DNA of 64,000 nt from NCBI GenBank assembly GCA_024743315.1, contig JANSWU010000006.1:248001-312000 (forward strand), read 5' to 3'. This DNA is from Hyphomonadaceae bacterium. Its GTDB lineage: Bacteria; Pseudomonadota; Alphaproteobacteria; Caulobacterales; Hyphomonadaceae. The translations under genes and the position numbers were made by a program. The notes under the pieces are model-generated. The model was not told the origin of the DNA and did no database searches. It was given only the letters and a program-made list of their open reading frames with translations. Shown one piece after another: positions 1 to 64,000 of this stretch. Within the stretch, counting starts at the first letter, position 1. Every line of letters starts with the position of its first letter.

Positions 1-1326
1 TATGATGGCTGGGCGCAGCTCGGCCTGCGCGGCTGGTCTTACGATGACTTGCACCCCTATTTTCTGCGCAGCCAGCACCAAGAACGCGATGGCATGGACG
101 GCCACGCCAAGGGTGGCCCGCTCAACGTCTCTGACGTCACTGAGACCCATCCTGTCTCGGACGCAGTGATCGAGGCTGGTAGAGCCATGGGCCTACCGCA
201 TCGCGACGTGAATGGTGAAGACCAGGAAGGCGTGGCTTATTACCAGCTAACCGTGAAGAATGGACGTCGCTGTAGCGCGGCCGTCGCCTATCTCAACCCA
301 GCCAAGAAACGCCAGAACCTGCAAATCGAAACCAAAGCGCTCGCGGCTCGGGTGCTGTTCGAGGGGAAACGCGCCATTGGCGTCGAATATACGCAGGACG
401 GCCAAACCAAGACAGCCAAGGCGCGTGCCGAAGTGATCCTGGCGGGCGGCGCCATCAATAGCCCGCAGCTCTTGGAGCTGTCAGGGATTGGCCATCCAGA
501 CCTTCTTAAAGACCAAGGCATTGAAACTGTCTCTGCCCTGCCCGGTGTCGGTGAAAACCTGCAGGACCATTTTGTCATCGGCAATCGCTACCGCATGAAA
601 CCTGGCAGCCCGTCCGTGAACCAGCAATCGCGCGGGCTCGCCATGATCGGGGAAGTGTTCAAATATCTGACCCAGCGCAAAGGCCTGCTGACGCTGTCAG
701 CCGCGCATGTCGCCGCCTTCATCAAGACACGGCCAGAACTCGCAACGCCGGACGTTCAGTATCACATTCTGCCTGCGACGATGGATCTGCAGAAGATGAC
801 GGAAAGCGGCGATATGGAGCTGGAAAAACAGCCGGGAATCACCATCGCGCCGTGTCAGTTGCGTCCAGAAAGCCGCGGCAGTGTCCATATCAAATCCGCC
901 GCGCACGACTCGCATCCGGCCATTCGCCCGAATTATCTGTCGGACCCGCTCGACCAGCAAACGGCGGTGGCCGGTCTTCGTTGGGCGCGCGAGCTCGCGG
1001 CACAGCCTGCCCTCGCCAAATATATTGAGCATGAACTCGAACCCGGCGAAGCGTTGCAGAGTGATGAGGAATTGCTCGAATTTGCCCGTGAAACTGGCGG
1101 CACCATCTATCACCCGGTCGGCACCTGCAAAATGGGACCGGACGGCGATCCCATGGCCGTGGTCGATGACCAGCTGCGCGTGCGCGGCGTCGACGCCTTG
1201 CGGGTGGTGGATGCCTCGGTGATGCCGCGTCTGGTGAGTGGTAATACCAACGCCCCGACCATTGCGATTGCCGAAAAAGCGAGCGATATGATCCGCCAAG
1301 CTGCGAAAGAAAGCATAACGGTTTAA
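1..1326 (+). CDS. GMC-family oxidoreductase (choline/alcohol dehydrogenase-like), 5' truncated
   Basis: The open frame runs in from base 1, so the N-terminal FAD-binding GxGxxG part lies outside the window; 441 codons are visible. The first residues (YDGWAQLGLRGWSYDDLHPYF) match the conserved GMC segment before the substrate domain. Further landmarks are an AGGAINSPQLLELSGIG signature, PGVGENLQDH, and the C-terminal YHPVGTCKMG and SGNTNAPT motifs that carry the catalytic His and Asn/His pair. The family oxidises alcohols with FAD, and close relatives act on choline or aliphatic alcohols; the substrate cannot be read here. It ends 3 bp before the sterol-desaturase gene, so the two are probably cotranscribed. 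Confidence 0.93.
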   Translation, partial: YDGWAQLGLRGWSYDDLHPYFLRSQHQERDGMDGHAKGGPLNVSDVTETHPVSDAVIEAGRAMGLPHRDVNGEDQEGVAYYQLTVKNGRRCSAAVAYLNPAKKRQNLQIETKALAARVLFEGKRAIGVEYTQDGQTKTAKARAEVILAGGAINSPQLLELSGIGHPDLLKDQGIETVSALPGVGENLQDHFVIGNRYRMKPGSPSVNQQSRGLAMIGEVFKYLTQRKGLLTLSAAHVAAFIKTRPELATPDVQYHILPATMDLQKMTESGDMELEKQPGITIAPCQLRPESRGSVHIKSAAHDSHPAIRPNYLSDPLDQQTAVAGLRWARELAAQPALAKYIEHELEPGEALQSDEELLEFARETGGTIYHPVGTCKMGPDGDPMAVVDDQLRVRGVDALRVVDASVMPRLVSGNTNAPTIAIAEKASDMIRQAAKESITV

Positions 1327-1329
1327 TCC

Positions 1330-2229
1330 ATGTTTTCAGACATTCCGATTGAGGCGCTGTTTGCGCCGGTCTTTATCTTCTCTGTGGCGCTGGAATGGTG
1401 GTCTGTGAAAACCGGCCGCGCCAAAGGGCGCTATGAGACCAAGGATGCAATCACGAGCATGACGATGGGCCTCGGGAATGCGATCATTGGTACGCTGACC
1501 GGCGTTGCCGCACTATGGATCCTGATGTTGGTCTGGCCCTTCCGCATCACCACCATGCCGACGACCTGGTGGAGCTTCCTGATCGTCTTCGTGCTGTATG
1601 ATTTCGTTTATTACTGGAAGCACCGCTTCGCGCACCGGGTGCGCTGGTTCTGGATGGAGCATGTCACCCATCATTCGAGCAAGCATTACAATCTCTCAAC
1701 GGCGCTGCGCCAACCCTGGTTCGGCCCTTTCACTGGCCTGATCGTGGTTGGCTGGGCCTTAGTCCTGCTCGGCTTTCATCCCGCCTTTATTGGCATCGCG
1801 GGGGGCATCAATCTGGTCTATCAATTCTGGATCCATACCGAGACCATCGACAAATGCCCGCGCTGGTTCGAAGCCGTGTTCAACACACCAAGCCATCACC
1901 GCGTCCACCACGCCACCAATCCGCGCTATCTAGATGCGAACTATGCTGGCGTTTTCATTGTCTGGGACAAGATGTTCGGCTCTTTCATCCCCGAACAAGC
2001 CGATGACAAACCGGACTATGGCATTGTCAAACCGCTCAATTCCTTCAATCCGGTGATCGTCGCTTTTCACGAGTTTGCGGGCCTCCTTCGTGACTGCTGG
2101 TCAGATGGCTTAAAGCCGCTGACATGGCTCAAACGCGCCGCCAACGCCCCCGGCTGGAGCCCGTATGGCAACCATAATCGCACCGAAGAAATCCGCGCAC
2201 GATGGCGGGCTGAGACTGACGCGACTTAG
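1330..2229 (+). CDS. sterol desaturase / fatty acid hydroxylase superfamily membrane protein
   Basis: 299 residues with several hydrophobic segments and the di-iron histidine boxes of the family: KHRFAHR (about residue 97), HVTHHSSKHYN (about 115), a later HTETI and HHRVHH (about 195). This arrangement is typical of integral-membrane non-haem di-iron hydroxylases and desaturases acting on sterols, fatty acids or ether lipids. It follows the GMC oxidoreductase by 3 bp, so a shared pathway (hydroxylation, then oxidation of a lipid alcohol) is possible but is inference. Its 3' end overlaps the convergent DUF938 gene by 4 bp. Confidence 0.9.
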   Translation: MFSDIPIEALFAPVFIFSVALEWWSVKTGRAKGRYETKDAITSMTMGLGNAIIGTLTGVAALWILMLVWPFRITTMPTTWWSFLIVFVLYDFVYYWKHRFAHRVRWFWMEHVTHHSSKHYNLSTALRQPWFGPFTGLIVVGWALVLLGFHPAFIGIAGGINLVYQFWIHTETIDKCPRWFEAVFNTPSHHRVHHATNPRYLDANYAGVFIVWDKMFGSFIPEQADDKPDYGIVKPLNSFNPVIVAFHEFAGLLRDCWSDGLKPLTWLKRAANAPGWSPYGNHNRTEEIRARWRAETDAT

Positions 2230-2912
2230 GCCTTTTCGAAAACCACGCTGAGATTGTTGGCGGGCATGTCGATGATGTTTGCCAGGGTCAAGCCGGCAGC
2301 GTCCGCGAGGGGCTGTATGTCGAGGTCGAGATCGCGCACGCCCCAGCTCGGATCGCGCCGCTTCAGATCTTCACTGAAGCGCGCATTGGACGGGGCGATT
2401 TCACCGCTGCGCGCATAAGGGCCGTACAGCATCAATCGACCGCCTGATCGCAACAATCGCCCGGCGCCCGCGAACAAGCCTTCTGCGGCCTCAAAGGGCG
2501 CGATGTGGATCATGTTGGCGCAGAAAAGCCCGTCCCAAGGTGATTGAGATTCCGCTTCGCCCCAATGCCGGTTTCTCGTGTCCAGGCTTAGCGGCCCAAG
2601 CAGACGGTCAGGCGCGGCATAGTCTCGCCAGGCCGATTGGCTCGCCTGACTGACCGGATCAATGTCTGAATAAGTCCAGGTGAGGTCTTCCGCCGTTGCC
2701 GTGATATGCGCTCCATGCTCGCCCGTGCCCGAGGCGATTTCGAGAATGCGTCCCGTGCTTGGCATGGCAGACAGAAACGCGTCTCTGACGGCGTCCTTAT
2801 TGCGGCCAGTCGACGGTGAAAAGCGCCGCCCATCTTCGCTCAGATTGCGCTGTTCGAGCGCTAGAGGTTGCCCGGTTTGCGCTTTTTGATACGTCGCGTT
2901 CTCGTCTGTCAT
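2226..2912 (-). CDS. DUF938 SAM-dependent methyltransferase-like protein
   Basis: 228 residues. The N-terminal half has the DUF938 hallmarks RRFSPSTGRNKDAV and LEIASGTGEHGAHI, the latter being the glycine-rich motif I of class I methyltransferases, followed by YSDIDP (acidic motif II) and FCANMIHIAPFEA. The family is widespread in proteobacteria and its methyl acceptor is unknown to me. Convergent with the sterol-desaturase gene and divergent from the nucleoside hydrolase gene. Confidence 0.88.
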   Translation of the reverse strand: MTDENATYQKAQTGQPLALEQRNLSEDGRRFSPSTGRNKDAVRDAFLSAMPSTGRILEIASGTGEHGAHITATAEDLTWTYSDIDPVSQASQSAWRDYAAPDRLLGPLSLDTRNRHWGEAESQSPWDGLFCANMIHIAPFEAAEGLFAGAGRLLRSGGRLMLYGPYARSGEIAPSNARFSEDLKRRDPSWGVRDLDLDIQPLADAAGLTLANIIDMPANNLSVVFEKA

Positions 2913-3031
2913 GGCGCGCTCATACGAAAGCTTGCCTCAGTTGAACAGGACGGATTGGATCGAGCCTCTTAATTTGTCTGGATCGAACAAACCTGCTCTA
3001 CTTACAGTTAGAAAAGCTAGGAGGGAGTTCA

Positions 3032-4084
3032 GTGTTAAAATTTATTCTTGCCCCCCTGTTTGCGCTCGCCTTGCTGAACATAGGATCATGCATCAATCTT
3101 ACGCCCGACCATGCACCCGTGTCCATTTCCGAAGAGCGCCCTCAAATCATCTTTGACACGGACTTTGGCGGCGATGCTGATGACCTTGGCGCGTTGGCCA
3201 TGTTACATCGCTATGCTGATCGGGAGCAGATCGATTTCCTCGCGATCACGAGTTGGTCAAATGAGGCATATGTGATTCCTGCCTTGATCGCGGTAAACAC
3301 ATATTACGGCCGTCCAGAGCTCGCCCTTGGTGTGCGCGAGACGCCGCAATGGCGCACTGAATGGAACTATAATCACGCTATCGCAGAGGCTTTCCCAGTC
3401 TCTGCAAACGCGACGCAGCATGTCGAACCGGCAACGGCCCTGTATCGACGGTTGCTGGCGGGCGCAAAGGATCACTCGATCACACTGGTGACGGTCGGAC
3501 CACTGGCCAATGTTCAAAATCTGCTATTGTCAGAGCCGGACGAAATATCCTCGCAGTCTGGCGCAGACTTGGTCAATCAGAAAATCAAGACTCTGGTGAT
3601 CATGGGCGGCCAATTCCCCGACGGCGTTACCGCTAATGGCCCGGAATGGAACTTTAACGGCAACATGCCCGGCGTGACGCAGTTTGTCCTGGAAACCGTT
3701 CAACGGCCTATCATATTTAGCGGCTATGAAGTCGGCGAGGCGCTAAAGGTTGGACGCGAGCTCAACGCCCATCCAAAGGACACACCGCTTTATGTCGGAT
3801 ACAAGTTTTTCAGTGAACACGCGCCTTGGATGAGCGATCAGTACGCGGGCGAGATTCTCGACAATGCCTCATTCGATCAAACCGCGGTCATGTTCGCATC
3901 TGCGCACGAGACCTCGCCATTCTGGACTTTAAGTGCGCCTGGTCGCCTGTCTGCAGACGCCGAAGGACTTGCCCACTGGGAGGAAACCCCAAATGGCTCC
4001 CACCGCTATATCATTCTAACAGAGCGCACGGACGACGCTGAGCGTTATATCGCTGAAGCGATGACCCATATTCCGGCGCCCTAA
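3032..4084 (+). CDS. nucleoside hydrolase-like lipoprotein
   Basis: 350 residues starting at GTG; an AGGAGGG Shine-Dalgarno at 3019-3025 fixes the start. The leader ends in a lipobox-like IGSC (Cys20), so the protein is probably a lipid-anchored periplasmic enzyme. IIFDTDFGGDADDLGAL is the Asp cluster that binds calcium and ribose in inosine/uridine nucleoside hydrolases, in the DTDxGxDxDD variant. TLVTVGPLANVQNLL, VIMGGQFP and EWNFNGNMPG follow in family order. It may hydrolyse nucleosides taken from outside the cell; substrate unknown. The promoter region upstream (2913-3031) is richer in A+T than its surroundings. Confidence 0.85.
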   Translation: MLKFILAPLFALALLNIGSCINLTPDHAPVSISEERPQIIFDTDFGGDADDLGALAMLHRYADREQIDFLAITSWSNEAYVIPALIAVNTYYGRPELALGVRETPQWRTEWNYNHAIAEAFPVSANATQHVEPATALYRRLLAGAKDHSITLVTVGPLANVQNLLLSEPDEISSQSGADLVNQKIKTLVIMGGQFPDGVTANGPEWNFNGNMPGVTQFVLETVQRPIIFSGYEVGEALKVGRELNAHPKDTPLYVGYKFFSEHAPWMSDQYAGEILDNASFDQTAVMFASAHETSPFWTLSAPGRLSADAEGLAHWEETPNGSHRYIILTERTDDAERYIAEAMTHIPAP

Positions 4085-5829
4085 CCCCGGGGTTCGAACC
4101 GATCCCGCAAAATGGGTTTCAGGATTTTGCCATTCGCGTTGCGCGGCAATGGTTCGTCCTGGAACTGGATTTCGACCGGCACCTTGAACGCGGCGATTTG
4201 ATTGCGGACATGGGCGCGCAATTCATCCTCACTGGCGCTCATGCCGGGTTTCAATTGCACGACAGCGCCGACTTCCTGACCGAGGATCTTGTGCGGGATG
4301 CCGACCACTGACGCGTCCATGACCGCCGGATGATCATACAGCGCGCTCTCGACCTCGATGCAGTAAATATTCTCGCCACCCCGGATCAGCATATCCTTGG
4401 CGCGATCGACGAGATAAAGGAAGCCTTCCTCATCAAGGCGCGCCAGGTCACCCGTGACGACCCAGCCATCAACAAATGTCTCCGCCGTGGCTTCGGGTTT
4501 ATTCCAATACGCTTTGCAATTCATCGGGCCCTTGCACCAGAGCTCACCCACCTCGCCAGCGGGCAGCTCCTGACCGTCGGGGCTAACAATTTTATACTCG
4601 ACCGCGCCGGGAGGCGCGCCGGCACTGTCCGGGCGATTGACGTAGTCTTCACCCAAATTGACCGAAGACGTGGCACAGGTCTCGGTCATGCCCCAGCCAT
4701 TGCCGGGCGCTGCATCAGGCAGCCGCTTCTTGATGGTCGAAACCAGTTCTGGGGCTGATGGCGCGCCGCCATAAGACACCACCGCAATCGAGGACAGGTC
4801 ATACTTGTCCCGGTCTGGGTGTTCGAGCAATTGCCAGGCAATCGCTGGCACGCCGCCGACATTGGTAACTCGTTCGCGCTCAATCATTGGCAGCGCTTCG
4901 CCCGCATCCCACTTGTACATGGAGACAATCTTGTCACCGCGCAGGACAGTTGGGATCAGGACCGCGAAGGCACCCGTGGCATGGAAGAACGGAATCGCGA
5001 GCAGGGTCGCATTCTGCACATCCGGATCGGGCTCTGGCGGAGCCTCGCCGCGGCGCAGATACATGCGCATGGCGCAGGTCATCGAATTCAGCATGTTCGA
5101 TATGATCGCCCGGTGAGTCGCCAGCGCACCTTTCGGACGGCCCGTGGTGCCGGATGTGTACATGATCGTGGCATCATCATCCGGGCCAAGCTCAATCTCC
5201 GGCAAGCCGATTTGTTCAAGGTCTTGCCATGCCGTGGCGGGACCGATCAGGCTCTCCATGGTCAGGATGCGAGGATCGGTTTCGGCCTCGCCGCCGCGCG
5301 CAATGATAATTTTTTCAAGTTCTGGCAAATTGCCGAGATGATCACGAATGCGATCAAGGATTTGCGGGTCGATGACCGCCACTTTGGCACCGCTATCCTT
5401 TAGGCCATATTCAAGCTCATCGCCGGTCCACCAGGAGTTCATCGGCGTCGCAATCGCGCCAATCGACAAGGCCGCGAAGAACGGCACGGGCCATTGCGGA
5501 TAATTGCGCATGATTACGGCGACACGGTCGCCTTTCTTGACCCCAAACTGTTCGATCAAGGCCTTGGCAAAATGTTCAACGGCGCGGGCGAAGGCCGAAT
5601 AGGTGACACGTTCGTCCTCATAGACCAGAAAGTCTCGCGCGCCGAATTGCATTTCCCCGAGCTGCAGGATCGCCCGAATGGTTGGCGGCGCGTCACCATA
5701 GACCTTCATTGGCACCCCACCGATCACCGCGTCGCTGAGCTTGAGCGGTGTGTCGGACGCTGCAATTGCGGCATTCGCTTGTTCAATTGAAATCGCGGGC
5801 CAGCCTTCCGGCAGAGCTGCTGCGGCCAT
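4081..5829 (-). CDS. AMP-forming acyl-CoA ligase (class I adenylate-forming enzyme)
   Basis: 582 residues. TIMYTSGTTGRPKGALATH is the P-loop-like AMP-binding motif; GWGMTETCATSS, WVVTGDLARLDEEGFLYLVDRAKD (hinge) and the C-terminal PLPRNANGKILKPILRDRF with the catalytic Lys complete the set. It activates a carboxylic acid to the acyl-adenylate and then the CoA thioester; a fatty or aromatic acid is likely but not decidable. GGAGGA lies a few bases before the ATG. Convergent with the nucleoside hydrolase, overlapping 4 bp. Confidence 0.93.
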   Translation of the reverse strand: MAAAALPEGWPAISIEQANAAIAASDTPLKLSDAVIGGVPMKVYGDAPPTIRAILQLGEMQFGARDFLVYEDERVTYSAFARAVEHFAKALIEQFGVKKGDRVAVIMRNYPQWPVPFFAALSIGAIATPMNSWWTGDELEYGLKDSGAKVAVIDPQILDRIRDHLGNLPELEKIIIARGGEAETDPRILTMESLIGPATAWQDLEQIGLPEIELGPDDDATIMYTSGTTGRPKGALATHRAIISNMLNSMTCAMRMYLRRGEAPPEPDPDVQNATLLAIPFFHATGAFAVLIPTVLRGDKIVSMYKWDAGEALPMIERERVTNVGGVPAIAWQLLEHPDRDKYDLSSIAVVSYGGAPSAPELVSTIKKRLPDAAPGNGWGMTETCATSSVNLGEDYVNRPDSAGAPPGAVEYKIVSPDGQELPAGEVGELWCKGPMNCKAYWNKPEATAETFVDGWVVTGDLARLDEEGFLYLVDRAKDMLIRGGENIYCIEVESALYDHPAVMDASVVGIPHKILGQEVGAVVQLKPGMSASEDELRAHVRNQIAAFKVPVEIQFQDEPLPRNANGKILKPILRDRFEPRG

Positions 5830-5876
5830 AGAGTCCTCCGAATATGTTGTCGTCTTTGCCAGTGGATATGCGACAA

Positions 5877-5903
5877 GCGTCGCCCCTACGAAAGGGGCGA
5901 CGC
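5877..5903 (-). terminator. 11-bp stem hairpin, probable terminator
   Basis: A perfect inverted repeat: GCGTCGCCCCT at 5877-5887 pairs with AGGGGCGACGC at 5893-5903 around an ACGAA loop. It lies downstream of the small minus-strand gene at 5962-6225 and upstream of the acyl-CoA ligase, so it may end transcription of the former. The T-tract is weak. Apart from this hairpin I see nothing in 5830-5961. Confidence 0.55.
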
Positions 5904-5961
5904 TGCGGTAGGTCTGATATTTCGTTAGATTTACCCGCGAAGTCGCATAGCAGGAGCGGAT

Positions 5962-6225
5962 CTAGTCCTGAATGGCGCCCAAGGAATCGACTGCAATATC
6001 CAAGGTCCCATCATAAACGGCACCTGTTTCGAACGCCATGATCAGCGGATGCTGGGCGACGATCAAGAAACTGGGCAGGCCCGTATCCGGTAAAGGTGGC
6101 TCTGGAACATCAGGACTTTCCGCAGAAACCAAAGTGACCGTTTCCGTGACGGGTTCGGGACTTAACATAAACATCGCCGCAAAAGCGGTCATAGCGGCGA
6201 TCAAAATCGTGAAAAACGACTGCAT
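5962..6225 (-). CDS. small signal-anchored hypothetical protein
   Basis: 87 residues. The N-terminus (FFTILIAAMTAFAAMFML) is a hydrophobic signal or anchor, followed by a Pro/Glu-rich stretch (PDVPEPPLPDTGLP) and a short C-terminal tail. I do not recognise a family. No strong ribosome site is visible. It lies with two downstream-facing lipoprotein genes on the same strand but is separated from them by an apparent terminator at 6333-6367. Confidence 0.5.
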   Translation of the reverse strand: MQSFFTILIAAMTAFAAMFMLSPEPVTETVTLVSAESPDVPEPPLPDTGLPSFLIVAQHPLIMAFETGAVYDGTLDIAVDSLGAIQD

Positions 6226-6332
6226 CCGAGATGTCTCTCAATTACTCTACACATCCCAGCCGTCGCAAACCGTATGCCAGCTTCGCTCGTAAGGCGAGTT
6301 ACTTTTTGCACAAAGGTTAACGCCAGATGCAA

Positions 6333-6367
6333 GAAATCGGCAAAGGATGATCGCCCTTGCCGATTTC
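6333..6367 (-). terminator. Rho-independent-like terminator of the lipoprotein gene
   Basis: GAAATCGGCAA at 6333-6343 pairs perfectly with TTGCCGATTTC at 6357-6367 (11 bp, 13-base loop). It lies just downstream of the minus-strand lipoprotein gene ending at 6405. The following T-tract is degenerate on the minus strand. A GTTAAC motif at 6316-6321 beside it could be a CtrA half-site but is isolated. Confidence 0.6.
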
Positions 6368-6404
6368 GGATTTTTGGCCTGAAACGCGTAGCGACGTGGC
6401 GCGT

Positions 6405-7055
6405 TTACTTGCCGAAGTCACAGAAACGTACGGTGCGATCCGTCCCGTCCGGCTCTGTCACTTTGTATTGTGGACCGGTCAGTTCGACATCATCGCAGAG
6501 ATAGCCAATCTGATACATGTCGAGCAGGTACTCATTTGCTGGGGTCAAGGCGTTGGTCAGCATGATGTCAGCAGCATCCTGATGCTCGCCAAGACGAAAG
6601 CGCGCTTTGAACTCTTCCATTGGCGATAAGCCGCCCTGCTCGACTTGGAAATTCAGACTCGTTGCCTCGCCGCGCGCATAATCTCGAAGCTCAATTGCAG
6701 CTGAAATCATTTCATGATCGGGATAGGTCTCGATAAACTCATCAAGATTCTCGATGGCACCCCAGATCTGGTTGCCTTCGCCCATCTTGAGCTCAGCCAT
6801 CCGGTACAGAGCCGAGGCTTTCTCTGCCTCAGACGCGGCTTGCATCCCAACCAATTGTTCCAGGCGCAGGATCGCGGCTTGTTCATTGCCCGCTTCCAGC
6901 AAGTCCTCGACTGTGCCCATAGCGAGCTGATATTGGCTTGGGGTCGTCGTTTCAGCTTGTGGCGGAAGATCTGCCACGACGGGCGCCGTCTCGGTGGTGG
7001 TCGACGCACAGGCTGCCATCAAGGTCACCGCCGATACCGCTAGAACAATACGCAT
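6405..7055 (-). CDS. tandem lipoprotein A, repeat-like helical protein of unknown function
   Basis: 216 residues with a lipoprotein signal (lipobox MAAC, Cys16). The middle is alpha-helical and resembles degenerate TPR units (ALYRMAELKMGEG, GAIENLDEFIETYPDH). Two C-terminal cysteines lie in GYLCDD and RFCDFG and could form a disulfide. Residue order and spacing mirror those of the next gene upstream (7122-7721), which suggests an old duplication. AGGGAA precedes the ATG. Function not recognised; TPR-like lipoproteins often support envelope complexes. Confidence 0.75.
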   Translation of the reverse strand: MRIVLAVSAVTLMAACASTTTETAPVVADLPPQAETTTPSQYQLAMGTVEDLLEAGNEQAAILRLEQLVGMQAASEAEKASALYRMAELKMGEGNQIWGAIENLDEFIETYPDHEMISAAIELRDYARGEATSLNFQVEQGGLSPMEEFKARFRLGEHQDAADIMLTNALTPANEYLLDMYQIGYLCDDVELTGPQYKVTEPDGTDRTVRFCDFGK

Positions 7056-7121
7056 ATCTATTTCCCTTTTTTCATCAGTGTATTTGGGTCGCGCCGCGCA
7101 GTGGCGACACTAAGGCAGAAA

Positions 7122-7721
7122 TCAGGAAACGCTTGGATCCGGGCACCATATGGCGTCAGCAGCGTGCTCTGGCACAGGTCCGAACAAATGCACCGCATCA
7201 CCTTCTCCGGAACACACGTATCCAGCCTCGCGTAGCAGATGGACCTGACTCTCTGTCGGGGTCAGACCGGCTTTGCGATATCGCGCCACCGCAGTGTCAA
7301 ATTCTCCCATCAGGACTTTGTCATCAAACCAGTCCGGGAGGTTTTGCAGTTGCGCCAGGCGGCGTTGCGCATTTTCGATTTCCGTCGCAGCAAAGACTAT
7401 GTGACGCTCGGCCGTCGAAATCCTTGGATCTGCCGGCGCGAGCGCAATGAATTGATCATAATCCTTTATCGCACCGGGCATATTGTATCGCCCTTCAAAC
7501 CGCTTCGTGCCCCGCAAGTAGGCCGCATCAGCGCGTTGTATCGGGGTCAAATCCTCTCGCGCCAATAAGGCAGTCAGGTCCCGATCAGAGGCAAAGACGC
7601 TGGGATTGGTGGTGAGGGCGTCGATCTGCGCAGCGAATTGCCCCGCCGCCATCTCTGAGGGCACGGTTTCGCAGGCTGCGACGGCCAAGATCATCGCGCA
7701 AAGAGTGATTTTGATTTTCAT
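7122..7721 (-). CDS. tandem lipoprotein B, paralogue of its neighbour
   Basis: 199 residues from the ATG at 7721, which gives a clean lipoprotein signal ending in VAAC (Cys17); an upstream ATG at 7757 would add 12 unlikely residues. A GAGG lies about 9 bases before the chosen start. The helical middle (AAYLRGTKRFEGRYN, AIKDYDQFIALAPADP) and the C-terminal LTPTESQ...GYVC...GPVP...WC pattern parallel lipoprotein A. Family not recognised. It reads in the same direction as lipoprotein A with a gap of 66 bp. Confidence 0.75.
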   Translation of the reverse strand: MKIKITLCAMILAVAACETVPSEMAAGQFAAQIDALTTNPSVFASDRDLTALLAREDLTPIQRADAAYLRGTKRFEGRYNMPGAIKDYDQFIALAPADPRISTAERHIVFAATEIENAQRRLAQLQNLPDWFDDKVLMGEFDTAVARYRKAGLTPTESQVHLLREAGYVCSGEGDAVHLFGPVPEHAADAIWCPDPSVS

Positions 7722-7811
7722 GAGGGCGCACCTCGACTGATCCGTTATCGCTAGCAAGAGCCAGTTGCAGGCGAGTAAGGCGGAAAAACGGCCAAGGCTG
7801 TATTGTTAAGA

Positions 7812-9731
7812 TTACGCGCTCGCGAACATCTCAATCTTGGAGACGTCCCCGCGGCCCAGCGCTTCAATCGCTTGCGCCGCGATGTGACGCGCGTTCAGGC
7901 CAGCTTGGTCATACATGAGTTCCGGTTTGTCCTGATCCTGGAAGATATCCGGCAAATGCATCGTGCGAATTTTGACACCATTATCGAGGGCGCCAACATC
8001 TGCCAGGTGATGCAGGACAAAGGCGCCAAAGCCCCCGCGTGCGCCCTCTTCGATCGTGATCAGGACTTCATGATCTTTGGCCAGGCGTTCAGTCAGTTCT
8101 GCATCAAGCGGTTTGGCGAAGCGGGCATCGGCTACCGTACAGGACAGGCCTTGCGCCGCCAGCATTTCTGCCGCTTTCAAGGACTCCTGGAGCCGCGCGC
8201 CATATGACAGGATGGCAATTGAGGTGCCCTCCTGAACGATCCGGCCTTTGCCGATTTCCAATGCGGTCAGGGTCTCAGGCATATCGACACCATAGCCTTC
8301 GCCGCGTGGGTAGCGGAAGGCAGAAGGCCGATCATCAATCTCGTTCGCTGTGACCACCATACGCGCCAGCTCCGCTTCATCCGCAGCGGCCATGCAGATA
8401 ATGCCAGGCAGCGCGCCAAGATAGCCAATATCGAAGCTGCCTGCATGCGTCGCGCCATCGGCGCCGACCAAGCCAGCCCGGTCAATGGCGAAGCGCACGG
8501 GCAGTTTCTGGATTGCGACATCGTGCACAACCTGATCGTATCCGCGCTGCAAGAAGGTCGAATAGATCGCGGCATAGGGTTTCATCCCATCTGCGGCCAT
8601 ACCGGCCGCCATGGTCACGGCATGCTGTTCAGCGATGCCGACATCAAATGCGCGCTCCGGAAATGCTTTCTGGAACAGATTGACGCCGGTGCCGGACGGC
8701 ATTGCCGCGGTGATTGCGCAAATCTTGTCATCGGTTTCAGCCAGTTTGACCAGCGTATTGCCGAACACATCCTGGAATTTCGGTGCGCTGGCTTTTGACT
8801 TCTTCTGCTGGCCGGTGACAACATCGAACTTGGACACGCCGTGATACTTGTCGGCACTGTTTTCGGCCGGCGCATAGCCATGGCCCTTTTGGGTGACGAC
8901 ATGAACCAGAACCGGACGCTGCATTTTCTGAACATTTTCGAGCACCGGGATCAGCACATCGAGATCGTGACCATCAATGGGACCGACATAGTAGAAGCCG
9001 AGTTCCTCAAACATCGTACCGCCCATGGCAAAACCGCGCAGGTATTCTTCAGCCTTGCGCGCCGGATTGGCGAGACCGATCGGCTTGACCATGGATTTCG
9101 CGATCTTTCGCAGACCGCGATAGGAACGTCCTGATACGAGACGCGAGAAATAATGACTCATCGCTCCGACAGGCGGAGCGATCGACATGTCATTATCGTT
9201 CAGGATCACAACCTGGCGCTTTTGGTCGCCACCAACATTGTTCATCGCCTCATAGGCCATGCCTGCGGTCATGGAGCCATCGCCAATCACCGAAATCACG
9301 TGATTGCTGCGGCCTTGCAGGTCGCGCGACGTCGCAAATCCATGCGCGGCAGAAATCGATGTCGACGCGTGCGCGGCCCCAAACGGGTCATATTCACTCT
9401 CAGAGCGCTTGGTAAAGCCAGACAATCCGCCGCCCTGACGCAGAGTCCGAATACGATCGCGTCGACCGGTCAGGATCTTGTGGGGATAGCATTGATGGCC
9501 AACATCCCAGATCAGCTTATCGTCTGGCGTGTTAAAAACCGCATGCAGGGCGACCGTCAGCTCGACGACGCCGAGGCCTGCGCCAAGATGCCCTCCGGTC
9601 ACGGAAACCGCGTCAATGACCTCTTGCCGAACCTCATCCGCGATCTGTTTGAGCTCGTCACGCGACTTGTTTTTGAGGTCGTCCGGCGTCAACACTTCGT
9701 CCAATAGGCGAGCGTTCCTTAGGTCTGTCAT
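7812..9731 (-). CDS. dxs: 1-deoxy-D-xylulose-5-phosphate synthase
   Basis: 639 residues, the usual DXS length. Thiamine-diphosphate signature [30 protein letters not shown], the KGHGYAPAE segment, and in the pyrimidine domain the [15 protein letters not shown] and [15 protein letters not shown] motifs. It condenses pyruvate and glyceraldehyde 3-phosphate, the first step of the MEP isoprenoid route, and also feeds thiamine and pyridoxal synthesis. AGGAGG lies about 7 bases before the ATG. It follows ispA and xseB on the same strand, the standard alphaproteobacterial cluster. Confidence 0.98.
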
Positions 9732-9770
9732 CGAGCGGCCTCCTGTCCGGATTCCCTTGTCCGGTTATCT

Positions 9771-10673
9771 TTAGTGTTTTCTATCAAGCACAAAATCAAC
9801 CGATTGTAACAGGATATTGGCGCGATTGCGGAAGATTGCGAGGTGTTCTTTGGCCTGCGCGGCGAGGAGCCGCACCCGTTCCTGGGCCTGTTCAATGCCC
9901 AGTAAAGTCACAAAATTTGCCTTTCCGGCCGATGCATCCGTGCGCAACGGCTTGCCGACATCCGCCTCATCACCGGTCGCATCCAGGAGGTCATCCGAGA
10001 TTTGATAAGCCAGGCCCAAATCATGTGCAAAACCATGCAGCGCCTGGCGTTCCGCCTCATTGGCCCCGCCAATGATTCCGCCCGCTTCGACCGAATAAGA
10101 AATCAAGGCGCCCGTTTTCAGCCTTTGCATACGGGTGATTGTGTTCAAATCCCGGGGACTCTCATCTTCGAGCATATCGATCATCTGCCCGCCAACCATG
10201 CCCAGGGCTCCAGATGCGTCCGCCAGACGTTCAATCAGTTTCAGTCGAATATGCGCATCCTGATGGGTTTCCCGGCTCGCTAGAATCTTGAATGCCAGCG
10301 TCAGCAAGGCATCGCCGGCCAAAACCGCCGTCGCCTCATCAAACGCCTTGTGAACGGTCGGTTGCCCGCGCCGAAAATCATCATCGTCCATACAGGGCAA
10401 ATCGTCATGGATCAGCGAGTAGCAATGTACGCATTCCAGAGCCGCAGCCGCGCGGAGCAGGCTTTTTTCCGGAGCATCGAACATCGCACCGGTTTCAATC
10501 ACATAAAAAGGGCGCATGCGCTTGCCATTGGCGAGCGCGGAGTGACGCATGGCGCGCATCAAGTCGGCTTCCGGACCCTGTGCGGGTGGAATTAATTGAT
10601 CAAGCGCCACAGTGATGCGATCGGCAATCTCGGTCAGCCGTCGGCCAAACCCCGGGTCGCCGTCGGCGGCCAT
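9771..10673 (-). CDS. ispA: polyprenyl synthetase, probable farnesyl diphosphate synthase
   Basis: 300 residues with both Asp-rich motifs of trans-prenyltransferases: the first in LIHDDLPCMDDDDFRRGQPT, the second in YQISDDLLDATGDEADVGK. GNGKRMRPF binds the isopentenyl diphosphate. Length and context (xseB upstream, dxs downstream) match IspA, which makes C15 farnesyl diphosphate; a C20 product cannot be excluded. Start ATG overlaps the xseB stop by 1 base (TAATG), implying translational coupling. Confidence 0.95.
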   Translation of the reverse strand: MAADGDPGFGRRLTEIADRITVALDQLIPPAQGPEADLMRAMRHSALANGKRMRPFYVIETGAMFDAPEKSLLRAAAALECVHCYSLIHDDLPCMDDDDFRRGQPTVHKAFDEATAVLAGDALLTLAFKILASRETHQDAHIRLKLIERLADASGALGMVGGQMIDMLEDESPRDLNTITRMQRLKTGALISYSVEAGGIIGGANEAERQALHGFAHDLGLAYQISDDLLDATGDEADVGKPLRTDASAGKANFVTLLGIEQAQERVRLLAAQAKEHLAIFRNRANILLQSVDFVLDRKH

Positions 10674-10918
10674 TAGTCGAAGCTCGCTGGTTCGGTTTTT
10701 GGAGCGCCGTCTCCGCCTTGAACGATTTGCTCGACCTTCAGTTCCGCCGCTTTGAGACGTCCTTCGCAGTGTTTTTTCAACTCGGCACCACGTTCATAAA
10801 TAGCAATGGATTGCTCAAGCTCGACATCGCCCTGCTCGAGTTGGCGAACAATGGTTTCTAGTTCCGCCAAGGCTTCTTCGAAGCTCATATCTTTTACAGG
10901 TTTCGCCTTTGACGCCAT
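10673..10918 (-). CDS. xseB: exodeoxyribonuclease VII small subunit
   Basis: 81 residues with the family core [33 protein letters not shown], here read as the two consecutive family blocks, then [19 protein letters not shown]. It associates with XseA to degrade single-stranded DNA. It leads the xseB-ispA-dxs operon and is coupled to ispA by a 1-base overlap. The large subunit gene is not in the window. Confidence 0.96.
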
Positions 10919-10988
10919 GTGTCAGCCCCAGTTCCATAATTCGTAAGGGCTACCCTAGGCCCGGTTTTGACTCGCCTCAATGGCGATT

Positions 10989-11615
10989 TCAGGATTTTCC
11001 ACGATATTCGTAGACCCGGAAACTCCAATACTTGTCGCCACCATCATAGACGCAGACCCAGCCGAGCCGGCGAAGGGGACGGCGCAGCATCCGATTAAAC
11101 CAGCCATGGGCTGCCAGATAGACCGATTTGCCTTCTGCCGTATTGTGTAGGACTTGCGCGGCCTCCTTGGCTCGGGCGCGGGCGCCGTTCACGCATTCGC
11201 CATCGAGCTTGTGGCCGCGCAGCCAATAGGTGCGAGCAAAGATGTTCCAGGTCTTTGGCAAATAGCGCCGGGTTTTAAAGCGTGGTGGCGGCAACGGCGC
11301 CTCATTGAACACTGCATTGGGTTCCGGGGTCCGGCCTTCCGTGGCCCATTCCGCTGTTTCAATGGCGCGTGGACGAGCCGAGCTCAGAACAATATCAACT
11401 TCAGATACCACCTGTTTGAGACGGTCTGGCGGCACCTGGTCCTTGGCCAGACTGCCGGCCTCATAACGCTCCCACCAGTCGCGATACTCTTGCCAATTGA
11501 GCTTAGGCCCGGCTGATCGGTCGAGCGCCGGTCGCCCGTGCCGCGAAACGATAATCGGACCTCGTCCATTATTCGATTTGTATGTGCCGCTAAACTTGGT
11601 GATGGTGAACCCCAT
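10989..11615 (-). CDS. histidine phosphatase superfamily protein
   Basis: 208 residues. IIVSRHGRPALDR holds the catalytic RHG, VLSSARPRAIETAEW the second Arg, a conserved acidic residue lies in APLPPPRF, and YLAAHGWFNRML the second catalytic His. This is the phosphoglycerate mutase-like fold; most bacterial members are small phosphatases of unknown substrate. Insertion of RFKTRRYLPKTWNIFARTYW makes the middle longer and more basic than in typical members. It lies 70 bp upstream of xseB on the same strand. Confidence 0.85.
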   Translation of the reverse strand: MGFTITKFSGTYKSNNGRGPIIVSRHGRPALDRSAGPKLNWQEYRDWWERYEAGSLAKDQVPPDRLKQVVSEVDIVLSSARPRAIETAEWATEGRTPEPNAVFNEAPLPPPRFKTRRYLPKTWNIFARTYWLRGHKLDGECVNGARARAKEAAQVLHNTAEGKSVYLAAHGWFNRMLRRPLRRLGWVCVYDGGDKYWSFRVYEYRGKS

Positions 11616-11688
11616 AGCTGTCCGCGCCCGAAAGCCGATTATACAGGATAAGGATTCGCTTCAAGCGGGCAAACGCTGGTGGCGGCGT

Positions 11689-12816
11689 TTAGATTTGCCG
11701 CGCGTTCAAAGCCCGAAAGATGCCACTGGCGCGTCCGGAGAATGTCGTTTCGACCGAAGCAATCTGATCCATCCGGCGACGTGCGCGCGCCATGATCGCA
11801 CTCGCTTTGCCCGGCATGACCTGTTCGCCAAATCGCCAAGCCTGCCCCGCCATTCGGGACGCGTGCAATCGATTTGAATTGCCCTGAATGACGCCACTTT
11901 CTACCGGACTTTGGACATTGGCATAATGGCGTTTGTAATGGTCATAACCTGGCCCCGCATCATAAATGGTCAGGCCCTCAGCCCCCATCTTCTCCAGCAA
12001 TTCCTGTACAAGCATATTGCCTGGGGAGTAGCGGCTATAGTCCTGCTCGAACGCTGTGATCCAGCCATGCAAGACGCGGTCGGACTGTAGATTATACTCG
12101 GCCGCAGCAAATTTATCGTCGAAACTCAAAGTGACCAGACGACTGCGCAGACGCGCCCCCTCGAACGAACGCAAGCGATCGAACAGCGCACGTGTCCAAG
12201 GCGCCTTCAGCACATTGTGATAGCCGGTGCGCAAAAATTGTTGCTGCTTGAGCGCCAGCAAGCGCCGATAATTTGCATCTGAGCGATCATCCCAATTGAA
12301 GCGCACTGAGGAAAAATCGCGCTCCACATTCCGGTAGACACGACGCATCTTCTTAAAATGCTTTGGCCATTGATTTTGTTGTTCAGCCAAAAAGATTTCG
12401 GCGCCGTGAGATAAATCAGCGAGATTGGCGCCAGCGCGCTGCAATGTCGGGTTTGGCGCGAAAGACGCAGGCATGAAGCCACTGGTCGTCATGCCTGAAA
12501 TGTCGAAACCGGCGAGGATTTCATGAGGTGTAAGCTCTGTGTCTTCGGACAAAATCGGCGCATTCCAGTCCGAAAAGGGTGACCCGATCGGACGCGCCCA
12601 ATTGCCGGGCCGGATATGCAGTGGCCAGACGGCGAAAATACCGTCGCCGTCACTGGCAAAGCCAATGCGGGTATCTTCGCGGACTTCGCCCACCAATCGG
12701 GCGAAATCCGGGTCGAAAAACGGGTCGTCATAGATCGAACGCGCATTTCGCAATGCGGCGTAAATCTGCCATTGTTCGGCAGACATTTCCCCAGGACGGT
12801 ACAATTTGTACTTCAC
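11689..12816 (-). CDS. GNAT-fold (FemAB / BioF2-like) acyltransferase-type protein
   Basis: About 375 residues. The C-terminal half (AAEYNLQSDRVLHGWITAFEQDYSRYSPG and GLTIYDAGPGYDHYKRHYAN) matches the Acetyltransf_6 group of GNAT proteins often found near polysaccharide genes; the N-terminal half has the usual FFDPDFARLV segment. The start is uncertain: a GTG at 12816 gives a natural beginning (MKYKLYRPGEMS), whereas a TTG at 12858 would add 14 residues. Acceptor and role unknown. The upstream gene is signal peptidase I, 95 bp away. Confidence 0.75.
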   Translation of the reverse strand: MKYKLYRPGEMSAEQWQIYAALRNARSIYDDPFFDPDFARLVGEVREDTRIGFASDGDGIFAVWPLHIRPGNWARPIGSPFSDWNAPILSEDTELTPHEILAGFDISGMTTSGFMPASFAPNPTLQRAGANLADLSHGAEIFLAEQQNQWPKHFKKMRRVYRNVERDFSSVRFNWDDRSDANYRRLLALKQQQFLRTGYHNVLKAPWTRALFDRLRSFEGARLRSRLVTLSFDDKFAAAEYNLQSDRVLHGWITAFEQDYSRYSPGNMLVQELLEKMGAEGLTIYDAGPGYDHYKRHYANVQSPVESGVIQGNSNRLHASRMAGQAWRFGEQVMPGKASAIMARARRRMDQIASVETTFSGRASGIFRALNARQI

Positions 12817-12911
12817 GATCCGTCGACCCAATTCACTCACGCCATGTGAATGATGCAAATCACATACCGGAGCGAGGTCGAATTATGGTGAAGATAGTCT
12901 CTTAAATTTGA

Positions 12912-13778
12912 TCAGAGTCCGCGCCAGATCCGTTTCTTCATGCACGGTTCTGCCTGCGCGCGCCCGCAGCGATAAAAGGAGAAAAGGACGGTATCAGCCC
13001 GGCCAATCAGGTTTTGGAACGGCACAAACCCGACCGATGCTTGATCCGGGGCAACGCCATTGCGTGGCGCACAGCCAGCTTGATCCACGATACCATCCGT
13101 GTCGGCCAGGCAATGTCCGGTCGGATTGCGCCCATCCATTGAGTTGTCGCGATTATCGCCCATGAACAGGAAGTGCCCTTCGGGAACAATGTAGGTCACG
13201 GAAATATTGGTACCGGTGACCCCATCAATATCATGGGTCAGCCAGGTTGATCCGTCATAGGATTCGGTAAACTCCGCTGCGGTCGCGTAAGCGCCACTAT
13301 CGTGCTGACGGTAGCGTACGCGGCGCACAAAGGTACGTTCAATCGGAGTGCCGTTAATCTCGACCGGTTGGCCATCACGAACCACGACCGTGTCCCCTGG
13401 AAGACCGATGATACGCTTGATCATGACCCGCGGCGTATGCGTGTGCTCGAACACAGCAACATCACCGCGTTTCGGCTGACCGGCAAACAACCGGCCATCT
13501 GGCAGCGGCACGTAGCGGCCAAGGCTGAACGGCAGAGAATTACGCGAATAACCATACGCAAACTTGTTAACGGTGACCCGGTCACCCACCTGGAGGTTCG
13601 GCACCATGCTCTCAGACGGGATCACGCGAAGTTCATAAAACAAGCCCGAAAAGATCAAGAAAATCGGCACAAAAATGGACAGGGTTATGCCCCATTCCCG
13701 CAATTCCTTTTTGACTTTGCCTTGCAAGGTCAGCGGCGCGTCTGCGTTCGCGTCCGGGCTTGAAACAGCATCATTCAT
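12912..13778 (-). CDS. lepB: signal peptidase I
   Basis: 288 residues from the ATG at 13778. One N-terminal membrane segment (ITLSIFVPIFLIFSGLFY), then VIPSESMVPNLQVGD with the catalytic Ser, MIKRIIGLPGDTV with the catalytic Lys, and GHFLFMGDNRDNSMDGR (box E). It cleaves signal peptides of exported proteins at the outer face of the inner membrane. The start overlaps the stop of the YbjQ gene in an ATGA, so the two are coupled. The usual rnc/era/acpS neighbours are absent. Confidence 0.96.
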   Translation of the reverse strand: MNDAVSSPDANADAPLTLQGKVKKELREWGITLSIFVPIFLIFSGLFYELRVIPSESMVPNLQVGDRVTVNKFAYGYSRNSLPFSLGRYVPLPDGRLFAGQPKRGDVAVFEHTHTPRVMIKRIIGLPGDTVVVRDGQPVEINGTPIERTFVRRVRYRQHDSGAYATAAEFTESYDGSTWLTHDIDGVTGTNISVTYIVPEGHFLFMGDNRDNSMDGRNPTGHCLADTDGIVDQAGCAPRNGVAPDQASVGFVPFQNLIGRADTVLFSFYRCGRAQAEPCMKKRIWRGL

Positions 13779-14089
13779 GACAAACGCACCGCCGTGCCAT
13801 ACGCCAATAATTCTGCCGATCCGCCCATAATCATGCTGGTCGTAACGCGCAGACAAATCACCGCGTCGGCGCCCTTTTCAAGCGCATCCATGGTCATCCG
13901 ATCAATCGCCTGTTCACGTGCTTCGGCCATCAGTTTGGTATATTCAGGGACTTCACCCCCAACGAGATTGCGCAAGGCCGCCATGATATCGCGACCGAAA
14001 AAGCGCGTACGAACGGTGTTTCCTTTCACCGTACCAACAATTTCGGTCACTTGGCGGCCCGGAATCGTTTCGCCCATCGTCACAATCAT
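13775..14089 (-). CDS. YbjQ family (UPF0145) protein
   Basis: 104 residues, full length for the family. Landmarks are GRQVTEIVGTVKGNTVR, FFGRDIMAALRNLVGGE, and GADAVICLRVTTSMIMGGSAELLAYGTAV. The fold is a small homo-oligomeric alpha/beta domain formerly called heavy-metal-binding; its function is unknown. It sits directly upstream of, and overlaps, lepB. Confidence 0.93.
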   Translation of the reverse strand: MIVTMGETIPGRQVTEIVGTVKGNTVRTRFFGRDIMAALRNLVGGEVPEYTKLMAEAREQAIDRMTMDALEKGADAVICLRVTTSMIMGGSAELLAYGTAVRLS

Positions 14090-14101
14090 GTTCAGAATTC
14101 C

Positions 14102-14368
14102 CTACTTATCGACTGTGCGCGAATAATGGTCGTCTTCGGCATTGTTCAGTCGATCCACAATGACTTTTGCCAGAAGCACGAGAAACCCCAATCCGACAAG
14201 ACCTGGTATCAGTAAGATTGGCCAGATCGGCGCGCCTGCAGCTTCACTGCTTTGCTGAACCAAAACGAACACCCCAAACACAGTCCCGAGTGCGTAAACT
14301 GCGCCGCCGATGATGATTAGTGACAGTCCAAGTGTGAACCATCCTTTCGTGCGACTTGTTTCCGACAT
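14102..14368 (-). CDS. small two-helix membrane protein
   Basis: 88 residues from the ATG at 14368, preceded by GAAGGA; an ATG at 14401 is less likely. Two transmembrane segments (LGLSLIIIGGAVYALGTVFGVFVLV and a second starting IWPILLIPGLVGLGFLVLLA, both quoted in part) are followed by a charged tail. No family recognised. Reads into the YbjQ-lepB pair with a 12-bp gap, so probably the first gene of that operon. Confidence 0.7.
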   Translation of the reverse strand: MSETSRTKGWFTLGLSLIIIGGAVYALGTVFGVFVLVQQSSEAAGAPIWPILLIPGLVGLGFLVLLAKVIVDRLNNAEDDHYSRTVDK

Positions 14369-14440
14369 GGGACTATCCTTCAGCGACGCCGTGATTGTCA
14401 CTTATCCGCTCGAACTTGTCGAGAACATGACAGGATTTGA

Positions 14441-15535
14441 TTACGTCGCAGCGCTGTACCAGGCAATGCCCGTCTCATCGAGCGTTCGTTTCGCGTCTCC
14501 GTCCGCCAGAAGATAGTTTAGGTGCGCAATCGCCTCACCTGTGGCCATGGAGAGGACATCGTCACCAATCTTGCGGCCGAAAATCGCCGGAAACACATCG
14601 ACGACGCGCCGTGGTTCCTGGGCGAGGCGCTGTTGCAGGCGCTTCAAAGCCACGCCGTGCCCTTTAATCAGATGATCGAGCCGTGCATGCGCACCTTTGA
14701 ATGGTTCATTGTGCGCGGGCAGGACCAGAACGTCTTCCGGCAAGGTCGCCTTCAGCTTTTCGCAGCTCTGCAACCAATCGCGCAAGGGATTGGCCCACGG
14801 CTCCGTCGGAAACACTGAAACGTTTGACGAGATTTTCGGCAGTAACTGATCGCCTGAAATGACTACGTTCAAGACTGGGCAGAACAAGCAGCTATGCTCT
14901 GGAGAGTGCCCGTTCCCGGTGACCACCTCCCAGGTTTCCCCAGCCATCTCGAACGTATCTCCATCTTCGAGGCGATGATAAGCATCGGGTAAACGCGAGA
15001 CCCCACGGCCAAAGCCGCCAAAGCGCGACTTGTACGTTTCGATCTGAGCCTCGTTCCAGCCAGCTTGATGATAGAATTTCGTCCCAGCCTCCGGCGCTTC
15101 GCGGCCGGTGTCGGCAACCAGCATGCGGCACGAAATATATTCCAAACGACTGATCCAGAATTCCGACTCGGGGAATTTGCGACTGAGCCAGCCCGCATTT
15201 CCGATATGATCGGGATGCATATGCGTGACGATTACGCGCCAGACCGGACGTCCGCCCAGTTGATCCTCGAAGATCTTCCGCCAAGCCGCTTTGGTGTCGT
15301 CCAGTGGCATCCCCGTATCGACGATGGTCCAGCCACGATCGCCATCATCGATCAGCCACAGATTGATCCATTGCAGGGAAAAGGGCAGCGGCATCCGCAC
15401 CCAATGCACACCTGGCGCGACTTCCATCGTCTCACCAACTTTCGGGGTCTCTTCCCCGAATGGATAAGTCAGGGGCGCGCGCCCGGCTGTTTTGCCTTCA
15501 AATCCGTCCATGCGGCCAGTTTGGCATGCGGGCAT
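14441..15535 (-). CDS. metallo-beta-lactamase-fold hydrolase
   Basis: 364 residues (356 if the ATG at 15511 is used). VTHMHPDHIGNAGWL is the HxHxDH zinc motif; GNGHSPEHSCLF and VLPAHNEPFKGAHARLDHL hold the later metal ligands. The C-terminal extension (RLQQRLAQEPRRVVDVFPAIF) is the helical dimerisation/winged domain of the lactamase-B/LACTB2-like group. Probably a hydrolase of thioesters, lactones or similar esters; substrate unknown. Confidence 0.88.
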   Translation of the reverse strand: MPACQTGRMDGFEGKTAGRAPLTYPFGEETPKVGETMEVAPGVHWVRMPLPFSLQWINLWLIDDGDRGWTIVDTGMPLDDTKAAWRKIFEDQLGGRPVWRVIVTHMHPDHIGNAGWLSRKFPESEFWISRLEYISCRMLVADTGREAPEAGTKFYHQAGWNEAQIETYKSRFGGFGRGVSRLPDAYHRLEDGDTFEMAGETWEVVTGNGHSPEHSCLFCPVLNVVISGDQLLPKISSNVSVFPTEPWANPLRDWLQSCEKLKATLPEDVLVLPAHNEPFKGAHARLDHLIKGHGVALKRLQQRLAQEPRRVVDVFPAIFGRKIGDDVLSMATGEAIAHLNYLLADGDAKRTLDETGIAWYSAAT

Positions 15536-15582
15536 GCCCGGTCCAATACATCACCATGGGGAAGGCGCTCGTGCGTATCAGC

Positions 15583-16146
15583 CTACCGGGTTTGCACCCG
15601 GGTGACTTTGGTCCCTTCGATGCTGACGCCGGCCATCAAGCCTTTTTGATCAAAGATGAAGGCATAGGCGTCATCCTGAAGCGTCGATGAGGATAGGTTT
15701 TCCGCAACGCCTGCATTGACCACGACGACGGTCGGCCCAACACCAATCTCCCAGCCGTCAGAACGCTCGAGATAATCAATCGCGTCTTCGTTCATCAAGT
15801 AAACGACATAGCCATAGGATTGCGCGCCGGCCTGAAGCCCCCAGGATCCAGTGAAGGAGGTATAATAATCAACCGTGGTACCGCCTCGGCGCAATTCCCC
15901 TTCGCCATAAGCCCCACCGACACCAAGACCGGCCTTGACGATGGATGGGAACACCAATGTTGCGCGCGCCTGCCTGGAGATCGCCGCCGCTGCCGGGTTC
16001 TCACGCACTAATTTGGTCAATGCCTGGGAACTGTCTGCGGTGACGTCCGCGCGTGCCTGGGCCGAGTTCGCCGTCGTCGAACACCCTGCGATCACACCCA
16101 AAGACGAAAGTGCCAGCGCTGCGATAGCCGTTTTTAAAGGAGCCAT
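15583..16146 (-). CDS. SYLF-domain (Ysc84-like) lipoprotein
   Basis: 187 residues with a lipoprotein signal (VIAGC, Cys22). The SYLF domain shows in AISRQARATLVFPSIVKAG, YTSFTGSWGLQAGAQSYGYV and the closing LMAGVSIEGTKVTRV. In other organisms this domain binds lipids; here it is presumably attached to the inner leaflet of the outer membrane. No clear operon partner: the flanking genes on the same strand are 47 and 79 bp away. Confidence 0.92.
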   Translation of the reverse strand: MAPLKTAIAALALSSLGVIAGCSTTANSAQARADVTADSSQALTKLVRENPAAAAISRQARATLVFPSIVKAGLGVGGAYGEGELRRGGTTVDYYTSFTGSWGLQAGAQSYGYVVYLMNEDAIDYLERSDGWEIGVGPTVVVVNAGVAENLSSSTLQDDAYAFIFDQKGLMAGVSIEGTKVTRVQTR

Positions 16147-16225
16147 TCTGAACCTCCAGAGAGTTGCTTGTCGGCAGATGTATTGATGTTGAGACGCTAA
16201 GACAACTCAGAAACGCGCGGGACGA

Positions 16226-17614
<1,389 letters not shown>

Positions 17615-17715
17615 GCGCCACCCCTTCTCCCTAAAACCCGCTACCCCTAGGGCGGCCTTGCATTCGCCGCAAGCCCGGGTCAGGGTTCGGAAAAAGACAA
17701 ATATTGGAGGGAAAC

Positions 17716-19257
17716 TTGGCACATTTGAATCGACGGAGACTGATGCAAACAGGCGCTGCCATTGCAGCTCTGGGATCACTCGGCGCCTGCGCGGCGGGTG
17801 AGGACACGCCAGGTTCAGCTGCAGACTCCAATGCCGATACGCCTCCGATTGAGCCCGTGAGCACTGGCTATCAAGCGGAGCCGATCCCGGATGCTCTGTC
17901 TCAACTTGAAATGCTGGCCAATGGCAGCGCCACCGCGCTGTCTCTGACCGAAGCCGCGATTGCGCGATCCACGGCGGCGCACCCCTTGATCAATGCGGTC
18001 GCGACCGAATCCTATGACGAAGCCCTTGAAGCCGCCGCCAACCCACTCGCAGGCGATTTTGGCGGCGTTCCCACCTTCATCAAGGATCTGCTCGACTGGG
18101 AAGGAACACAAACCCTTTACGGCTCGCGCGCCTTCAAAGGCTATATTGCCCCGTCGGATGGCGAGTTTGCGCAAGCCTGGCGCAAAGCTGGCATGATCAG
18201 CCTTGGCAAATCGACGTCACCGGAAATGGGGTTGATCTCCTCCACCGAACCCCTGGTCACCGGAGCGACCCGGAATCCGTTTGATCTAAGTCGTATTCCG
18301 GGCGGTTCCTCTGGCGGCGCGGCGGCCCTCGTCGCGGCGCGCGTCGTGCCATTCGCGCATGCCTCAGATGGCGGCGGTTCGATCCGCATCCCGGCCGCTT
18401 GCTGTGGCCTGTTCGGCCTCAAGCCCAGCCGCGGCGCTCTGCCGATCAGCCGCGACTCCGGTCCGGTCAGCATTTCGGTCAACCACGCGGTCACCCTCAC
18501 GGTGCGGGATAGCGCCGCCTTGTTTGCCGCCGCTGAGGCAGACCTTGAGACGGACCTGCCGCGGACCGGCAACATCACCGAGGCATCGACGCGTCGGCTC
18601 AAGATCGCCTATGCGCCGGACCCGATCACTGAGGCCACGGTCGATGCTGCCACGCGCCAGGGACTTGATCGGACGGCCGAACTTTGCCGCGCCCTTGGCC
18701 ATGAAGTAATTGACTATTCCGTTCCGGCCGATGGTGCGAAGTTCATCGACGCGTTTCTGCTTTATTGGGCGGGTGGTGCAGCTGACTTTGCTCAGCAGGC
18801 CAGCGCCTTTAGCGGTCAACCAATTGGACCCGACATTCTCGAACCCTGGACGCTTGGACTTGCGGCTGAATTCATGGCGCGCCAAGACGATATGGGAGAT
18901 GCCATTTCGTATCTGCAAGGCTTTGAGGCGCAATATCATTCTTGGTTTGAGGACTTTGACGTTCTGCTGACGCCGACCGTCTCTACGGTTGCACCGAAAA
19001 TCGGCTCGCAGGCACCGGACGGAGATTACCAGACTGTGCGGGCCAATGTGCTCAACTTTGCCGCCTTCACCGCGCCGATGAACGTTGCCGGCGCTGCCTC
19101 GATAAGCGTGCCCCTGCAATGGAGCGGAGATGGCTTGCCCATCGGCTCAATGTTCTCCGGCAAACGCGGCGACGATGGCTTGCTTCTGGCGCTCGCCTAT
19201 GAGTTGGAAGCCGCGCAGCCTTGGATCGATCGATTGCCAAGTTTCAAACCAGCATAA
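17716..19257 (+). CDS. Tat-exported amidase lipoprotein
   Basis: 513 residues from TTG at 17716; GGAGGG at 17706-17711 supports it although spacing is short. The leader has a twin-arginine motif (RRRLMQ) and a lipobox LGAC (Cys25), so the enzyme should be exported folded and lipid-anchored. The amidase-signature triad is present: Lys in TFIKDLLDW, and the two Ser of RIPGGSSGGAAALVAAR. It hydrolyses an amide bond; substrate unknown. It is followed after 13 bp by a GST-like gene. Confidence 0.92.
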   Translation: MAHLNRRRLMQTGAAIAALGSLGACAAGEDTPGSAADSNADTPPIEPVSTGYQAEPIPDALSQLEMLANGSATALSLTEAAIARSTAAHPLINAVATESYDEALEAAANPLAGDFGGVPTFIKDLLDWEGTQTLYGSRAFKGYIAPSDGEFAQAWRKAGMISLGKSTSPEMGLISSTEPLVTGATRNPFDLSRIPGGSSGGAAALVAARVVPFAHASDGGGSIRIPAACCGLFGLKPSRGALPISRDSGPVSISVNHAVTLTVRDSAALFAAAEADLETDLPRTGNITEASTRRLKIAYAPDPITEATVDAATRQGLDRTAELCRALGHEVIDYSVPADGAKFIDAFLLYWAGGAADFAQQASAFSGQPIGPDILEPWTLGLAAEFMARQDDMGDAISYLQGFEAQYHSWFEDFDVLLTPTVSTVAPKIGSQAPDGDYQTVRANVLNFAAFTAPMNVAGAASISVPLQWSGDGLPIGSMFSGKRGDDGLLLALAYELEAAQPWIDRLPSFKPA

Positions 19258-19270
19258 GGAGCCCCCCGCC

Positions 19271-20032
19271 ATGCCTTTCGAATATGTCTCGGTCGAAGAG
19301 GCCATCGCTGCGGATGGCGTGCGCATGGTGGTGGTCGGCAATGTCCCAAGCCCTTGGGGCGAAGCGGCCAAAGGCATTCTCCACATGAAGTCGATCCCAT
19401 GGAAAGCCGTACGCCGGGTCTATGACAGTGAGGCCTTCAATGCTTGGGCCAAAGACCAAAGCGGCCCGATTGCGATCTTTAATGATGAAGCACCGCGGTC
19501 CGGTTGGCGCGAGATCCTGGAACTGGCGGAGCGATTGGCCCCAACGCCGAGCCTGATCGCCCATGATGAGGAGGCAATGTTCGCGCTGTGTCATGACCTA
19601 GTGGGTGAGAATGGATTGGGCTGGGCGCGACGGCTGCAATTGGTCGATGCGGGCCTGAAAGGCGAAGGCGGCTTTGTTGAGGGCGTGGCCAAATATATCG
19701 GCCGAAAATATGGCTACGCACCGGAAACCGGGACCGCCTGCGCTGAGCGGGTTCAGGACTTGCTGACACAATTATCGGATCGGCTGGTCGCGCAAAGAGC
19801 GGCCGGTAGCTCTTATTATTTTGGTGATGCGCCGAGCGCCGCCGACGTTTACAGCGCGACGGTGATGGCGATGTTTTCGCCGCTCGCCGACGCACAATGC
19901 GCCATGAACCCGAACACTCGCGCAGCCTTCAACACACTCGATGCGGCAACACAAGCGGCGCTCGATCCGATCATCCTGCAACATCGCGATCACATGTATG
20001 AACAGCATTTGGAGTTGCCGCTATCGCTTTGA
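19271..20032 (+). CDS. glutathione S-transferase-like protein
   Basis: 253 residues from the ATG at 19271 with AAGGAG 10 bases before. The beginning (VVVGNVPSPWGEAAKGILHMKSIPW) fits a thioredoxin-like N-domain, and YYFGDAPSAADVYSATVMAMF is the helical GST C-domain signature. The catalytic residue of the N-domain is not obvious, so activity is uncertain. Probably cotranscribed with the amidase and SRPBCC genes. Confidence 0.75.
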   Translation: MPFEYVSVEEAIAADGVRMVVVGNVPSPWGEAAKGILHMKSIPWKAVRRVYDSEAFNAWAKDQSGPIAIFNDEAPRSGWREILELAERLAPTPSLIAHDEEAMFALCHDLVGENGLGWARRLQLVDAGLKGEGGFVEGVAKYIGRKYGYAPETGTACAERVQDLLTQLSDRLVAQRAAGSSYYFGDAPSAADVYSATVMAMFSPLADAQCAMNPNTRAAFNTLDAATQAALDPIILQHRDHMYEQHLELPLSL

Positions 20033-20048
20033 TGGATAAGGTCTGCAC

Positions 20049-20567
20049 ATGATGAAACCAATCCTCACCTCACTCGCATTGATCTCCATGACCGGCGCTG
20101 GCATGGCGGAGGTCGTGACGGCGTCGCCGGATCATTTCACCTTGAAGCTCGAAGCGGAAACTGAGCTTGCCCCAAACGAGGTCTGGGCTCGATTGATCGT
20201 CCCTTCCGAGTGGTGGCAATCCGATCACACCTATTCAGGCGATGCGAAAAATCTCAGCCTTGATGTCCAAGCTGGCGGGTTGTGGCGCGAGGACTGGGAT
20301 GGCGGCTCGGTTTGGCACGGCACGGTGATTCAAGCCCATGAGAATAAGAGCCTGATCTTGTCAGCACCGTTTGGGCCATTGCAAGGGCTTGCCGTCACGT
20401 CAGTCTGGACCATCACGCTGACCCCGCATGAAGCAGGCGGCACAAAGATCACGTTCGATCATGTGACCAATGGCACCGATGCGAGCGGGCTCGATCAAAT
20501 GGCGCCAGCGGTTGATTTCGTCAAAGGCGCGGCGCTCGCCAGCCTCGCCCGCCCCCGCGACGAGTAA
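20049..20567 (+). CDS. exported SRPBCC / AHSA1-like protein
   Basis: 172 residues beginning with a signal peptide ending GMAEV. The rest resembles the START/Bet v 1-type SRPBCC fold (EVWARLIVPSEWWQSDHTY, GGLWREDWDGGSVWHGTV, TSVWTITLTPHEAGGTKITFDH without interruption in that order). Such domains bind hydrophobic ligands. Export of an AHSA1-like domain is uncommon. It lies 16 bp after the GST-like gene. Confidence 0.75.
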   Translation: MMKPILTSLALISMTGAGMAEVVTASPDHFTLKLEAETELAPNEVWARLIVPSEWWQSDHTYSGDAKNLSLDVQAGGLWREDWDGGSVWHGTVIQAHENKSLILSAPFGPLQGLAVTSVWTITLTPHEAGGTKITFDHVTNGTDASGLDQMAPAVDFVKGAALASLARPRDE

Positions 20568-20639
20568 GTCCCCTTCCCCAAGGTCGCGCTTGCCGCGCGG
20601 AGCAAAGCCCGTAACTCTGCCGTTTGAGAGAGATTGGGC

Positions 20640-21869
20640 ATGGCCGATACAAGCACACAACCTGACACGCCGCTGCGGCCGCTAACGTCGTTTCAGCAAA
20701 GCATGATTGCGCTTGCCAGTGTCGCCATGGGTGCCGGCATGACGATCAATTTTGTCGTCGTAGCGCCGCTCGCCCGTAAAGCCGGGCTGACCGAGATTCA
20801 GGTGGCCGGCATTCTCACCCTGTCCGCTGCCATCTATGCCCTGATGATCCCGCAATGGGGGCGTTGGGCTGATCGGTTCGGACGCAAGCGAGTCATGGTC
20901 TTCTCACTGCTGGCCATGGGCTTCACCAATATGGCCTTCCTGTTCGCACTTGAGGCTGCGCTGGCGGGCATGATCACCGGCCTGACCATGTTTTTCACGC
21001 TGGTCTTTGTGCGCATCTGGTTCGGCTTGCTGTCGCCCGGCCTGCAACCGGCCAGCATGGCGGCGATGACCGATGCGACCACGCCTGCCACTCGGGCGGC
21101 CGGCCTTGGTATGTTGGGAGCGGCGATGAGCATTGGTTCGATCCTGGGCCCCGCCGGCGCGACGGTCCTGGCGCCATTTGGTGCTCTGGTGCCGCTCTGG
21201 GGCTCGATCATCTTATGTATTTCCTGCGGGATCCTTATTGCCTTTGCCCTGCCCAAGACCCGAAACACGAGACAGAGTGCGGCGCGACCCTCTCCGCTGG
21301 CCATGCGCGATCCACGGGTCTTCCCGCACCTCTTATTCCTGTTCACCTATTTCGTCGCGGTTGGCATGATCCAACAGACGCTCGGCTGGTTCCTCGAGGA
21401 TCGCTACGAACTTGGCGAGGAAAAAACGGTTCTCTATGCCGGGATTGCATTTGCCTGTCTGGCGGTGATGATGGTGTTCGTCCAATTCGGCTATGTCCAG
21501 CCGCGTAAGCCCGATCCGCGCGGCATGCTGCCCATGGGATTGTTTCTGGTCGCGGTGGGATACATCCTCGCCAACCTGTTAATGCCGTTCTGGGCCATCT
21601 GTATCGCTTTCCTCATCGTGGGCGCTGGCGCAGCCTTGGCGGTGCCGGCTGCTAATGCCTTGGGAAGCCTGTCAGTCGAGCGACATGAACAAGGTTCTGC
21701 AGCAGCCCTGCTAGCAGCAGCCCCGCCTGCAGGATTTATCTTCGGACCCCTACTCGGCGCCGCGCTTTACCAGTTGAACTCCGCCCTACCGCTCTATGCC
21801 TCGGCATCCGTCATGGCGATCTTGGGCGCCTACGCGCTGCTAGTTGTGGCTCGGCGTCCTCTGTCCTGA
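20640..21869 (+). CDS. MFS transporter
   Basis: 409 residues with about 12 hydrophobic segments. PQWGRWADRFGRKRVMVFS is the major-facilitator motif A between helices 2 and 3, and the N-domain has the GMLGAAMSIGSILGPAG antiporter-type motif C (helix 5). This points to drug/proton antiport, substrate unknown. The ATG at 20640 has GAGAGA upstream; a TTG two codons earlier is less likely. Convergent with the VOC gene. Confidence 0.92.
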   Translation: MADTSTQPDTPLRPLTSFQQSMIALASVAMGAGMTINFVVVAPLARKAGLTEIQVAGILTLSAAIYALMIPQWGRWADRFGRKRVMVFSLLAMGFTNMAFLFALEAALAGMITGLTMFFTLVFVRIWFGLLSPGLQPASMAAMTDATTPATRAAGLGMLGAAMSIGSILGPAGATVLAPFGALVPLWGSIILCISCGILIAFALPKTRNTRQSAARPSPLAMRDPRVFPHLLFLFTYFVAVGMIQQTLGWFLEDRYELGEEKTVLYAGIAFACLAVMMVFVQFGYVQPRKPDPRGMLPMGLFLVAVGYILANLLMPFWAICIAFLIVGAGAALAVPAANALGSLSVERHEQGSAAALLAAAPPAGFIFGPLLGAALYQLNSALPLYASASVMAILGAYALLVVARRPLS

Positions 21870-21873
21870 TCGG

Positions 21874-22254
21874 CTATTCCGGCGCGACCATGCAGAACGC
21901 GTTCAGCTTGTTGCCATCAAGATCTCGAAAATAGGCGGCGTAGAAACCACCGCCACGATCACCAGGTTTGCCTTCGCAGGTGCCGCCTTGCGCCAAAGCG
22001 GTTTCATAGACCTGATCGACTTGCGCCGGGTCCTTGGCATTGAGCGCCACCATCGTACCATTGCCGACGCTGGCAGCATTGCCGTCAAATGGTTTGGTGA
22101 TCGATAGGCCTGCGCCTGGGCCTTCATAATCTCCCCATGCGATAAACGTCTCTTCATCCATCATACGACCGAATCCGAGGACTTTTGCAATCGCATCATA
22201 AAAAATCGCGCCCCGTTCAATATCTGCTGTCCCCAGCGTGACATAACCAATCAT
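21874..22254 (-). CDS. VOC-family (glyoxalase-like) protein
   Basis: 126 residues from the ATG at 22254, with GGAGG ahead of it. MIGYVTLGTADIERGAIFYDAI opens the first beta-alpha-beta-beta-beta unit (quoted in part) and GGFYAAYFRDLDGNKLNAF closes the second, including the Glu/Asp-like metal-binding region of this superfamily. These small proteins bind metals or act as glyoxalase-like enzymes; role unknown. Confidence 0.88.
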   Translation of the reverse strand: MIGYVTLGTADIERGAIFYDAIAKVLGFGRMMDEETFIAWGDYEGPGAGLSITKPFDGNAASVGNGTMVALNAKDPAQVDQVYETALAQGGTCEGKPGDRGGGFYAAYFRDLDGNKLNAFCMVAPE

Positions 22255-22310
22255 TCCAACCTCCATTTGCTGGCCTGGAACATTGCATGAACAAACGGGT
22301 TTTGCAAGCG

Positions 22311-23084
22311 CTACATAGCGCTGATGCCGCCATCAACTTTCAGCTCGGCACCGGTGATTAGCTTGCTTTCATCGCTGGCGAGATAAAGCACGGCATAAGC
22401 GATATCATCGGGCTCACCGACTTTGCCCATCGGGATCTGCCGCCCGAGCTTAGCGAGCGCCTCTTCTTCACCGAACATTTCCTTGGTGCGGTCGAGGATC
22501 GGCGTGTTGATAAAGACTGGGTGGACAGAGTTGCAGCGGATCTGGCCGCCGGTCTTGGCGCAATGCAGGGCGATCGATTTCGACATATGTCGGACCGCCG
22601 CCTTGGCGGTATTGTAAGACACATAATTGCCGCTGGCGACAATGCCGGCAATCGAGCTGATATTGACGATCGAGCCGAGACCATGATTGCGCATCAACGG
22701 GATTGCATATTTACAACCAAGAAAGATCGAGTCGACATCCACTTTCATGACATGCTGGAACACGCCATAATCCTCGTCCTCGACGCTGCCGAGTGAGCCG
22801 ATCCCGGCATTGTTGACCAGCACATTGAGCCCGCCCATCGCGTCATGCGCTTCCTGCACAACGGTCTGCCAGCGCTCCCCATCAGTGACATCGTGTTGCC
22901 AGGCAAAAGCAGTGCCGTCACCAAGCTCAGCATTGATCGCGGCCGCGACGCTCTCCGCACCTTCACCATTAATGTCCGTTACAGCCACTTTGGCGCCTTC
23001 ACGCGCCAGCATCCATGCTGTGGCTTCGCCGAGGCCTTGCGCCCCCCCCGTAATGATCGCTTTCTTGCCTGATACGCGGCCCAT
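22311..23084 (-). CDS. short-chain dehydrogenase/reductase
   Basis: 257 residues from ATG at 23084 with GAGGAGGG before it. ITGGAQGLGEATAWML is the cofactor-binding TGxxxGxG, VLVNNAGIGSLG the NNAG motif, and the Ser/Tyr/Lys catalytic set lies in VNISSIAGIV and YVSYNTAKAAVRHM. The closing LITGAELKVDGGISAM is typical of classical SDRs. Substrate unknown; likely NAD-dependent because of the Asp in AVTDING after beta 2. Confidence 0.93.
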   Translation of the reverse strand: MGRVSGKKAIITGGAQGLGEATAWMLAREGAKVAVTDINGEGAESVAAAINAELGDGTAFAWQHDVTDGERWQTVVQEAHDAMGGLNVLVNNAGIGSLGSVEDEDYGVFQHVMKVDVDSIFLGCKYAIPLMRNHGLGSIVNISSIAGIVASGNYVSYNTAKAAVRHMSKSIALHCAKTGGQIRCNSVHPVFINTPILDRTKEMFGEEEALAKLGRQIPMGKVGEPDDIAYAVLYLASDESKLITGAELKVDGGISAM

Positions 23085-23249
23085 GGCAGCCCTCCTCAAC
23101 TCTTGTGTCTATCGCGTGGTCTAGCGCCGCCCGTCATCTCGGCGCAAGCCCTGACGCGGCGGCGCGCGATCACGTCAAGTTGAGAAAACGCGATTTGAGA
23201 TCGGCGCGGCGATCAGCGACTTAAGCATCACCGAATTTGGAGGCTTAAA

Positions 23250-24020
23250 ATGCGGATCTCCCTGATCGCGCTCGCGGCATCTGTCGCAATCCTAGTCTTG
23301 GTGTCGTTACGAGGCGGCGCCCAGACTTTGCATGACTTACCTCGAGCGCAGGCCATAGCTGCGGGGCCAATCGTCGCCGAGCTGTTCACGTCTCAAAGCT
23401 GTTCGTCCTGTCCACCCGCCGAGAAACTATTTGCAGAGCTTGCGGAGCGTGAGGATTTGATCGTCCTGGAATGGCATGTCGATTATTGGGATCGACTGGT
23501 GCATGGCCGCGCCGGCGCCTGGAAAGATCCCTTTTCTAGTCCCGACCACACAGCGCGTCAGCGTCAATATAATCGTGCCCTTCGTGGCACGGCGGGCGCC
23601 TATACTCCGCAAGCCGTAATCAATGGCAGTGCCGAAACCGTCGGCAGCCGTCGCCACGACGTCGAGGCTCTGTTGGGGGCGCCAATTCACGCCACAGCGC
23701 CCCTCGAGATCATTCAGGAAGGCGACCAGCTCCACGTCAATATCGGAGATTATTTGAGCGATCTGGAACGCGACACCGCGATCGTACAACTGACACTCTT
23801 ACCCGAACAAACCACGAGCGTGCCGCGCGGTGAAAATCGAGGCGTTCGTCTGTTCAGCAAGAATATCGTGCTCGATGCCAAAGAAATCGGCACTTATTCT
23901 GGCGACGCCCTGTCTCTGACTGCGAACGCTCCAAGTTCGGAACATGGCTGCGCTGTGATCATTCAGGAGAGACGCGGCAACCGTCTCGGCCCGATTTTGG
24001 CAGCCAGCTATTGTCCGTGA
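23250..24020 (+). CDS. DUF1223 thioredoxin-fold exported protein
   Basis: 256 residues. Signal-like N-terminus, then VAELFTSQSCSSCPPAEKL with a CxxC and VLEWHVDYWDRLVH, both diagnostic of DUF1223, and GAYTPQAVINGSAETVGS. The fold is thioredoxin-like; an envelope redox role is likely but unproven. TTGGAGG precedes the ATG. It ends directly against the convergent phhB gene with no gap. The 165 bp before it (23085-23249) show no gene. Confidence 0.9.
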   Translation: MRISLIALAASVAILVLVSLRGGAQTLHDLPRAQAIAAGPIVAELFTSQSCSSCPPAEKLFAELAEREDLIVLEWHVDYWDRLVHGRAGAWKDPFSSPDHTARQRQYNRALRGTAGAYTPQAVINGSAETVGSRRHDVEALLGAPIHATAPLEIIQEGDQLHVNIGDYLSDLERDTAIVQLTLLPEQTTSVPRGENRGVRLFSKNIVLDAKEIGTYSGDALSLTANAPSSEHGCAVIIQERRGNRLGPILAASYCP

Positions 24021-24314
24021 TCAAACCAGTTTGTCGGCAAGGGCATCCATGAAACCGGCCAGCTCGACATCGAGCTCGGTGACGCCATCCGCATCATGCG
24101 TGGTCAACGTGACCTCGACACGATTGTACACATTGAACCATTCAGGATGATGATCCATTTGCTCAGCCTTTAAAGCGCTTGAAGACATGAATCCAAAAGC
24201 GGTTTTGAAGTCGGAAAACTTGAACGTCTTTTCGATCGCATCGCGTTCACCCGTTTTTACCGACCAGCCAGCAAGTTTCGCGATTGCGGCATCCGCACCA
24301 ATCTTTGTCGCCAT
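24021..24314 (-). CDS. phhB: 4a-hydroxytetrahydrobiopterin dehydratase
   Basis: 97 residues, complete. [19 protein letters not shown] carries the catalytic His pair of pterin-4a-carbinolamine dehydratases, followed by [19 protein letters not shown]. It regenerates the pterin cofactor for aromatic amino-acid hydroxylases, but no hydroxylase gene lies in this window. Last gene of the bioB operon; its ATG overlaps the preceding stop by 1 base. Confidence 0.95.
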
Positions 24315-24916
24315 TATTCGCTCGTTTCTGTTTCTTGTACCGTTTCATGAACGAAATAGAGCCAACGACCATCGTCGGCAATTGCGGTGCGAATGCCAGG
24401 ATAGGATTCGCCGTTTCGGATCCGCTCGAGCCCAGGGGCACCAACCAGGTCCTCAAGCCGAGCGCGATCGGCGAAATCCAGCTTTTCCGGCAATAAGTCA
24501 TCGGCCTCAAGCGCAGCGAAATCGGGCCAGATATACCAGGTTTGATCGCCGACTTGACGGGTGCCATACGGCCCCTCCAACAATGCCCCCAAACGCATAA
24601 GCGGGTCAAACCCTGTGCGACGTAGCAAGTCCCAATGAACGCGATGCGACTCACCAGCAAAATTCGATACAAAATTCTCTTCAGAATTTGCCAGTCGGAC
24701 CAAACGGGTCAGCGAGTTTCGATCCAGGATCTCGCGAATGTCGGCAATCTTTGCATTCACCGGTTCGGTTAGAGGCGTCACCGGGGTTTCAATTTCGACC
24801 GGCGCGGTGACCGCTGGCGCCGCATCCACCGAGACCCGCACGCGCGGCGTGCCATCCCCATTGCCGCACGCCGACAGGATGATCGCGCAAATCAAGCTCA
24901 GACCAAATGCTCTCAT
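24314..24916 (-). CDS. hypothetical lipoprotein in the bioB operon
   Basis: 200 residues with a lipobox LSAC (Cys17) and a Val/Pro/Thr-rich linker (about 25-55). The folded part contains [22 protein letters not shown], split here as an unbroken helix, then a region rich in aromatic residues ([14 protein letters not shown]) and ends in [11 protein letters not shown]. Family not recognised. It overlaps the HAD gene upstream by 4 bp and phhB downstream by 1 bp, so it is tightly coupled in the operon. Confidence 0.75.
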
Positions 24917-25563
24917 ATCCCCTCAAAGCCAGTTGCTTCGCGCAGGTCCTGCAAGAGCTGCGCCTCATTCAGGACTTTGATCGTATGCATGCCCATTGCG
25001 CGCGCTGGTTTTAAATTGATGCCGAGATCGTCGAGATAGACACACCGGGCGGGATCAACGTCCAGCGCTTCGCACATGAGGGCATAAATCCGTGGATCGG
25101 GCTTTCGAATCCCGAGCTTGGAAGACTCGATGATATGATGGAATTCCTTCATGATTTCAGAAACTTGCGCCGCCTTGGTCTCGTCAGAGCTCATCCCAGC
25201 CCCTTTACCAACCGGCGCGTTATTGGTGATGCAGCCAACTTTCACATGGCGCTTACAGATCTTCAGCGCATCGACCACGGCCGGTCGAATGCTACCGGAA
25301 AGCAGCCCGAGAATATCCTTGCCCGGGACCTCATGCCCAAGTGCCCGGCTCTCATTTCGAAACAGGACGTCAAACTCCTCGGCACTGACTTCCGAACGCT
25401 CCAGCTTGGCCCAGGCATTTTCCTGAATATTGATCGCATTGACCGAGCGCACGAAATCCTTTGGCAAACCCTTCTCTGCCTCATAGCGCGTGAACGCTTC
25501 AAAGGGAGAGGACGTGAACACGCCGCCAAAATCCCAGATGACGGCTTGTAAATCTGTGCCCAT
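24913..25563 (-). CDS. HAD-family hydrolase (haloacid dehalogenase-like)
   Basis: 216 residues. VIWDFGGVFTSSPF is motif I (nucleophile Asp with DFGGV variant), VGCITNNAPV motif II, SSKLGIRKPDPRIY motif III with Lys, and CVYLDDLGINLKPARAMG motif IV. The DFGGVF and NLKPA features match the epoxide-hydrolase-N-terminal/acyl-CoA-dehydrogenase-linked HAD subgroup. Phosphatase is the likely activity. It lies 8 bp after bioB. Confidence 0.9.
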   Translation of the reverse strand: MGTDLQAVIWDFGGVFTSSPFEAFTRYEAEKGLPKDFVRSVNAINIQENAWAKLERSEVSAEEFDVLFRNESRALGHEVPGKDILGLLSGSIRPAVVDALKICKRHVKVGCITNNAPVGKGAGMSSDETKAAQVSEIMKEFHHIIESSKLGIRKPDPRIYALMCEALDVDPARCVYLDDLGINLKPARAMGMHTIKVLNEAQLLQDLREATGFEGI

Positions 25564-25571
25564 GGTTGGTC

Positions 25572-26573
25572 CTATCTCGCGTCGATCAGCGTTGTTTTGT
25601 GCGCGATCTCCATAGCATCATGCGAAGAAGCTTCAAATCCAACCGCATCCAAAAGCGCCTGGTCGCGATCCTCGCCGGGATTATCGGTTGTCAGCAGGCG
25701 ATCGCCGACAAAGATTGAATTGGCGCCGGCGAGTAAGCACAGCGCCTGTTCGCCCTCGCTCATGCCTTCGCGACCGGCGGACAAACGAACCCAGCTTTTC
25801 GGAAAAACAATTCGGCAGGTAGCAATGGCACGCGCCATCTCGGTCACGCTGATCGCAGGGCTATCGCCCAGCGGCGTGCCCTTGATCGGCACCAGCATAT
25901 TGATTGGGACACTTTCTGGATGCGGGGTCAGCTTGGACAATTCGTGGATCAGGCCGATGCGATCGTCGCGCCCTTCCCCCATGCCGAGAATGCCGCCGAC
26001 ACAGAGTTTCACACCCGCCTCGCGGGCTTTGGCCAAGGTCTCCAGCCGATCGGCATAGGTCCGGGTCGAAACCACGGTCGGATAATATTCCGGCGAAGTA
26101 TCCAGATTGTGGTTGTAATAATCCAGCCCCGCCTGTTTCAACGTCTCGGCTTGGCCGTCTTCCAGCATGCCGAGCGTGACACAGGTCTCGAGCCCTTCTG
26201 CTTTGACTGCGGAGATCATCGCCGCCACTTTCGGCACGTCGCGGTCTTTCAAGGAGCGCCAGCCCGCCCCCATGCAAAACCGATCGGCGCCATTCGCCTT
26301 GGCGCGTCTGGCAGCCTCGACAACCGCTGCAAGCGGCATCAGTTTCTCCGCCCCCAAACCAGTATCGAAATGCGCCGACTGGCTGCAATAGCCGCAATCC
26401 TCCGGGCAACCGCCCGTCTTGATTGAAAGCAGTTGAGATTTTTGCAGGGCGCCATCCGGCCAATTGGCGCGTTTCACCTCTAAGGCCTGCGCCACAAGCG
26501 CATCCAGCGGCTGTGTGTACAAGTCTGTGATTTCGGGTTTGGTCCAGTCGTGGCGAGGGGAATCAAATGGCAT
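25572..26573 (-). CDS. bioB: biotin synthase
   Basis: 333 residues from ATG at 26573; the frame extends upstream but without family match. TGGCPEDCGYCSQS has the radical-SAM CxxxCxxC, and NHNLDTSPEYY and MLVPIKGTPLGD are conserved BioB segments. It inserts sulfur into dethiobiotin. Genes for the rest of biotin synthesis are not next to it; instead it heads an operon with a HAD hydrolase, a lipoprotein and phhB. A short dyad (26588-26601) lies just upstream. Confidence 0.97.
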   Translation of the reverse strand: MPFDSPRHDWTKPEITDLYTQPLDALVAQALEVKRANWPDGALQKSQLLSIKTGGCPEDCGYCSQSAHFDTGLGAEKLMPLAAVVEAARRAKANGADRFCMGAGWRSLKDRDVPKVAAMISAVKAEGLETCVTLGMLEDGQAETLKQAGLDYYNHNLDTSPEYYPTVVSTRTYADRLETLAKAREAGVKLCVGGILGMGEGRDDRIGLIHELSKLTPHPESVPINMLVPIKGTPLGDSPAISVTEMARAIATCRIVFPKSWVRLSAGREGMSEGEQALCLLAGANSIFVGDRLLTTDNPGEDRDQALLDAVGFEASSHDAMEIAHKTTLIDAR

Positions 26574-26587
26574 GGGAGGTCCTAAAT

Positions 26588-26601
26588 ATACGCTTACGTA
26601 T
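26588..26601. promoter_or_regulatory. dyad near the bioB start
   Basis: ATACG at 26588-26592 and CGTAT at 26597-26601 form a perfect 5-bp dyad around CTTA, 15-28 bases upstream of bioB. It could be an operator. It does not match the BioR box (TTATnnATAA type) that controls biotin genes in many alphaproteobacteria. Rest of the divergent region 26602-26722: nothing recognised. Confidence 0.3.
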
Positions 26602-26722
26602 CGCACCCTGCTGGTTGCGAATTGACGACCTTGTTCCTCAGCACCGCGCGGCTGGCAAGCGCCAAAATCGAGCTCTGCAGCTGCCATTCGACAAGTCTTG
26701 TGGATGCCCTAATTCCTGGGAC

Positions 26723-27097
26723 ATGATGACCCGTATTTTCCTGCTTCTCACCGCCCTCATGTTCCTCGCATTCGGAGGCTGGTCGATCACAAATCCGGCC
26801 GGCATGACGGCCCAACTCGGCGTTGACGTTGGCGGCATTTCCGGAATTTTTGAAATGCGCGGCATTTATGGCGGCGTTAGTCTCGGGGCGGCAGCCTTGT
26901 GCTTGATGGGCGGCCTGAAAGAGCGGTTTGAATTCGCGGCCCTGTGTTTCGTTGCCACTTATATGGGCGGCTACATTCTCGGCCGCGCCGCCTCATTCGC
27001 TTATGGCGACAGCGCCGCGTCGGCAAATTGGGGTTTCGCCGCATATGAACTGATCATGTTTGTGATCTCGGCCGCGCTGGTCGCACGAAAGGCATAG
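26723..27097 (+). CDS. DUF4345-type membrane protein
   Basis: 124 residues from the first of two ATGs. Four hydrophobic segments; FLAFGGWSITNPAGMTAQLGV and the central FEMRGIYGGVSLGAAALCL match the DUF4345 pattern (ELRAxYGG). Function unknown. Transcription is closed by the hairpin at 27099-27126. A second DUF4345-like gene is at 51440-51826. Confidence 0.8.
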   Translation: MMTRIFLLLTALMFLAFGGWSITNPAGMTAQLGVDVGGISGIFEMRGIYGGVSLGAAALCLMGGLKERFEFAALCFVATYMGGYILGRAASFAYGDSAASANWGFAAYELIMFVISAALVARKA

Positions 27098-27098
27098 A

Positions 27099-27126
27099 AA
27101 AAGCCCTGCCGAATGACAGGGCTTTT
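27099..27126. terminator. bidirectional Rho-independent terminator
   Basis: AAAAGCCCTG at 27099-27108 pairs perfectly with CAGGGCTTTT at 27117-27126 around an 8-base loop. The A and T runs on both sides let it serve both the DUF4345 gene (plus) and the TonB receptor gene (minus), which converge here. Confidence 0.9.
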
Positions 27127-27150
27127 CCAATTCTTGATGTCGCGCGCGAA

Positions 27151-29781
27151 CTAGAAGCGCTTGCGCACCGTCACGCCATACGTGGCTGGCGCGTTCGGGT
27201 AAGTGTTGACACTGCCCGGCTGCGCTGTGGTTGGGAAGCCTGATGTGAATTGCTCATCATCATTGATGTTCCGACCCCAGACGGTGACATTCAGACCATT
27301 CTCCCAATCGATACCAAAGCTGGCATTCACGGTGCCGACTTCACGGTCGAGCCCTGGAATGTTGTCGACCACCTGAACTTCGCTTTCATAGACATAGTCT
27401 GCGCGGACGAAGCCACTCATCGTGTCTGAAAGATCATGCGTGTACTGCGCCCCAAAGAACAGGCTGGTTTCAGGAATACCGGATGGCTGCTGACCTGAAA
27501 GGTCACCAATGCCGTCGGCAACACCGTCTGCCAGGTCGATCGCGCCGCCTGTGGCCACCGGAGCGTTCTGGAAGTCATCATATTCAGGATCTTGCAGAAT
27601 ACCGGCCGTGGTCAGCTGGAAATTGTCGGTGACGAACCAGGTCGCATCGAATTCCAGACCTTGCGTCGACTGTTCACCCGCATTGGCAAGCACGAAGCCG
27701 GTGCCAGAGAAGATGGTCGACTGGAAGCCCTCAATCGTTTGATCAAAGATTGCCAGGTTGAGATTGAAGTCTGAGAAGGACAGTTTCGCGCCAAGCTCGA
27801 AGACCTCTGTCTCTTCAGGACCGGCAAAACGGGTACCTGAGAGACGTCCTGGAGGCACCAGACCCGCCGCGGTGACTGCCGCTGTGTCGGATGCGAAGAA
27901 GGAGCTGTCGCGCGTCAGGTTCCAAGATGAGGCCTTGTAACCGGTCGCATAGCTGCCGTAGAAATTGACATTCTCATTGAAGTCATACGCCAAACGAGCG
28001 GTGACCGTCACTTTGTCATCTTCCGTAGAATTGCCTTCAACCGAGTTCGGGAAATCCACGAAACCTGGCAGGAATTGCAGGTCGGCGAACTGCCCGGCAA
28101 TCACTTGCGCGGTTCCGGCCTGAACGCCGCCCTGAATCGCTGCAACGGTTGCGATTGAGGTTGGATCGCCCAAGCCAGCTCCAGTGAGCAAGGCCTGGTA
28201 AGTTGCAAGATCAACCCCCGGGACAGCGCCTGCAGCGACCTGGCCAAGCGTGATGTCAGCCAAAGAAGCCCCCGCCAGGGTTTCCACGATGAACTGATTG
28301 TTCAGCTCGGTGGCGAGATCCAGGCTTGAGAACAAATCCGTATTCTCGACCCGGCCAGTCACGGTTTTCTCATCATTGATGTAGGCAAGGCCAAGCGTCG
28401 CTGTCAGGCGATCCGTTGCACGCCAGTCAACCTGACCGAACAGGGAGTAACTCGTATTGTCCTGGTCAAAGAATTCACGCGAACCGGTATCGGTCTCGAA
28501 AAAGCTTCCTGGACCAAATCCGAGCAGAGCCTCCAGGCCAGCAAATGTGCCTGGCGCGCCTGCAAGCAGGTCGGCATAGGCGGCAAATTGCGGGCCGAAG
28601 GTGACGTCGCTCTCAAGATCAACGGTCTCGTCGAAGTAGAATGCACCGACCAGATAATCTACCGTGTCCGTGCCACCCGCGAGACGAAGTTCGTGCGTGA
28701 ACGTATCGATCGTATAATCGAGCAGATTTGAATTGATCAGACGGGCATTGGTGAAATCGGCGTCAGCGTCGCTGAGCAGTTCCTGCTGACGCACAGAGCC
28801 GATATACGTGACCGTACCAAGATCGGTTTCATACTCGACTTCTGCTGACAGACCGCCATTCGAAATCTCGTTTGTTGGATCAATGTCAGTATTCGCGGTG
28901 TAGCTGAAAGGATCCGAGAGGACTTCACCACCGAGCGCAGTAATGGCGCCGGAGGTTGGGCCATTGAAGATGTTCGGTGCATAGCAGCAGAGCTCGTCCA
29001 GCTCGTCATAGTCCGCGATCAGACGGATGGACAGGTCTTCATTCGGTTCGAACAGGAGCTGGCCTTTGAGCGCATAACGGTCGCGATCATTGAGCTCGCT
29101 TCCAGTGCCGATATTGTCGACATAACCATCGCGCGTGTTGTAGCTGCCGGTCAGCGAGAAGGCGACCGTATCAGACAAAGGTCCGGTGACGCGGCCTTTG
29201 AGGATTTGCTGATTGAAATTGCCCAGCGTGCCTTCAACCAGACCGCCAAACTCAAATTCTGGTTCCTGGGTGACAACATTGATCACACCAGCCGAAGAGT
29301 TCTTGCCGAACAGAGTCGACTGCGGACCACGCAGAACTTCGATCCGCTCGATGTCAGCATAGTCAGACAGACCACCTGCGGCACGGGTCCGGTAGACCCC
29401 ATCAATGTAGACAGCGACAGACGGCTCGATACCGATATTGTTGCCGCCATTGCCGAAGCCACGGATGATGAAGGTTGAGTTGCCCGATTGCTGCAGCTGC
29501 GACACGCGCAAAGACGGCACGACGGTCTGCAGGTCGAGAATATCGTTGATCTGGGCTTTTTCGATAACCGCATCATCAACAACGGACACCGCAATCGGCA
29601 CGTCTTGCAGGGTTTGCTCCCGCTTGGTCGCAGTGATCGTCACAGTATTCAGGCGCTTAGCGTCCTCACCGCTTTCGTCCTGAGCAACGGCGGTCATGCC
29701 GGTACCGGCGACCAGAGCGGTCAAACCGACGCTGACCGACAACGCAGCTTTAAGGCCAAAGCTCTTTTTCGTGGATTTCAT
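27151..29781 (-). CDS. TonB-dependent outer-membrane receptor
   Basis: 876 residues. Signal peptide, then a plug domain with VTITATKREQTLQDVPIAV (TonB-box-like region), IRGFGNGGNN, and IERIEVLRGPQSTLFGKNS; then a beta-barrel with many alternating strands, ending in VTVRKRF with the C-terminal Phe used by the BAM machinery. It is of the large type common in marine Caulobacterales and sphingomonads. Cargo unknown; no ABC transporter, Fur box or hydrolase sits beside it. A paired-Cys loop (LCCYAPN) lies in the barrel. A dyad at 29889-29910 precedes it. Confidence 0.95.
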   Translation of the reverse strand: MKSTKKSFGLKAALSVSVGLTALVAGTGMTAVAQDESGEDAKRLNTVTITATKREQTLQDVPIAVSVVDDAVIEKAQINDILDLQTVVPSLRVSQLQQSGNSTFIIRGFGNGGNNIGIEPSVAVYIDGVYRTRAAGGLSDYADIERIEVLRGPQSTLFGKNSSAGVINVVTQEPEFEFGGLVEGTLGNFNQQILKGRVTGPLSDTVAFSLTGSYNTRDGYVDNIGTGSELNDRDRYALKGQLLFEPNEDLSIRLIADYDELDELCCYAPNIFNGPTSGAITALGGEVLSDPFSYTANTDIDPTNEISNGGLSAEVEYETDLGTVTYIGSVRQQELLSDADADFTNARLINSNLLDYTIDTFTHELRLAGGTDTVDYLVGAFYFDETVDLESDVTFGPQFAAYADLLAGAPGTFAGLEALLGFGPGSFFETDTGSREFFDQDNTSYSLFGQVDWRATDRLTATLGLAYINDEKTVTGRVENTDLFSSLDLATELNNQFIVETLAGASLADITLGQVAAGAVPGVDLATYQALLTGAGLGDPTSIATVAAIQGGVQAGTAQVIAGQFADLQFLPGFVDFPNSVEGNSTEDDKVTVTARLAYDFNENVNFYGSYATGYKASSWNLTRDSSFFASDTAAVTAAGLVPPGRLSGTRFAGPEETEVFELGAKLSFSDFNLNLAIFDQTIEGFQSTIFSGTGFVLANAGEQSTQGLEFDATWFVTDNFQLTTAGILQDPEYDDFQNAPVATGGAIDLADGVADGIGDLSGQQPSGIPETSLFFGAQYTHDLSDTMSGFVRADYVYESEVQVVDNIPGLDREVGTVNASFGIDWENGLNVTVWGRNINDDEQFTSGFPTTAQPGSVNTYPNAPATYGVTVRKRF

Positions 29782-29888
29782 AAACTCACGTCTCCCGATG
29801 ATTTAATTGGAATTACAGGTTCTGGGGGATTCCCCTCTTTGCGGGGGATTTGTGGGTGATGGATAGATGACTCACATGCGCTGACAAG

Positions 29889-29910
29889 GCGACAAATGCA
29901 CACTTGTCGC
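29889..29910. promoter_or_regulatory. 22-bp interrupted palindrome upstream of the TonB receptor
   Basis: GCGACAA at 29889-29895 and TTGTCGC at 29904-29910 are exact reverse complements, and inner TG/CA positions keep the symmetry. It lies 108-129 bp upstream of the receptor start, suiting a dimeric repressor or activator site. GGGGATTCCCC at 29825-29835 is a second small palindrome nearer the start. Regulator unknown. Confidence 0.4.
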
Positions 29911-29951
29911 GATCGTGATCGACAGCGGTATATCCGCAACAGATAAAGCAG

Positions 29952-29974
29952 AACCCCGCCGAGCGGACGGGGCT
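29952..29974 (-). terminator. probable terminator of the cysteine-rich secreted protein gene
   Basis: An inverted repeat with AACCCCG on the left and CGGGGCT on the right lies 32-54 bp past the end of the minus-strand gene at 30006-30980. In the minus direction it is followed by a T-containing stretch. Stem is imperfect in its inner part. Confidence 0.5.
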
Positions 29975-30005
29975 CAAACGCGGTCAGATTGTACGCCGGT
30001 AGGAC

Positions 30006-30980
30006 TTATTGGACGCCTTGCCCGACACCACCATCGAAGATCATCGACTGAGCCTCGGACGTACGCGTCCGTTCGACCTGACGCTGAACCGTTTTCATCA
30101 CGGTACGGGTCTTGGGAACACAGATTTTCTGTTTCGTCCGGACCTCGACATACTTGATACCAGGACCGTGCCGGCGCAGCAGGGAGCGTTCATTGCAATC
30201 ACGCTCTGGCGCCTGAATTTTACAGACGAGATTGCCACCATGTTCATGCACCAGAGCTTCGCCTTTGCGGCAGGCAAAAGTCTCGCCATGGGCAAAACTC
30301 GCATGACCTTGGTCAATTGATCCGAGCGTGACCTGCATGCTCGTGCCCGCCATGCAGCGGAACAATTCTCCCTTATATGCGGGCGGAACGCGATCGCTTG
30401 CATCGACGCGAGATGCCGGGTGCGGCGTGCCTTTATCGTCAATGCAAACCGCCTGTACCGCACGCATGACGGTTTTGATCGAGATCTTGTCCTCGCAATA
30501 TTCCTCTTCGGTCGGGATCTTTTCGGTGACGGTTTCCATATAGGTTTCATCGCCGCCACTTACGTTGAGCCGGTCAATGGCCGTGGGAGCAACGCCCTGG
30601 GCTGAATAATAACCACCACCGCCCGCAATGATGACATTGTTTTCTGAGCTGCCAACGATGCTCGTATTCAAGTAACTCTGTGTATTGGTGACAATGCTGC
30701 CTTGGTTCACGACAACATTAGAGCCGGTCACCATAACGTTCGGCCCCGCCACGTGGACACCCGGAATGTGGACGCTGGGACCTTTCGGCCCCTTACAGCA
30801 AGGTCCCCCCATGCCGCCACCGGGCATGGGTGCCGGCGGTGGAGTATGCGGCGCGCAACCGCCATTGCTGCACGGAGACATGCCGCCCGAGCCACCTCCC
30901 GCATAGGCCATGCCGCCCATAATGGCGATTGAAATGAATCCGGCCCCGGCGAGTAAGGTGTTCCGTGTTGAAACGGTCAT
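30006..30980 (-). CDS. cysteine-rich secreted protein with short beta-type repeats, unknown family
   Basis: 324 residues with a signal peptide (cleavage probably after AYA, residue 27). Residues 28-68 are Gly/Pro-rich with four Cys. About residues 75-102 consist of seven-residue units (VHVAGPN, VMVTGSN, VVVNQGS, IVTNTQS), suggesting stacked short strands. The C-terminal half holds seven more Cys, a GELFRCMAGTSMQVTLG segment and a basic end (PKTRTVMKTVQRQVERTRT). Eleven cysteines outside the cytoplasm imply disulfides. Start ATG has GGGAGT upstream. I do not recognise the family; a surface or matrix component is a guess. Confidence 0.75.
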   Translation of the reverse strand: MTVSTRNTLLAGAGFISIAIMGGMAYAGGGSGGMSPCSNGGCAPHTPPPAPMPGGGMGGPCCKGPKGPSVHIPGVHVAGPNVMVTGSNVVVNQGSIVTNTQSYLNTSIVGSSENNVIIAGGGGYYSAQGVAPTAIDRLNVSGGDETYMETVTEKIPTEEEYCEDKISIKTVMRAVQAVCIDDKGTPHPASRVDASDRVPPAYKGELFRCMAGTSMQVTLGSIDQGHASFAHGETFACRKGEALVHEHGGNLVCKIQAPERDCNERSLLRRHGPGIKYVEVRTKQKICVPKTRTVMKTVQRQVERTRTSEAQSMIFDGGVGQGVQ

Positions 30981-31183
30981 CAGACGACTCCCAAACAGTT
31001 CGCCTAGTAGGAAGCAGGTTCCATGCCGAGTTTCGCCTCACCGGAGAACCGGGGGCCAAAATGAACCGACTTTCGCCCAGAACGCGAACCGCAAACTGGA
31101 ACGAACATTGCGGCACTCGTCCCAAATCGAAATTGGAGGCGGTCGGGCAAGGGACCGTGAATAAGAGTACAAAGAGAATAAGA

Positions 31184-31729
31184 ATGATTACAACTCATCA
31201 CCCGAATACCGAGACGCTTCTATCGGCCTGGGCGCGCATGAACGGAGCGCCGAGTGCGCCGAACGAAGGCGCGCGTGCGGCCGATCATCCTGAACTCTTG
31301 GAATGCCTGTTCGTGATCGAACGTTCTGACGAAGGTCGTTGGTTGTTCCGCAATGCTGGGGATCAGCTTGGCAAGCTGCTCGGCCGCGATCTCGGTGAGC
31401 AGGATTGTCTTGATTTCTGGACCGGGCATGATCGCAATATGGTCCAATCCTTGATTGATTCCGTGCGCGAGAGCCGCAAGCCCGGCATTCTGCATGCGAC
31501 TGGTGAGACCCTGACCGGGACCCAGGTAACAATCGAACTAACGCTCGCCCCGCTGCCGACGCCGCGAACCGACGCCGCGAAAAACCGGCTTTTGGGGCTC
31601 TACCAGATCCTGCAAGCCTATCCGGTTTTGCAAGGACGTCCGGTCTGGCGCCATCGCGTTACAGCCATCTATCCGCCGGCAATTGAACGCCAGCCCTCAC
31701 ATATTCGACTGGTGGCGAGTAACGATTAG
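31184..31729 (+). CDS. PAS_5-like sensory domain protein
   Basis: 181 residues from ATG at 31184; the open frame upstream lacks support. One PAS-like domain (LLECLFVIERSDEGRWLFRNAG, shortened here to its core; LGKLLGRDLGEQDCLDFW; TGTQVTIELTLAPLPTP) and no output domain. Alphaproteobacteria have many such stand-alone PAS_5 proteins of unknown role. Its stop overlaps the convergent cckA stop by 4 bp. The 203 bp upstream hold divergent promoters but no gene. Confidence 0.75.
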   Translation: MITTHHPNTETLLSAWARMNGAPSAPNEGARAADHPELLECLFVIERSDEGRWLFRNAGDQLGKLLGRDLGEQDCLDFWTGHDRNMVQSLIDSVRESRKPGILHATGETLTGTQVTIELTLAPLPTPRTDAAKNRLLGLYQILQAYPVLQGRPVWRHRVTAIYPPAIERQPSHIRLVASND

Positions 31730-34290
31730 GCCGCTTCCTTGGCGCGCGCGACCAGCTCGGCTTTTACGCGTTCTGCAAGCTGCTTCACAGTGAACGGCTT
31801 GGCCATGAACGCGACCTCCTGGTCGCCGTCCAGTTTGGCGGCAACATCGCGCTCGGCATAGCCAGACATGAACAACACTTTGGCGGTGCCAAGCAGCTCT
31901 TTCGCTTCCTTGATCAAAGTCGGACCATCCATGCCCGGCATAACGACATCTGAGACAATCAGGTCGAATGCGCCCGGATTCTCTTCGAGGATCTCCAAGG
32001 CCTCTTCGCCGTCACAGGCCTCTTCGACATCGTAGCCGCGCGACTTGAGCTGGGATGCCGCGATCGATCGCACCCCGTCTTCATCCTCGACCAGGAGGAT
32101 GCGTCCACGTCCTGAAATGTCGACGGGTATGGAAACCGCATTGATTGGTTCCGGCTGCAGCAAATCGACTTCTGGAATTTCATCGGCTTTCAAGGCCGGC
32201 AGATAGATTTGGAACGTGGTGCCTTTGCCAACCTCGCTGATCGGACAGATATAGCCCTCAGACTGCTTGATAATGCCGTAAACCGTCGACAGGCCGAGAC
32301 CGGTGCCCAAACCTTTTGGCTTGGTGGTGAAGAAGGGATTGAAGATGTTTTTCAGGTTTTCCGGCGCGATGCCGTGACCGGTATCTTCAACTTCGATGAG
32401 CAAATACTCGCCATCTTCGACAAATCGGAAGCCGTGCTTGTGCGCGTCTTTCTCGGTCGCACGCGACGTTTTGATCGTCAGCTTGCCGCCGCTACCGCCA
32501 TCCATGAGCAGCGCATCGCGAGCATTGGTGGCGAGATTGATGATCGCAGTTTCCAACTGGTTGCGGTCGGCTTTGACCATTGGCAAGTCGCGCCCGTGAA
32601 CGACATTAAAGTCGATCCGCTCATCCAGAAGCTGCCCAAGTAGAATGGCGAACTCAGATAGGAAATCACCTGGCTCGAACACCTCCCGTCGGAAGGTTTG
32701 CTGGCGCGCATAGGCCAGCAGCATCTGAACAAGGTCTTTCGCTCGCACCGAGAATTCATGGATTTTCTTGAGGTGATCAAAGCTTGGATCGCCAACCGGG
32801 TGCTTGGTCAGAAGCTCATCATTATTGAGCATGATGCCGGTCAGCACATTGTTGAAATCATGCGCAACCCCGCCAGCCAGCTTGCCGATGGCCTGCATCT
32901 TTTCACCTTGGGCGAGGCGCAGTTCGAGCTCTTTCTGCTCGCTCATATCGATGACGTAAGCGACGGCGGGCTGCCCCATACCATCCAACGTCACGAAGAC
33001 ATTGACGTGCTTCTGATCCTCGTCCGCCAAGCGAAGCCCAACCGGCTTGTCGATGGAATCCAACAGCGCTTCGCGCAGCTTGTTCTCGCCTTCTTCGGCA
33101 ACAAACAGATCGATAAAGCGGGTCCCCGGCGACGCGCCGCCACCGGCCAAGCCCATCAGCGCCCGGTTGCTATCAGTGATGATCGCGCCTTCCAGCGAAT
33201 GTCCTTCCAGACGCGCCGCGCCAAACGGCGCATCATCGAACATCGGATCGCCTTCCGGACGTGGTGGACGACTGGCTGAGGCCGCCAGCATGCGGCTTTC
33301 ACCTTCGAGCATATTCTGTGCGTTGGCGAGCACGATGGTCCGGCCAGTCGCGTCTGCACCCTTGCCGTTCCAAGTCGTGATGGTCTGGACCGGCATTTCA
33401 ACGCCATCGCGCGACCGGATCATGATATCTGCGCGCCCCGGCACACCCGACTTGCGATCACGGCGCAGCATCTTCACAAATTCCGGACGCATAATGTCGT
33501 CGAGGCGAATATTCTTGGCCGTTTCAGACAGGCCCAGCAGCTCGCGCAGCCAGCCATTGGCATAGGAAATCGTCCCGTCCGCGCCCGTCGAAAAGAAGCC
33601 CATCGGGGCGTCCTCGACATAGAGTGCGCGCATGTCTGCGGCGCCCGTAACGTGTTCGGATCCTGTAATCCGGCGCAGGCGCCAAATGACGCGATCACCT
33701 TTCAGCGGTGACACTGACGCTTCGTATTGGACCGGCAATGCGTCCGTGCCGAGCGTCATCGCAGGCAAGGTCTCTCGCCGTGCCTCGCCGGCTTTCGCGG
33801 CTTTTGAAAGTCGGAAAATTGGAGCCGCCAAACCTGGCGCGGCACTAAAAATCCGATCGACAGAGACCGGTCCAATCGCATCGGATTGGCCAAGCAAGGC
33901 CATTTGAGTCAGTTCAGAGTAAGCCGGGTTTGCCGCCAGCGGAGCGCCGCCGCGATCACAAATCAAGACCGCTTCATCCAGCGCATCGATCCAGGAGAAA
34001 CGCGGTGTCGCTGGCTTCATCGCGTCGGCCATGGCGCCGCGTTCTGGGAACAAGCCCATGCGACGTCCCGCCCCGCGCAGAATCCAGAGCAAGAACACCA
34101 TACCACCGGCCGCCATGGCGATGAGCAGGATCAGCCCGGCCGGACCCCCCGCATTAGGCCAGGCCAGGCTGGCGCTGGAGGCCCCGATGGCCAGCAGAAT
34201 ACAGGACCAAAATCCCATTTGCAGCCAATCCATTTGGCGGATCGACTCTAATGAGTTTTGGTCTTGGGTTTCCGGCGCTTCATCGGCCAT
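31726..34290 (-). CDS. cckA: hybrid histidine kinase CckA
   Basis: 854 residues: two N-terminal membrane helices (about 25-72), PAS-like domains (about 90-450), HisKA with GGVAHDFNNVLTG (His477), HATPase with NLATNARDAL, DTGHGIAPENL and GLGTGLGLSTVYGI, then a receiver with LLVEDEDGVR, Asp781 in SDVVMPGMDGP and FMAKPFT. Order and motifs are those of CckA, the bifunctional kinase/phosphatase that drives ChpT and CtrA in Caulobacterales. It is longer than the roughly 690-residue Caulobacter protein, mostly in the PAS part. GGAGTG precedes the ATG. CtrA-like boxes lie 114-144 bp upstream. Confidence 0.93.
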   Translation of the reverse strand: MADEAPETQDQNSLESIRQMDWLQMGFWSCILLAIGASSASLAWPNAGGPAGLILLIAMAAGGMVFLLWILRGAGRRMGLFPERGAMADAMKPATPRFSWIDALDEAVLICDRGGAPLAANPAYSELTQMALLGQSDAIGPVSVDRIFSAAPGLAAPIFRLSKAAKAGEARRETLPAMTLGTDALPVQYEASVSPLKGDRVIWRLRRITGSEHVTGAADMRALYVEDAPMGFFSTGADGTISYANGWLRELLGLSETAKNIRLDDIMRPEFVKMLRRDRKSGVPGRADIMIRSRDGVEMPVQTITTWNGKGADATGRTIVLANAQNMLEGESRMLAASASRPPRPEGDPMFDDAPFGAARLEGHSLEGAIITDSNRALMGLAGGGASPGTRFIDLFVAEEGENKLREALLDSIDKPVGLRLADEDQKHVNVFVTLDGMGQPAVAYVIDMSEQKELELRLAQGEKMQAIGKLAGGVAHDFNNVLTGIMLNNDELLTKHPVGDPSFDHLKKIHEFSVRAKDLVQMLLAYARQQTFRREVFEPGDFLSEFAILLGQLLDERIDFNVVHGRDLPMVKADRNQLETAIINLATNARDALLMDGGSGGKLTIKTSRATEKDAHKHGFRFVEDGEYLLIEVEDTGHGIAPENLKNIFNPFFTTKPKGLGTGLGLSTVYGIIKQSEGYICPISEVGKGTTFQIYLPALKADEIPEVDLLQPEPINAVSIPVDISGRGRILLVEDEDGVRSIAASQLKSRGYDVEEACDGEEALEILEENPGAFDLIVSDVVMPGMDGPTLIKEAKELLGTAKVLFMSGYAERDVAAKLDGDQEVAFMAKPFTVKQLAERVKAELVARAKEAA

Positions 34291-34403
34291 TACACTTCAC
34301 TCCAACACGGACCGTCGACAGTCCGATGATTCGCATTGATTTATAGCAGGACTTATTCACCAAGCGCACGTACCCCGCTCCAATTTATCCTTTTGCACCC
34401 GAA

Positions 34404-34434
34404 ATGGTTAATCAAACGAGAAGACTGGTTAATC
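34404..34434. promoter_or_regulatory. paired CtrA-like half-sites between cckA and the DUF885 gene
   Basis: TGGTTAATC occurs twice, at 34405-34413 and 34426-34434, 21 bp apart (two helical turns). With the flanking A at 34404 the first reads TTAACCAT on the minus strand, the CtrA half-site; the second reads TTAACCAG. They lie 50-80 bp before the DUF885 gene and 114-144 bp before cckA. Confidence 0.5.
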
Positions 34435-34483
34435 CTAGATGACGGATTATACAGGTTTCATTACAGGTCTCGAAAGGATTGCC

Positions 34484-36355
34484 ATGCGCGTAACCTCTAC
34501 TGCGATTGCCGTTTTCATTGCTGCCGGTCTGGCGGCTTGTGCTGGACAAACCCCACCGATGGAGCCCGCCGCAACAAATGCTGACATCGCACCCGATCTA
34601 GACACGGAAAAAGAGACCGAAACTGAGCGCCTGAACGCCTGGTTCGAAGACAAATTTAATGAAAGCATTTCGCGCAGCCCAATGAGCGCGACATTCCTCG
34701 GCAGCCGCGAGAATTACGACAAATGGGACGATGTCTCGCCCGCTGCACGGGACGCAGAGCTCGAAATTCAGCGTGCCAATATCGCCGAAATGCAAGACCT
34801 GTTTGATCCGGCAGCACTCACCGACCAAGGCCAGCTCTCATTTCGCTTGGCTGAATACGAGCTTGAACGCGATGAAATTGCGAACAATTGGCGTGGCTAC
34901 ACTTACACGTTCAGCCAAATGCGCGGGGCGCATGCCGGCATCGCCTCCTTTTTGATCGGTCAACATAAGGTCACCAGCAAACAAGATGCTTTGGATTACA
35001 TATCGCGCCTGGAAGGTATCGAGACCTATCTCGGGCAGCATCTGGCGAATGCACAATCCTCCGCTGAAAAGGGCATCCGACCGCCGCTTTTTGTCTATGA
35101 TTTTGTCATTGAAGGCGCGGGCAATGTCGTGACCGGCTACCCGTTCGAAGGCGCCGATCCTGACAGTCCGTCGCCGCTTTATGCAGACTTTACAGGCAAG
35201 GTCGACGCCCTGGTCAGCAATGGCACCCTTACCAGTGACGAAGCCGATGAGCTGAAATTCCAGGCCCGCGGAGCCCTGCTCGATCATGTCTACCCGACCT
35301 ATTTCAACCTGATCCAATGGGTCTATGGCGACAAAGCCAACGCCAACTCGGATGATGGCGCCTGGAAACATGAAAACGGCGATGCCTATTATAATGACCA
35401 GCTGAAACTGATGACCACGACGGACATGAGTTCAGACGAGATCCATCAGCTCGGGCTTGCCGAAGTGGCACGGATACATGGCGAAATGCGGGCCATCATG
35501 ACCGAAGTCGGATTTGAAGGGTCGCTGCAGGACTTTTTCGATTTCACCCGGTCCGATCCAAAATTCTTTAAGCCAAATACGGATGAAGGCCGAGCCGAAT
35601 ATCTCGCCGAAGCGACCGCTATGATCGATACGATGCGCGAAGCCTTACCGAGCGTATTTAACACATTTCCGAAAGCCGACATGGTCGTAAAAGCGGTCGA
35701 GCCCTTCCGCGAGAAGGCCGCCGGTAAAGCGTTTTACCAGCGCCCCGCCCCTGACGGCTCTCGGCCCGGTGTCTATTATGCCAACCTCTATCGCATGCAG
35801 GATATGCCGCTCTACCAGATGGAAGCGCTTGCCTATCATGAAGGCATACCGGGGCATCACATGCAGCTCGCCATTTCGCAGGAGCTGATCGGCATCCCAA
35901 AATTCCGCAAATATGGCGGGTATACCGCCTATACCGAAGGCTGGGGGCTCTATTCGGAATTCCTGCCCAAGGAAATGGGCTTCTATGAGGACCCCTATTC
36001 TGACTTTGGCCGACTTGCCATGGAGCTCTGGCGAGCAGCGCGCCTCGTGGTCGATACAGGGCTGCATGAAAAACGATGGACGCGCGAAGAAGCCATCGAC
36101 TATCTCCTTGAAAATACACCCAATCCAGAAGGAGATTGCCGCAAAGCCATCGAGCGCTACATCGTCATGCCAGGGCAAGCGACAGCGTATAAGATCGGCA
36201 TGATAAAAATCCTCGACCTTCGCGAAGATGCGCGCGCCCGTTTAGAGGACAAGTTCGATATCCGAGACTTCCATGACGTCGTGCTCAAGGATGGCCCGGT
36301 TCCACTGCAAATCTTGGAGGAAAATGTGGAGGCGTGGATCACCGCTCAACTGTAA
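34484..36355 (+). CDS. DUF885-family lipoprotein, probable zinc peptidase
   Basis: 623 residues from ATG at 34484 with AAGGA before it. Lipobox LAAC (Cys19). The DUF885 hallmark YHEGIPGHHMQLAI contains an HExxHH-like zinc site and is followed by YTEGWGLYSEFL, whose Glu is the third ligand in related M32-like gluzincins. Such proteins are common in Caulobacterales and are presumed periplasmic carboxypeptidases; substrate unknown. The 193 bp before it hold the CtrA-like boxes. Confidence 0.9.
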   Translation: MRVTSTAIAVFIAAGLAACAGQTPPMEPAATNADIAPDLDTEKETETERLNAWFEDKFNESISRSPMSATFLGSRENYDKWDDVSPAARDAELEIQRANIAEMQDLFDPAALTDQGQLSFRLAEYELERDEIANNWRGYTYTFSQMRGAHAGIASFLIGQHKVTSKQDALDYISRLEGIETYLGQHLANAQSSAEKGIRPPLFVYDFVIEGAGNVVTGYPFEGADPDSPSPLYADFTGKVDALVSNGTLTSDEADELKFQARGALLDHVYPTYFNLIQWVYGDKANANSDDGAWKHENGDAYYNDQLKLMTTTDMSSDEIHQLGLAEVARIHGEMRAIMTEVGFEGSLQDFFDFTRSDPKFFKPNTDEGRAEYLAEATAMIDTMREALPSVFNTFPKADMVVKAVEPFREKAAGKAFYQRPAPDGSRPGVYYANLYRMQDMPLYQMEALAYHEGIPGHHMQLAISQELIGIPKFRKYGGYTAYTEGWGLYSEFLPKEMGFYEDPYSDFGRLAMELWRAARLVVDTGLHEKRWTREEAIDYLLENTPNPEGDCRKAIERYIVMPGQATAYKIGMIKILDLREDARARLEDKFDIRDFHDVVLKDGPVPLQILEENVEAWITAQL

Positions 36356-36459
36356 CGCGCGCAACAGTCTTCCCTTAGAGGAAGGTTTTCGGAAAGCTCA
36401 TTTCATTCTTTAGCTTTTTTTGTTGCCTATCAGCAATTCCATGCCCTAACAGAGCAATC

Positions 36460-37572
36460 ATGAAACTCTCAGTCTTAAAAGAAGTGGCCGCAGGCGATCG
36501 TCGTGTGGCCGCCACCCCCGACACGGTGAAGAAATTCGTCGGTCTGGACCATCAGGTGGTGATCGAATCCGGTGCCGGTCTCGCCGCAGGCTATACCGAC
36601 GATGCCTATATCGAGGCTGGCGCCAGCATCGCCAAGGATGCCGGCGCGGCGCTCAAACAGGCCGATGTACTGCTCGCGGTGCGGACGCCTGATGCCAGCA
36701 AACTGCCCGACGGGCTCACCGTGATCGGTCTGCTCGATCCGTTCAAATTCGATGCAGGCGCTTTCAATGGCAAGAAAACGACGACATTGGCCATGGAATT
36801 CACGCCGCGTATCACGCGCGCGCAGAGCATGGACGCGCTGTCTTCGCAGTCGAACCTGGCTGGATATCGCGCCGTGATTGAAGGTGCGACGCTCTATGGC
36901 CGCGCCATGCCAATGATGATGACCGCCGCAGGCACGGTCGCCCCGGCGAAAGTCTTCGTCATGGGCGCCGGCGTCGCAGGCTTGCAAGCGATCGCGACAG
37001 CGCGCCGCCTCGGCGCGGTGGTCACGGCCACGGATGTCCGCCCCGCTGCCAAGGAACAAGTGGCGTCGCTCGGCGCGAAGTTTGTGGCTGTTGAGGATGA
37101 AGAGTTCAAAGCCGCCGAAACCGCCGGCGGTTATGCCAAGCAAATGTCTGAAGAGTATCAGAAGAAACAGGCCGAACTCGTCGCCTCACACATCGCCAAA
37201 CAGGATATTGTGGTGACCACGGCCCTGATCCCGGGACGTCCAGCGCCGGTTCTGGTCAGCGAGGATATGGTCAAGACCATGCGTCCTGGCTCGGTGATTG
37301 TTGATATGGCTGTCAGCCAAGGCGGCAATTGTCCGCTCTCCAAACCGGATGAAGTTGTCGACGCGAATGGCGTCAAAGTCGCCGGCTTTACGAACCTGCC
37401 AGCGCATCTCCCTGCTGATGCCAGCGCGCTCTACGCCAAAAACCTGCTCGCTTTCCTGCCATTGATCACCGCTGAAGATGGCAGCCTGAATCTCGATACT
37501 GAAGATGAAATCGTCACCGCGATGATGCTGACCCGCGGCGGCGAAACCGTGAATGAGAGGATCTCCGGATGA
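36460..37572 (+). CDS. pntAA: NAD(P) transhydrogenase subunit alpha part 1
   Basis: 370 residues, the dI (NAD-binding) component of the three-subunit form. ESGAGLAAGYTDDAYIEAGA and MGAGVAGLQAIATARRLGAVVTATDVRP (GxGxxG Rossmann motif; quoted as two family blocks) and IPGRPAPVLVSEDMVKTM are typical. The complex passes hydride between NADH and NADP+ coupled to proton flow across the inner membrane, keeping NADPH high. Followed by the other two subunits, with a 92-bp palindromic repeat in the gap. Confidence 0.97.
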   Translation: MKLSVLKEVAAGDRRVAATPDTVKKFVGLDHQVVIESGAGLAAGYTDDAYIEAGASIAKDAGAALKQADVLLAVRTPDASKLPDGLTVIGLLDPFKFDAGAFNGKKTTTLAMEFTPRITRAQSMDALSSQSNLAGYRAVIEGATLYGRAMPMMMTAAGTVAPAKVFVMGAGVAGLQAIATARRLGAVVTATDVRPAAKEQVASLGAKFVAVEDEEFKAAETAGGYAKQMSEEYQKKQAELVASHIAKQDIVVTTALIPGRPAPVLVSEDMVKTMRPGSVIVDMAVSQGGNCPLSKPDEVVDANGVKVAGFTNLPAHLPADASALYAKNLLAFLPLITAEDGSLNLDTEDEIVTAMMLTRGGETVNERISG

Positions 37573-37588
37573 CTCCTCTTCGTTTTGC

Positions 37589-37680
37589 CATCCCGGACGC
37601 AAAGCGATCCGGGACCCAGTCCTTTTTCGAAACATACCTCCCTCTGGGTCCCGGCTCTACGCTGCGCTCCGGCCGGGATG
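37589..37680. repeat. REP-like palindromic intergenic element inside the pnt operon
   Basis: The left arm starts CATCCCGGACGC and ends CCGGGACCCAG (37589-37619); the right arm starts CTGGGTCCCGG and ends GGCCGGGATG (about 37644-37680). The arms are near-complementary and enclose a T/A-rich loop, giving one long hairpin; each arm also folds on itself. Elements starting CATCCCGG and ending CCGGGACCCAG are scattered through many alphaproteobacterial genomes. It lies between pntAA and pntAB, so it is transcribed with them. Confidence 0.85.
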
Positions 37681-37699
37681 ACAATTGGGAGATTGCCCG

Positions 37700-38071
37700 A
37701 TGAAAAAACTCGCCCTATCAGCCCTTTTCGCAGCGTCAGCGGCCCTGCCCGCCTATGCGGCTGAAGCCAGCTCCATCAGCCCGACCGTTTTCCTCGCGGC
37801 GATTTTCGCCATGGCCTGCTTTGTCGGCTATTACGTCGTCTGGTCGGTCACACCGGCCTTGCACACGCCCTTGATGGCGGTGACCAATGCGATCTCATCT
37901 GTGATCATTGTTGGTGCGATCGTGGCTGCTGCGGCCTCCGGTGCCTTGAATGGCGGCTGGATTGCAAAGACCCTCGGCGGCATCGGTGTGGCGCTTGCCA
38001 GCGTCAATATTTTCGGCGGTTTCCTCGTCACCCAGCGCATGCTGGCCATGTATAAGAAGAAGGGGGAATAG
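37700..38071 (+). CDS. pntAB: NAD(P) transhydrogenase subunit alpha part 2
   Basis: 123 residues from ATG at 37700. Signal-like start, then three to four membrane helices ([37 protein letters not shown], and [20 protein letters not shown]) that form half of the dII proton channel. The ATG lies 19 bp after the palindromic element. It ends 4 bp before pntB. Confidence 0.95.
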
Positions 38072-38075
38072 TCCG

Positions 38076-39491
38076 ATGGAACAATTCCAATCGACCTGGG
38101 CCCCGCTGCTCTACCTCGTTTCGGGGATCCTCTTCATTCTCGCCCTGCGCGGCCTGTCTAGCCCAGCGACCAGCCGCAAAGGCAATCGCAATGGTATGAT
38201 CGGCATGACCATTGCGGTCGGCACGACGCTCGCCCTGTTCTGGGAATCGCTTGACCCGACCACCTGGGGCATCCTCGCCGCAGGTGCCCTTGTCGGCGGT
38301 GGCATCGGGGCGTTCATCGCGCGCAAAATCCCGATGACCGACATGCCGCAATTGGTGGCCGCGTTTCACTCGCTGGTCGGCCTTGCGGCGGTCCTGGTTG
38401 CCGCCGCCGCGCTGTATGCGCCGATGGGCTTCGGCATCGGCACAGTGGGCAATCTGACCACAGCAGCCCTGATCGAGCTATCGCTCGGCTCGGCCATCGG
38501 GGCATTGACCTTTACCGGCTCGGTGATCGCCTTTGCCAAGCTGAACGGCAACATGTCCGGCGCGCCGATCCTGCTGCCGGCGAGACACTTGCTGAATATC
38601 CTGATCGGGGCCGGAATTGTCGGCCTTCTGGTCGTGCTGGTGATGAGCGGGGGCAGCGCCACCTGGGCGTTCTGGGGCCTGACTGTCTTGGCCCTGATCC
38701 TTGGCATCACCCTGATCATCCCGATTGGCGGCGCTGATATGCCGGTCGTGGTTTCGATGCTCAACTCCTATTCCGGTTGGGCCGCGGCGGCGCTTGGCTT
38801 CACCCTCGGCAATTTCGCCCTGATCATTACCGGTGCGCTGGTCGGCTCGTCCGGAGCGATTCTGTCCTACATCATGTGTAAGGGCATGAATCGAAGTTTC
38901 ATTTCGGTCATCCTCGGCGGCTTTGGCGGCGAAGACGCAGCTGCTGCAGCCGGTGGCCAGGAAGAGCGCCCGTTCAAACGTGGCTCTGCTGATGATGCCG
39001 CGTTCATCATGAAAAACGCTTCCAAGGTCATCATCGTGCCCGGCTATGGCATGGCGGTGGCGCAAGCCCAGCATGCACTGAAGGAAATGGCCGATAAGCT
39101 GAAAGAAGAAGGCGTTGACGTTGCCTATGCCATCCACCCGGTTGCGGGCCGGATGCCCGGTCATATGAACGTGCTGCTCGCCGAAGCGCAGGTGCCTTAT
39201 GATGAAGTGTTCGAGCTCGAAGACATCAATTCTGATTTCCGCAATGCGGAAGTGGCGTTCGTGATCGGGGCCAATGATGTCACCAACCCGGCGGCCAAGA
39301 CGGATACGACCAGCCCAATCTATGGTATGCCGGTTCTGGATGTCGAAAATGCCGGGACCGTGCTCTTCATCAAACGCTCAATGGGCTCTGGCTATGCCGG
39401 GATCCAGAATGAGCTCTTCTTCCGCGACAATACAATGATGTTGCTGTCTGACGCCAAGAAGATGGTGGAGGACATTGTAAAGGCCCTCTAA
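38076..39491 (+). CDS. pntB: NAD(P) transhydrogenase subunit beta
   Basis: 471 residues from the ATG at 38076 with AGGGGGA before it. About eight membrane helices (dII part), then the soluble NADP-binding dIII domain with VIIVPGYGMAVAQAQHAL (GxGxxA), YAIHPVAGRMPGHMNVLLAE and FVIGANDVTNPAAKTD. Together with the two alpha parts it completes the proton-pumping transhydrogenase. Confidence 0.97.
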   Translation: MEQFQSTWAPLLYLVSGILFILALRGLSSPATSRKGNRNGMIGMTIAVGTTLALFWESLDPTTWGILAAGALVGGGIGAFIARKIPMTDMPQLVAAFHSLVGLAAVLVAAAALYAPMGFGIGTVGNLTTAALIELSLGSAIGALTFTGSVIAFAKLNGNMSGAPILLPARHLLNILIGAGIVGLLVVLVMSGGSATWAFWGLTVLALILGITLIIPIGGADMPVVVSMLNSYSGWAAAALGFTLGNFALIITGALVGSSGAILSYIMCKGMNRSFISVILGGFGGEDAAAAAGGQEERPFKRGSADDAAFIMKNASKVIIVPGYGMAVAQAQHALKEMADKLKEEGVDVAYAIHPVAGRMPGHMNVLLAEAQVPYDEVFELEDINSDFRNAEVAFVIGANDVTNPAAKTDTTSPIYGMPVLDVENAGTVLFIKRSMGSGYAGIQNELFFRDNTMMLLSDAKKMVEDIVKAL

Positions 39492-39560
39492 TCGGGACTT
39501 TCATCTCACCTGACTCAGTCTAAGCTCTCGCCCATCTGACAACCATCTAAGGGGATCACG

Positions 39561-40565
39561 ATGGGCGAGTTCATAGCTGAAGTCTTTTCCGTCAGCGGCC
39601 TGTTTACGCTGCTCATGTTGCTCTTGTTGCAAGCCGTGCTCGGCTTCGACAATCTGCTCTACATTTCCATTGAATCAAAACGAGTCGGGCCAGAGAAGGC
39701 ACCAATGGTGCGGCGCTGGGGCATCGCGATTGCCGTCTTGCTGAGGATTGTTCTTCTCGTCATCATCGTGAACCTGTTCTCGCTCCTGGCGGAACCGCTT
39801 TTCGGTGTCGGAATGAAAGGATTCTTTGAAGGCGAGTTTACCCTGCAGGCCCTAGTCACGCTCGCGGGCGGCGGCTTCATTATCTACACCGCCATCAAGG
39901 AAATCCATCACCTGCTCGCGGTTGATCATATCGAGCATACGGAAGGCTCGGCGGCAAAATCGGTGATGCAAGCGGTCGCCATGATTGTGGCCATGAACCT
40001 GGTCTTCTCGTTCGACTCGATCTTGTCCGCGATGGCGATTGCGAATGTCGAAGTCGCGAACGTGGTCAATGCCTCGGGGGACGTGATCAACACATTCACC
40101 GGCACCGTCACACAATGCAAAACCGACTTGATCGCTAATCCGATTGCAGGCGCCGTCGGCTGCGAACCGGGTAAGGACTATCAGGTCTGGATCATGGCAA
40201 TTGCGATCCTGTCCTCCGGTGTGGTGATGATCCTGCTCGCCGACTATGTCGCAGATTTCCTCAAGAAAAACCGGATGTATGAGGTGCTCGGCCTGTTTAT
40301 CCTGTTCCTCGTTGGCGTCCTCTTGGTCACTGAAGGCGCACATCTGGCGCACTTGAAACTGTTCGGCTTCCCGATTGATGCAATGAGCAAGTCGAGCTTC
40401 TATCTGGTCGTGGGTGTATTGGTCGTCACAGACATCATCTCAACCAATTACCAGAAGCGGCTCTGGGCCCAGCGCGAAGCGGAATTGCTGAGCTCAGGAA
40501 ACAAGGTCGATGATGCGATCAAAGCCGTCGATGCTCACATCGCCAAACACGGCAACATTGGCTAA
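39561..40565 (+). CDS. TerC-family integral membrane protein
   Basis: 334 residues with about eight membrane helices. Two acidic motifs of the family are present: VLGFDNLLYISIES in helix 2 and LVFSFDSILSAMAIA in the middle, with Asp residues likely to bind metal. TerC proteins are linked to metal (manganese) export and metallation of exported proteins in other bacteria. An extra Cys-containing loop (TQCKTDLIANPIAGAVGCEPG) follows; two Cys could pair outside. Stands alone, with a hairpin right after its stop. Confidence 0.9.
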   Translation: MGEFIAEVFSVSGLFTLLMLLLLQAVLGFDNLLYISIESKRVGPEKAPMVRRWGIAIAVLLRIVLLVIIVNLFSLLAEPLFGVGMKGFFEGEFTLQALVTLAGGGFIIYTAIKEIHHLLAVDHIEHTEGSAAKSVMQAVAMIVAMNLVFSFDSILSAMAIANVEVANVVNASGDVINTFTGTVTQCKTDLIANPIAGAVGCEPGKDYQVWIMAIAILSSGVVMILLADYVADFLKKNRMYEVLGLFILFLVGVLLVTEGAHLAHLKLFGFPIDAMSKSSFYLVVGVLVVTDIISTNYQKRLWAQREAELLSSGNKVDDAIKAVDAHIAKHGNIG

Positions 40566-40572
40566 CGCCATG

Positions 40573-40605
40573 GCGGGCCTTTAACCTTAGGGTTTGAAGG
40601 TCCGC
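40573..40605. terminator. hairpin between convergent terC-like and fliM-like genes
   Basis: GCGGGCCTTTAACC at 40573-40586 pairs with GGTTTGAAGGTCCGC at 40591-40605, with one bulge and one mismatch, around TTAG. It lies in the 21-bp gap and the last codons of the minus-strand gene and probably terminates both. Confidence 0.6.
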
Positions 40606-41588
40606 GCCCGCTTGGTGATCTTGATCGCCATTTTATTGCCCTTGCGCCCCATACGGCCCTCAAAGGCGGGCTCGCCGTCACGGTCTCCAGAAAGCAATTC
40701 CACCGGCTGATCACCCGGCAATCCCAGCAACAGGGTCGAGCCAGCTTTTAGCGCTGTAATGCGGCTGAGTGGAACAGATAGGCTCGCCAGGCGTGCAGTC
40801 ACCAAAGCTGTGATCGGCACGGCGGGGGCTTCGGGCCTATCAGCGAACAATTCATGCACGTCGAGCGGTGATTGGATCACTGCCAGGTCCGTGTGCAGGC
40901 CTGGCGCTTCAACGGAGAATTCAGACACGGTGACTTCGTGCGCGGGCAACAAACTGCTGACATATGGCACATCCGTTTCAATCGACTGAAGGCGCCATTC
41001 CGGCTCAAGGGCTTGTCCGAATGGCACAAGCAATTGTTCCAAAAGTGCACAATCAATGGCGCTAAGCGACCAGCCATCGCCGATCCGCCCTGTCGATCCA
41101 CGCGCACCGCAGGCGCGGGCAATAATCGCATCGGCGAGCAAGGGCGGTAGACAAATCAAGGCGCGAATGTCTGCTTCGCTCGGACCAATACATGCGATCG
41201 CGCTGGATTTGCCATTCAACAATCCGGACATGTCTTCGCGTTTAATGGTCGCCGACTGGCTGGAAACGATCGCAGCTTTCAGGCCCGTCCCGGCGCCAAG
41301 CGCACGAGACAAGCGCGCCCCAAGAATGCGATCGCGTTCAAGCTGTTCCGGGTTACTTGTGAGCTCGTGTACATCAAATGAGGGTGTGGGCCGAGGCTCG
41401 ACGTGTTCCGGTACTTCCACCGCCGGGGCATCAAGGTTTGGGCGCAACAAGGCTTCAATCTCGGCGGCGCTCAATACGCCGCGCGCAGTTGGAAAAACAT
41501 GGTCCTCCTCGCGCTCGATCACAGCAGTCTTATCACTGGCATCCATCTGCCAGTCATCCTCCTGTTTGCTGTCGGGACCGTTCCGCAT
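40587..41588 (-). CDS. fliM: diverged flagellar motor switch protein FliM
   Basis: 333 residues (319 if the internal ATG at 41546 with AGGAGG upstream is used). RGVLSAAEIEALLRP matches the FliM N-terminal helix that binds phospho-CheY, though it sits about 35 residues in. ATIKREDMSGLL, LICLPPLLADAIIARACG and SAIDCALLEQLLVPFGQAL follow the FliM middle domain, and the end (ITALKAGSTLLLGLPGDQPVELLSGDRD, in part) is the SpoA/FliN-like domain. Identity with FliM is weak in the middle; a paralogue is possible. CtrA-like boxes are 35-59 bp upstream. Confidence 0.8.
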   Translation of the reverse strand: MRNGPDSKQEDDWQMDASDKTAVIEREEDHVFPTARGVLSAAEIEALLRPNLDAPAVEVPEHVEPRPTPSFDVHELTSNPEQLERDRILGARLSRALGAGTGLKAAIVSSQSATIKREDMSGLLNGKSSAIACIGPSEADIRALICLPPLLADAIIARACGARGSTGRIGDGWSLSAIDCALLEQLLVPFGQALEPEWRLQSIETDVPYVSSLLPAHEVTVSEFSVEAPGLHTDLAVIQSPLDVHELFADRPEAPAVPITALVTARLASLSVPLSRITALKAGSTLLLGLPGDQPVELLSGDRDGEPAFEGRMGRKGNKMAIKITKRARTFKP

Positions 41589-41622
41589 TCTGCACCTGTC
41601 ACCAGTGAAAGCTTATCAGTGC

Positions 41623-41647
41623 GTTAACACGGTTAATGAAGCGTTAG
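41623..41647 (-). promoter_or_regulatory. CtrA-like box cluster upstream of fliM
   Basis: Read on the minus strand, 41647-41632 gives CTAA-N7-TTAAC, one mismatch from the CtrA consensus TTAA-N7-TTAAC, and a second GTTAAC follows at 41623-41628. Position (35-59 bp before the longer start) suits activation of the fliM promoter. Confidence 0.55.
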
Positions 41648-41679
41648 GATTTTGGAGTCCGTGTAGACAGATTCGCTGC

Positions 41680-42096
41680 CTAATCGTCGCGCACCACGCG
41701 CTCATTGCGCTCATGGCGTTCCTGCGCCTCGAGGCTGAGCGTGGCGGTCGGACGGGCTTCGAGGCGGCGCAAACCGATTGGCTCGCCTGTATCATCGCAA
41801 TAACCATAAGTGCCTTCGTCGATCCGCCGGATCGCGGCATCGATCTTTGAGATCAGTTTACGCTGGCGATCGCGGGTGCGCAGCTCTAGCGCCTTGTCGC
41901 TTTCCGCGGACGCACGATCCACGAGATCGGGGTGGTTGGACGATTCCGCGCGAAGATTGCCAATCGTGACTTTCGCGCCGTCAAGGATATCGGCCTTCCA
42001 GTCTTCGAGCTTTTTCCGGAAGTAAGCTTTCTGCTTACTGTTCATGAATTCCTCGTCGTCCGACGGCGTGTAGCCATTGAGTTCGTAGTCGCCCAT
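41680..42096 (-). CDS. dksA: RNA polymerase-binding protein DksA
   Basis: 138 residues from ATG at 42096, with GAGG about 9 bases before. The coiled-coil part (KAYFRKKLEDWKADILDGA onward) is followed by EGTYGYCDDTGEPIGLRRLEARPTA and TLSLEAQERHERNER (family blocks). Only the first of the four zinc Cys of enterobacterial DksA remains (CDDT...SLEA), as in other alphaproteobacterial DksA. It modulates transcription initiation with ppGpp. Divergent from the next membrane protein gene. Confidence 0.95.
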   Translation of the reverse strand: MGDYELNGYTPSDDEEFMNSKQKAYFRKKLEDWKADILDGAKVTIGNLRAESSNHPDLVDRASAESDKALELRTRDRQRKLISKIDAAIRRIDEGTYGYCDDTGEPIGLRRLEARPTATLSLEAQERHERNERVVRDD

Positions 42097-42329
42097 GGAA
42101 TCAAATCCTCTACCGAGTTTTGCGGCCCTATACTGCGGACCCGCTGGATAGGCAATCGCAATAATCAGACCAATTAGCCGCATACCTACTCCGAATTGTG
42201 GCGCTCGCTGGGCTCGGACAAGGCTTTTGCAGTTTGACCGGTAACGAAGACTTGATTTCATCCACGTCTCTGTGCGCTAAAGGGAATGGCGAAGCTGCGG
42301 GCGTGAGAAGACAGGAACGGGCCGAGTAT

Positions 42330-43622
42330 ATGACCTCCCGGTGGAGACAACGTGAAGTCCAGCGGCCATCCACCTGGCGACAATCCCTATTGTTCAACAG
42401 TTTGATCCTGTTGCTACCCATCTTCGCAGCGCGGATCGTGATTGCCGCGTTCACTTCTGACATCGCAACTGACCCACTAAGCTTGGAAGCGCGGACTGAA
42501 ACGCGCCAGGAAATCGATGCTGAATTTCAAAGCTTGGTGATTCCAAACGGGACAGAACGCCAGGCTTGGGCCGGACGGATTGATCAGATGCTGGATGAGC
42601 GGGCTTTTTCAGCGGCGCGGGGCTATTTGCTCGCGGCTCCCCTGATGCTCAACAAACAGGATTCAGCTGCAGTGCTCGCGGCCGCAGATGCGGAAAGTTC
42701 AGGCAGCCGAGACCAACGCCTGGCCCGCGCCGCGCTGCTCTTCCTGCCAGAGGAATTGCGCGCCAGCTATCAACGAACCACGGCGCCGCCGCCGCCGGTT
42801 GACCTTCCAGACGAAGACTCTCCAGACAGCAGCGTGGCCGCGGGTGATCTCGCCGGTGCAGACGAAGAACGCCCCGATACGCCTCGAGCGACGGGTGATT
42901 CGGTGCGCCTAACCCCGATCACCGAACCCTTCGCTGCGCCACGATCTTTCTTCATGCTGGGCGACCCAGCTGATTTGACCCGGCGCTCGCAACAATGGCT
43001 GGCGGGTGAGCCCGTCGACAGTCTGCAATTGCGATTGCGTGCCCTCGGTCTGCTCAATCAAGAAGATCCCAATCCAGAAGCTCAAGCGATATTTGAGAGC
43101 GCCTCCATTTTGCGTGCCGCCCATCGGGCTGGCCGCTTGAACGATCGCTTTGTCGGCTATCTCGGAAGCCGGATCGAGGATGCCTTGCCCGAAGCGGTAT
43201 TGCGCGAAGAACTGACAAAGGCGTTCGAGCCTGTCATGACCACTGAAGCCCGCACCGTTCAGGTCATCGCCGCTTTTGAAACCGCGTTGCAGCCGGAAGC
43301 GAAAGAGCGCTTGGCGCGGGACATGATGATCATTGCGCGGATCGCCGAGCTGACCAGTTCAACCGGCGCGATTACTTTGGTCGAATTGGCCACCACGCCA
43401 GAAGATATGCGCCGCGCGCTGCTGCTTTCCGAGGCGGGTGGGCACCGCTCGGTTGCCCTGGCCCGCGAAATGGGGCCTGAAGTGCTTGGCCTGGCGCAAA
43501 TCGGCGTTAAATGGAGCCGTAATCTTGTCTTCCAGGTCATGGGCCTAATGGCGCTCGGCATGGCCCTGATTTGGACCACGCTGTCGGCCTTGACCCAAGC
43601 TGAAGCGATCCGCTTGCGCTAA
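42330..43622 (+). CDS. bitopic-type membrane protein of unknown family
   Basis: 430 residues from ATG at 42330 (a start at 42198 is open but unsupported). One membrane helix near residues 20-43 and one near the C-terminus (VFQVMGLMALGMALIWTTL); between them about 360 residues, mostly helical, with an acidic Pro-rich linker (APPPPVDLPDEDSPDSS). The large part should lie outside the cytoplasm. Not recognised. Its neighbours (DksA, FliM, MarC, FlbT) hint at motility or envelope but prove nothing. The 233-bp region before it shows no other gene. Stop overlaps convergent marC by 4 bp. Confidence 0.7.
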   Translation: MTSRWRQREVQRPSTWRQSLLFNSLILLLPIFAARIVIAAFTSDIATDPLSLEARTETRQEIDAEFQSLVIPNGTERQAWAGRIDQMLDERAFSAARGYLLAAPLMLNKQDSAAVLAAADAESSGSRDQRLARAALLFLPEELRASYQRTTAPPPPVDLPDEDSPDSSVAAGDLAGADEERPDTPRATGDSVRLTPITEPFAAPRSFFMLGDPADLTRRSQQWLAGEPVDSLQLRLRALGLLNQEDPNPEAQAIFESASILRAAHRAGRLNDRFVGYLGSRIEDALPEAVLREELTKAFEPVMTTEARTVQVIAAFETALQPEAKERLARDMMIIARIAELTSSTGAITLVELATTPEDMRRALLLSEAGGHRSVALAREMGPEVLGLAQIGVKWSRNLVFQVMGLMALGMALIWTTLSALTQAEAIRLR

Positions 43623-44269
43623 AGGCCGAACGCGCCCTTGATCCCGTCAATCAGGAGCTGAACTGACAAAGCCGCCAGGATCACACCGAAGATCCGAGTA
43701 ATCGCCCCGGCAATGCTCTCGCCCATGGCTTTGACCAGAGGACCGGCGGCGAGGAAGACCATCAAACAGATCAGCATGTTTGCTCCGATCGCGCTCAGCA
43801 CAGCGCTTTTGGCAATCCAATCTTCATGCTGAGACATATACAGCATGGCGGTTGCAATCGATCCGGGTCCAGCCAGCATCGGAATACCGATTGGAAAGAC
43901 TGAGACATCATCGAGGTGTTCCTTGGTGTCCTCAACATCTGCGAGAACAGAGTCGGCGCGGTTTTCGCGGCGTTCCGTGCGTTTCTCAAACACCATATCG
44001 AGCGCGATGAGGAACAGGAGCACACCACCTGCAGCGCGAAAAGCATCGATCGTAATGTGCAACTGATCGAGCAGCCAGGCCCCGAAAAAGGCAAAGCCAA
44101 ATATGATCAGCGTGCCGACAATCACTGACCGGATAGCCATGGACCGGCGATAGCTGGCCGGTCCGCGCGCCGTCAGCGAAGCGAATACGGGCGCAACACC
44201 GGGCGCATCAATCAATACGAAGAACGTAACGAATGAGGCCAGAAAAATTGGAATGAATTCGCCGGGCAT
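43619..44269 (-). CDS. marC: MarC/YchE-family membrane protein
   Basis: 216 residues, six membrane helices. FFVLIDAPGVAPVFASLT matches the family N-terminus, AGGVLLFLIALDMVFEKRTE and IPMLAGPGSIATAMLYMS are conserved blocks. Despite the name, MarC proteins have no proven role in multiple antibiotic resistance. GAGGGAG precedes the ATG. Confidence 0.93.
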   Translation of the reverse strand: MPGEFIPIFLASFVTFFVLIDAPGVAPVFASLTARGPASYRRSMAIRSVIVGTLIIFGFAFFGAWLLDQLHITIDAFRAAGGVLLFLIALDMVFEKRTERRENRADSVLADVEDTKEHLDDVSVFPIGIPMLAGPGSIATAMLYMSQHEDWIAKSAVLSAIGANMLICLMVFLAAGPLVKAMGESIAGAITRIFGVILAALSVQLLIDGIKGAFGL

Positions 44270-44303
44270 GATGCGGCTCCCTCAAAAAACTGAAGGCAGG
44301 CCC

Positions 44304-44615
44304 TTATCCCTGATCTTTCAGCGCGTCGAGGATAGCGGCCACATCGGGATGCATGTCGGGTTTGCCAGAACGCATAGGAACGACCGTAGGCGCGATTTCG
44401 CCCGATGAAAGCGACAGGATCATGCGATGTCCGCGCAGGCGCTGTAACAGGCCCTGCAAGCCCTTAACCCCATCCGCGCGCAGGGTTTTGCCGTCGCCGA
44501 TCTCAACACAAATATTGTCTGGCGCGGTGCCGCCTTCGATCATGGCAATGCCATCATCAAGCGATACAATCGGAGGAGTTTCGGAAAGCTCTTTCATACT
44601 GGAAGTGTCAGCCAT
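44304..44615 (-). CDS. small protein coupled to flbT, unknown family
   Basis: 103 residues from ATG at 44615. It overlaps the end of flbT by 8 bp in another frame, and a GGAGG Shine-Dalgarno lies inside flbT just before it, so it is translated with flbT. The sequence (VSLDDGIAMIEGGTAPDNIC, KTLRADGVKGLQGLLQRLRG, DVAAILDALKDQG) looks like a small alpha/beta protein without signal or membrane helix. I do not recognise it. A role in flagellar control is inferred only from coupling. Confidence 0.7.
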   Translation of the reverse strand: MADTSSMKELSETPPIVSLDDGIAMIEGGTAPDNICVEIGDGKTLRADGVKGLQGLLQRLRGHRMILSLSSGEIAPTVVPMRSGKPDMHPDVAAILDALKDQG

Positions 44616-44994
44616 TCCCCGCCTCCGCCGCCTTGAGAAGTTTGCGGCACAAGGAAAGCGCTTGATACGTTTCGCCAGCAGCACACGCCGTCGAAATCTT
44701 GATAAGTTGCTCGCGCTCGTCCGCGCTGTCTGTTGTATTCAGAACGGCGGCAATCGCTGTCACCGTTTGATCGTAAAGCTGCCCCTCGGTTTCGCCGGTC
44801 AGGTACATTTGCATGACCGCGAAATAAAGATGCTCTTCCGGGCTTTCAGTGGCCTCTGGCTCGAGCACGTCTTTTTGTCGGAGCACGCGCGCCTGATTTT
44901 GCAACAAAATCGTGCCACGTCTGTCACCATTGCGAAGCACAGCACCGTTCACGACGACCGCTTCCTTAGGCTTCAGAGACAGTTTGAGTGGCAT
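44608..44994 (-). CDS. flbT: flagellin synthesis regulator FlbT
   Basis: 128 residues from ATG at 44994 with AAGGAG before it. LKLSLKPKEAVVVNGAVLRNGDRRGTILLQNQ (family block, here in two overlapping parts), VLRQKDVLEPE and YFAVMQMYLTGE are typical of FlbT, which binds flagellin mRNA leaders and limits flagellin synthesis in Caulobacter. The usual partner flaF and flagellin genes are not here. A CtrA half-site lies 37-46 bp upstream. Confidence 0.92.
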   Translation of the reverse strand: MPLKLSLKPKEAVVVNGAVLRNGDRRGTILLQNQARVLRQKDVLEPEATESPEEHLYFAVMQMYLTGETEGQLYDQTVTAIAAVLNTTDSADEREQLIKISTACAAGETYQALSLCRKLLKAAEAGNG

Positions 44995-45030
44995 GATCCA
45001 CGCTCCTTGATCGTAAAAAAATACGCTCAA

Positions 45031-45040
45031 ATGGTTAACG
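45031..45040 (-). promoter_or_regulatory. CtrA half-site upstream of flbT
   Basis: ATGGTTAACG on the plus strand reads CGTTAACCAT on the minus strand, containing the CtrA half-site TTAACCAT, 37-46 bp before the flbT start. The second half is not conserved. The remainder of the 223-bp region to moxR shows nothing recognisable. Confidence 0.4.
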
Positions 45041-45217
45041 CAGACTTTCAATTTCGTAACGTCGCACCGAAACCCCAGCACAAACAGATGCTTAGATACT
45101 CCCGGATCACGCTGAATAGATTCGCTGCAGCGAATCAGTGCCTTCCCGCGCGTTAGTCCTTGCTTCTGAAGGTCGGGGGCTTATCCTTAGCGTAAACGTA
45201 AACAGTGAGGCCCTCCC

Positions 45218-46087
45218 ATGCGCTTTGAAGGCACCGAAAACTATGTCGCAACCGATGATCTGCGTGTCGCGGTCAATGCCGCGATTGAATTGGAGCGCCC
45301 GCTCCTGATCAAAGGTGAACCTGGTACGGGCAAGACCGTGCTTGCGATTGAAGTCGCCAAGGCGTTGGATTGCGAACTGATAGAATGGCACATCAAATCG
45401 ACTACGAAAGCGGCTCAGGGTCTTTACGAGTATGACGCGGTGTCGCGCCTGCGTGATGGTCAGATGGGCGAAGAGCGTGCCAAGGACGTCAAGAATTACA
45501 TCAAGAAGGGCAAACTGTGGGAGGCCTTCACCGCCAAGAAACGCCCCATCTTGCTGATCGACGAGATCGACAAAGCCGACATCGAATTCCCAAACGATTT
45601 GCTGCAAGAACTCGATCGCATGGAGTTTTACGTCTATGAGACCGATGAAACGATCAAAGCCAAGCAGCGCCCGATTGTGATCATCACCTCGAACAATGAG
45701 AAAGAATTGCCCGACGCCTTCCTGCGTCGCTGCTTCTTCCACTTCATCAAATTCCCGGACGAGCAGACGATGAAAGAAATTGTCGACGTCCACTATCCCG
45801 GCATCAAGGAAAAGCTCGTGTCTGATGCGCTGACGACGTTTTATTCCATGCGCGAAGTGCCAGGTATGAAGAAAAAACCATCGACGTCAGAACTGCTGGA
45901 TTGGCTGAAACTGTTGATGAATGAGGATGTGGATCTCGAAACCTTGCGTGAGCAGGATCCAGAGAAACTCACCCCGCCGCTGCATGGGGCATTGCTCAAG
46001 AATGAGCAGGACGTTGCCCTGTTTGAGCGTCTGGCTTTCCTCAATCGTCGCCAATCCGGCCCAAGCCCACGCGGCCCGGCAGGCTAA
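45218..46087 (+). CDS. MoxR-family AAA+ ATPase
   Basis: 289 residues. Walker A GEPGTGKT (about 34), Walker B PILLIDEIDKAD (about 108), sensor 1 IVIITSNNEKELPDAFLRR with the Arg finger. MoxR ATPases act as chaperones, often with a VWA-domain partner encoded next to them; the gene that follows here is on the other strand (tlyA), so no partner is visible. Stop overlaps convergent tlyA by 4 bp. Confidence 0.93.
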   Translation: MRFEGTENYVATDDLRVAVNAAIELERPLLIKGEPGTGKTVLAIEVAKALDCELIEWHIKSTTKAAQGLYEYDAVSRLRDGQMGEERAKDVKNYIKKGKLWEAFTAKKRPILLIDEIDKADIEFPNDLLQELDRMEFYVYETDETIKAKQRPIVIITSNNEKELPDAFLRRCFFHFIKFPDEQTMKEIVDVHYPGIKEKLVSDALTTFYSMREVPGMKKKPSTSELLDWLKLLMNEDVDLETLREQDPEKLTPPLHGALLKNEQDVALFERLAFLNRRQSGPSPRGPAG

Positions 46088-46815
46088 GCTTTTACTGCGT
46101 AGATCAAGCGCTCGGCATTGCCGTCGCCGCCCTTGATTGGGCTGTTGGCGCGGGCGTGCACGCTCCAGCCCTGATTGGATAGCCAGTCGCAGAATGTATC
46201 TTCAGCGCGCTCTGTGGCGGCGGTATCGGTGACGATCCCGCCTTTGCCGACATATTCGCGACCAACCTCAAATTGGGGTTTGAACAGCGCGATGAGGTCC
46301 GCGTTCTGAGCCGCAAATGAGAGCGGCGTGCCGAGCAGTTTGTTCAGAGAAATGAAACTCGCATCACAGACCAGGATTTGCGGCGTCCCAACCTGATCCT
46401 GCGTTAAGCCGCGCGCATCGGTGGCTTCCAGTGAGATGACGCGCGGGTCTGCCCTGAGGCGGGCGTGTAATTGATCTCGCCCAACATCGACGGCGACCAC
46501 CGAACTAGCGCCGTTTTCCAACAGGACCTCAGTGAATCCCCCCGTCGAGGCGCCAATATCAAGACAGTGTGCGCCGCGCGGGTCAATGTCGAATTCCAAA
46601 AGCGCCGCCGCCAGCTTGAGTCCGGCCCGGGAAACCCAGGGATGCGCGGGCGCAGCCTCAATCTTGGCGGTGGCAGAAATCTTCTCAGAGGCTTTTGTCA
46701 GAACGCGTCCGCTAACCGTCACACGGCCCGCGTCGATCGCCGCCTGGGCACTCGCCCGGCTCTGGAAATGGCCAAGCGCGACAAGCACCTTGTCTGCGCG
46801 ATCCTGCTTATCCAT
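46084..46815 (-). CDS. tlyA: TlyA-family rRNA methyltransferase
   Basis: 243 residues from ATG at 46815. N-terminal S4 RNA-binding domain (DRADKVLVALGHFQSRASAQ, then DAGRVTVSGRVLTKAS), then an FtsJ-like methyltransferase with LDIGASTGGFTEVLLENGA, a VAVDVGRDQL acidic site and LFKPQFEVGREYVGKGG. In other bacteria TlyA 2'-O-methylates cytidines in 16S and 23S rRNA. In many alphaproteobacteria it lies by dxs; here it does not. Confidence 0.93.
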   Translation of the reverse strand: MDKQDRADKVLVALGHFQSRASAQAAIDAGRVTVSGRVLTKASEKISATAKIEAAPAHPWVSRAGLKLAAALLEFDIDPRGAHCLDIGASTGGFTEVLLENGASSVVAVDVGRDQLHARLRADPRVISLEATDARGLTQDQVGTPQILVCDASFISLNKLLGTPLSFAAQNADLIALFKPQFEVGREYVGKGGIVTDTAATERAEDTFCDWLSNQGWSVHARANSPIKGGDGNAERLIYAVKA

Positions 46816-46892
46816 CACTGCAAATGGCTCCGTGCCCCGCAAACCAGGTGTCCCGCGTTTGCCTTAAGCGTCTGTTTTGAGGTCCGTAAAGT

Positions 46893-48539
46893 CTAATCAA
46901 GCGACTTCGCGACGCGAAAGCCGATGCGTTCATCACGGCGACTGGCAGGCTCGGCCCCGCGCATGGCGGAGCGAACATAAGATGGCACCTTGCTGTAATC
47001 ACCACCGCGGACCGGTCGAGAGCACCCTTCACTGCCGGGTATGGCAGCACCGGTCTTCGGCAACCCCGCATAGGAATTGCGGAAGCAATCGGCCGTCCAT
47101 TCGGCGACATTGCCATGCACCTCATGCAGGCCAAACGCATTCGGGGGGTAAGAACCAACAGCCGTAGGCATACGCAAATACGGCCCACCCACAGGCTTTC
47201 GGTCATAACTGCGCTGGCCATTATAATTAGCCTGTTCGCTGGATATTCCATCGCCCGTCGAAAACGGGGTCGTGGTTCCAGCCCGCGCGGCATATTCCCA
47301 TTCTGCCTCTGACAGCAGGCGATAGGGTGTGCCCTCAACTTTCGAGTTGAGCCAGGCAATATAGGCTTCGGCATCGCCTGCATTCACATTCATCACGGGT
47401 CGGTCATCAAGGGCCCAGAGGGGATCTTTGCGCAGGTCTGCAGCAGGATCATGCGCGCATCCACCATCGGCGATGCAGGCACGATATTCCCCGAAAGAGA
47501 CTTCGAACTTGCCGGCTGCGAAGCGCTCGATGGTGACTTCTCTTTGCGGGCCTTCATTGTCAAATCGACCCGACTCATTGGCGGGCGAGCCCATTATGAA
47601 CGTGCCTTCTGGAATCACCACCATTTCTGGACAGGCGTCGCAGTCTCGAAAGGTCGAGAAGTCGGAGAGGATTGGGTCCGCTTCTGGCGCCGGAGGTGTT
47701 TGATCACTTGCGCCCATGTCCCGCCCCGTCGCGCCAGGCTCGATACTGATAGCTGTGTTGATCACCGCCGGCGCGGGTCTCGAACAATCGCCAAAACAGA
47801 AATCGTCGCCAATCAGGCCCGAATTATAGAAGGGCGTTTGTGCCCCACCCGTCGCGCGATTGACCTGATCAGCGACCCGTTTGAAGACCTGTTCGGCGAT
47901 CAACCCATCCTGGCGGATGACCTGCGCCAGGGCCGCTGTATAGGGCGAATTGCTTCCAGCCCCGTCTGTGGCGGTAAAGCCAGGCTCTGTCGAGTACGAC
48001 ACCAATAGGCCCCGCGACCTTGCCACCGGAGCGAGACCACCGGATCCGGCCGACCGGCTCGAGCTTGGCAGCGGATTGTTTCGGCAGGCATCGAGGATCA
48101 CGAAATTCACGCCATTGCCGGCCGATCGTACATGCTGCAGGGCCTGACCAAGCCGCGGCGCTTGCGCCCAGATGTCCTGTTCGGTGCGCGCATTCGTATC
48201 CACGGGAATGAGGTAATTATAGCCTTCTGATTGGACACCGTGACCGGCAAAATATATCAAACCCACCGCATCCGGTCCGGCCTGGCGAAGCCGCGCACCA
48301 TGCCCCGCGAACGCATCTTCCATTTCGTCTTCTGTGGCATTGAGCAACAACGTAACCTGAAAGCCAACATCTTCGAGCGCGCCTTTCATCAAGCGGGCAT
48401 CGTTTTCCGGATTCAACAGGGCCCAGCCTGTGGTTTCATATTTGCTGTTACCGATGACCAGCGCGATGCGGTCTTCCGCCATCGCGAGCACCGGAAACAA
48501 GATTGCCAGACAAATCGAAATCAGCGCGCGCATCATCAT
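46893..48539 (-). CDS. exported caspase-like protein fused to a SUMF1/FGE-type domain
   Basis: 548 residues. Signal peptide ending at about AMA (21). Residues 23-250 are a peptidase C14 (caspase-like) domain: [11 protein letters not shown], catalytic His100 in [10 protein letters not shown] and Cys152 in [11 protein letters not shown]. Residues about 305-545 are a SUMF1-type (C-type lectin-like) domain: [41 protein letters not shown], and [19 protein letters not shown]. The two Cys that make formylglycine in true FGE are absent (K and V at those places), so this part probably binds rather than catalyses. GGAGTG precedes the ATG run. A lipoprotein gene follows the same strand upstream. Confidence 0.93.
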
Positions 48540-48682
48540 TTGCGTTCACTCCATTTGGTGCTTTTTGGTGATCTGTCCCACACCAACGCACTCGCCCCCG
48601 CTCCCAGACTTGAGCATATTACAGAGCCGTCATCCAGAGGTATTGTGTCAGGCTTTGGACACCCGAGAAGAACTCGCGGTGA

Positions 48683-49975
48683 TTATTGGCGCACAGGCGG
48701 TTGTTCAGGTGGGGCTTCGGGCAGTGGCTCAGGCACGACCGCCGCCGCCAAGGGTGGCTCATCGAATGGCGATAATGTGCGCATTGCAGGCGCAGAGGCC
48801 GCACTGCTCGATGCCCCAATATTCGAAGTCAGAAATTCTGCGTCTTCGACGGTCAGCCTGCCATTAGCGACCCCCCGCATGATTTCAGTCCGGGCGCGCT
48901 GCATCTCGACCTGCATCTCATTCGCGTTCTCGAGCCGCGTAATATAAGTGTCCATAACCTGCTTGCAGCGATCCGACAGAGCCGTCTCGCCTTCCGTATC
49001 GACATAGCGCAAATGCTCGAAACAGAGCTGCACGCCATAGTCGTTCTGGATCAGCGACATGGTGATGTCGCGGACGGCCTGGGCAACCGCGTATGAAGGT
49101 GGATAGGCTGGCGTAGCTGGCCACGACCCCGTCACGCCGCCGGCGCTGGAATCGCGGGCTGAGGGCGCTGTATCCGCGAGGCGATTCGAGGTTTCTTCTG
49201 TGGCCGCCGCCGCGGCTTGTGAGTTCGACAAAGCGCGGCGCCGGGCCCGCAAATCACTGATTTCCTGACCGCGGCGTTCAACCGCTTCGCCGGAGCATCC
49301 CGGGGTCTCCGGGCTGCCAAAACACTGATCGTTCACGCCTTCGAGTACCGCGATTTCATCTTCGACTTGAAGGATTTCGTTCGACAGACGCGTTTGCTCC
49401 GCAGAAGCGATCGCGGCGCGTTGCAAATATTGCTCGCGAAAGTCCATGCCGCTGCCCGAAGAGGCGCTGACCACGGCATCGCCGCCTTTGACTGCGCCGG
49501 TGAGCTGCTCGATTGCAAGGAGTGCAATCATATTGGTCTGGAACCGTCGCAGCATGATCGAATACTGCTCCTCGGACAGGCCGTTCATATAAGCTTCGCA
49601 GACGCGGTAGAATCCGTCACGCAGCGTCTGAATGGTCTGTGTCCGCAAACCGATATTTGCAGCGGCTTCAGATACACCGCCCTCCGCCGATACCGCATTG
49701 GAAATATCTGAGACGCTGACACCGGCCTGAGCGGCAATCGCGGACAGCGCGTCTGGCGCGGGTTCGGCGCAAACAACACGAATATCTTTGTCAGATCTCT
49801 TATTCGACAGGACCGCCCGCTGCTCGGCGTCAATGAACACTCCGGCCGGTGCAAATCCTTTTCCATTCAGCCCAGACCCCAGCGTCTCTTTCTTATTGAC
49901 GGCGGCGAGATTTCCCACCGACGCGCACGCCGAAAGGCAGAGTGCGCTGAGCGCCAACATGCTGATACGAAACAT
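48683..49975 (-). CDS. coiled-coil lipoprotein upstream of the caspase-like gene, unknown family
   Basis: 430 residues, lipobox LSAC (Cys17). Residues about 60-190 are helical with VCAEP and RVCEAYMNGLSEEQYSIMLRR (shortened), then a coiled coil (SAEQTRLSNEILQVEDEIAV; VERRGQEISDLRARRRALS) split by a Cys pair (NDQCFGSPETPGCSG), a Ser/Ala-rich linker, a second helical part, and a Pro-rich tail (PEPLPEAPPEQPPV). Not recognised. A 143-bp gap separates it from the caspase-like gene downstream, so cotranscription is possible, not certain. GGAGGA precedes the ATG. Confidence 0.75.
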   Translation of the reverse strand: MFRISMLALSALCLSACASVGNLAAVNKKETLGSGLNGKGFAPAGVFIDAEQRAVLSNKRSDKDIRVVCAEPAPDALSAIAAQAGVSVSDISNAVSAEGGVSEAAANIGLRTQTIQTLRDGFYRVCEAYMNGLSEEQYSIMLRRFQTNMIALLAIEQLTGAVKGGDAVVSASSGSGMDFREQYLQRAAIASAEQTRLSNEILQVEDEIAVLEGVNDQCFGSPETPGCSGEAVERRGQEISDLRARRRALSNSQAAAAATEETSNRLADTAPSARDSSAGGVTGSWPATPAYPPSYAVAQAVRDITMSLIQNDYGVQLCFEHLRYVDTEGETALSDRCKQVMDTYITRLENANEMQVEMQRARTEIMRGVANGRLTVEDAEFLTSNIGASSSAASAPAMRTLSPFDEPPLAAAVVPEPLPEAPPEQPPVRQ

Positions 49976-50051
49976 AACGTCCTCCTCCGAATTGGGAGAG
50001 GACGCGAGATTATGAATTTAGTCAAGCTGGACAGTGCCTTATAGGGGAATC

Positions 50052-50762
50052 TTAAGGCAGCGCATCAAACCACAGTTGAAGCGCCTGTGTCTCCCGCAGG
50101 CGATTGGCGCGAACCTGCATTGCTTCGGCATCTTCACCCCATTGCTCGATTTGCCAGTCTTCATCCACACACGAAGCGGATAAAGCCTGTCCGGCATCCA
50201 GCGCCCCGCGCTCCACCGCCAGCGCGAGAACGGCTGAGCCCAAAAGACTGCAGCCCCATGTCAGCGCCGTGAGCCGAAAATCATCAAGCCCGAGCGCATA
50301 GTCTCTGACGGCATCCAGGCTTGCTTGCGGTTGCGGGCTCGCCATCAACCCTATTACGGGCACAAGAACGACCCCAAGTTCCTTACCAACCCATTCGCGC
50401 CAGGGCTGCCACGCCGCCTCTTGTCGTTCGCGCAGCTCGCTCGGCGTTTCGGCAAGATAACAGGTCACGTCGGTGCCGGCATATCGCGACAGCTCATCCG
50501 CCAAGTCTGCTCGTGTTTCAGGCGTTCGATCCAAAGCGACATTGGCGAGGCGGGTGAGGGTCATACCTTGCAGATCGAGGATTTCGCCTTGAGTGTGCCA
50601 CTCATGCGCGATGGCGCCGGCCAGCGCCTCGCTGGGCAGGATAAGCGGGGCTTTCGCGGGCGTCTTGATCGGTCGGCCATCAAGCTCGACCGCGAACCCG
50701 GCTTCAGAGGGTGCAACCGAAGCCACTTTGTAAAAACGCTTTGGCAATGTGACTTTGTCCAT
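50052..50762 (-). CDS. ATP12-family F1-ATPase assembly chaperone
   Basis: 236 residues, full length. KRFYKVASVAPSEAGFAVELDGRP (in part), TPAKAPLILPSEALAGAIAHEW and LTALTWGCSLLGSAVLALAV are ATP12 signatures. In mitochondria ATP12 binds the F1 alpha subunit; the alphaproteobacterial homologue is presumed to do the same. Its ATG overlaps the stop of the HAD gene by 1 base. Confidence 0.93.
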   Translation of the reverse strand: MDKVTLPKRFYKVASVAPSEAGFAVELDGRPIKTPAKAPLILPSEALAGAIAHEWHTQGEILDLQGMTLTRLANVALDRTPETRADLADELSRYAGTDVTCYLAETPSELRERQEAAWQPWREWVGKELGVVLVPVIGLMASPQPQASLDAVRDYALGLDDFRLTALTWGCSLLGSAVLALAVERGALDAGQALSASCVDEDWQIEQWGEDAEAMQVRANRLRETQALQLWFDALP

Positions 50763-51430
50763 CAGGCCACCTGTGCTGCAAATTGATCAAGGCTGGTATT
50801 CAGCGTGGTGAAATCATGATGAATTTCGTGTGCGCCAACTTGGCTAAGTTCCTGTGCCTCGCCGAACCCCCAACTGACGCCAAGCGTGCGAATCCCAGCG
50901 TTCAATCCCATGCGGATATCATGCACCGCGTCGCCAATGATCAGAGATTGATGCGGCTCTGCCCCGAGCGCCGCCATCGCTTGTTCGCACATGAAGGGGT
51001 GCGGCTTGCCGGGCCCATCATCAGCACACCAGATTGTATCGAAATAGTCTTCCAGCGGATGCATCTCAAAAATGGCGCGGATCCCGCGATGCGATTTACC
51101 GGTGGCCATCGCGATCAACCAGCCATCTTGAGCCAGCCGATCGAGGGTCTCCTGCGCGCCTTCATAGAGCGGCTCTTTGAAATCCGCTTCCGCCCGCCGC
51201 GCCACAAAGGCCTGGCGATAGGCTTCGGTGAGCTTTGGAATATCCGTGCCTTCCGGCGCCAGGGTTCGGCAGGCTTCTTCCAAGCCAAGGCCAACAATCT
51301 TGCGGGTTTGCTCATAGGACGGCGGCGACAAATCCATGGATTCGAAACACCGCTCCATGGCGGTTTGGATCACCTCGCGGCTGTCCACGATGGTGCCGTC
51401 CATATCCCAGATGGCGAGTTTGAGAGTCAT
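50762..51430 (-). CDS. HAD-family phosphatase linked to ATP12
   Basis: 222 residues of HAD subfamily IA. LAIWDMDGTIVDSREV is motif I, MATGKSHRGI motif II, DDGPGKPHPFMCEQA motif III, and LIIGDAVHDIRMGLNAGI motif IV. Phosphoglycolate-phosphatase-like; a HAD gene next to ATP12 (often after rluC) is a common alphaproteobacterial arrangement. Substrate unknown. Confidence 0.93.
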   Translation of the reverse strand: MTLKLAIWDMDGTIVDSREVIQTAMERCFESMDLSPPSYEQTRKIVGLGLEEACRTLAPEGTDIPKLTEAYRQAFVARRAEADFKEPLYEGAQETLDRLAQDGWLIAMATGKSHRGIRAIFEMHPLEDYFDTIWCADDGPGKPHPFMCEQAMAALGAEPHQSLIIGDAVHDIRMGLNAGIRTLGVSWGFGEAQELSQVGAHEIHHDFTTLNTSLDQFAAQVA

Positions 51431-51439
51431 GCGCGCCGT

Positions 51440-51826
51440 TTAGGCGGCAGCGGCTTTTCTCGCAACCAGTCTTTGCCAGATCAGGAAGAGCGGCACGCTG
51501 AGTTCGATGATCATGCCGGCAAATTGGCGATCCATACCAGGCCCAATGGTGGAATACGACAAGTAGCGCGCCAGCCCGCCCAGAAAAATGGCGGCGCAAA
51601 TGAAAGCCAGCAGAGGGCCTTGCGTTTCAACGTTGGGTATGGCCCACCAGATCAACATGGTGACCAACAGATAGATGGCCGACAAATACCGAAACTGATT
51701 GTCGAGCGCAGCAGAGAATCCGCCTTCCGGCATATATGCCGCGGCGCCATTCAGGATCCCTGTCACGGCAAAGAAAAGCGGCACGAGAGAGAATATCCCG
51801 AGCGCGATTTGTAACCCCAATTTCAT
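51440..51826 (-). CDS. DUF4345-type membrane protein
   Basis: 128 residues with four hydrophobic segments; ALDNQFRYLSAIYLLVTMLIWW and FLGGLARYLSYSTIGPGMDRQ resemble the DUF4345 pattern. Function unknown. It sits between the SDR and HAD genes with gaps of 3 and 9 bp, so it is in the same operon. Confidence 0.8.
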   Translation of the reverse strand: MKLGLQIALGIFSLVPLFFAVTGILNGAAAYMPEGGFSAALDNQFRYLSAIYLLVTMLIWWAIPNVETQGPLLAFICAAIFLGGLARYLSYSTIGPGMDRQFAGMIIELSVPLFLIWQRLVARKAAAA

Positions 51827-51829
51827 CGA

Positions 51830-52639
51830 TCAAACCTCCACGATGCTGGACGAGATCTCCTCTGCGCGGGTTTCAAACGCCGCCTTGGTCTCGCCGCCAT
51901 CGGTGGCACAGACCAGATAGCCGCCGCCTTGTCCAATCTTGCTCATGATCGCCGGCCACATGACTTCCGGGCGCTTGGCCTCGTCCCACATTTTGGAAAT
52001 GGAAGGGTCCATATGTCGAACGCCGCCAAACCGGTCCGGGCGGGCTTTCGCCCCGTCCCAGATCTTGGTGTTGAGCAAGCCGGGGCAAAGGATCGTGGTG
52101 TCAATGCCCTGCCCGGCCAGTTCGCCGCGCAGAGCCTCCCCCACCGCAAAGGTGCCGTGCTTGGTCGTCGCATAAAGCGGAAAATCGCCCTCAGGAGACC
52201 TGAGCGATGCCGACGAAGCTGTGATCCCGACATGGCGGGGTCCCTCAGCGTCTGCCATCAGGGGCACAAAGGCCTGCGCCGTCCAGATCACGCCCCGAAC
52301 ATTGACGTCAAAGCCCCATTCGATGGCCTTGGCTTTGCCGGTGAGGATCGGCGAGCCAACCCCGACCCCAGCATTGATCCAGAGCAGGCTGAGCGGTCCG
52401 TGGGCTTTCGCCGCTTCGGCTGCCGCCAGGCAGGCATCGCGGTCCGAAACGTCAAAGACCAGCGGAAACGCACCATCGCCAAGCTCCCCTGCAACACGCT
52501 CTGCCGCCTCTGCGCGAATGTCCTGCACGCCGACCCGCAAGCCCGCCTCGGCCAGCTTCCGCGCCAGCATTTCACCAATCCCGTCCCCTGCCCCGGTCAC
52601 GATGGCGAGTTTGTCCTTATAGGCGCTCAGGTCAGTCAT
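51830..52639 (-). CDS. short-chain dehydrogenase/reductase
   Basis: 269 residues. AIVTGAGDGIGEMLARKL is the nucleotide-binding motif; WINAGVGVG replaces the common NNAG; catalytic Ser in VGITASSASL and Tyr/Lys in LYATTKHGTFAVGEAL. GVQDIR after beta 2 carries an Asp favouring NAD. Substrate unknown. Its start lies inside the end of the beta-propeller lipoprotein gene (8-bp overlap). Confidence 0.92.
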   Translation of the reverse strand: MTDLSAYKDKLAIVTGAGDGIGEMLARKLAEAGLRVGVQDIRAEAAERVAGELGDGAFPLVFDVSDRDACLAAAEAAKAHGPLSLLWINAGVGVGSPILTGKAKAIEWGFDVNVRGVIWTAQAFVPLMADAEGPRHVGITASSASLRSPEGDFPLYATTKHGTFAVGEALRGELAGQGIDTTILCPGLLNTKIWDGAKARPDRFGGVRHMDPSISKMWDEAKRPEVMWPAIMSKIGQGGGYLVCATDGGETKAAFETRAEEISSSIVEV

Positions 52640-53975
52640 TCTCGGGGATCCTTACCAAATCATGCGGGCCGCGCATCACGGCCTGGGTTTTGTTTTGCGC
52701 GATCAATTGGCCATCCTCAATCGAAAAGAAATCTATAAAGCCGCGTAAGCGATCCGGGCCTTTGCGGCGATGGAAGGTGGCAACCGCGAGATTGGTTCCG
52801 GTCTCGTCGAAAATTACGTCTTCCGGGAGCACGCCTGAGGCGCGGATCTCGTCCAGTTTCTCAATCGCGCCGGTCTCGGGATCTAGTGAAAGCAGCATCA
52901 ATGAATATTGCCGTCGATGTGGCCAGAAGGCGAGCGGCGGTAATTGCGGTAGATAGGTCCGCTCCATGGCAATCGAAGCGATCAGCGTCCCATCATCTGA
53001 GAGCTCAACGCCTTCCGCGAACCGGCCAACTCGAACCTGATCAATCACGCGGGCAGGTGTGGTATCCGACGCCGGCGCGATTGAGAAGACTTGTCCGCCG
53101 CGCTGGGTCAGCATGGCGATGGAGGAGTCATAAGCATTTACATCCGTGACGATCAGGTGTTTGCCATTCGGGGTCCATTTCATCGTCGAGAGACGCACGC
53201 CAAATTCGATCGGGTCGCCAATCTTCTCGACTTCTTGCGGTCGCTGGTCGAGATCCAGGATCATGCGATAGAATTGTACGCGCTTATTCCCGATATTGGC
53301 GGCAAAAGTGACACCGTCTGGCGCGACGACGATCGTGCGAACACGCTTCTCCGCGTCTTCCGGCAAGTAAGGTGCTTCGAGATCAAACACCCGGCGATCC
53401 TCGACCGTGCCGTCTGGCAACACTGAAAACGTAACCAGTTCCGCGCCTGTGTCTTCAGTCGCGATATAGAGCAGCGGGAAAGCCTCCGGCGCTTCTACCG
53501 ATTGAGGGACTGAGCCAATGGCTTCGACCATCTGGTGCTGGACCAGTTCGGTCTCATCGACCGCAAACACGAATAGCCGCGAGGCGGCTGGCATGTCGTA
53601 ATAGACATTCTCGACCTGCTCGATGCCGGGGTCGAGATCGCCTCGCGTTTCAACGACATAGGCAAACCGGCCATCTGGCGAGATATCGAGAATTTGCGGC
53701 CAGGAAATCACGGAATTGGGCGCTGCAACCGCCGCTTTTGGCTGACCCGCTTCAAACAGCGTCAATTCATCCTGCATACCTGGAAACGGTTCCAGTCGGT
53801 TATCGGCATAAGCGGTGCCTGCCATACTGGCATCCGAAAGCGCCAGGAAGCGCCCCTCAAACGTCCCGGGCGTCTCTGCAAAGCCCGGATCATCACTCGA
53901 AAAGTCTCCGAGCGACGCGCATGCGGCGAGGCCAATCACAAGACCGCCTGACAGGCCCCATCTCAACATCGACAT
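52632..53975 (-). CDS. beta-propeller lipoprotein, unknown function
   Basis: 447 residues from ATG at 53975; lipobox LAAC (Cys19). The rest has several YVTN/WD-like blades (ILDISPDGRFAYVVETRG, TIVVAPDGVTFAANIGNKRV, MKWTPNGKHLIVTDVNAY, VIFDETGTNLAVATFHRRKG), so a periplasmic beta-propeller of the lactonase-like class is likely. No catalytic residues assigned. First gene of the operon that runs to ATP12, divergent from a TetR gene. Confidence 0.8.
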   Translation of the reverse strand: MSMLRWGLSGGLVIGLAACASLGDFSSDDPGFAETPGTFEGRFLALSDASMAGTAYADNRLEPFPGMQDELTLFEAGQPKAAVAAPNSVISWPQILDISPDGRFAYVVETRGDLDPGIEQVENVYYDMPAASRLFVFAVDETELVQHQMVEAIGSVPQSVEAPEAFPLLYIATEDTGAELVTFSVLPDGTVEDRRVFDLEAPYLPEDAEKRVRTIVVAPDGVTFAANIGNKRVQFYRMILDLDQRPQEVEKIGDPIEFGVRLSTMKWTPNGKHLIVTDVNAYDSSIAMLTQRGGQVFSIAPASDTTPARVIDQVRVGRFAEGVELSDDGTLIASIAMERTYLPQLPPLAFWPHRRQYSLMLLSLDPETGAIEKLDEIRASGVLPEDVIFDETGTNLAVATFHRRKGPDRLRGFIDFFSIEDGQLIAQNKTQAVMRGPHDLVRIPEND

Positions 53976-54001
53976 ATCTATCTCCAAATCTCTTTCCCTA
54001 T

Positions 54002-54019
54002 CGAAAATGAACCTTTTCG
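54002..54019. promoter_or_regulatory. dyad between TetR gene and beta-propeller operon
   Basis: CGAAAA at 54002-54007 and TTTTCG at 54014-54019 are perfect reverse complements with a 6-bp spacer. The site is 27-44 bp upstream of the lipoprotein operon start and 36 bp or more before the TetR start at 54055, the usual place for an autoregulatory TetR operator. Confidence 0.5.
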
Positions 54020-54054
54020 TTTACAAGTCAAGGGAATTGCGCGACTTTGTGTCT

Positions 54055-54681
54055 ATGACGCTGGAAGACTTCAGAAAAAATCGCTCTCAAGCGAAGCAAG
54101 CGGCGATCCTGGACGCTGCGATGGCGCTGTTCCGGCAAGCCGGATTCGCGGGCGCGAGCATGGAAGATATCGCCAAGAAAGCTGCGGTTTCGACGGCCAC
54201 CCTGTACCGGCACTTCCGCTCAAAGACCGCCCTGTTCGAAGCAGTGGCGACGGCCAGCATCGAAGCATTGGAAACGCAGATCAGCCAAATCAATAGCACG
54301 GACCCGCGCACCCGTCTCAGCGCCCTTGCCCATGCTTATGCTGGGCTTCTGGCGCAGCCAAATACGATTGGATTGATGCGAATGCTGGTCTCGGAGACCG
54401 GACGCGATTCCGACTTGGCCACCTGGTTTTACAACGCCATTAAGTCGCGGCTTGGAGATCATTTCGACCGCGCCGTTCAAGATTTGGACAAAGTTGGTCT
54501 GCTCGCAGAAGCGACGTTTGAGGTTGCGCCAGGACAGCTCCAAGGCATGATCGAGCACGCCATCCTGATGCGCGGGCTCATTCTTGGCGATGAAGCCGGG
54601 CCGGCTGCACCCGTAGAGCAACTCGCGGAAGACGCGCTGCGGACTTGGTCAGCGCGATGGATGAACGCGTCAGGGATATAG
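54055..54681 (+). CDS. TetR/AcrR-family transcriptional regulator
   Basis: 208 residues from ATG at 54055; an ATG at 54007 would place the dyad inside the gene and adds an unusual N-terminus. RSQAKQAAILDAAMALFRQAGFAGASMEDIAKKAAVSTATLYRHFRSK (helix-turn-helix, quoted only by its ends: RSQAKQ...YRHFRSK) is diagnostic. The C-terminal part (PNTIGLMRMLVSETGRDSDL) fits the TetR_C_7-like ligand domain. Its 3' end overlaps convergent pdxH by 12 bp. Confidence 0.92.
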   Translation: MTLEDFRKNRSQAKQAAILDAAMALFRQAGFAGASMEDIAKKAAVSTATLYRHFRSKTALFEAVATASIEALETQISQINSTDPRTRLSALAHAYAGLLAQPNTIGLMRMLVSETGRDSDLATWFYNAIKSRLGDHFDRAVQDLDKVGLLAEATFEVAPGQLQGMIEHAILMRGLILGDEAGPAAPVEQLAEDALRTWSARWMNASGI

Positions 54682-55335
54682 CCGCGTCTGCGTCCACGTC
54701 TCTCCCGATCGGATCAATTTGAGGCGATCATGCATGCGAAAGGCCTGATCCTGCCAGAATTCAAATTCGACCGGTTTCAGGCAATAGCCGCCCCAGTGCT
54801 CGGGGCGCGGAATATCATCATCATCGCCATAGATGGCGCTGATTTCGGCGACCCGTTGATTGAAGGTCTCTCGATCATCGAGCGGGCGTGACTGGTCAGA
54901 CGCAATCGCCGCGATCCGCGATTGCGGCGCGCGTTGGCTGAAATAGGTGTCAGACTGCTCAGACGTGCTTTTCGAAATCGCACCGCGAATACGGACCTGA
55001 CGGCGCAGGCTCTTCCAATGAAAACAAAGAGCGGCCTTGGGGTGCGCGGCAAGCTGCTGGCCCTTGGCGCTGTCATAATTGGTGTAGAATTGCAGGCCAT
55101 CCTCTGCATCAAGCCCGCGCAGCAGGACAATGCGGACATCCGGCAATCCATCGGCATCGACTGTGGCGAGCGACATGGCGGTCGGATCATTCGGTTCACT
55201 CGCATTGGCGTCCTGCAGCCAGGCCTCCAGTAAACCGAATGGGTTATCCGTGTCCGGGATCAGCGGGCGGTCGCCCTCGGCCGCATAATCAGCCGCACTG
55301 GGTGACTTTGGGATGGAAACGGGAACATCAGTCAT
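54670..55335 (-). CDS. pdxH: pyridoxamine/pyridoxine 5'-phosphate oxidase
   Basis: 221 residues from ATG at 55335. [48 protein letters not shown] and [17 protein letters not shown] are conserved PdxH blocks for FMN and substrate binding; the closing TRLYP is typical. It makes pyridoxal 5'-phosphate. Divergent from aroC over 93 bp. Confidence 0.97.
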
Positions 55336-55428
55336 GGTGAGATCTTTTTTGGCGCAGTCTTTAGGGGTTTGGCAGGTTCGGGTTTTGCATATAGGACACC
55401 GCCAGAAATAAACTACGGACTTGCCCGC

Positions 55429-56520
55429 ATGTCGCATAACACATTTGGACACATGTTTCGCGTCACGACTTGGGGCGAAAGCCACGGGCTCGCTTTGGGC
55501 TGCGTCGTCGATGGCTGTCCGCCAGGCTTGCCGCTGGACGCGGCCTGGGTGCAGGGCTTTCTCGACAAGCGCCGTCCGGGCACCAGCCGCTTCGTCACCC
55601 AACGCCGCGAGCCCGACCAGGTGAGAATCCTCTCAGGCGTGTTCGAGGATGATCGTACCGATGGAAAAGTTACGACCGGCACGCCGATCAGCCTGATGAT
55701 CGAGAATGTCGACCAGCGTTCAAAAGACTACTCGGAAATTCGCGACCGCTATCGTCCGGGCCATGCCGATTACACCTATGACCAAAAATATGGCGTCCGC
55801 GACTATCGAGGCGGCGGTCGCAGCTCAGCCCGCGAAACCGCCGCGCGTGTTGCGGCTGGTGCTGTAGCCCGGCGGGTGCTCGGCGAGGACATCCAGATCC
55901 GTGGTGCCGTAGTCCAGATCGGCGAACATGCGATTGATCGCAGCACTTGGGATTGGGACATCACCGGTGACAATCCGTTCTGGTGCCCGGATGCGGACAT
56001 GGCCGCGAAATGGGAAACCTATCTCGATGACGTGCGCAAGGCGGGGTCGTCTGTTGGCGCAATAGTCGAAGTTCAAGCCTCCGGCGTTCCCGCCGGATGG
56101 GGCGCCCCGGTCTATGGCAAGCTTGATAGCGAGCTCGCCATGGCGATGATGAGCATCAATGCCGCCAAAGGCGTGGAAATTGGCGCGGGCTTCTCAGCCG
56201 CCGCCTTCACCGGCGAGCAGAATGCCGATGAAATGCGCATGGGCAATGACGGTGTACGATTCCTCTCGAACAATAATGGCGGTATGGCTGGCGGGCTTTC
56301 GACCGGACAGGACCTGATCGTCCGCGTCGCGATCAAACCCACTTCCTCTATTCTGACCGAAACCAGATCGGTGACGCGGGATGGCCAAGAAGTCGATGTC
56401 CGCACCAAAGGCCGCCACGATCCTTGTGTCGGCATCCGCGCCGTACCCGTCGCTGAAGCGATGATGGCTTGTGTCCTCGCCGATGCAAAATTGCGACACC
56501 GCGGCCAGATTGGCAGCTAG
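55429..56520 (+). CDS. aroC: chorismate synthase
   Basis: 363 residues from ATG at 55429. [40 protein letters not shown] and [19 protein letters not shown] are the three classical AroC signatures; [17 protein letters not shown] lies near the end. It converts EPSP to chorismate with reduced FMN, the last shared step of aromatic biosynthesis. Confidence 0.98.
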
Positions 56521-56593
56521 GCCTGCAGCCCAACCATAGTTCAGTCACAATTTCACAGTCATGACGCGCGCCATGAATAAAGGAGCTACAATC

Positions 56594-57367
56594 ATGACTT
56601 TCTCCCAGTATCTGAAACTTGCCGCCTTTGCAGGCGCAATGACCATCGCCCTGCCCGCACATGCGCAGGACGAAACCTCAAACGGCTGGAGCGGCGAAGG
56701 CTCGCTGAGTGCCGGCGTCACCACCGGCAATACCGAAACCACCGATCTTGGGCTCGGCGTTGATGTCGCCCGTGAGATGAATGTCTGGACCATCGGCCTG
56801 CAAGCCACCGCCGATTACGGTGAGACCGATGGCGCAGAGACCAAGAACCGGATCTTCCTCGGCTCGAACCTTGATCGCCAGATCAATGACCGCCTATTCG
56901 GATTTGGACAGCTGTCTTACGAGCGCGACGAATTCTCGGGCTTTGAATCGCGCGCCTTTATCGGGGCAGGTCTCGGCTATGACGTCATTGCTAGCGATGC
57001 CACGCAGTGGACCGTTCGCGGCGGTCCCGGTCTCAAGATTGATGAGATTGAAGCGGTGCTCGATATGACTGTGACGCCGGCCACTGTGCTGAGCCCAGCC
57101 ACCACGGAAGAGTCGTTCGGTGCGACAGCACAATCCAATTTCGCGCATGCGTTCAATGACAATGTCGCGTTCACCAATGACACATCAGTGCTGTACGCCG
57201 ATACGTCGACCCAGATCGGCAACATTGCCGCGATCACAGCGACTCTGACCGACACGCTGTCGGCCCGCGTGTCCTTCGAGGTGCGCCATGACACCAATCC
57301 GGTCATGGGCTTCGAAGATACCGACACGATCAGTCGTGTCTCACTGGTTTACGGCTTCGGCAAGTAA
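56594..57367 (+). CDS. DUF481 outer-membrane beta-barrel protein
   Basis: 257 residues from ATG at 56594 with AAAGGAG before it. Signal peptide ending AHA, then alternating strands: GWSGEGSLSAGVTTGNTETTD, FLGSNLDRQINDRLFGFGQL, SYERDEFSGFESRAFIGAGL match DUF481; closes in VYGFGK. Probably a salt-stress-induced type outer-membrane barrel; function unknown. Palindromic DNA follows. Confidence 0.9.
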   Translation: MTFSQYLKLAAFAGAMTIALPAHAQDETSNGWSGEGSLSAGVTTGNTETTDLGLGVDVAREMNVWTIGLQATADYGETDGAETKNRIFLGSNLDRQINDRLFGFGQLSYERDEFSGFESRAFIGAGLGYDVIASDATQWTVRGGPGLKIDEIEAVLDMTVTPATVLSPATTEESFGATAQSNFAHAFNDNVAFTNDTSVLYADTSTQIGNIAAITATLTDTLSARVSFEVRHDTNPVMGFEDTDTISRVSLVYGFGK

Positions 57368-57401
57368 ACTCAGAAGCCCCCAGCACTTTTGAACCAGCGT
57401 T

Positions 57402-57422
57402 CTGCCCAGCTTGTCTGGGCAG
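57402..57422. terminator. 8-bp perfect hairpin after the DUF481 gene
   Basis: CTGCCCAG (57402-57409) and CTGGGCAG (57415-57422) pair around CTTGT, 35 bp past the DUF481 stop. No clear T-run. Likely an end-of-transcript structure or part of a repeat with the palindrome at 57445. Confidence 0.5.
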
Positions 57423-57444
57423 TCCATCACGAAAATGCCCCATC

Positions 57445-57475
57445 GGACCGGGAGAGATCGGATCTCTTCCGGTCC
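57445..57475. repeat. near-perfect 31-bp palindrome
   Basis: The left arm GGACCGGGAGAGATC (57445-57459) and right arm GATCTCTTCCGGTCC (57461-57475) are complementary at 14 of 15 positions around a single G; the one mismatch would be a G-U pair in RNA. It sits in the 181-bp gap between convergent DUF481 and GNAT genes. Purpose unknown. Confidence 0.7.
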
Positions 57476-57548
57476 CAGTGGCAAGCCCGGATGTTGGCCC
57501 CCACGGACAAGCCGTAGGGAGCACTTTAGGAGGGTTCAGGCTGACACC

Positions 57549-58025
57549 TCAATCAAGATCCAGCACCATCTGACAATTGCAGCGGTCATAAGGCGTCGGG
57601 GTCAGCTCATCGCCTGTCAGCTCGCGAAATCCCGTTTTACGATACAAAGCAAGCGCCGCCTCCAGTGAGGTATTGGTCTCTAGCCAGATCTGCCGCGCGC
57701 CCATCTCTATAGCTTTGGCCACGACCGCATCCATCAAGGCGCGGCCAATGCCCTGGCCCTGAATGTCCTTGCGCGCCGACATCTTGATCAGCTCAAGCAC
57801 GCCCTCTCCATGCCCTGGCACCAGCCCGGCGGTGCCGATGGGCTCGCCGTCCAGGTCCGCGATCAGGATCGCGCCGCCCTTATCGAGAATGTAGGTCTGA
57901 GGGTCTTGCAGCTGCGCCCTGTCTTCGGCTTCAACGGTAAAGAACTCTTCCACCCACGCCATGTTCAGATCGTGAAAGGCGACGGCATCGCTGGTCTTGA
58001 AGTCCCGCACAATCAGGCTGGACAT
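57549..58025 (-). CDS. GNAT-family N-acetyltransferase
   Basis: 158 residues. The acetyl-CoA motif A appears as KMSARKDIQGQGIGRALMDAV (Q/RxxGxG/A), followed by IWLETNTSLEAALALYRKTGF (motif B). The first part (VAFHDLNMAWVEEFFTVE) fits small GNATs of the PaiA/MarR-linked type. Acceptor unknown. It starts 3 bp after the fpr stop, so same operon. Confidence 0.92.
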   Translation of the reverse strand: MSSLIVRDFKTSDAVAFHDLNMAWVEEFFTVEAEDRAQLQDPQTYILDKGGAILIADLDGEPIGTAGLVPGHGEGVLELIKMSARKDIQGQGIGRALMDAVVAKAIEMGARQIWLETNTSLEAALALYRKTGFRELTGDELTPTPYDRCNCQMVLDLD

Positions 58026-58028
58026 GAA

Positions 58029-58841
58029 CTACCCCACAAAGGCCCGTTCGATGACGAAATCAGCCGGTTCGGAGTTTGAACCCTCTTTCAGGCCATGCTC
58101 TTCCATCAGGCCTTTCAGCTCTTTCGTCATGTCAATCGAACCGCAAATCATAGCCCGATCAGTGGCCGGGTCGAGGCGCGGGACGCCCAAATCTTCGAAC
58201 AGTTTTCCAGAGCGAATAAGGTCGGTCACCCGGCCTTGGCGCTCAAAGTCTTCGCGCGTGCAGGTCTGGTAGAGGCGCAGCTTGCCTTGGCCGATCTCGC
58301 CAATGTCTGGGTCGTTCAGGAAGGCCTCCACCGTCTCGCGCGAATAAGCAAGCTCGGCGACATCGCGGCACGTGTGCGTGATGATCACTTCCTCGAATTT
58401 TTCGTACGTCTCGGGATCGCGCAGGATGCTGGCAAAAGGCGCAAACCCGGTGCCGGTTGAAAAACAATAAAGCCGTTTGCCCGGCACCAGAGCATCGTGC
58501 ACCAATGTGCCGACGGGCTTCTTGCCGAGCAAAACTTTATCGCCAACCTGGATCTTTTGCAGTTTCGAGGTCAGCGGACCGTCTGGAACTTTGATTGAGT
58601 AGAATTCCAGCGTGTCATCCCAATTCGGGCTGGCGACAGAATAGGCGCGCAAAAGCGGTTTGCCATTGTCGCCCATCAGGCCGATCATGATGAATTCACC
58701 CGAACGGAAACGAAAACTCGCGGGCCGCGTGACCGTGAACTTGAACAAGCGATCTGTATAGTGATGCACTGACAACACCGTCTCTTCGGTCGGCGCGTTC
58801 GGGTTCACTTTTTTCGCAGGTGCTTCAGCAGTCGCAGTCAA
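58029..58841 (-). CDS. fpr: ferredoxin/flavodoxin-NADP reductase
   Basis: 270 residues. LLRAYSVASPNWDDTLEFY binds FAD (RxYS), YCFSTGTGFAPFASILRDPE is the NADP site, ICGSIDMTKEL the next block, and the C-terminal FVIERAFVG is typical of the bacterial subclass I enzymes. It exchanges electrons between NADPH and ferredoxin or flavodoxin, often in oxidative stress or Fe-S assembly. Confidence 0.95.
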   Translation of the reverse strand: MTATAEAPAKKVNPNAPTEETVLSVHHYTDRLFKFTVTRPASFRFRSGEFIMIGLMGDNGKPLLRAYSVASPNWDDTLEFYSIKVPDGPLTSKLQKIQVGDKVLLGKKPVGTLVHDALVPGKRLYCFSTGTGFAPFASILRDPETYEKFEEVIITHTCRDVAELAYSRETVEAFLNDPDIGEIGQGKLRLYQTCTREDFERQGRVTDLIRSGKLFEDLGVPRLDPATDRAMICGSIDMTKELKGLMEEHGLKEGSNSEPADFVIERAFVG

Positions 58842-58951
58842 GCCAGCCTCCTCGGGACACTAAGTTCAGCGGCGCATGTGTATGATCTCGCCGCTGAGGA
58901 CAAGTGGCCGAATGAACGCATTAGCAGAACTAAAACTATCCGGGAAAGCCC

Positions 58952-59497
58952 CTAGAGCGACAATTCTGAGGAGACCCAGTTCACATCTGCGTTGGTCGTC
59001 TCGGTCAGCACACCGAGTTCATAGATATTCTCATAACCATAGCCATAGAGATTGATGAAGGTCGGAATGTTGAGTGCGAGGGCCACCCGCTTGAGCGGGA
59101 TCGGCTCGACATCGTCGGTGAAATTATTGTTGCAATAAATCAGGACGCGGGTGTCTTTATTGGGGATCACTTCAGCCAGTTTTTCGTCCGTGAAGTCGGA
59201 AAATGGCAGATTCACCGCCCCTTCAATATGACCCATTTCATAAGCATACTGGCTGCGCGCATCGAGAATGATCGTATTCGGCGCCGCGGCCATCTGATTG
59301 AAGTCTTCGAGCGAGAGCAGACGATCTTCGCGGAGCTGGAACACTTCATCGCTGAGATCCATAAATCCTGCAAAATCAATTTCGGCAGATCCGGGTGTCT
59401 CTTGCGCGTTTGCCGCAAGGCCAATGCCGATGAAGGTTGCGATCGCCAATAAGCCGCAAATCAGACTGTTTCGAACACCGTTTTTTCGAGCACGCAT
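58952..59497 (-). CDS. exported rhodanese-like domain protein
   Basis: 181 residues from ATG at 59497, preceded by GGAG at proper spacing and giving a clean signal peptide ending ANAQ; an ATG at 59509 is also open. The rhodanese core shows in NTIILDARSQYAYEMGHIEG, AVNLPFSDF and VLIYCNNNFTDDVEPI, whose Cys is the catalytic position although the active-site loop (CNNNFTDD) is unlike the common CxxGxR. May be inactive or have another substrate. Between tdk and fpr on the same strand. Confidence 0.85.
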   Translation of the reverse strand: MRARKNGVRNSLICGLLAIATFIGIGLAANAQETPGSAEIDFAGFMDLSDEVFQLREDRLLSLEDFNQMAAAPNTIILDARSQYAYEMGHIEGAVNLPFSDFTDEKLAEVIPNKDTRVLIYCNNNFTDDVEPIPLKRVALALNIPTFINLYGYGYENIYELGVLTETTNADVNWVSSELSL

Positions 59498-59582
59498 AAC
59501 ACGCTCCATCGCTGCGCTGCCCTCTCGCCCCGAATTAGTGAGTAAAGATTCATTGTGGCAGGATTGGGAACCGATTGGGGTC

Positions 59583-60167
59583 TTAACGCCCCAAAGCCTC
59601 TTCCCAATGTTTGCGGCAGAGCGAGACATAGACTTCTTTTCCGACACTCACCTGCGCACCTGATTTCAGCGCCTGTCCCTGTTCATCCATGCGCGCAGTC
59701 ATCGTCGCTTTTTTCCCGCAATGGCAAATTGTCCGAGCCTCGCGCAGGTCGTCCGCGATCGCGAGCAGCGCGGCCGAACCTTCAAACAATTCCCCCTGAA
59801 AATCCGTGCGCAAACCATAACACAAGACGGGCAGCTTCAACTGATCGCCAACCCGCGCCAATTGCCAGACCTGTTCCTTGGTCAGGAATTGCGCCTCATC
59901 AAAAAAAATCGCGCTCAGCGGAGTCGCCCCATGCTGCATCGTGATCGCATCAAACAAATCCGTCTCAGCACGATAAAGATGCGCCTCGGCTTCCAGACCG
60001 ATGCGAGACTCGATCCGCCCCATCACGGCATCAGCATCGACCCCATAATGACCGGAGGTCCAAAGCATGACTTCCATACCGCGCTCCCGGTAATTGTAGG
60101 CCGCCTGCAACAGGATCGCAGACTTACCGGCATTCATCGCGCTGAACGTAAAATAGAGTTTGGACAT
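59583..60167 (-). CDS. tdk: thymidine kinase, type II
   Basis: 194 residues. Walker A SAMNAGKSA, Walker B FFDEAQFLT, YGLRTDFQGELFEGS (lasso region), and zinc cysteines in TICHCGKKA and LCRKHW. Phosphorylates thymidine for salvage. Its start is 55 bp from the divergent DUF1272 gene. Confidence 0.96.
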   Translation of the reverse strand: MSKLYFTFSAMNAGKSAILLQAAYNYRERGMEVMLWTSGHYGVDADAVMGRIESRIGLEAEAHLYRAETDLFDAITMQHGATPLSAIFFDEAQFLTKEQVWQLARVGDQLKLPVLCYGLRTDFQGELFEGSAALLAIADDLREARTICHCGKKATMTARMDEQGQALKSGAQVSVGKEVYVSLCRKHWEEALGR

Positions 60168-60222
60168 TTCGCCGATTTAAGCGATTCTCCGGCGCAGCAC
60201 AGCTGGCCATGAGGAGATGAGC

Positions 60223-60537
60223 ATGCTGGATCTTCGCCCGAATTGCGAGCTTTGCGATCGCGATTTACCGCCCGACGCCAAAGACGCGATGATTTGTTCG
60301 TATGAATGCACCTATTGCGTCGATTGCGTGAACGGGCCGCTTGAGAATGTCTGCCCGACTTGTGGTGGCGGCTTTTGTCCGCGCCCGATCCGGCCCAAAC
60401 GGAACTGGCGCAAGGGCAAAACGCTCGGCCTTGAGAACCAGCCGGCCAGCACCAAACGGATCAACTCGCCCTATTCACGCGAAGACATCGCGGCGCATGT
60501 GGCCCGCATCAAACACTTGAAACCGGAAGAGCGATGA
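60223..60537 (+). CDS. DUF1272 zinc-ribbon-like protein
   Basis: 104 residues from ATG at 60223, six bases after GAGGAG; an ATG at 60217 touches the ribosome site and is less likely. LDLRPNCELCDRDLPPDAKD, MICSYECTYCVDC, and VCPTCGGGFCPRPIRP match DUF1272, with Cys pairs that should bind zinc. Function unknown. Overlaps the HAD gene by 4 bp (ATGA). Confidence 0.93.
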   Translation: MLDLRPNCELCDRDLPPDAKDAMICSYECTYCVDCVNGPLENVCPTCGGGFCPRPIRPKRNWRKGKTLGLENQPASTKRINSPYSREDIAAHVARIKHLKPEER

Positions 60538-61202
60538 GCCCGCCGGACGTCGACGCGATCATATTCGACAATGATGGTGTCTTGGTCGATTCTGAAATCA
60601 TCCATGTCGAGGTCGAGCGCGAACTATTGGGCGAAATCGGCCTTAATTATTCGTATGAAGATTACATGTCTCGCTTCGTCGGGCTTTCACCAAAGGATTT
60701 CGAAGCCGAACTGTCAGACGATCACGAACACGTTTTCGGCCGTCCGTTCCCCGATAGTTTTCGCGACGATCTCAAAAAGCGCGTCTGGCCTCGCATCGAG
60801 GCAGAATTGAAAGCTTTGCCCGGGGCGGCGAATCTCGTCGCCCGCGCTGGACTCCCCGCAGCGGTGGCCTCCTCAGCGACAGCTGATCGTCTGCGAAGAA
60901 AGCTCGAAATCACTGGATTGCGGGAGCTTTTCGATCCACACATCTATTCATCTCAAATGGTCCCGAATGGGAAACCTGCGCCAGACTTATTCCTGCATGC
61001 GGCGAGCAAACTCGGCATTGCGCCTGACCGCTGCATGGTGATTGAAGACAGCATGAACGGGGTGCGTGCTGGGCGTGCCGCAAACATGTTCACGGTCGGC
61101 TTTACTGGCGGAGGTCATGCCGACGCGGGCCTGGCTGAGCGTCTAATGCAGGCTGGCGCGCATATGGTCGTGGCGTCTCATGACGAGCTATTCGTCGTTT
61201 AG
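60534..61202 (+). CDS. HAD-family phosphatase / phosphomutase-like
   Basis: 222 residues. AIIFDNDGVLVDSEIIHVE (motif I, with DND in place of DxD seen in many such proteins), AAVASSATADRLRRKLE (II), SSQMVPNGKPAPDLFL (III), CMVIEDSMNGVRAGRAANM (IV). Beta-phosphoglucomutase/GPH-like group; substrate unknown. Stop overlaps convergent LysR gene by 4 bp. Confidence 0.92.
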   Translation: MSPPDVDAIIFDNDGVLVDSEIIHVEVERELLGEIGLNYSYEDYMSRFVGLSPKDFEAELSDDHEHVFGRPFPDSFRDDLKKRVWPRIEAELKALPGAANLVARAGLPAAVASSATADRLRRKLEITGLRELFDPHIYSSQMVPNGKPAPDLFLHAASKLGIAPDRCMVIEDSMNGVRAGRAANMFTVGFTGGGHADAGLAERLMQAGAHMVVASHDELFVV

Positions 61203-62134
61203 ACCCCGGCCACTTCGCTCGCTGCTGCTTCGGCTTTGACCCATTTGATGAAAGATCGGACGTCTTCACTCAGGTGACGCCCTTTCGGCCAGACCAGCCA
61301 ATAGCCGTAATCGACACTGATCGATCCATCCGCAAACGGCGCGACCAAGCGACCCGCCGCAATGTCCGCGGCCGCGATCGCACGCTTGGCCAGTACGACT
61401 CCGCGCCCCGTCGCGGCAGCTTCAATCGCCAAAGCGGATTGATTGAAGCGCGGTCCGCGTGTGCCGTCGACGTCGGCGCCAGCGCCGCGCGCTTTCAGCC
61501 AGCTGGTCCAATCCGGGCAAGACGGGTCAACTTCTGCACTGACATCATGAATGAGCGTATGCTTGGCCAAGTCGGCCGGTTTGCGGATCGCCTCGGCGCC
61601 TTCCAGAAGCTGCGGCGAGCACACCGGTAGCACGGTTTCGTCCAGCAGTTTCTCGGCTTTCAAGCCATCATAGTCGCCGGCGCCATAACGAATGGCGAAA
61701 TCGGCGTCTGCAGTGGTAAAATCGGTTAGCCCGCTATCGGCGCTGACCCAGGCCTCGACCCCCGGATGGGCATCATGAAAGCGGTCAAGCCGCGGCGCGA
61801 GCCACTTTGCGGCGAAGCTTGGAGCAGAGCTGACCATCACACGACCTTTTCTCGCCGGGGCCTGCATGATGCGGCCGGCTTCGGCGATCTGGTCAAACGC
61901 CTCGCGCACCAAGGGCAAGGCTGCTTGCGCTGCATCGGTGAGCAGGACGCTTCGCCCAGTGCGCTTGAACAGAGGCGTCCCGGCATACTCCTCCAGTTGG
62001 CGAATATGCTGCGAGATCGCGCCAGGCGTGACGTTGAGTTCGTCTGCCGCCTTGGTGAATGACAGGCGGCGCGCGGCAGCTTCAAAGGCGCGTAAAGCGT
62101 TGAGCGGTGGGAGGCGATCATTCGTGTCAGACAT
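61199..62134 (-). CDS. LysR-family (GcvA-like) transcriptional regulator
   Basis: 311 residues. The HTH is LSFTKAADELNVTPGAISQHIRQLEE (ends quoted: LSFTKAADEL...IRQLEE), followed by LFKRTGRSVLLTDAAQAALP and the LysR effector domain with FNQSALAIEAAATGRGVVLAKRA (shortened) near the end. GcvA-type regulators control varied targets; the divergent cysG operon 128 bp away is a candidate. Confidence 0.93.
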   Translation of the reverse strand: MSDTNDRLPPLNALRAFEAAARRLSFTKAADELNVTPGAISQHIRQLEEYAGTPLFKRTGRSVLLTDAAQAALPLVREAFDQIAEAGRIMQAPARKGRVMVSSAPSFAAKWLAPRLDRFHDAHPGVEAWVSADSGLTDFTTADADFAIRYGAGDYDGLKAEKLLDETVLPVCSPQLLEGAEAIRKPADLAKHTLIHDVSAEVDPSCPDWTSWLKARGAGADVDGTRGPRFNQSALAIEAAATGRGVVLAKRAIAAADIAAGRLVAPFADGSISVDYGYWLVWPKGRHLSEDVRSFIKWVKAEAAASEVAGV

Positions 62135-62262
62135 AGGTCAGGTCTATAACCAGATTTTGATTGTAGTTTCTCTAAACAATAGGATAAGGCTCTTTCGGTT
62201 GCTGAAACGGCCTCGTCAACTCATTTCTCCGACAACTCTGCTTCGAACGGAACTGACCCCTC

Positions 62263-63666
62263 ATGCGCCTCTTCCCTGCGTTTTTCTATACTGATGATGC
62301 TCACATCACGGTCTTTGGCGGCGGCGAAGAAGCCCGGCGCAAAGTGCGCCTCCTGGCCAAGACCACGGCCCACATCACAGTCATCATTGATACCGAAATC
62401 GAACCTGGCTTTGCGCAAGAGTTCGCTGGCCGCATCACCATCGCGCCCAGGGACATGGCCGGCCAGGCGCTCGACCGTTCGAAATTTGCGATTGTCGCTT
62501 GCCGCACGAAAGAGAATTGCGAGCAATCGATTGTCTGGGCTCGTGAATATGGCGTGCCGATCAATGTCGTCGACCAGCCGGAAGAATGCGATTTCACCGT
62601 CCCGAGCATTCTCGAGCGCGGCGAGATCGTCGCCGCAGTCGGGTCTGGCGGGGCGGCACCGGTGCTCGCCAAGCGCGTTCGCACCAGCCTGGAAGCGCTG
62701 ATGCCGCAAAATATGGGGCCGCTCTCAGAGCTTGCCCGCGACTTCCGCCCCCGCGTCTATCAAGTCCTCGATGATGGCACCAAACGCCGCCAGTTCTGGG
62801 AAGCTGCCTTGAATGGCGCCCCGGCGGACCTCGCCATGAACGGAAAATTCGACGACGCGCTCGCCGCCATGGAGGCGCTGTTGCAAGACGTGGCGTCTCC
62901 GTCCAATCGAGTCGGTACAGTCCATATTGTCGGCGCGGGTCCGGGCGATCCGGAACTCCTGACTTTGAAAGCGTTCCGCCTGATCCAGAATGCCGACATT
63001 GTCTTCCATGACCGCCTGGTTAGCGAAGAGATCATGGATCTGGTACGTCGCGACGCCACCCGGGTCTCGGTCGGCAAAGCAAAAGCCAATCACAGCGTCC
63101 CGCAAAATGAAATTCATGATCTGATGATTAAAGCTGCCAAGGAAGGCCAGCGCGTGGTGCGCCTCAAAGGCGGCGATCCGTTCATCTTTGGACGCGGCGG
63201 CGAAGAAGTCGAGGCTCTCCGCGAGGCCGGGATTGAAGCCAGTGTGGTACCGGGCATTTCATCGGCGCTTGGCTGCGCCGCCTCAGCCGGACTGCCGCTC
63301 ACGCACCGCGACCACGCCCAAACCCTAACCTTCGTCACTGGGCATGCCAAATCCGGCGAGGTGCCAGATCTCGATTGGCCCGCGCTTGCAAAACCGGCAC
63401 AGACCGTGGTCGTGTTTATGGGCGTCGGGACAGCCCCCGTGATTGCAGAAAAACTTATCCATGCGGGGCGCGCAACCAGCACCCCCGTCGCCGTCATCGA
63501 GAACGGTACCCGCGCCAATGAAATCAAAGTCTTCGGCACACTCGCAGAGTTGCCACAACTGATCACGCGCGCTGGTATTAAAGGGCCGGCGCTGCTGGTG
63601 ATTGGTGAGGTCAGCGCCATCCCGGCCGAAGCCCTGGCCGAGCTTTCATCGGAGGTCGCGGCATGA
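62263..63666 (+). CDS. cysG: siroheme synthase (multifunctional CysG)
   Basis: 467 residues. N-terminal precorrin-2 dehydrogenase/ferrochelatase part (TVFGGGEEARRKVRLLAKT; VVDQPEECDFTVPSILERGE, GSGGAAPVLAKRVR), then the uroporphyrinogen-III methyltransferase with VHIVGAGPGDPELLTLKAFR, DAIVFHDRL-like ADIVFHDRLVS, RLKGGDPFIFGRGGEE and VVPGISSALG. It makes siroheme for sulfite reductase. Overlaps DUF2849 by 4 bp (ATGA). Confidence 0.97.
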   Translation: MRLFPAFFYTDDAHITVFGGGEEARRKVRLLAKTTAHITVIIDTEIEPGFAQEFAGRITIAPRDMAGQALDRSKFAIVACRTKENCEQSIVWAREYGVPINVVDQPEECDFTVPSILERGEIVAAVGSGGAAPVLAKRVRTSLEALMPQNMGPLSELARDFRPRVYQVLDDGTKRRQFWEAALNGAPADLAMNGKFDDALAAMEALLQDVASPSNRVGTVHIVGAGPGDPELLTLKAFRLIQNADIVFHDRLVSEEIMDLVRRDATRVSVGKAKANHSVPQNEIHDLMIKAAKEGQRVVRLKGGDPFIFGRGGEEVEALREAGIEASVVPGISSALGCAASAGLPLTHRDHAQTLTFVTGHAKSGEVPDLDWPALAKPAQTVVVFMGVGTAPVIAEKLIHAGRATSTPVAVIENGTRANEIKVFGTLAELPQLITRAGIKGPALLVIGEVSAIPAEALAELSSEVAA

Positions 63667-63971
63667 CATCTGTTCGCCCGAAACTGAAACCGGAAACTCC
63701 GAAGACCGTCACCGCCTGGAACACCGCAACCGGGAATGTGGTCTGGCTGCGCGCCGACGAGACCTGGACCGAAGACGCCAGCGAACTTGGTGTTTTCACC
63801 GGCGAGGCGGCAGACGCGGCGCTCGAAAAAGCCAAAACCCAGGAAGGGGCCATCACTGACCCTTATTTCATGGAAGTGACGGTGGATGGCAAAGTCGCGG
63901 GCCGCGAGTCATTGCGCGAGAGCATCCGCGCCAATGGACCGACCGTCCCTTATGGAGTGATTATCAGATGA
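63663..63971 (+). CDS. DUF2849 protein of the sulfite-reduction operon
   Basis: 102 residues. KTVTAWNTATGNVVWLRADE and the C-terminal SIRANGPTVPYGVI are DUF2849-like. In many alphaproteobacteria it lies between cysG and a sulfite/nitrite reductase gene, so a helper role in assimilatory sulfate reduction is likely, mechanism unknown. Coupled at both ends by ATGA-type overlaps. Confidence 0.92.
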   Translation: MTSVRPKLKPETPKTVTAWNTATGNVVWLRADETWTEDASELGVFTGEAADAALEKAKTQEGAITDPYFMEVTVDGKVAGRESLRESIRANGPTVPYGVIIR

Positions 63972-64000
63972 TGTGCGAATGGTGGTCCTTACGCACCCGC
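63968..64000 (+). CDS. possible next gene of the cysG operon, cut by the window end
   Basis: An ATG at 63968 overlaps the DUF2849 stop (ATGA) and stays open to the edge, giving MMCEWWSLRTR. The ATG at 63979 in another frame is an alternative. Eleven codons do not allow a family call; they do not look like the usual sulfite reductase N-terminus. Confidence 0.3.
   Translation, partial: MMCEWWSLRTR

What the first reader, a model, noticed from the sequence alone, without database searches (positions are those of the whole stretch)
46893..48539. Periplasmic caspase-like protease fused to a non-catalytic SUMF1-type domain
His100 and Cys152 are intact, so proteolysis is likely, but the formylglycine-making cysteines are replaced and the domain probably binds a ligand or substrate. 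Caspase-SUMF1 fusions are known in bacteria, mostly without assigned function, and an exported version could act in envelope turnover, competition or regulated death.
Basis: partly seen in the sequence, partly recalled or inferred. Interest (0 to 1): 0.6.

Follow-up and report, generated by a model that had tools for sequence, protein, structure and literature searches.

The report
Exported bacterial caspase-like protease, SUMF1-type domain
The gene encodes a probably exported caspase-like protease joined by a floppy linker to a recognition-type domain that lacks the residues of the enzyme it resembles; it is a clean new example of a domain combination already described in bacteria, and its target is unknown.

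Summary
The 548-aa ORF (46893-48539, minus strand) has a signal-peptide-like N-terminus, a C14 caspase domain and an FGE-sulfatase domain. His100 and Cys152 are intact; the catalytic FGE cysteines are Lys517 and Val522. The model shows two confident domains and a disordered linker; the halves match MALT1 (Z 27.0) and periplasmic PvdO (Z 34.5). Both domains are under purifying selection. A separate FGE with both cysteines lies beside a sulfatase gene. No reverse-transcriptase match exists in the genome, arguing against a diversity-generating retroelement. Export looks typical of this caspase subfamily: 43 of 45 homologues pass a simple signal-peptide rule, against 72 of 279 control ORFs. Caspase-FGE fusions are published. 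I found no support for a toxin or death role: the gene is accessory (3 of 29 genus genomes), sits in a variable slot and has no conserved partner found. Most likely it is an exported Arg/Lys-specific protease guided by a PvdO-like recognition domain. New member of a known kind.

The parts
46893..48539 (-). Complete coding sequence of the caspase-FGE fusion, 548 aa
48477..48539 (-). Signal peptide, residues 1-21, AMA|E cleavage site (predicted by rule and eye)
   Evidence: sequence; one search rule; similar N-termini in orthologues
47784..48476 (-). Caspase-like (C14) domain, residues 22-252, MALT1-like fold
   Evidence: Pfam 1.7e-35; MALT1 3uo8_C Z 27.0, 2.6 A, 212 aligned
48240..48242 (-). 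Catalytic His100
   Evidence: His in 44 of 45
48084..48086 (-). Catalytic Cys152 (LDACRNNP)
   Evidence: Cys in 44 of 45
47658..47783 (-). Linker, residues 253-294, predicted disordered at 254-290 and fast-evolving
   Evidence: pLDDT below 50 at 254-290; 34-41% identity to the two closest orthologues against 90% in the caspase domain
46896..47657 (-). PvdO-like FGE/C-type-lectin-fold domain, residues 295-548
   Evidence: Pfam 9.8e-49; PvdO 5hha_A Z 34.5, 2.0 A, 244 aligned
46989..46991 (-). Lys517, in place of the first FGE catalytic cysteine
46974..46976 (-). Val522, in place of the second FGE catalytic cysteine

Best explanation
An exported, orthocaspase-type cysteine protease. A Sec signal peptide takes the protein into the periplasm (inferred). 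There the MALT1-like domain uses the His100/Cys152 dyad and an acidic S1 pocket (Asp47, Asp150) to cut after Arg or Lys (fold predicted and residues shown; activity and specificity inferred). The C-terminal PvdO-like domain lacks the formylglycine cysteines (shown). It most likely serves as a recognition module that binds a ligand, envelope protein or complex and, through the flexible linker, concentrates or triggers proteolysis there (inferred). The physiological target is not identified; the gene is an accessory, lineage-restricted function rather than a core one.
For: Domains, dyad, signal-like N-terminus and purifying selection. Two confident domains and a disordered linker. PvdO and MALT1 are the best folds for the two halves and the best sequence matches among solved structures. 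Asp47 and Asp150 line up with Asp residues of MALT1; that these are S1 residues of MALT1 is recalled. The signal rule is met by 43 of 45 homologues against 72 of 279 control ORFs. One of six sister caspases tested ends in an OmpA domain over cut-off (L131, 34.0 bits against 27.2), which fits a periplasmic site. Related FGE domains are joined to TIR (L151, L152) in this genome and to TIR (L138, L159) or a protein kinase (L079) elsewhere, as expected of an interchangeable recognition module. In diversity-generating systems the C-type-lectin/FGE domain has been proposed as a sensor (PMC10907252, passages). A review states that characterised C14 members other than caspases prefer Arg/Lys at P1 because of an acidic pocket (PMC5756287, passages).
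Against: No ligand, substrate or activity is shown. Location rests on a signal peptide judged by rule and eye. Five of the six sister caspases tested for OmpA are below cut-off (L130 27.1, L129 23.9) or without a listed match (L133, L134, L143). The conserved Cys pairs of the FGE domain are not specific to exported proteins. PvdO is needed for an oxidation, so a PvdO-like domain could be an enzyme rather than a binder (PMC6206403, passages). In another survey the FGE-type domain of conflict systems is listed among effector domains, not sensors (PMC7159879, passages). The relative placement of the two domains in the model is undefined (pTM 0.55).
Confidence: 0.5

Rival explanations
1. The C-terminal domain is an enzyme of the PvdO/FGE superfamily (for example an oxidase acting on a secreted compound), and the caspase part regulates or processes it.
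For: PvdO is the closest solved relative by sequence (5e-45) and fold (Z 34.5). PvdO works in the periplasm and is required for the last oxidation of the pyoverdine fluorophore (PMC6206403, passages). Residues such as Arg511, Gly512, Gly513, Arg523, Arg527, Gly476, Asn477 and Glu480 are nearly invariant (90% or more of 40 rows).
Against: The NCBIfam PvdO equivalog score is 193.8 against a cut-off of 500. Pfam on 14 neighbouring ORFs names no siderophore family; the rest of the genome was not searched for pyoverdine genes. Purified PvdO was reported inactive and without a detectable cofactor. Several relatives join this domain to signalling effectors.
Confidence: 0.2
2. A secreted or surface-acting weapon, or regulated-death effector: a caspase released to attack neighbours or to kill the producer.
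For: A survey suggested surface or fratricidal roles for metacaspases with extracellular domains (PMC3501461, passages). The gene is accessory and patchy.
Against: Pfam names no immunity, toxin or toxin-delivery family among 14 neighbouring ORFs. The upstream lipoprotein gene is independent of it (5 of the 8 genomes with a strong lipoprotein match lack the fusion at that locus). PADLOC gives only a caspase model over part of the domain (3.8e-12, residues 26-168).
Confidence: 0.1
3. A stress or housekeeping envelope protease or scaffold: the FGE-like domain is mainly structural, as in PorK/GldK, and holds the protease in an envelope complex.
For: PorK is among the best folds (Z 29.5) and GldK among the NCBIfam hits (9.5e-25, under its cut-off). 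Sister caspases carry OmpA (L131), TPR (L132) or WD40 (L137) domains, which suit complex assembly.
Against: No conserved neighbouring complex was found; 3 of 29 genus genomes have the gene.
Confidence: 0.15

Closest known systems
MaOC4 orthocaspase of Microcystis aeruginosa (C-terminal sulfatase-modifying-factor homologue; PMC5756287, passage)
   Same: Caspase p20-type domain with a SUMF1/FGE homologue at the C-terminus.
   Different: Its sequence was not compared here, so its export and cysteine state are not known to me. The present protein is alphaproteobacterial and probably exported.
Metacaspase with FGE-sulfatase domain (33 of 671 prokaryotic metacaspases, PMC3501461, passage; 5 sequences in PMC4933709, passage)
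   Same: Same two Pfam domains; the same order is printed in PMC4933709.
   Different: In the passages read, export together with loss of the FGE cysteines is not reported for this combination.
PvdO of Pseudomonas aeruginosa (5hha)
   Same: Same fold (Z 34.5, 39% identity over 244 residues); both FGE cysteine positions replaced (alignment); works in the periplasm.
   Different: One search aligns PvdO (286 aa) to the C-terminal half only; the equivalog cut-off is not met.
MALT1 paracaspase
   Same: Best solved relative of the caspase half (1.2e-9 by sequence; Z 27.0 by fold), with matching Asp, His and Cys positions.
   Different: No death or Ig-like domain found by Pfam; signal-peptide-like N-terminus; bacterial.
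DGR variable proteins with orthocaspase and C-type-lectin domains (PMC7517822, passages; fold example TvpA, 2y3c)
   Same: [quoted passage not shown] the fold of the C-terminal half matches TvpA (Z 30.4).
   Different: No RVT_1 match in this genome; no template/variable repeat pair recognised among the repeats listed for window 41000-55000.

Membership tests
Peptidase C14 / orthocaspase | Caspase-fold domain over the family cut-off | tested here: met
   PF00656 123.2 bits, cut-off 21.4; MALT1 and caspase-6/7 folds Z 24-27
Peptidase C14 / orthocaspase | His/Cys catalytic dyad | tested here: met
   His100, Cys152; kept in 44 of 45 homologues
Peptidase C14 / orthocaspase | Absence of a p10 domain (orthocaspase against metacaspase) | tested here: inconclusive
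   Pfam C14 covers profile 2-227 of 233; no p10-specific model was run
Peptidase C14 / orthocaspase | Arg/Lys-specific proteolysis | not testable with these tools
   Only the acidic pocket pattern was checked
MALT1-type paracaspase (type I) | Death domain and Ig-like domains beside the caspase domain | tested here: not met
   Pfam finds only C14 and FGE-sulfatase at E up to 0.1
Formylglycine-generating enzyme | FGE fold | tested here: met
   T. curvata, S. coelicolor and human FGE Z about 28-30
Formylglycine-generating enzyme | Two catalytic cysteines | tested here: not met
   Lys517 and Val522. In-genome contrast: L155 has GGSYLCAASYC and lies next to a sulfatase match
PvdO | NCBIfam equivalog cut-off | tested here: not met
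   193.8 bits, cut-off 500
DGR variable protein | Reverse transcriptase in the genome | tested here: not met
   No RVT_1 match at E up to 0.001 in the 99.93% complete genome; the search rings in 3 of 14 controls
EACC1-associated caspase | NCBIfam subfamily cut-off | tested here: not met
   41.1 bits, cut-off 140
MoxR-vWA ternary conflict system | MoxR and vWA genes linked to the effector gene | tested here: inconclusive
   A MoxR-type AAA gene (45218-46087, +) lies beyond TlyA on the other strand, but it is also present at 5 of 5 examined loci that lack the fusion. Pfam names no vWA family among 14 neighbouring ORFs; more distant genes were not tested

The most novel reading that the evidence does not exclude
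These proteins belong to a large repertoire, unassigned in the literature I could search, of MALT1-like Arg/Lys proteases that alphaproteobacteria export into their envelope, each aimed by a swappable C-terminal domain (PvdO-like, OmpA, TPR, WD40, Sel1, cyclophilin). The PvdO-like module is also used on TIR effectors that look cytosolic, so it would recognise one class of signal on both sides of the inner membrane.
Probability: 0.25. Interest if true: 0.6.

Novelty: new member of a known kind. Interest (0 to 1): 0.28.

Why it matters
A 2017 review says that one orthocaspase (MaOC1) had been characterised biochemically by then (PMC5756287, passage), and I found no functional study of an exported caspase-FGE protein (searches). 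A two-domain, conserved, probably exported example with an intact dyad and a confidently modelled recognition-type domain is a practical test case for what exported bacterial caspases do. The gene itself is not a surprise.

Tried and rejected
Diversity-generating retroelement: rejected, no RVT_1 match in the genome. The repeats shown for window 41000-55000 (20 of 39 direct families, 25 of 44 inverted pairs) are short and look like chance.

Sulfatase activation: rejected on residues, and because an FGE with both cysteines lies beside a sulfatase gene elsewhere (5 sulfatase matches in the genome).

Partnership with the upstream lipoprotein (48683-49975): no Pfam family at E up to 0.1. Any match occurs in 13 of 105 family genomes and a strong one (E at or below 2.4e-184) in 8. 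Of these 8, 3 have the fusion at the locus and 5 do not. Rejected as an obligate partner.

MoxR ternary system: judged unlikely, not excluded (see Membership tests).

Cysteine pairs as proof of an oxidising compartment: 300/303 are both Cys or both not in 105 of 106 ungapped sequences and 355/361 in 111 of 111 (112 in the set). Pair 485/506 holds only if a few residues of slack are allowed (104 of 112); column by column 69 sequences have Cys at 485 alone. TIR fusions confirmed by Pfam (L151, L152, L159) and a kinase fusion (L079) keep pair 300/303. Kept as unexplained, not as evidence for export.

Fold comparison: pdb_via re-aligns Foldseek's own matches only; folds not listed are not excluded.

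Flaws in my scripts: searches took the wrong piece of a split match for some proteins, so L018 and L045 looked dyad-less. One search corrected this and its counts are the ones used; one search had shown both dyads intact. One search failed on a wrong reading frame and was repeated.

Limits of the signal-peptide comparison: the rule is home-made. The 45 homologues were gathered by similarity to the window protein, are partly close relatives and include it. The 279 control ORFs were called mechanically and include spurious ORFs and the caspase genes; with 46 residues instead of 30 the control rate is 95 of 279.

Literature: papers were seen as passages found by term (PMC3501461, PMC4933709, PMC6426788, PMC6206403, PMC7517822, PMC7159879, PMC10907252, PMC5756287); PMC8195603 and others only in search listings. 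Only the open-licence library was searched.

Full report
What is there. The ORF at 46893-48539 on the minus strand encodes 548 residues. Pfam finds a caspase domain (24-241) and an FGE-sulfatase domain (303-545), both far above cut-off, and nothing else at E up to 0.1. The first 21 residues read as a Sec signal peptide ending AMA. Cys10 inside it does not fit a lipobox (read from the sequence), and the two closest orthologues have no Cys there. The gene's G+C (58.7%) is close to that of four genes nearby (59.6-60.7%). Against the two nearest orthologues (G010, G024) protein identity is about 80%: 90% in the caspase domain, 78% in the FGE-like domain and 34-41% in the linker. dN is about 0.15 with dS past saturation. 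It is a real gene under purifying selection in both domains.

Structure. AlphaFold2 with a 40-row alignment (A1) gives mean pLDDT 85.7 and pTM 0.55: two confident domains, with residues 254-290 below 50. By VIA-align, residues 22-252 match MALT1 (3uo8_C, Z 27.0, 2.6 A, 212 aligned, 24% identity), ahead of caspase-6 zymogens (Z about 24-25). Residues 292-547 match PvdO (5hha_A, Z 34.5, 2.0 A, 244 aligned, 39%), then the DGR protein TvpA (Z 30.4), the periplasmic ring protein PorK (Z 29.5) and true FGEs (Z about 28-30). Foldseek also ranks PvdO first and lists MALT1 from rank 7. Sequence searches of solved structures agree. The domain orientation is not defined.

Catalytic residues. In 45 distinct caspase-domain homologues, the window's included, His100 and Cys152 are kept in 44, Asp150 in 45 and Asp47 in 41. 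The exception for the dyad is the Methylobacterium protein L047. Among 21 distinct proteins that carry both domains, 19 keep the dyad; L047 and L117 have lost it (read by eye). Asp47 and Asp150 align with Asp residues of MALT1; that they line its S1 pocket is recalled. A review states that characterised C14 members other than caspases prefer Arg or Lys at P1 because of an acidic pocket (PMC5756287, passages). Arg/Lys specificity is therefore a fair inference.

The FGE-like half. The two formylglycine cysteine positions are Lys517 and Val522. At those two columns, in a set of 112 related domains, one protein (L044) shows the two-cysteine motif and four sequences have a single cysteine. The same genome encodes another FGE with the motif GGSYLCAASYC and a signal-like N-terminus (L155). 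Its match is at C8:136591-137448, next to a sulfatase match at C8:137880-138866. So the genome has a conventional FGE, and the caspase-linked domain is of a different, PvdO-like kind. Similar domains are joined to TIR in this genome (L151, L152; 38% and 34% identity), and to TIR (L138, L159), a kinase (L079) or a caspase (L127, L158) in relatives or other bacteria. A TIR-nSTAND1 protein of this genome (L153) has a weaker, partial FGE match. The domain thus behaves as an exchangeable module. PvdO, however, is needed for an oxidation in pyoverdine maturation, although purified PvdO had no detectable cofactor and was inactive (PMC6206403, passages), so an enzymatic role is not excluded.

Export. 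A simple rule (a hydrophobic 12-mer plus a small-residue cleavage motif just before the domain) is met by 43 of 45 caspase-domain homologues, including 19 of the 19 fusions in that set. Two further, weaker fusions were examined: L117 passes narrowly; in L055 the domain starts at residue 5. The first 30 residues of 72 of 279 control ORFs meet the rule, or 95 of 279 with 46 residues. Of six sister caspases tested for OmpA, L131 is over the cut-off (34.0 bits against 27.2), L130 (27.1) and L129 (23.9) are under it, and L133, L134 and L143 have no listed match. Others end in TPR (L132) or WD40 (L137). An OmpA domain fits a periplasmic site. The cysteine pairs of the FGE domain cannot be used as support, since TIR and kinase fusions share them.

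Locus. The order ATP12 - lipoprotein - [slot] - TlyA is kept in the window and the 7 relatives examined with it, while the slot differs: the fusion alone (window); a GST gene plus the fusion (L126); GST, the fusion and a 191-aa gene (L125); GST alone (L183); GST and a 191-aa gene (L184); a 186- or 198-aa gene (L182, L185; the first is a Cu/Zn superoxide dismutase); or an RtcB gene (L186). ATP12, TlyA (FtsJ plus S4) and the AAA gene were confirmed for the window, GST for L126. A match spanning both domains occurs in 3 of 29 genus genomes (G000, G010, G024) and in G032 of another genus; G036 also has both domains in one ORF. So at least 5 of the 61 genomes searched carry such a protein. In a class-wide draw a single match spanning both domains is listed for 8 of 385 genomes, the own one included and one with two stop codons. 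Two-piece matches were not counted, few candidates per genome were scored and the list is cut, so this is a lower bound. The gene is accessory, and I found no conserved partner.

Neighbours. Pfam on ten further window ORFs names FliMN_C, MarC, FlbT, HAD hydrolase, DUF4345, short-chain dehydrogenase, a lactonase-type propeller and a TetR regulator, and nothing for two ORFs. None suggests a toxin, immunity, siderophore or vWA link.

Known or new. Metacaspases with an FGE-sulfatase domain are published: 33 of 671 prokaryotic metacaspases, the fifth most widespread partner (PMC3501461, passages); also PMC4933709, PMC6426788 (8 archaeal proteins) and Microcystis MaOC4 (PMC5756287). N-terminal helices that may be signal peptides were noted there too. 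I found no functional study of an exported caspase-FGE fusion (searches). I therefore rate this a new member of a known kind.

Host. The best named relative found is Hyphomonas jannaschiana (L045, 56% identity; family Hyphomonadaceae). That the window is from a Hyphomonadaceae-like alphaproteobacterium is inference; the genus is not named.

Verdict. Observation confirmed, interpretation partly supported: an exported protease with a recognition-type partner domain is the best reading (0.5); toxin or death roles lack evidence.

Noticed in passing
G000 (own genome): C8:2109, C4:66917, C4:27615, C6:377512, C7:336974, C7:295473 and window 46893-48539: Seven caspase-domain matches in one 3.3 Mb genome, with different partners: FGE (window), Sel1 repeats (L148), a cyclophilin-type prolyl isomerase (L146, 8.8e-23); the other four have no partner domain over its Pfam cut-off.
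   Followed up: partly
L151, L152, L153 (own genome, contig C2): Two TIR-FGE proteins and one TIR-nSTAND1 protein with a partial FGE match: the same kind of module on effectors that look cytosolic.
   Followed up: partly
L128 7764-11959: In relative G022 an exported caspase gene lies convergent to a VWA_CoxE gene and an AAA gene similar to the window's MoxR-type gene; reminiscent of MoxR-vWA systems, seen in this one locus.
   Followed up: partly
L128, L129, L130, L131, L133, L134: A response-regulator-like gene (Response_reg plus Trans_reg_C by Pfam in L128, by BLAST in the others) lies within a few ORFs of the exported caspase gene in six loci.
   Followed up: partly
window 46084-51430; L125, L126, L182-L186: The interval between the lipoprotein and TlyA genes is a variable slot: GST, Cu/Zn superoxide dismutase, RtcB or the caspase-FGE gene among relatives.
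   Followed up: partly
FGE-like domain, residues 300/303, 355/361, 485/506: Cysteine pairs 300/303 and 355/361 are gained or lost together (105 of 106, 111 of 111); 485/506 only with slack (104 of 112). They occur in cytosolic-looking fusions as well; disulfides, metal site or redox switch is not decided.
   Followed up: partly
residue 162 of the fusion (window 48054-48056): An Arg shortly after the catalytic cysteine is kept in 38 of 45 homologues (Lys in 3); a possible self-cleavage site.
   Followed up: no
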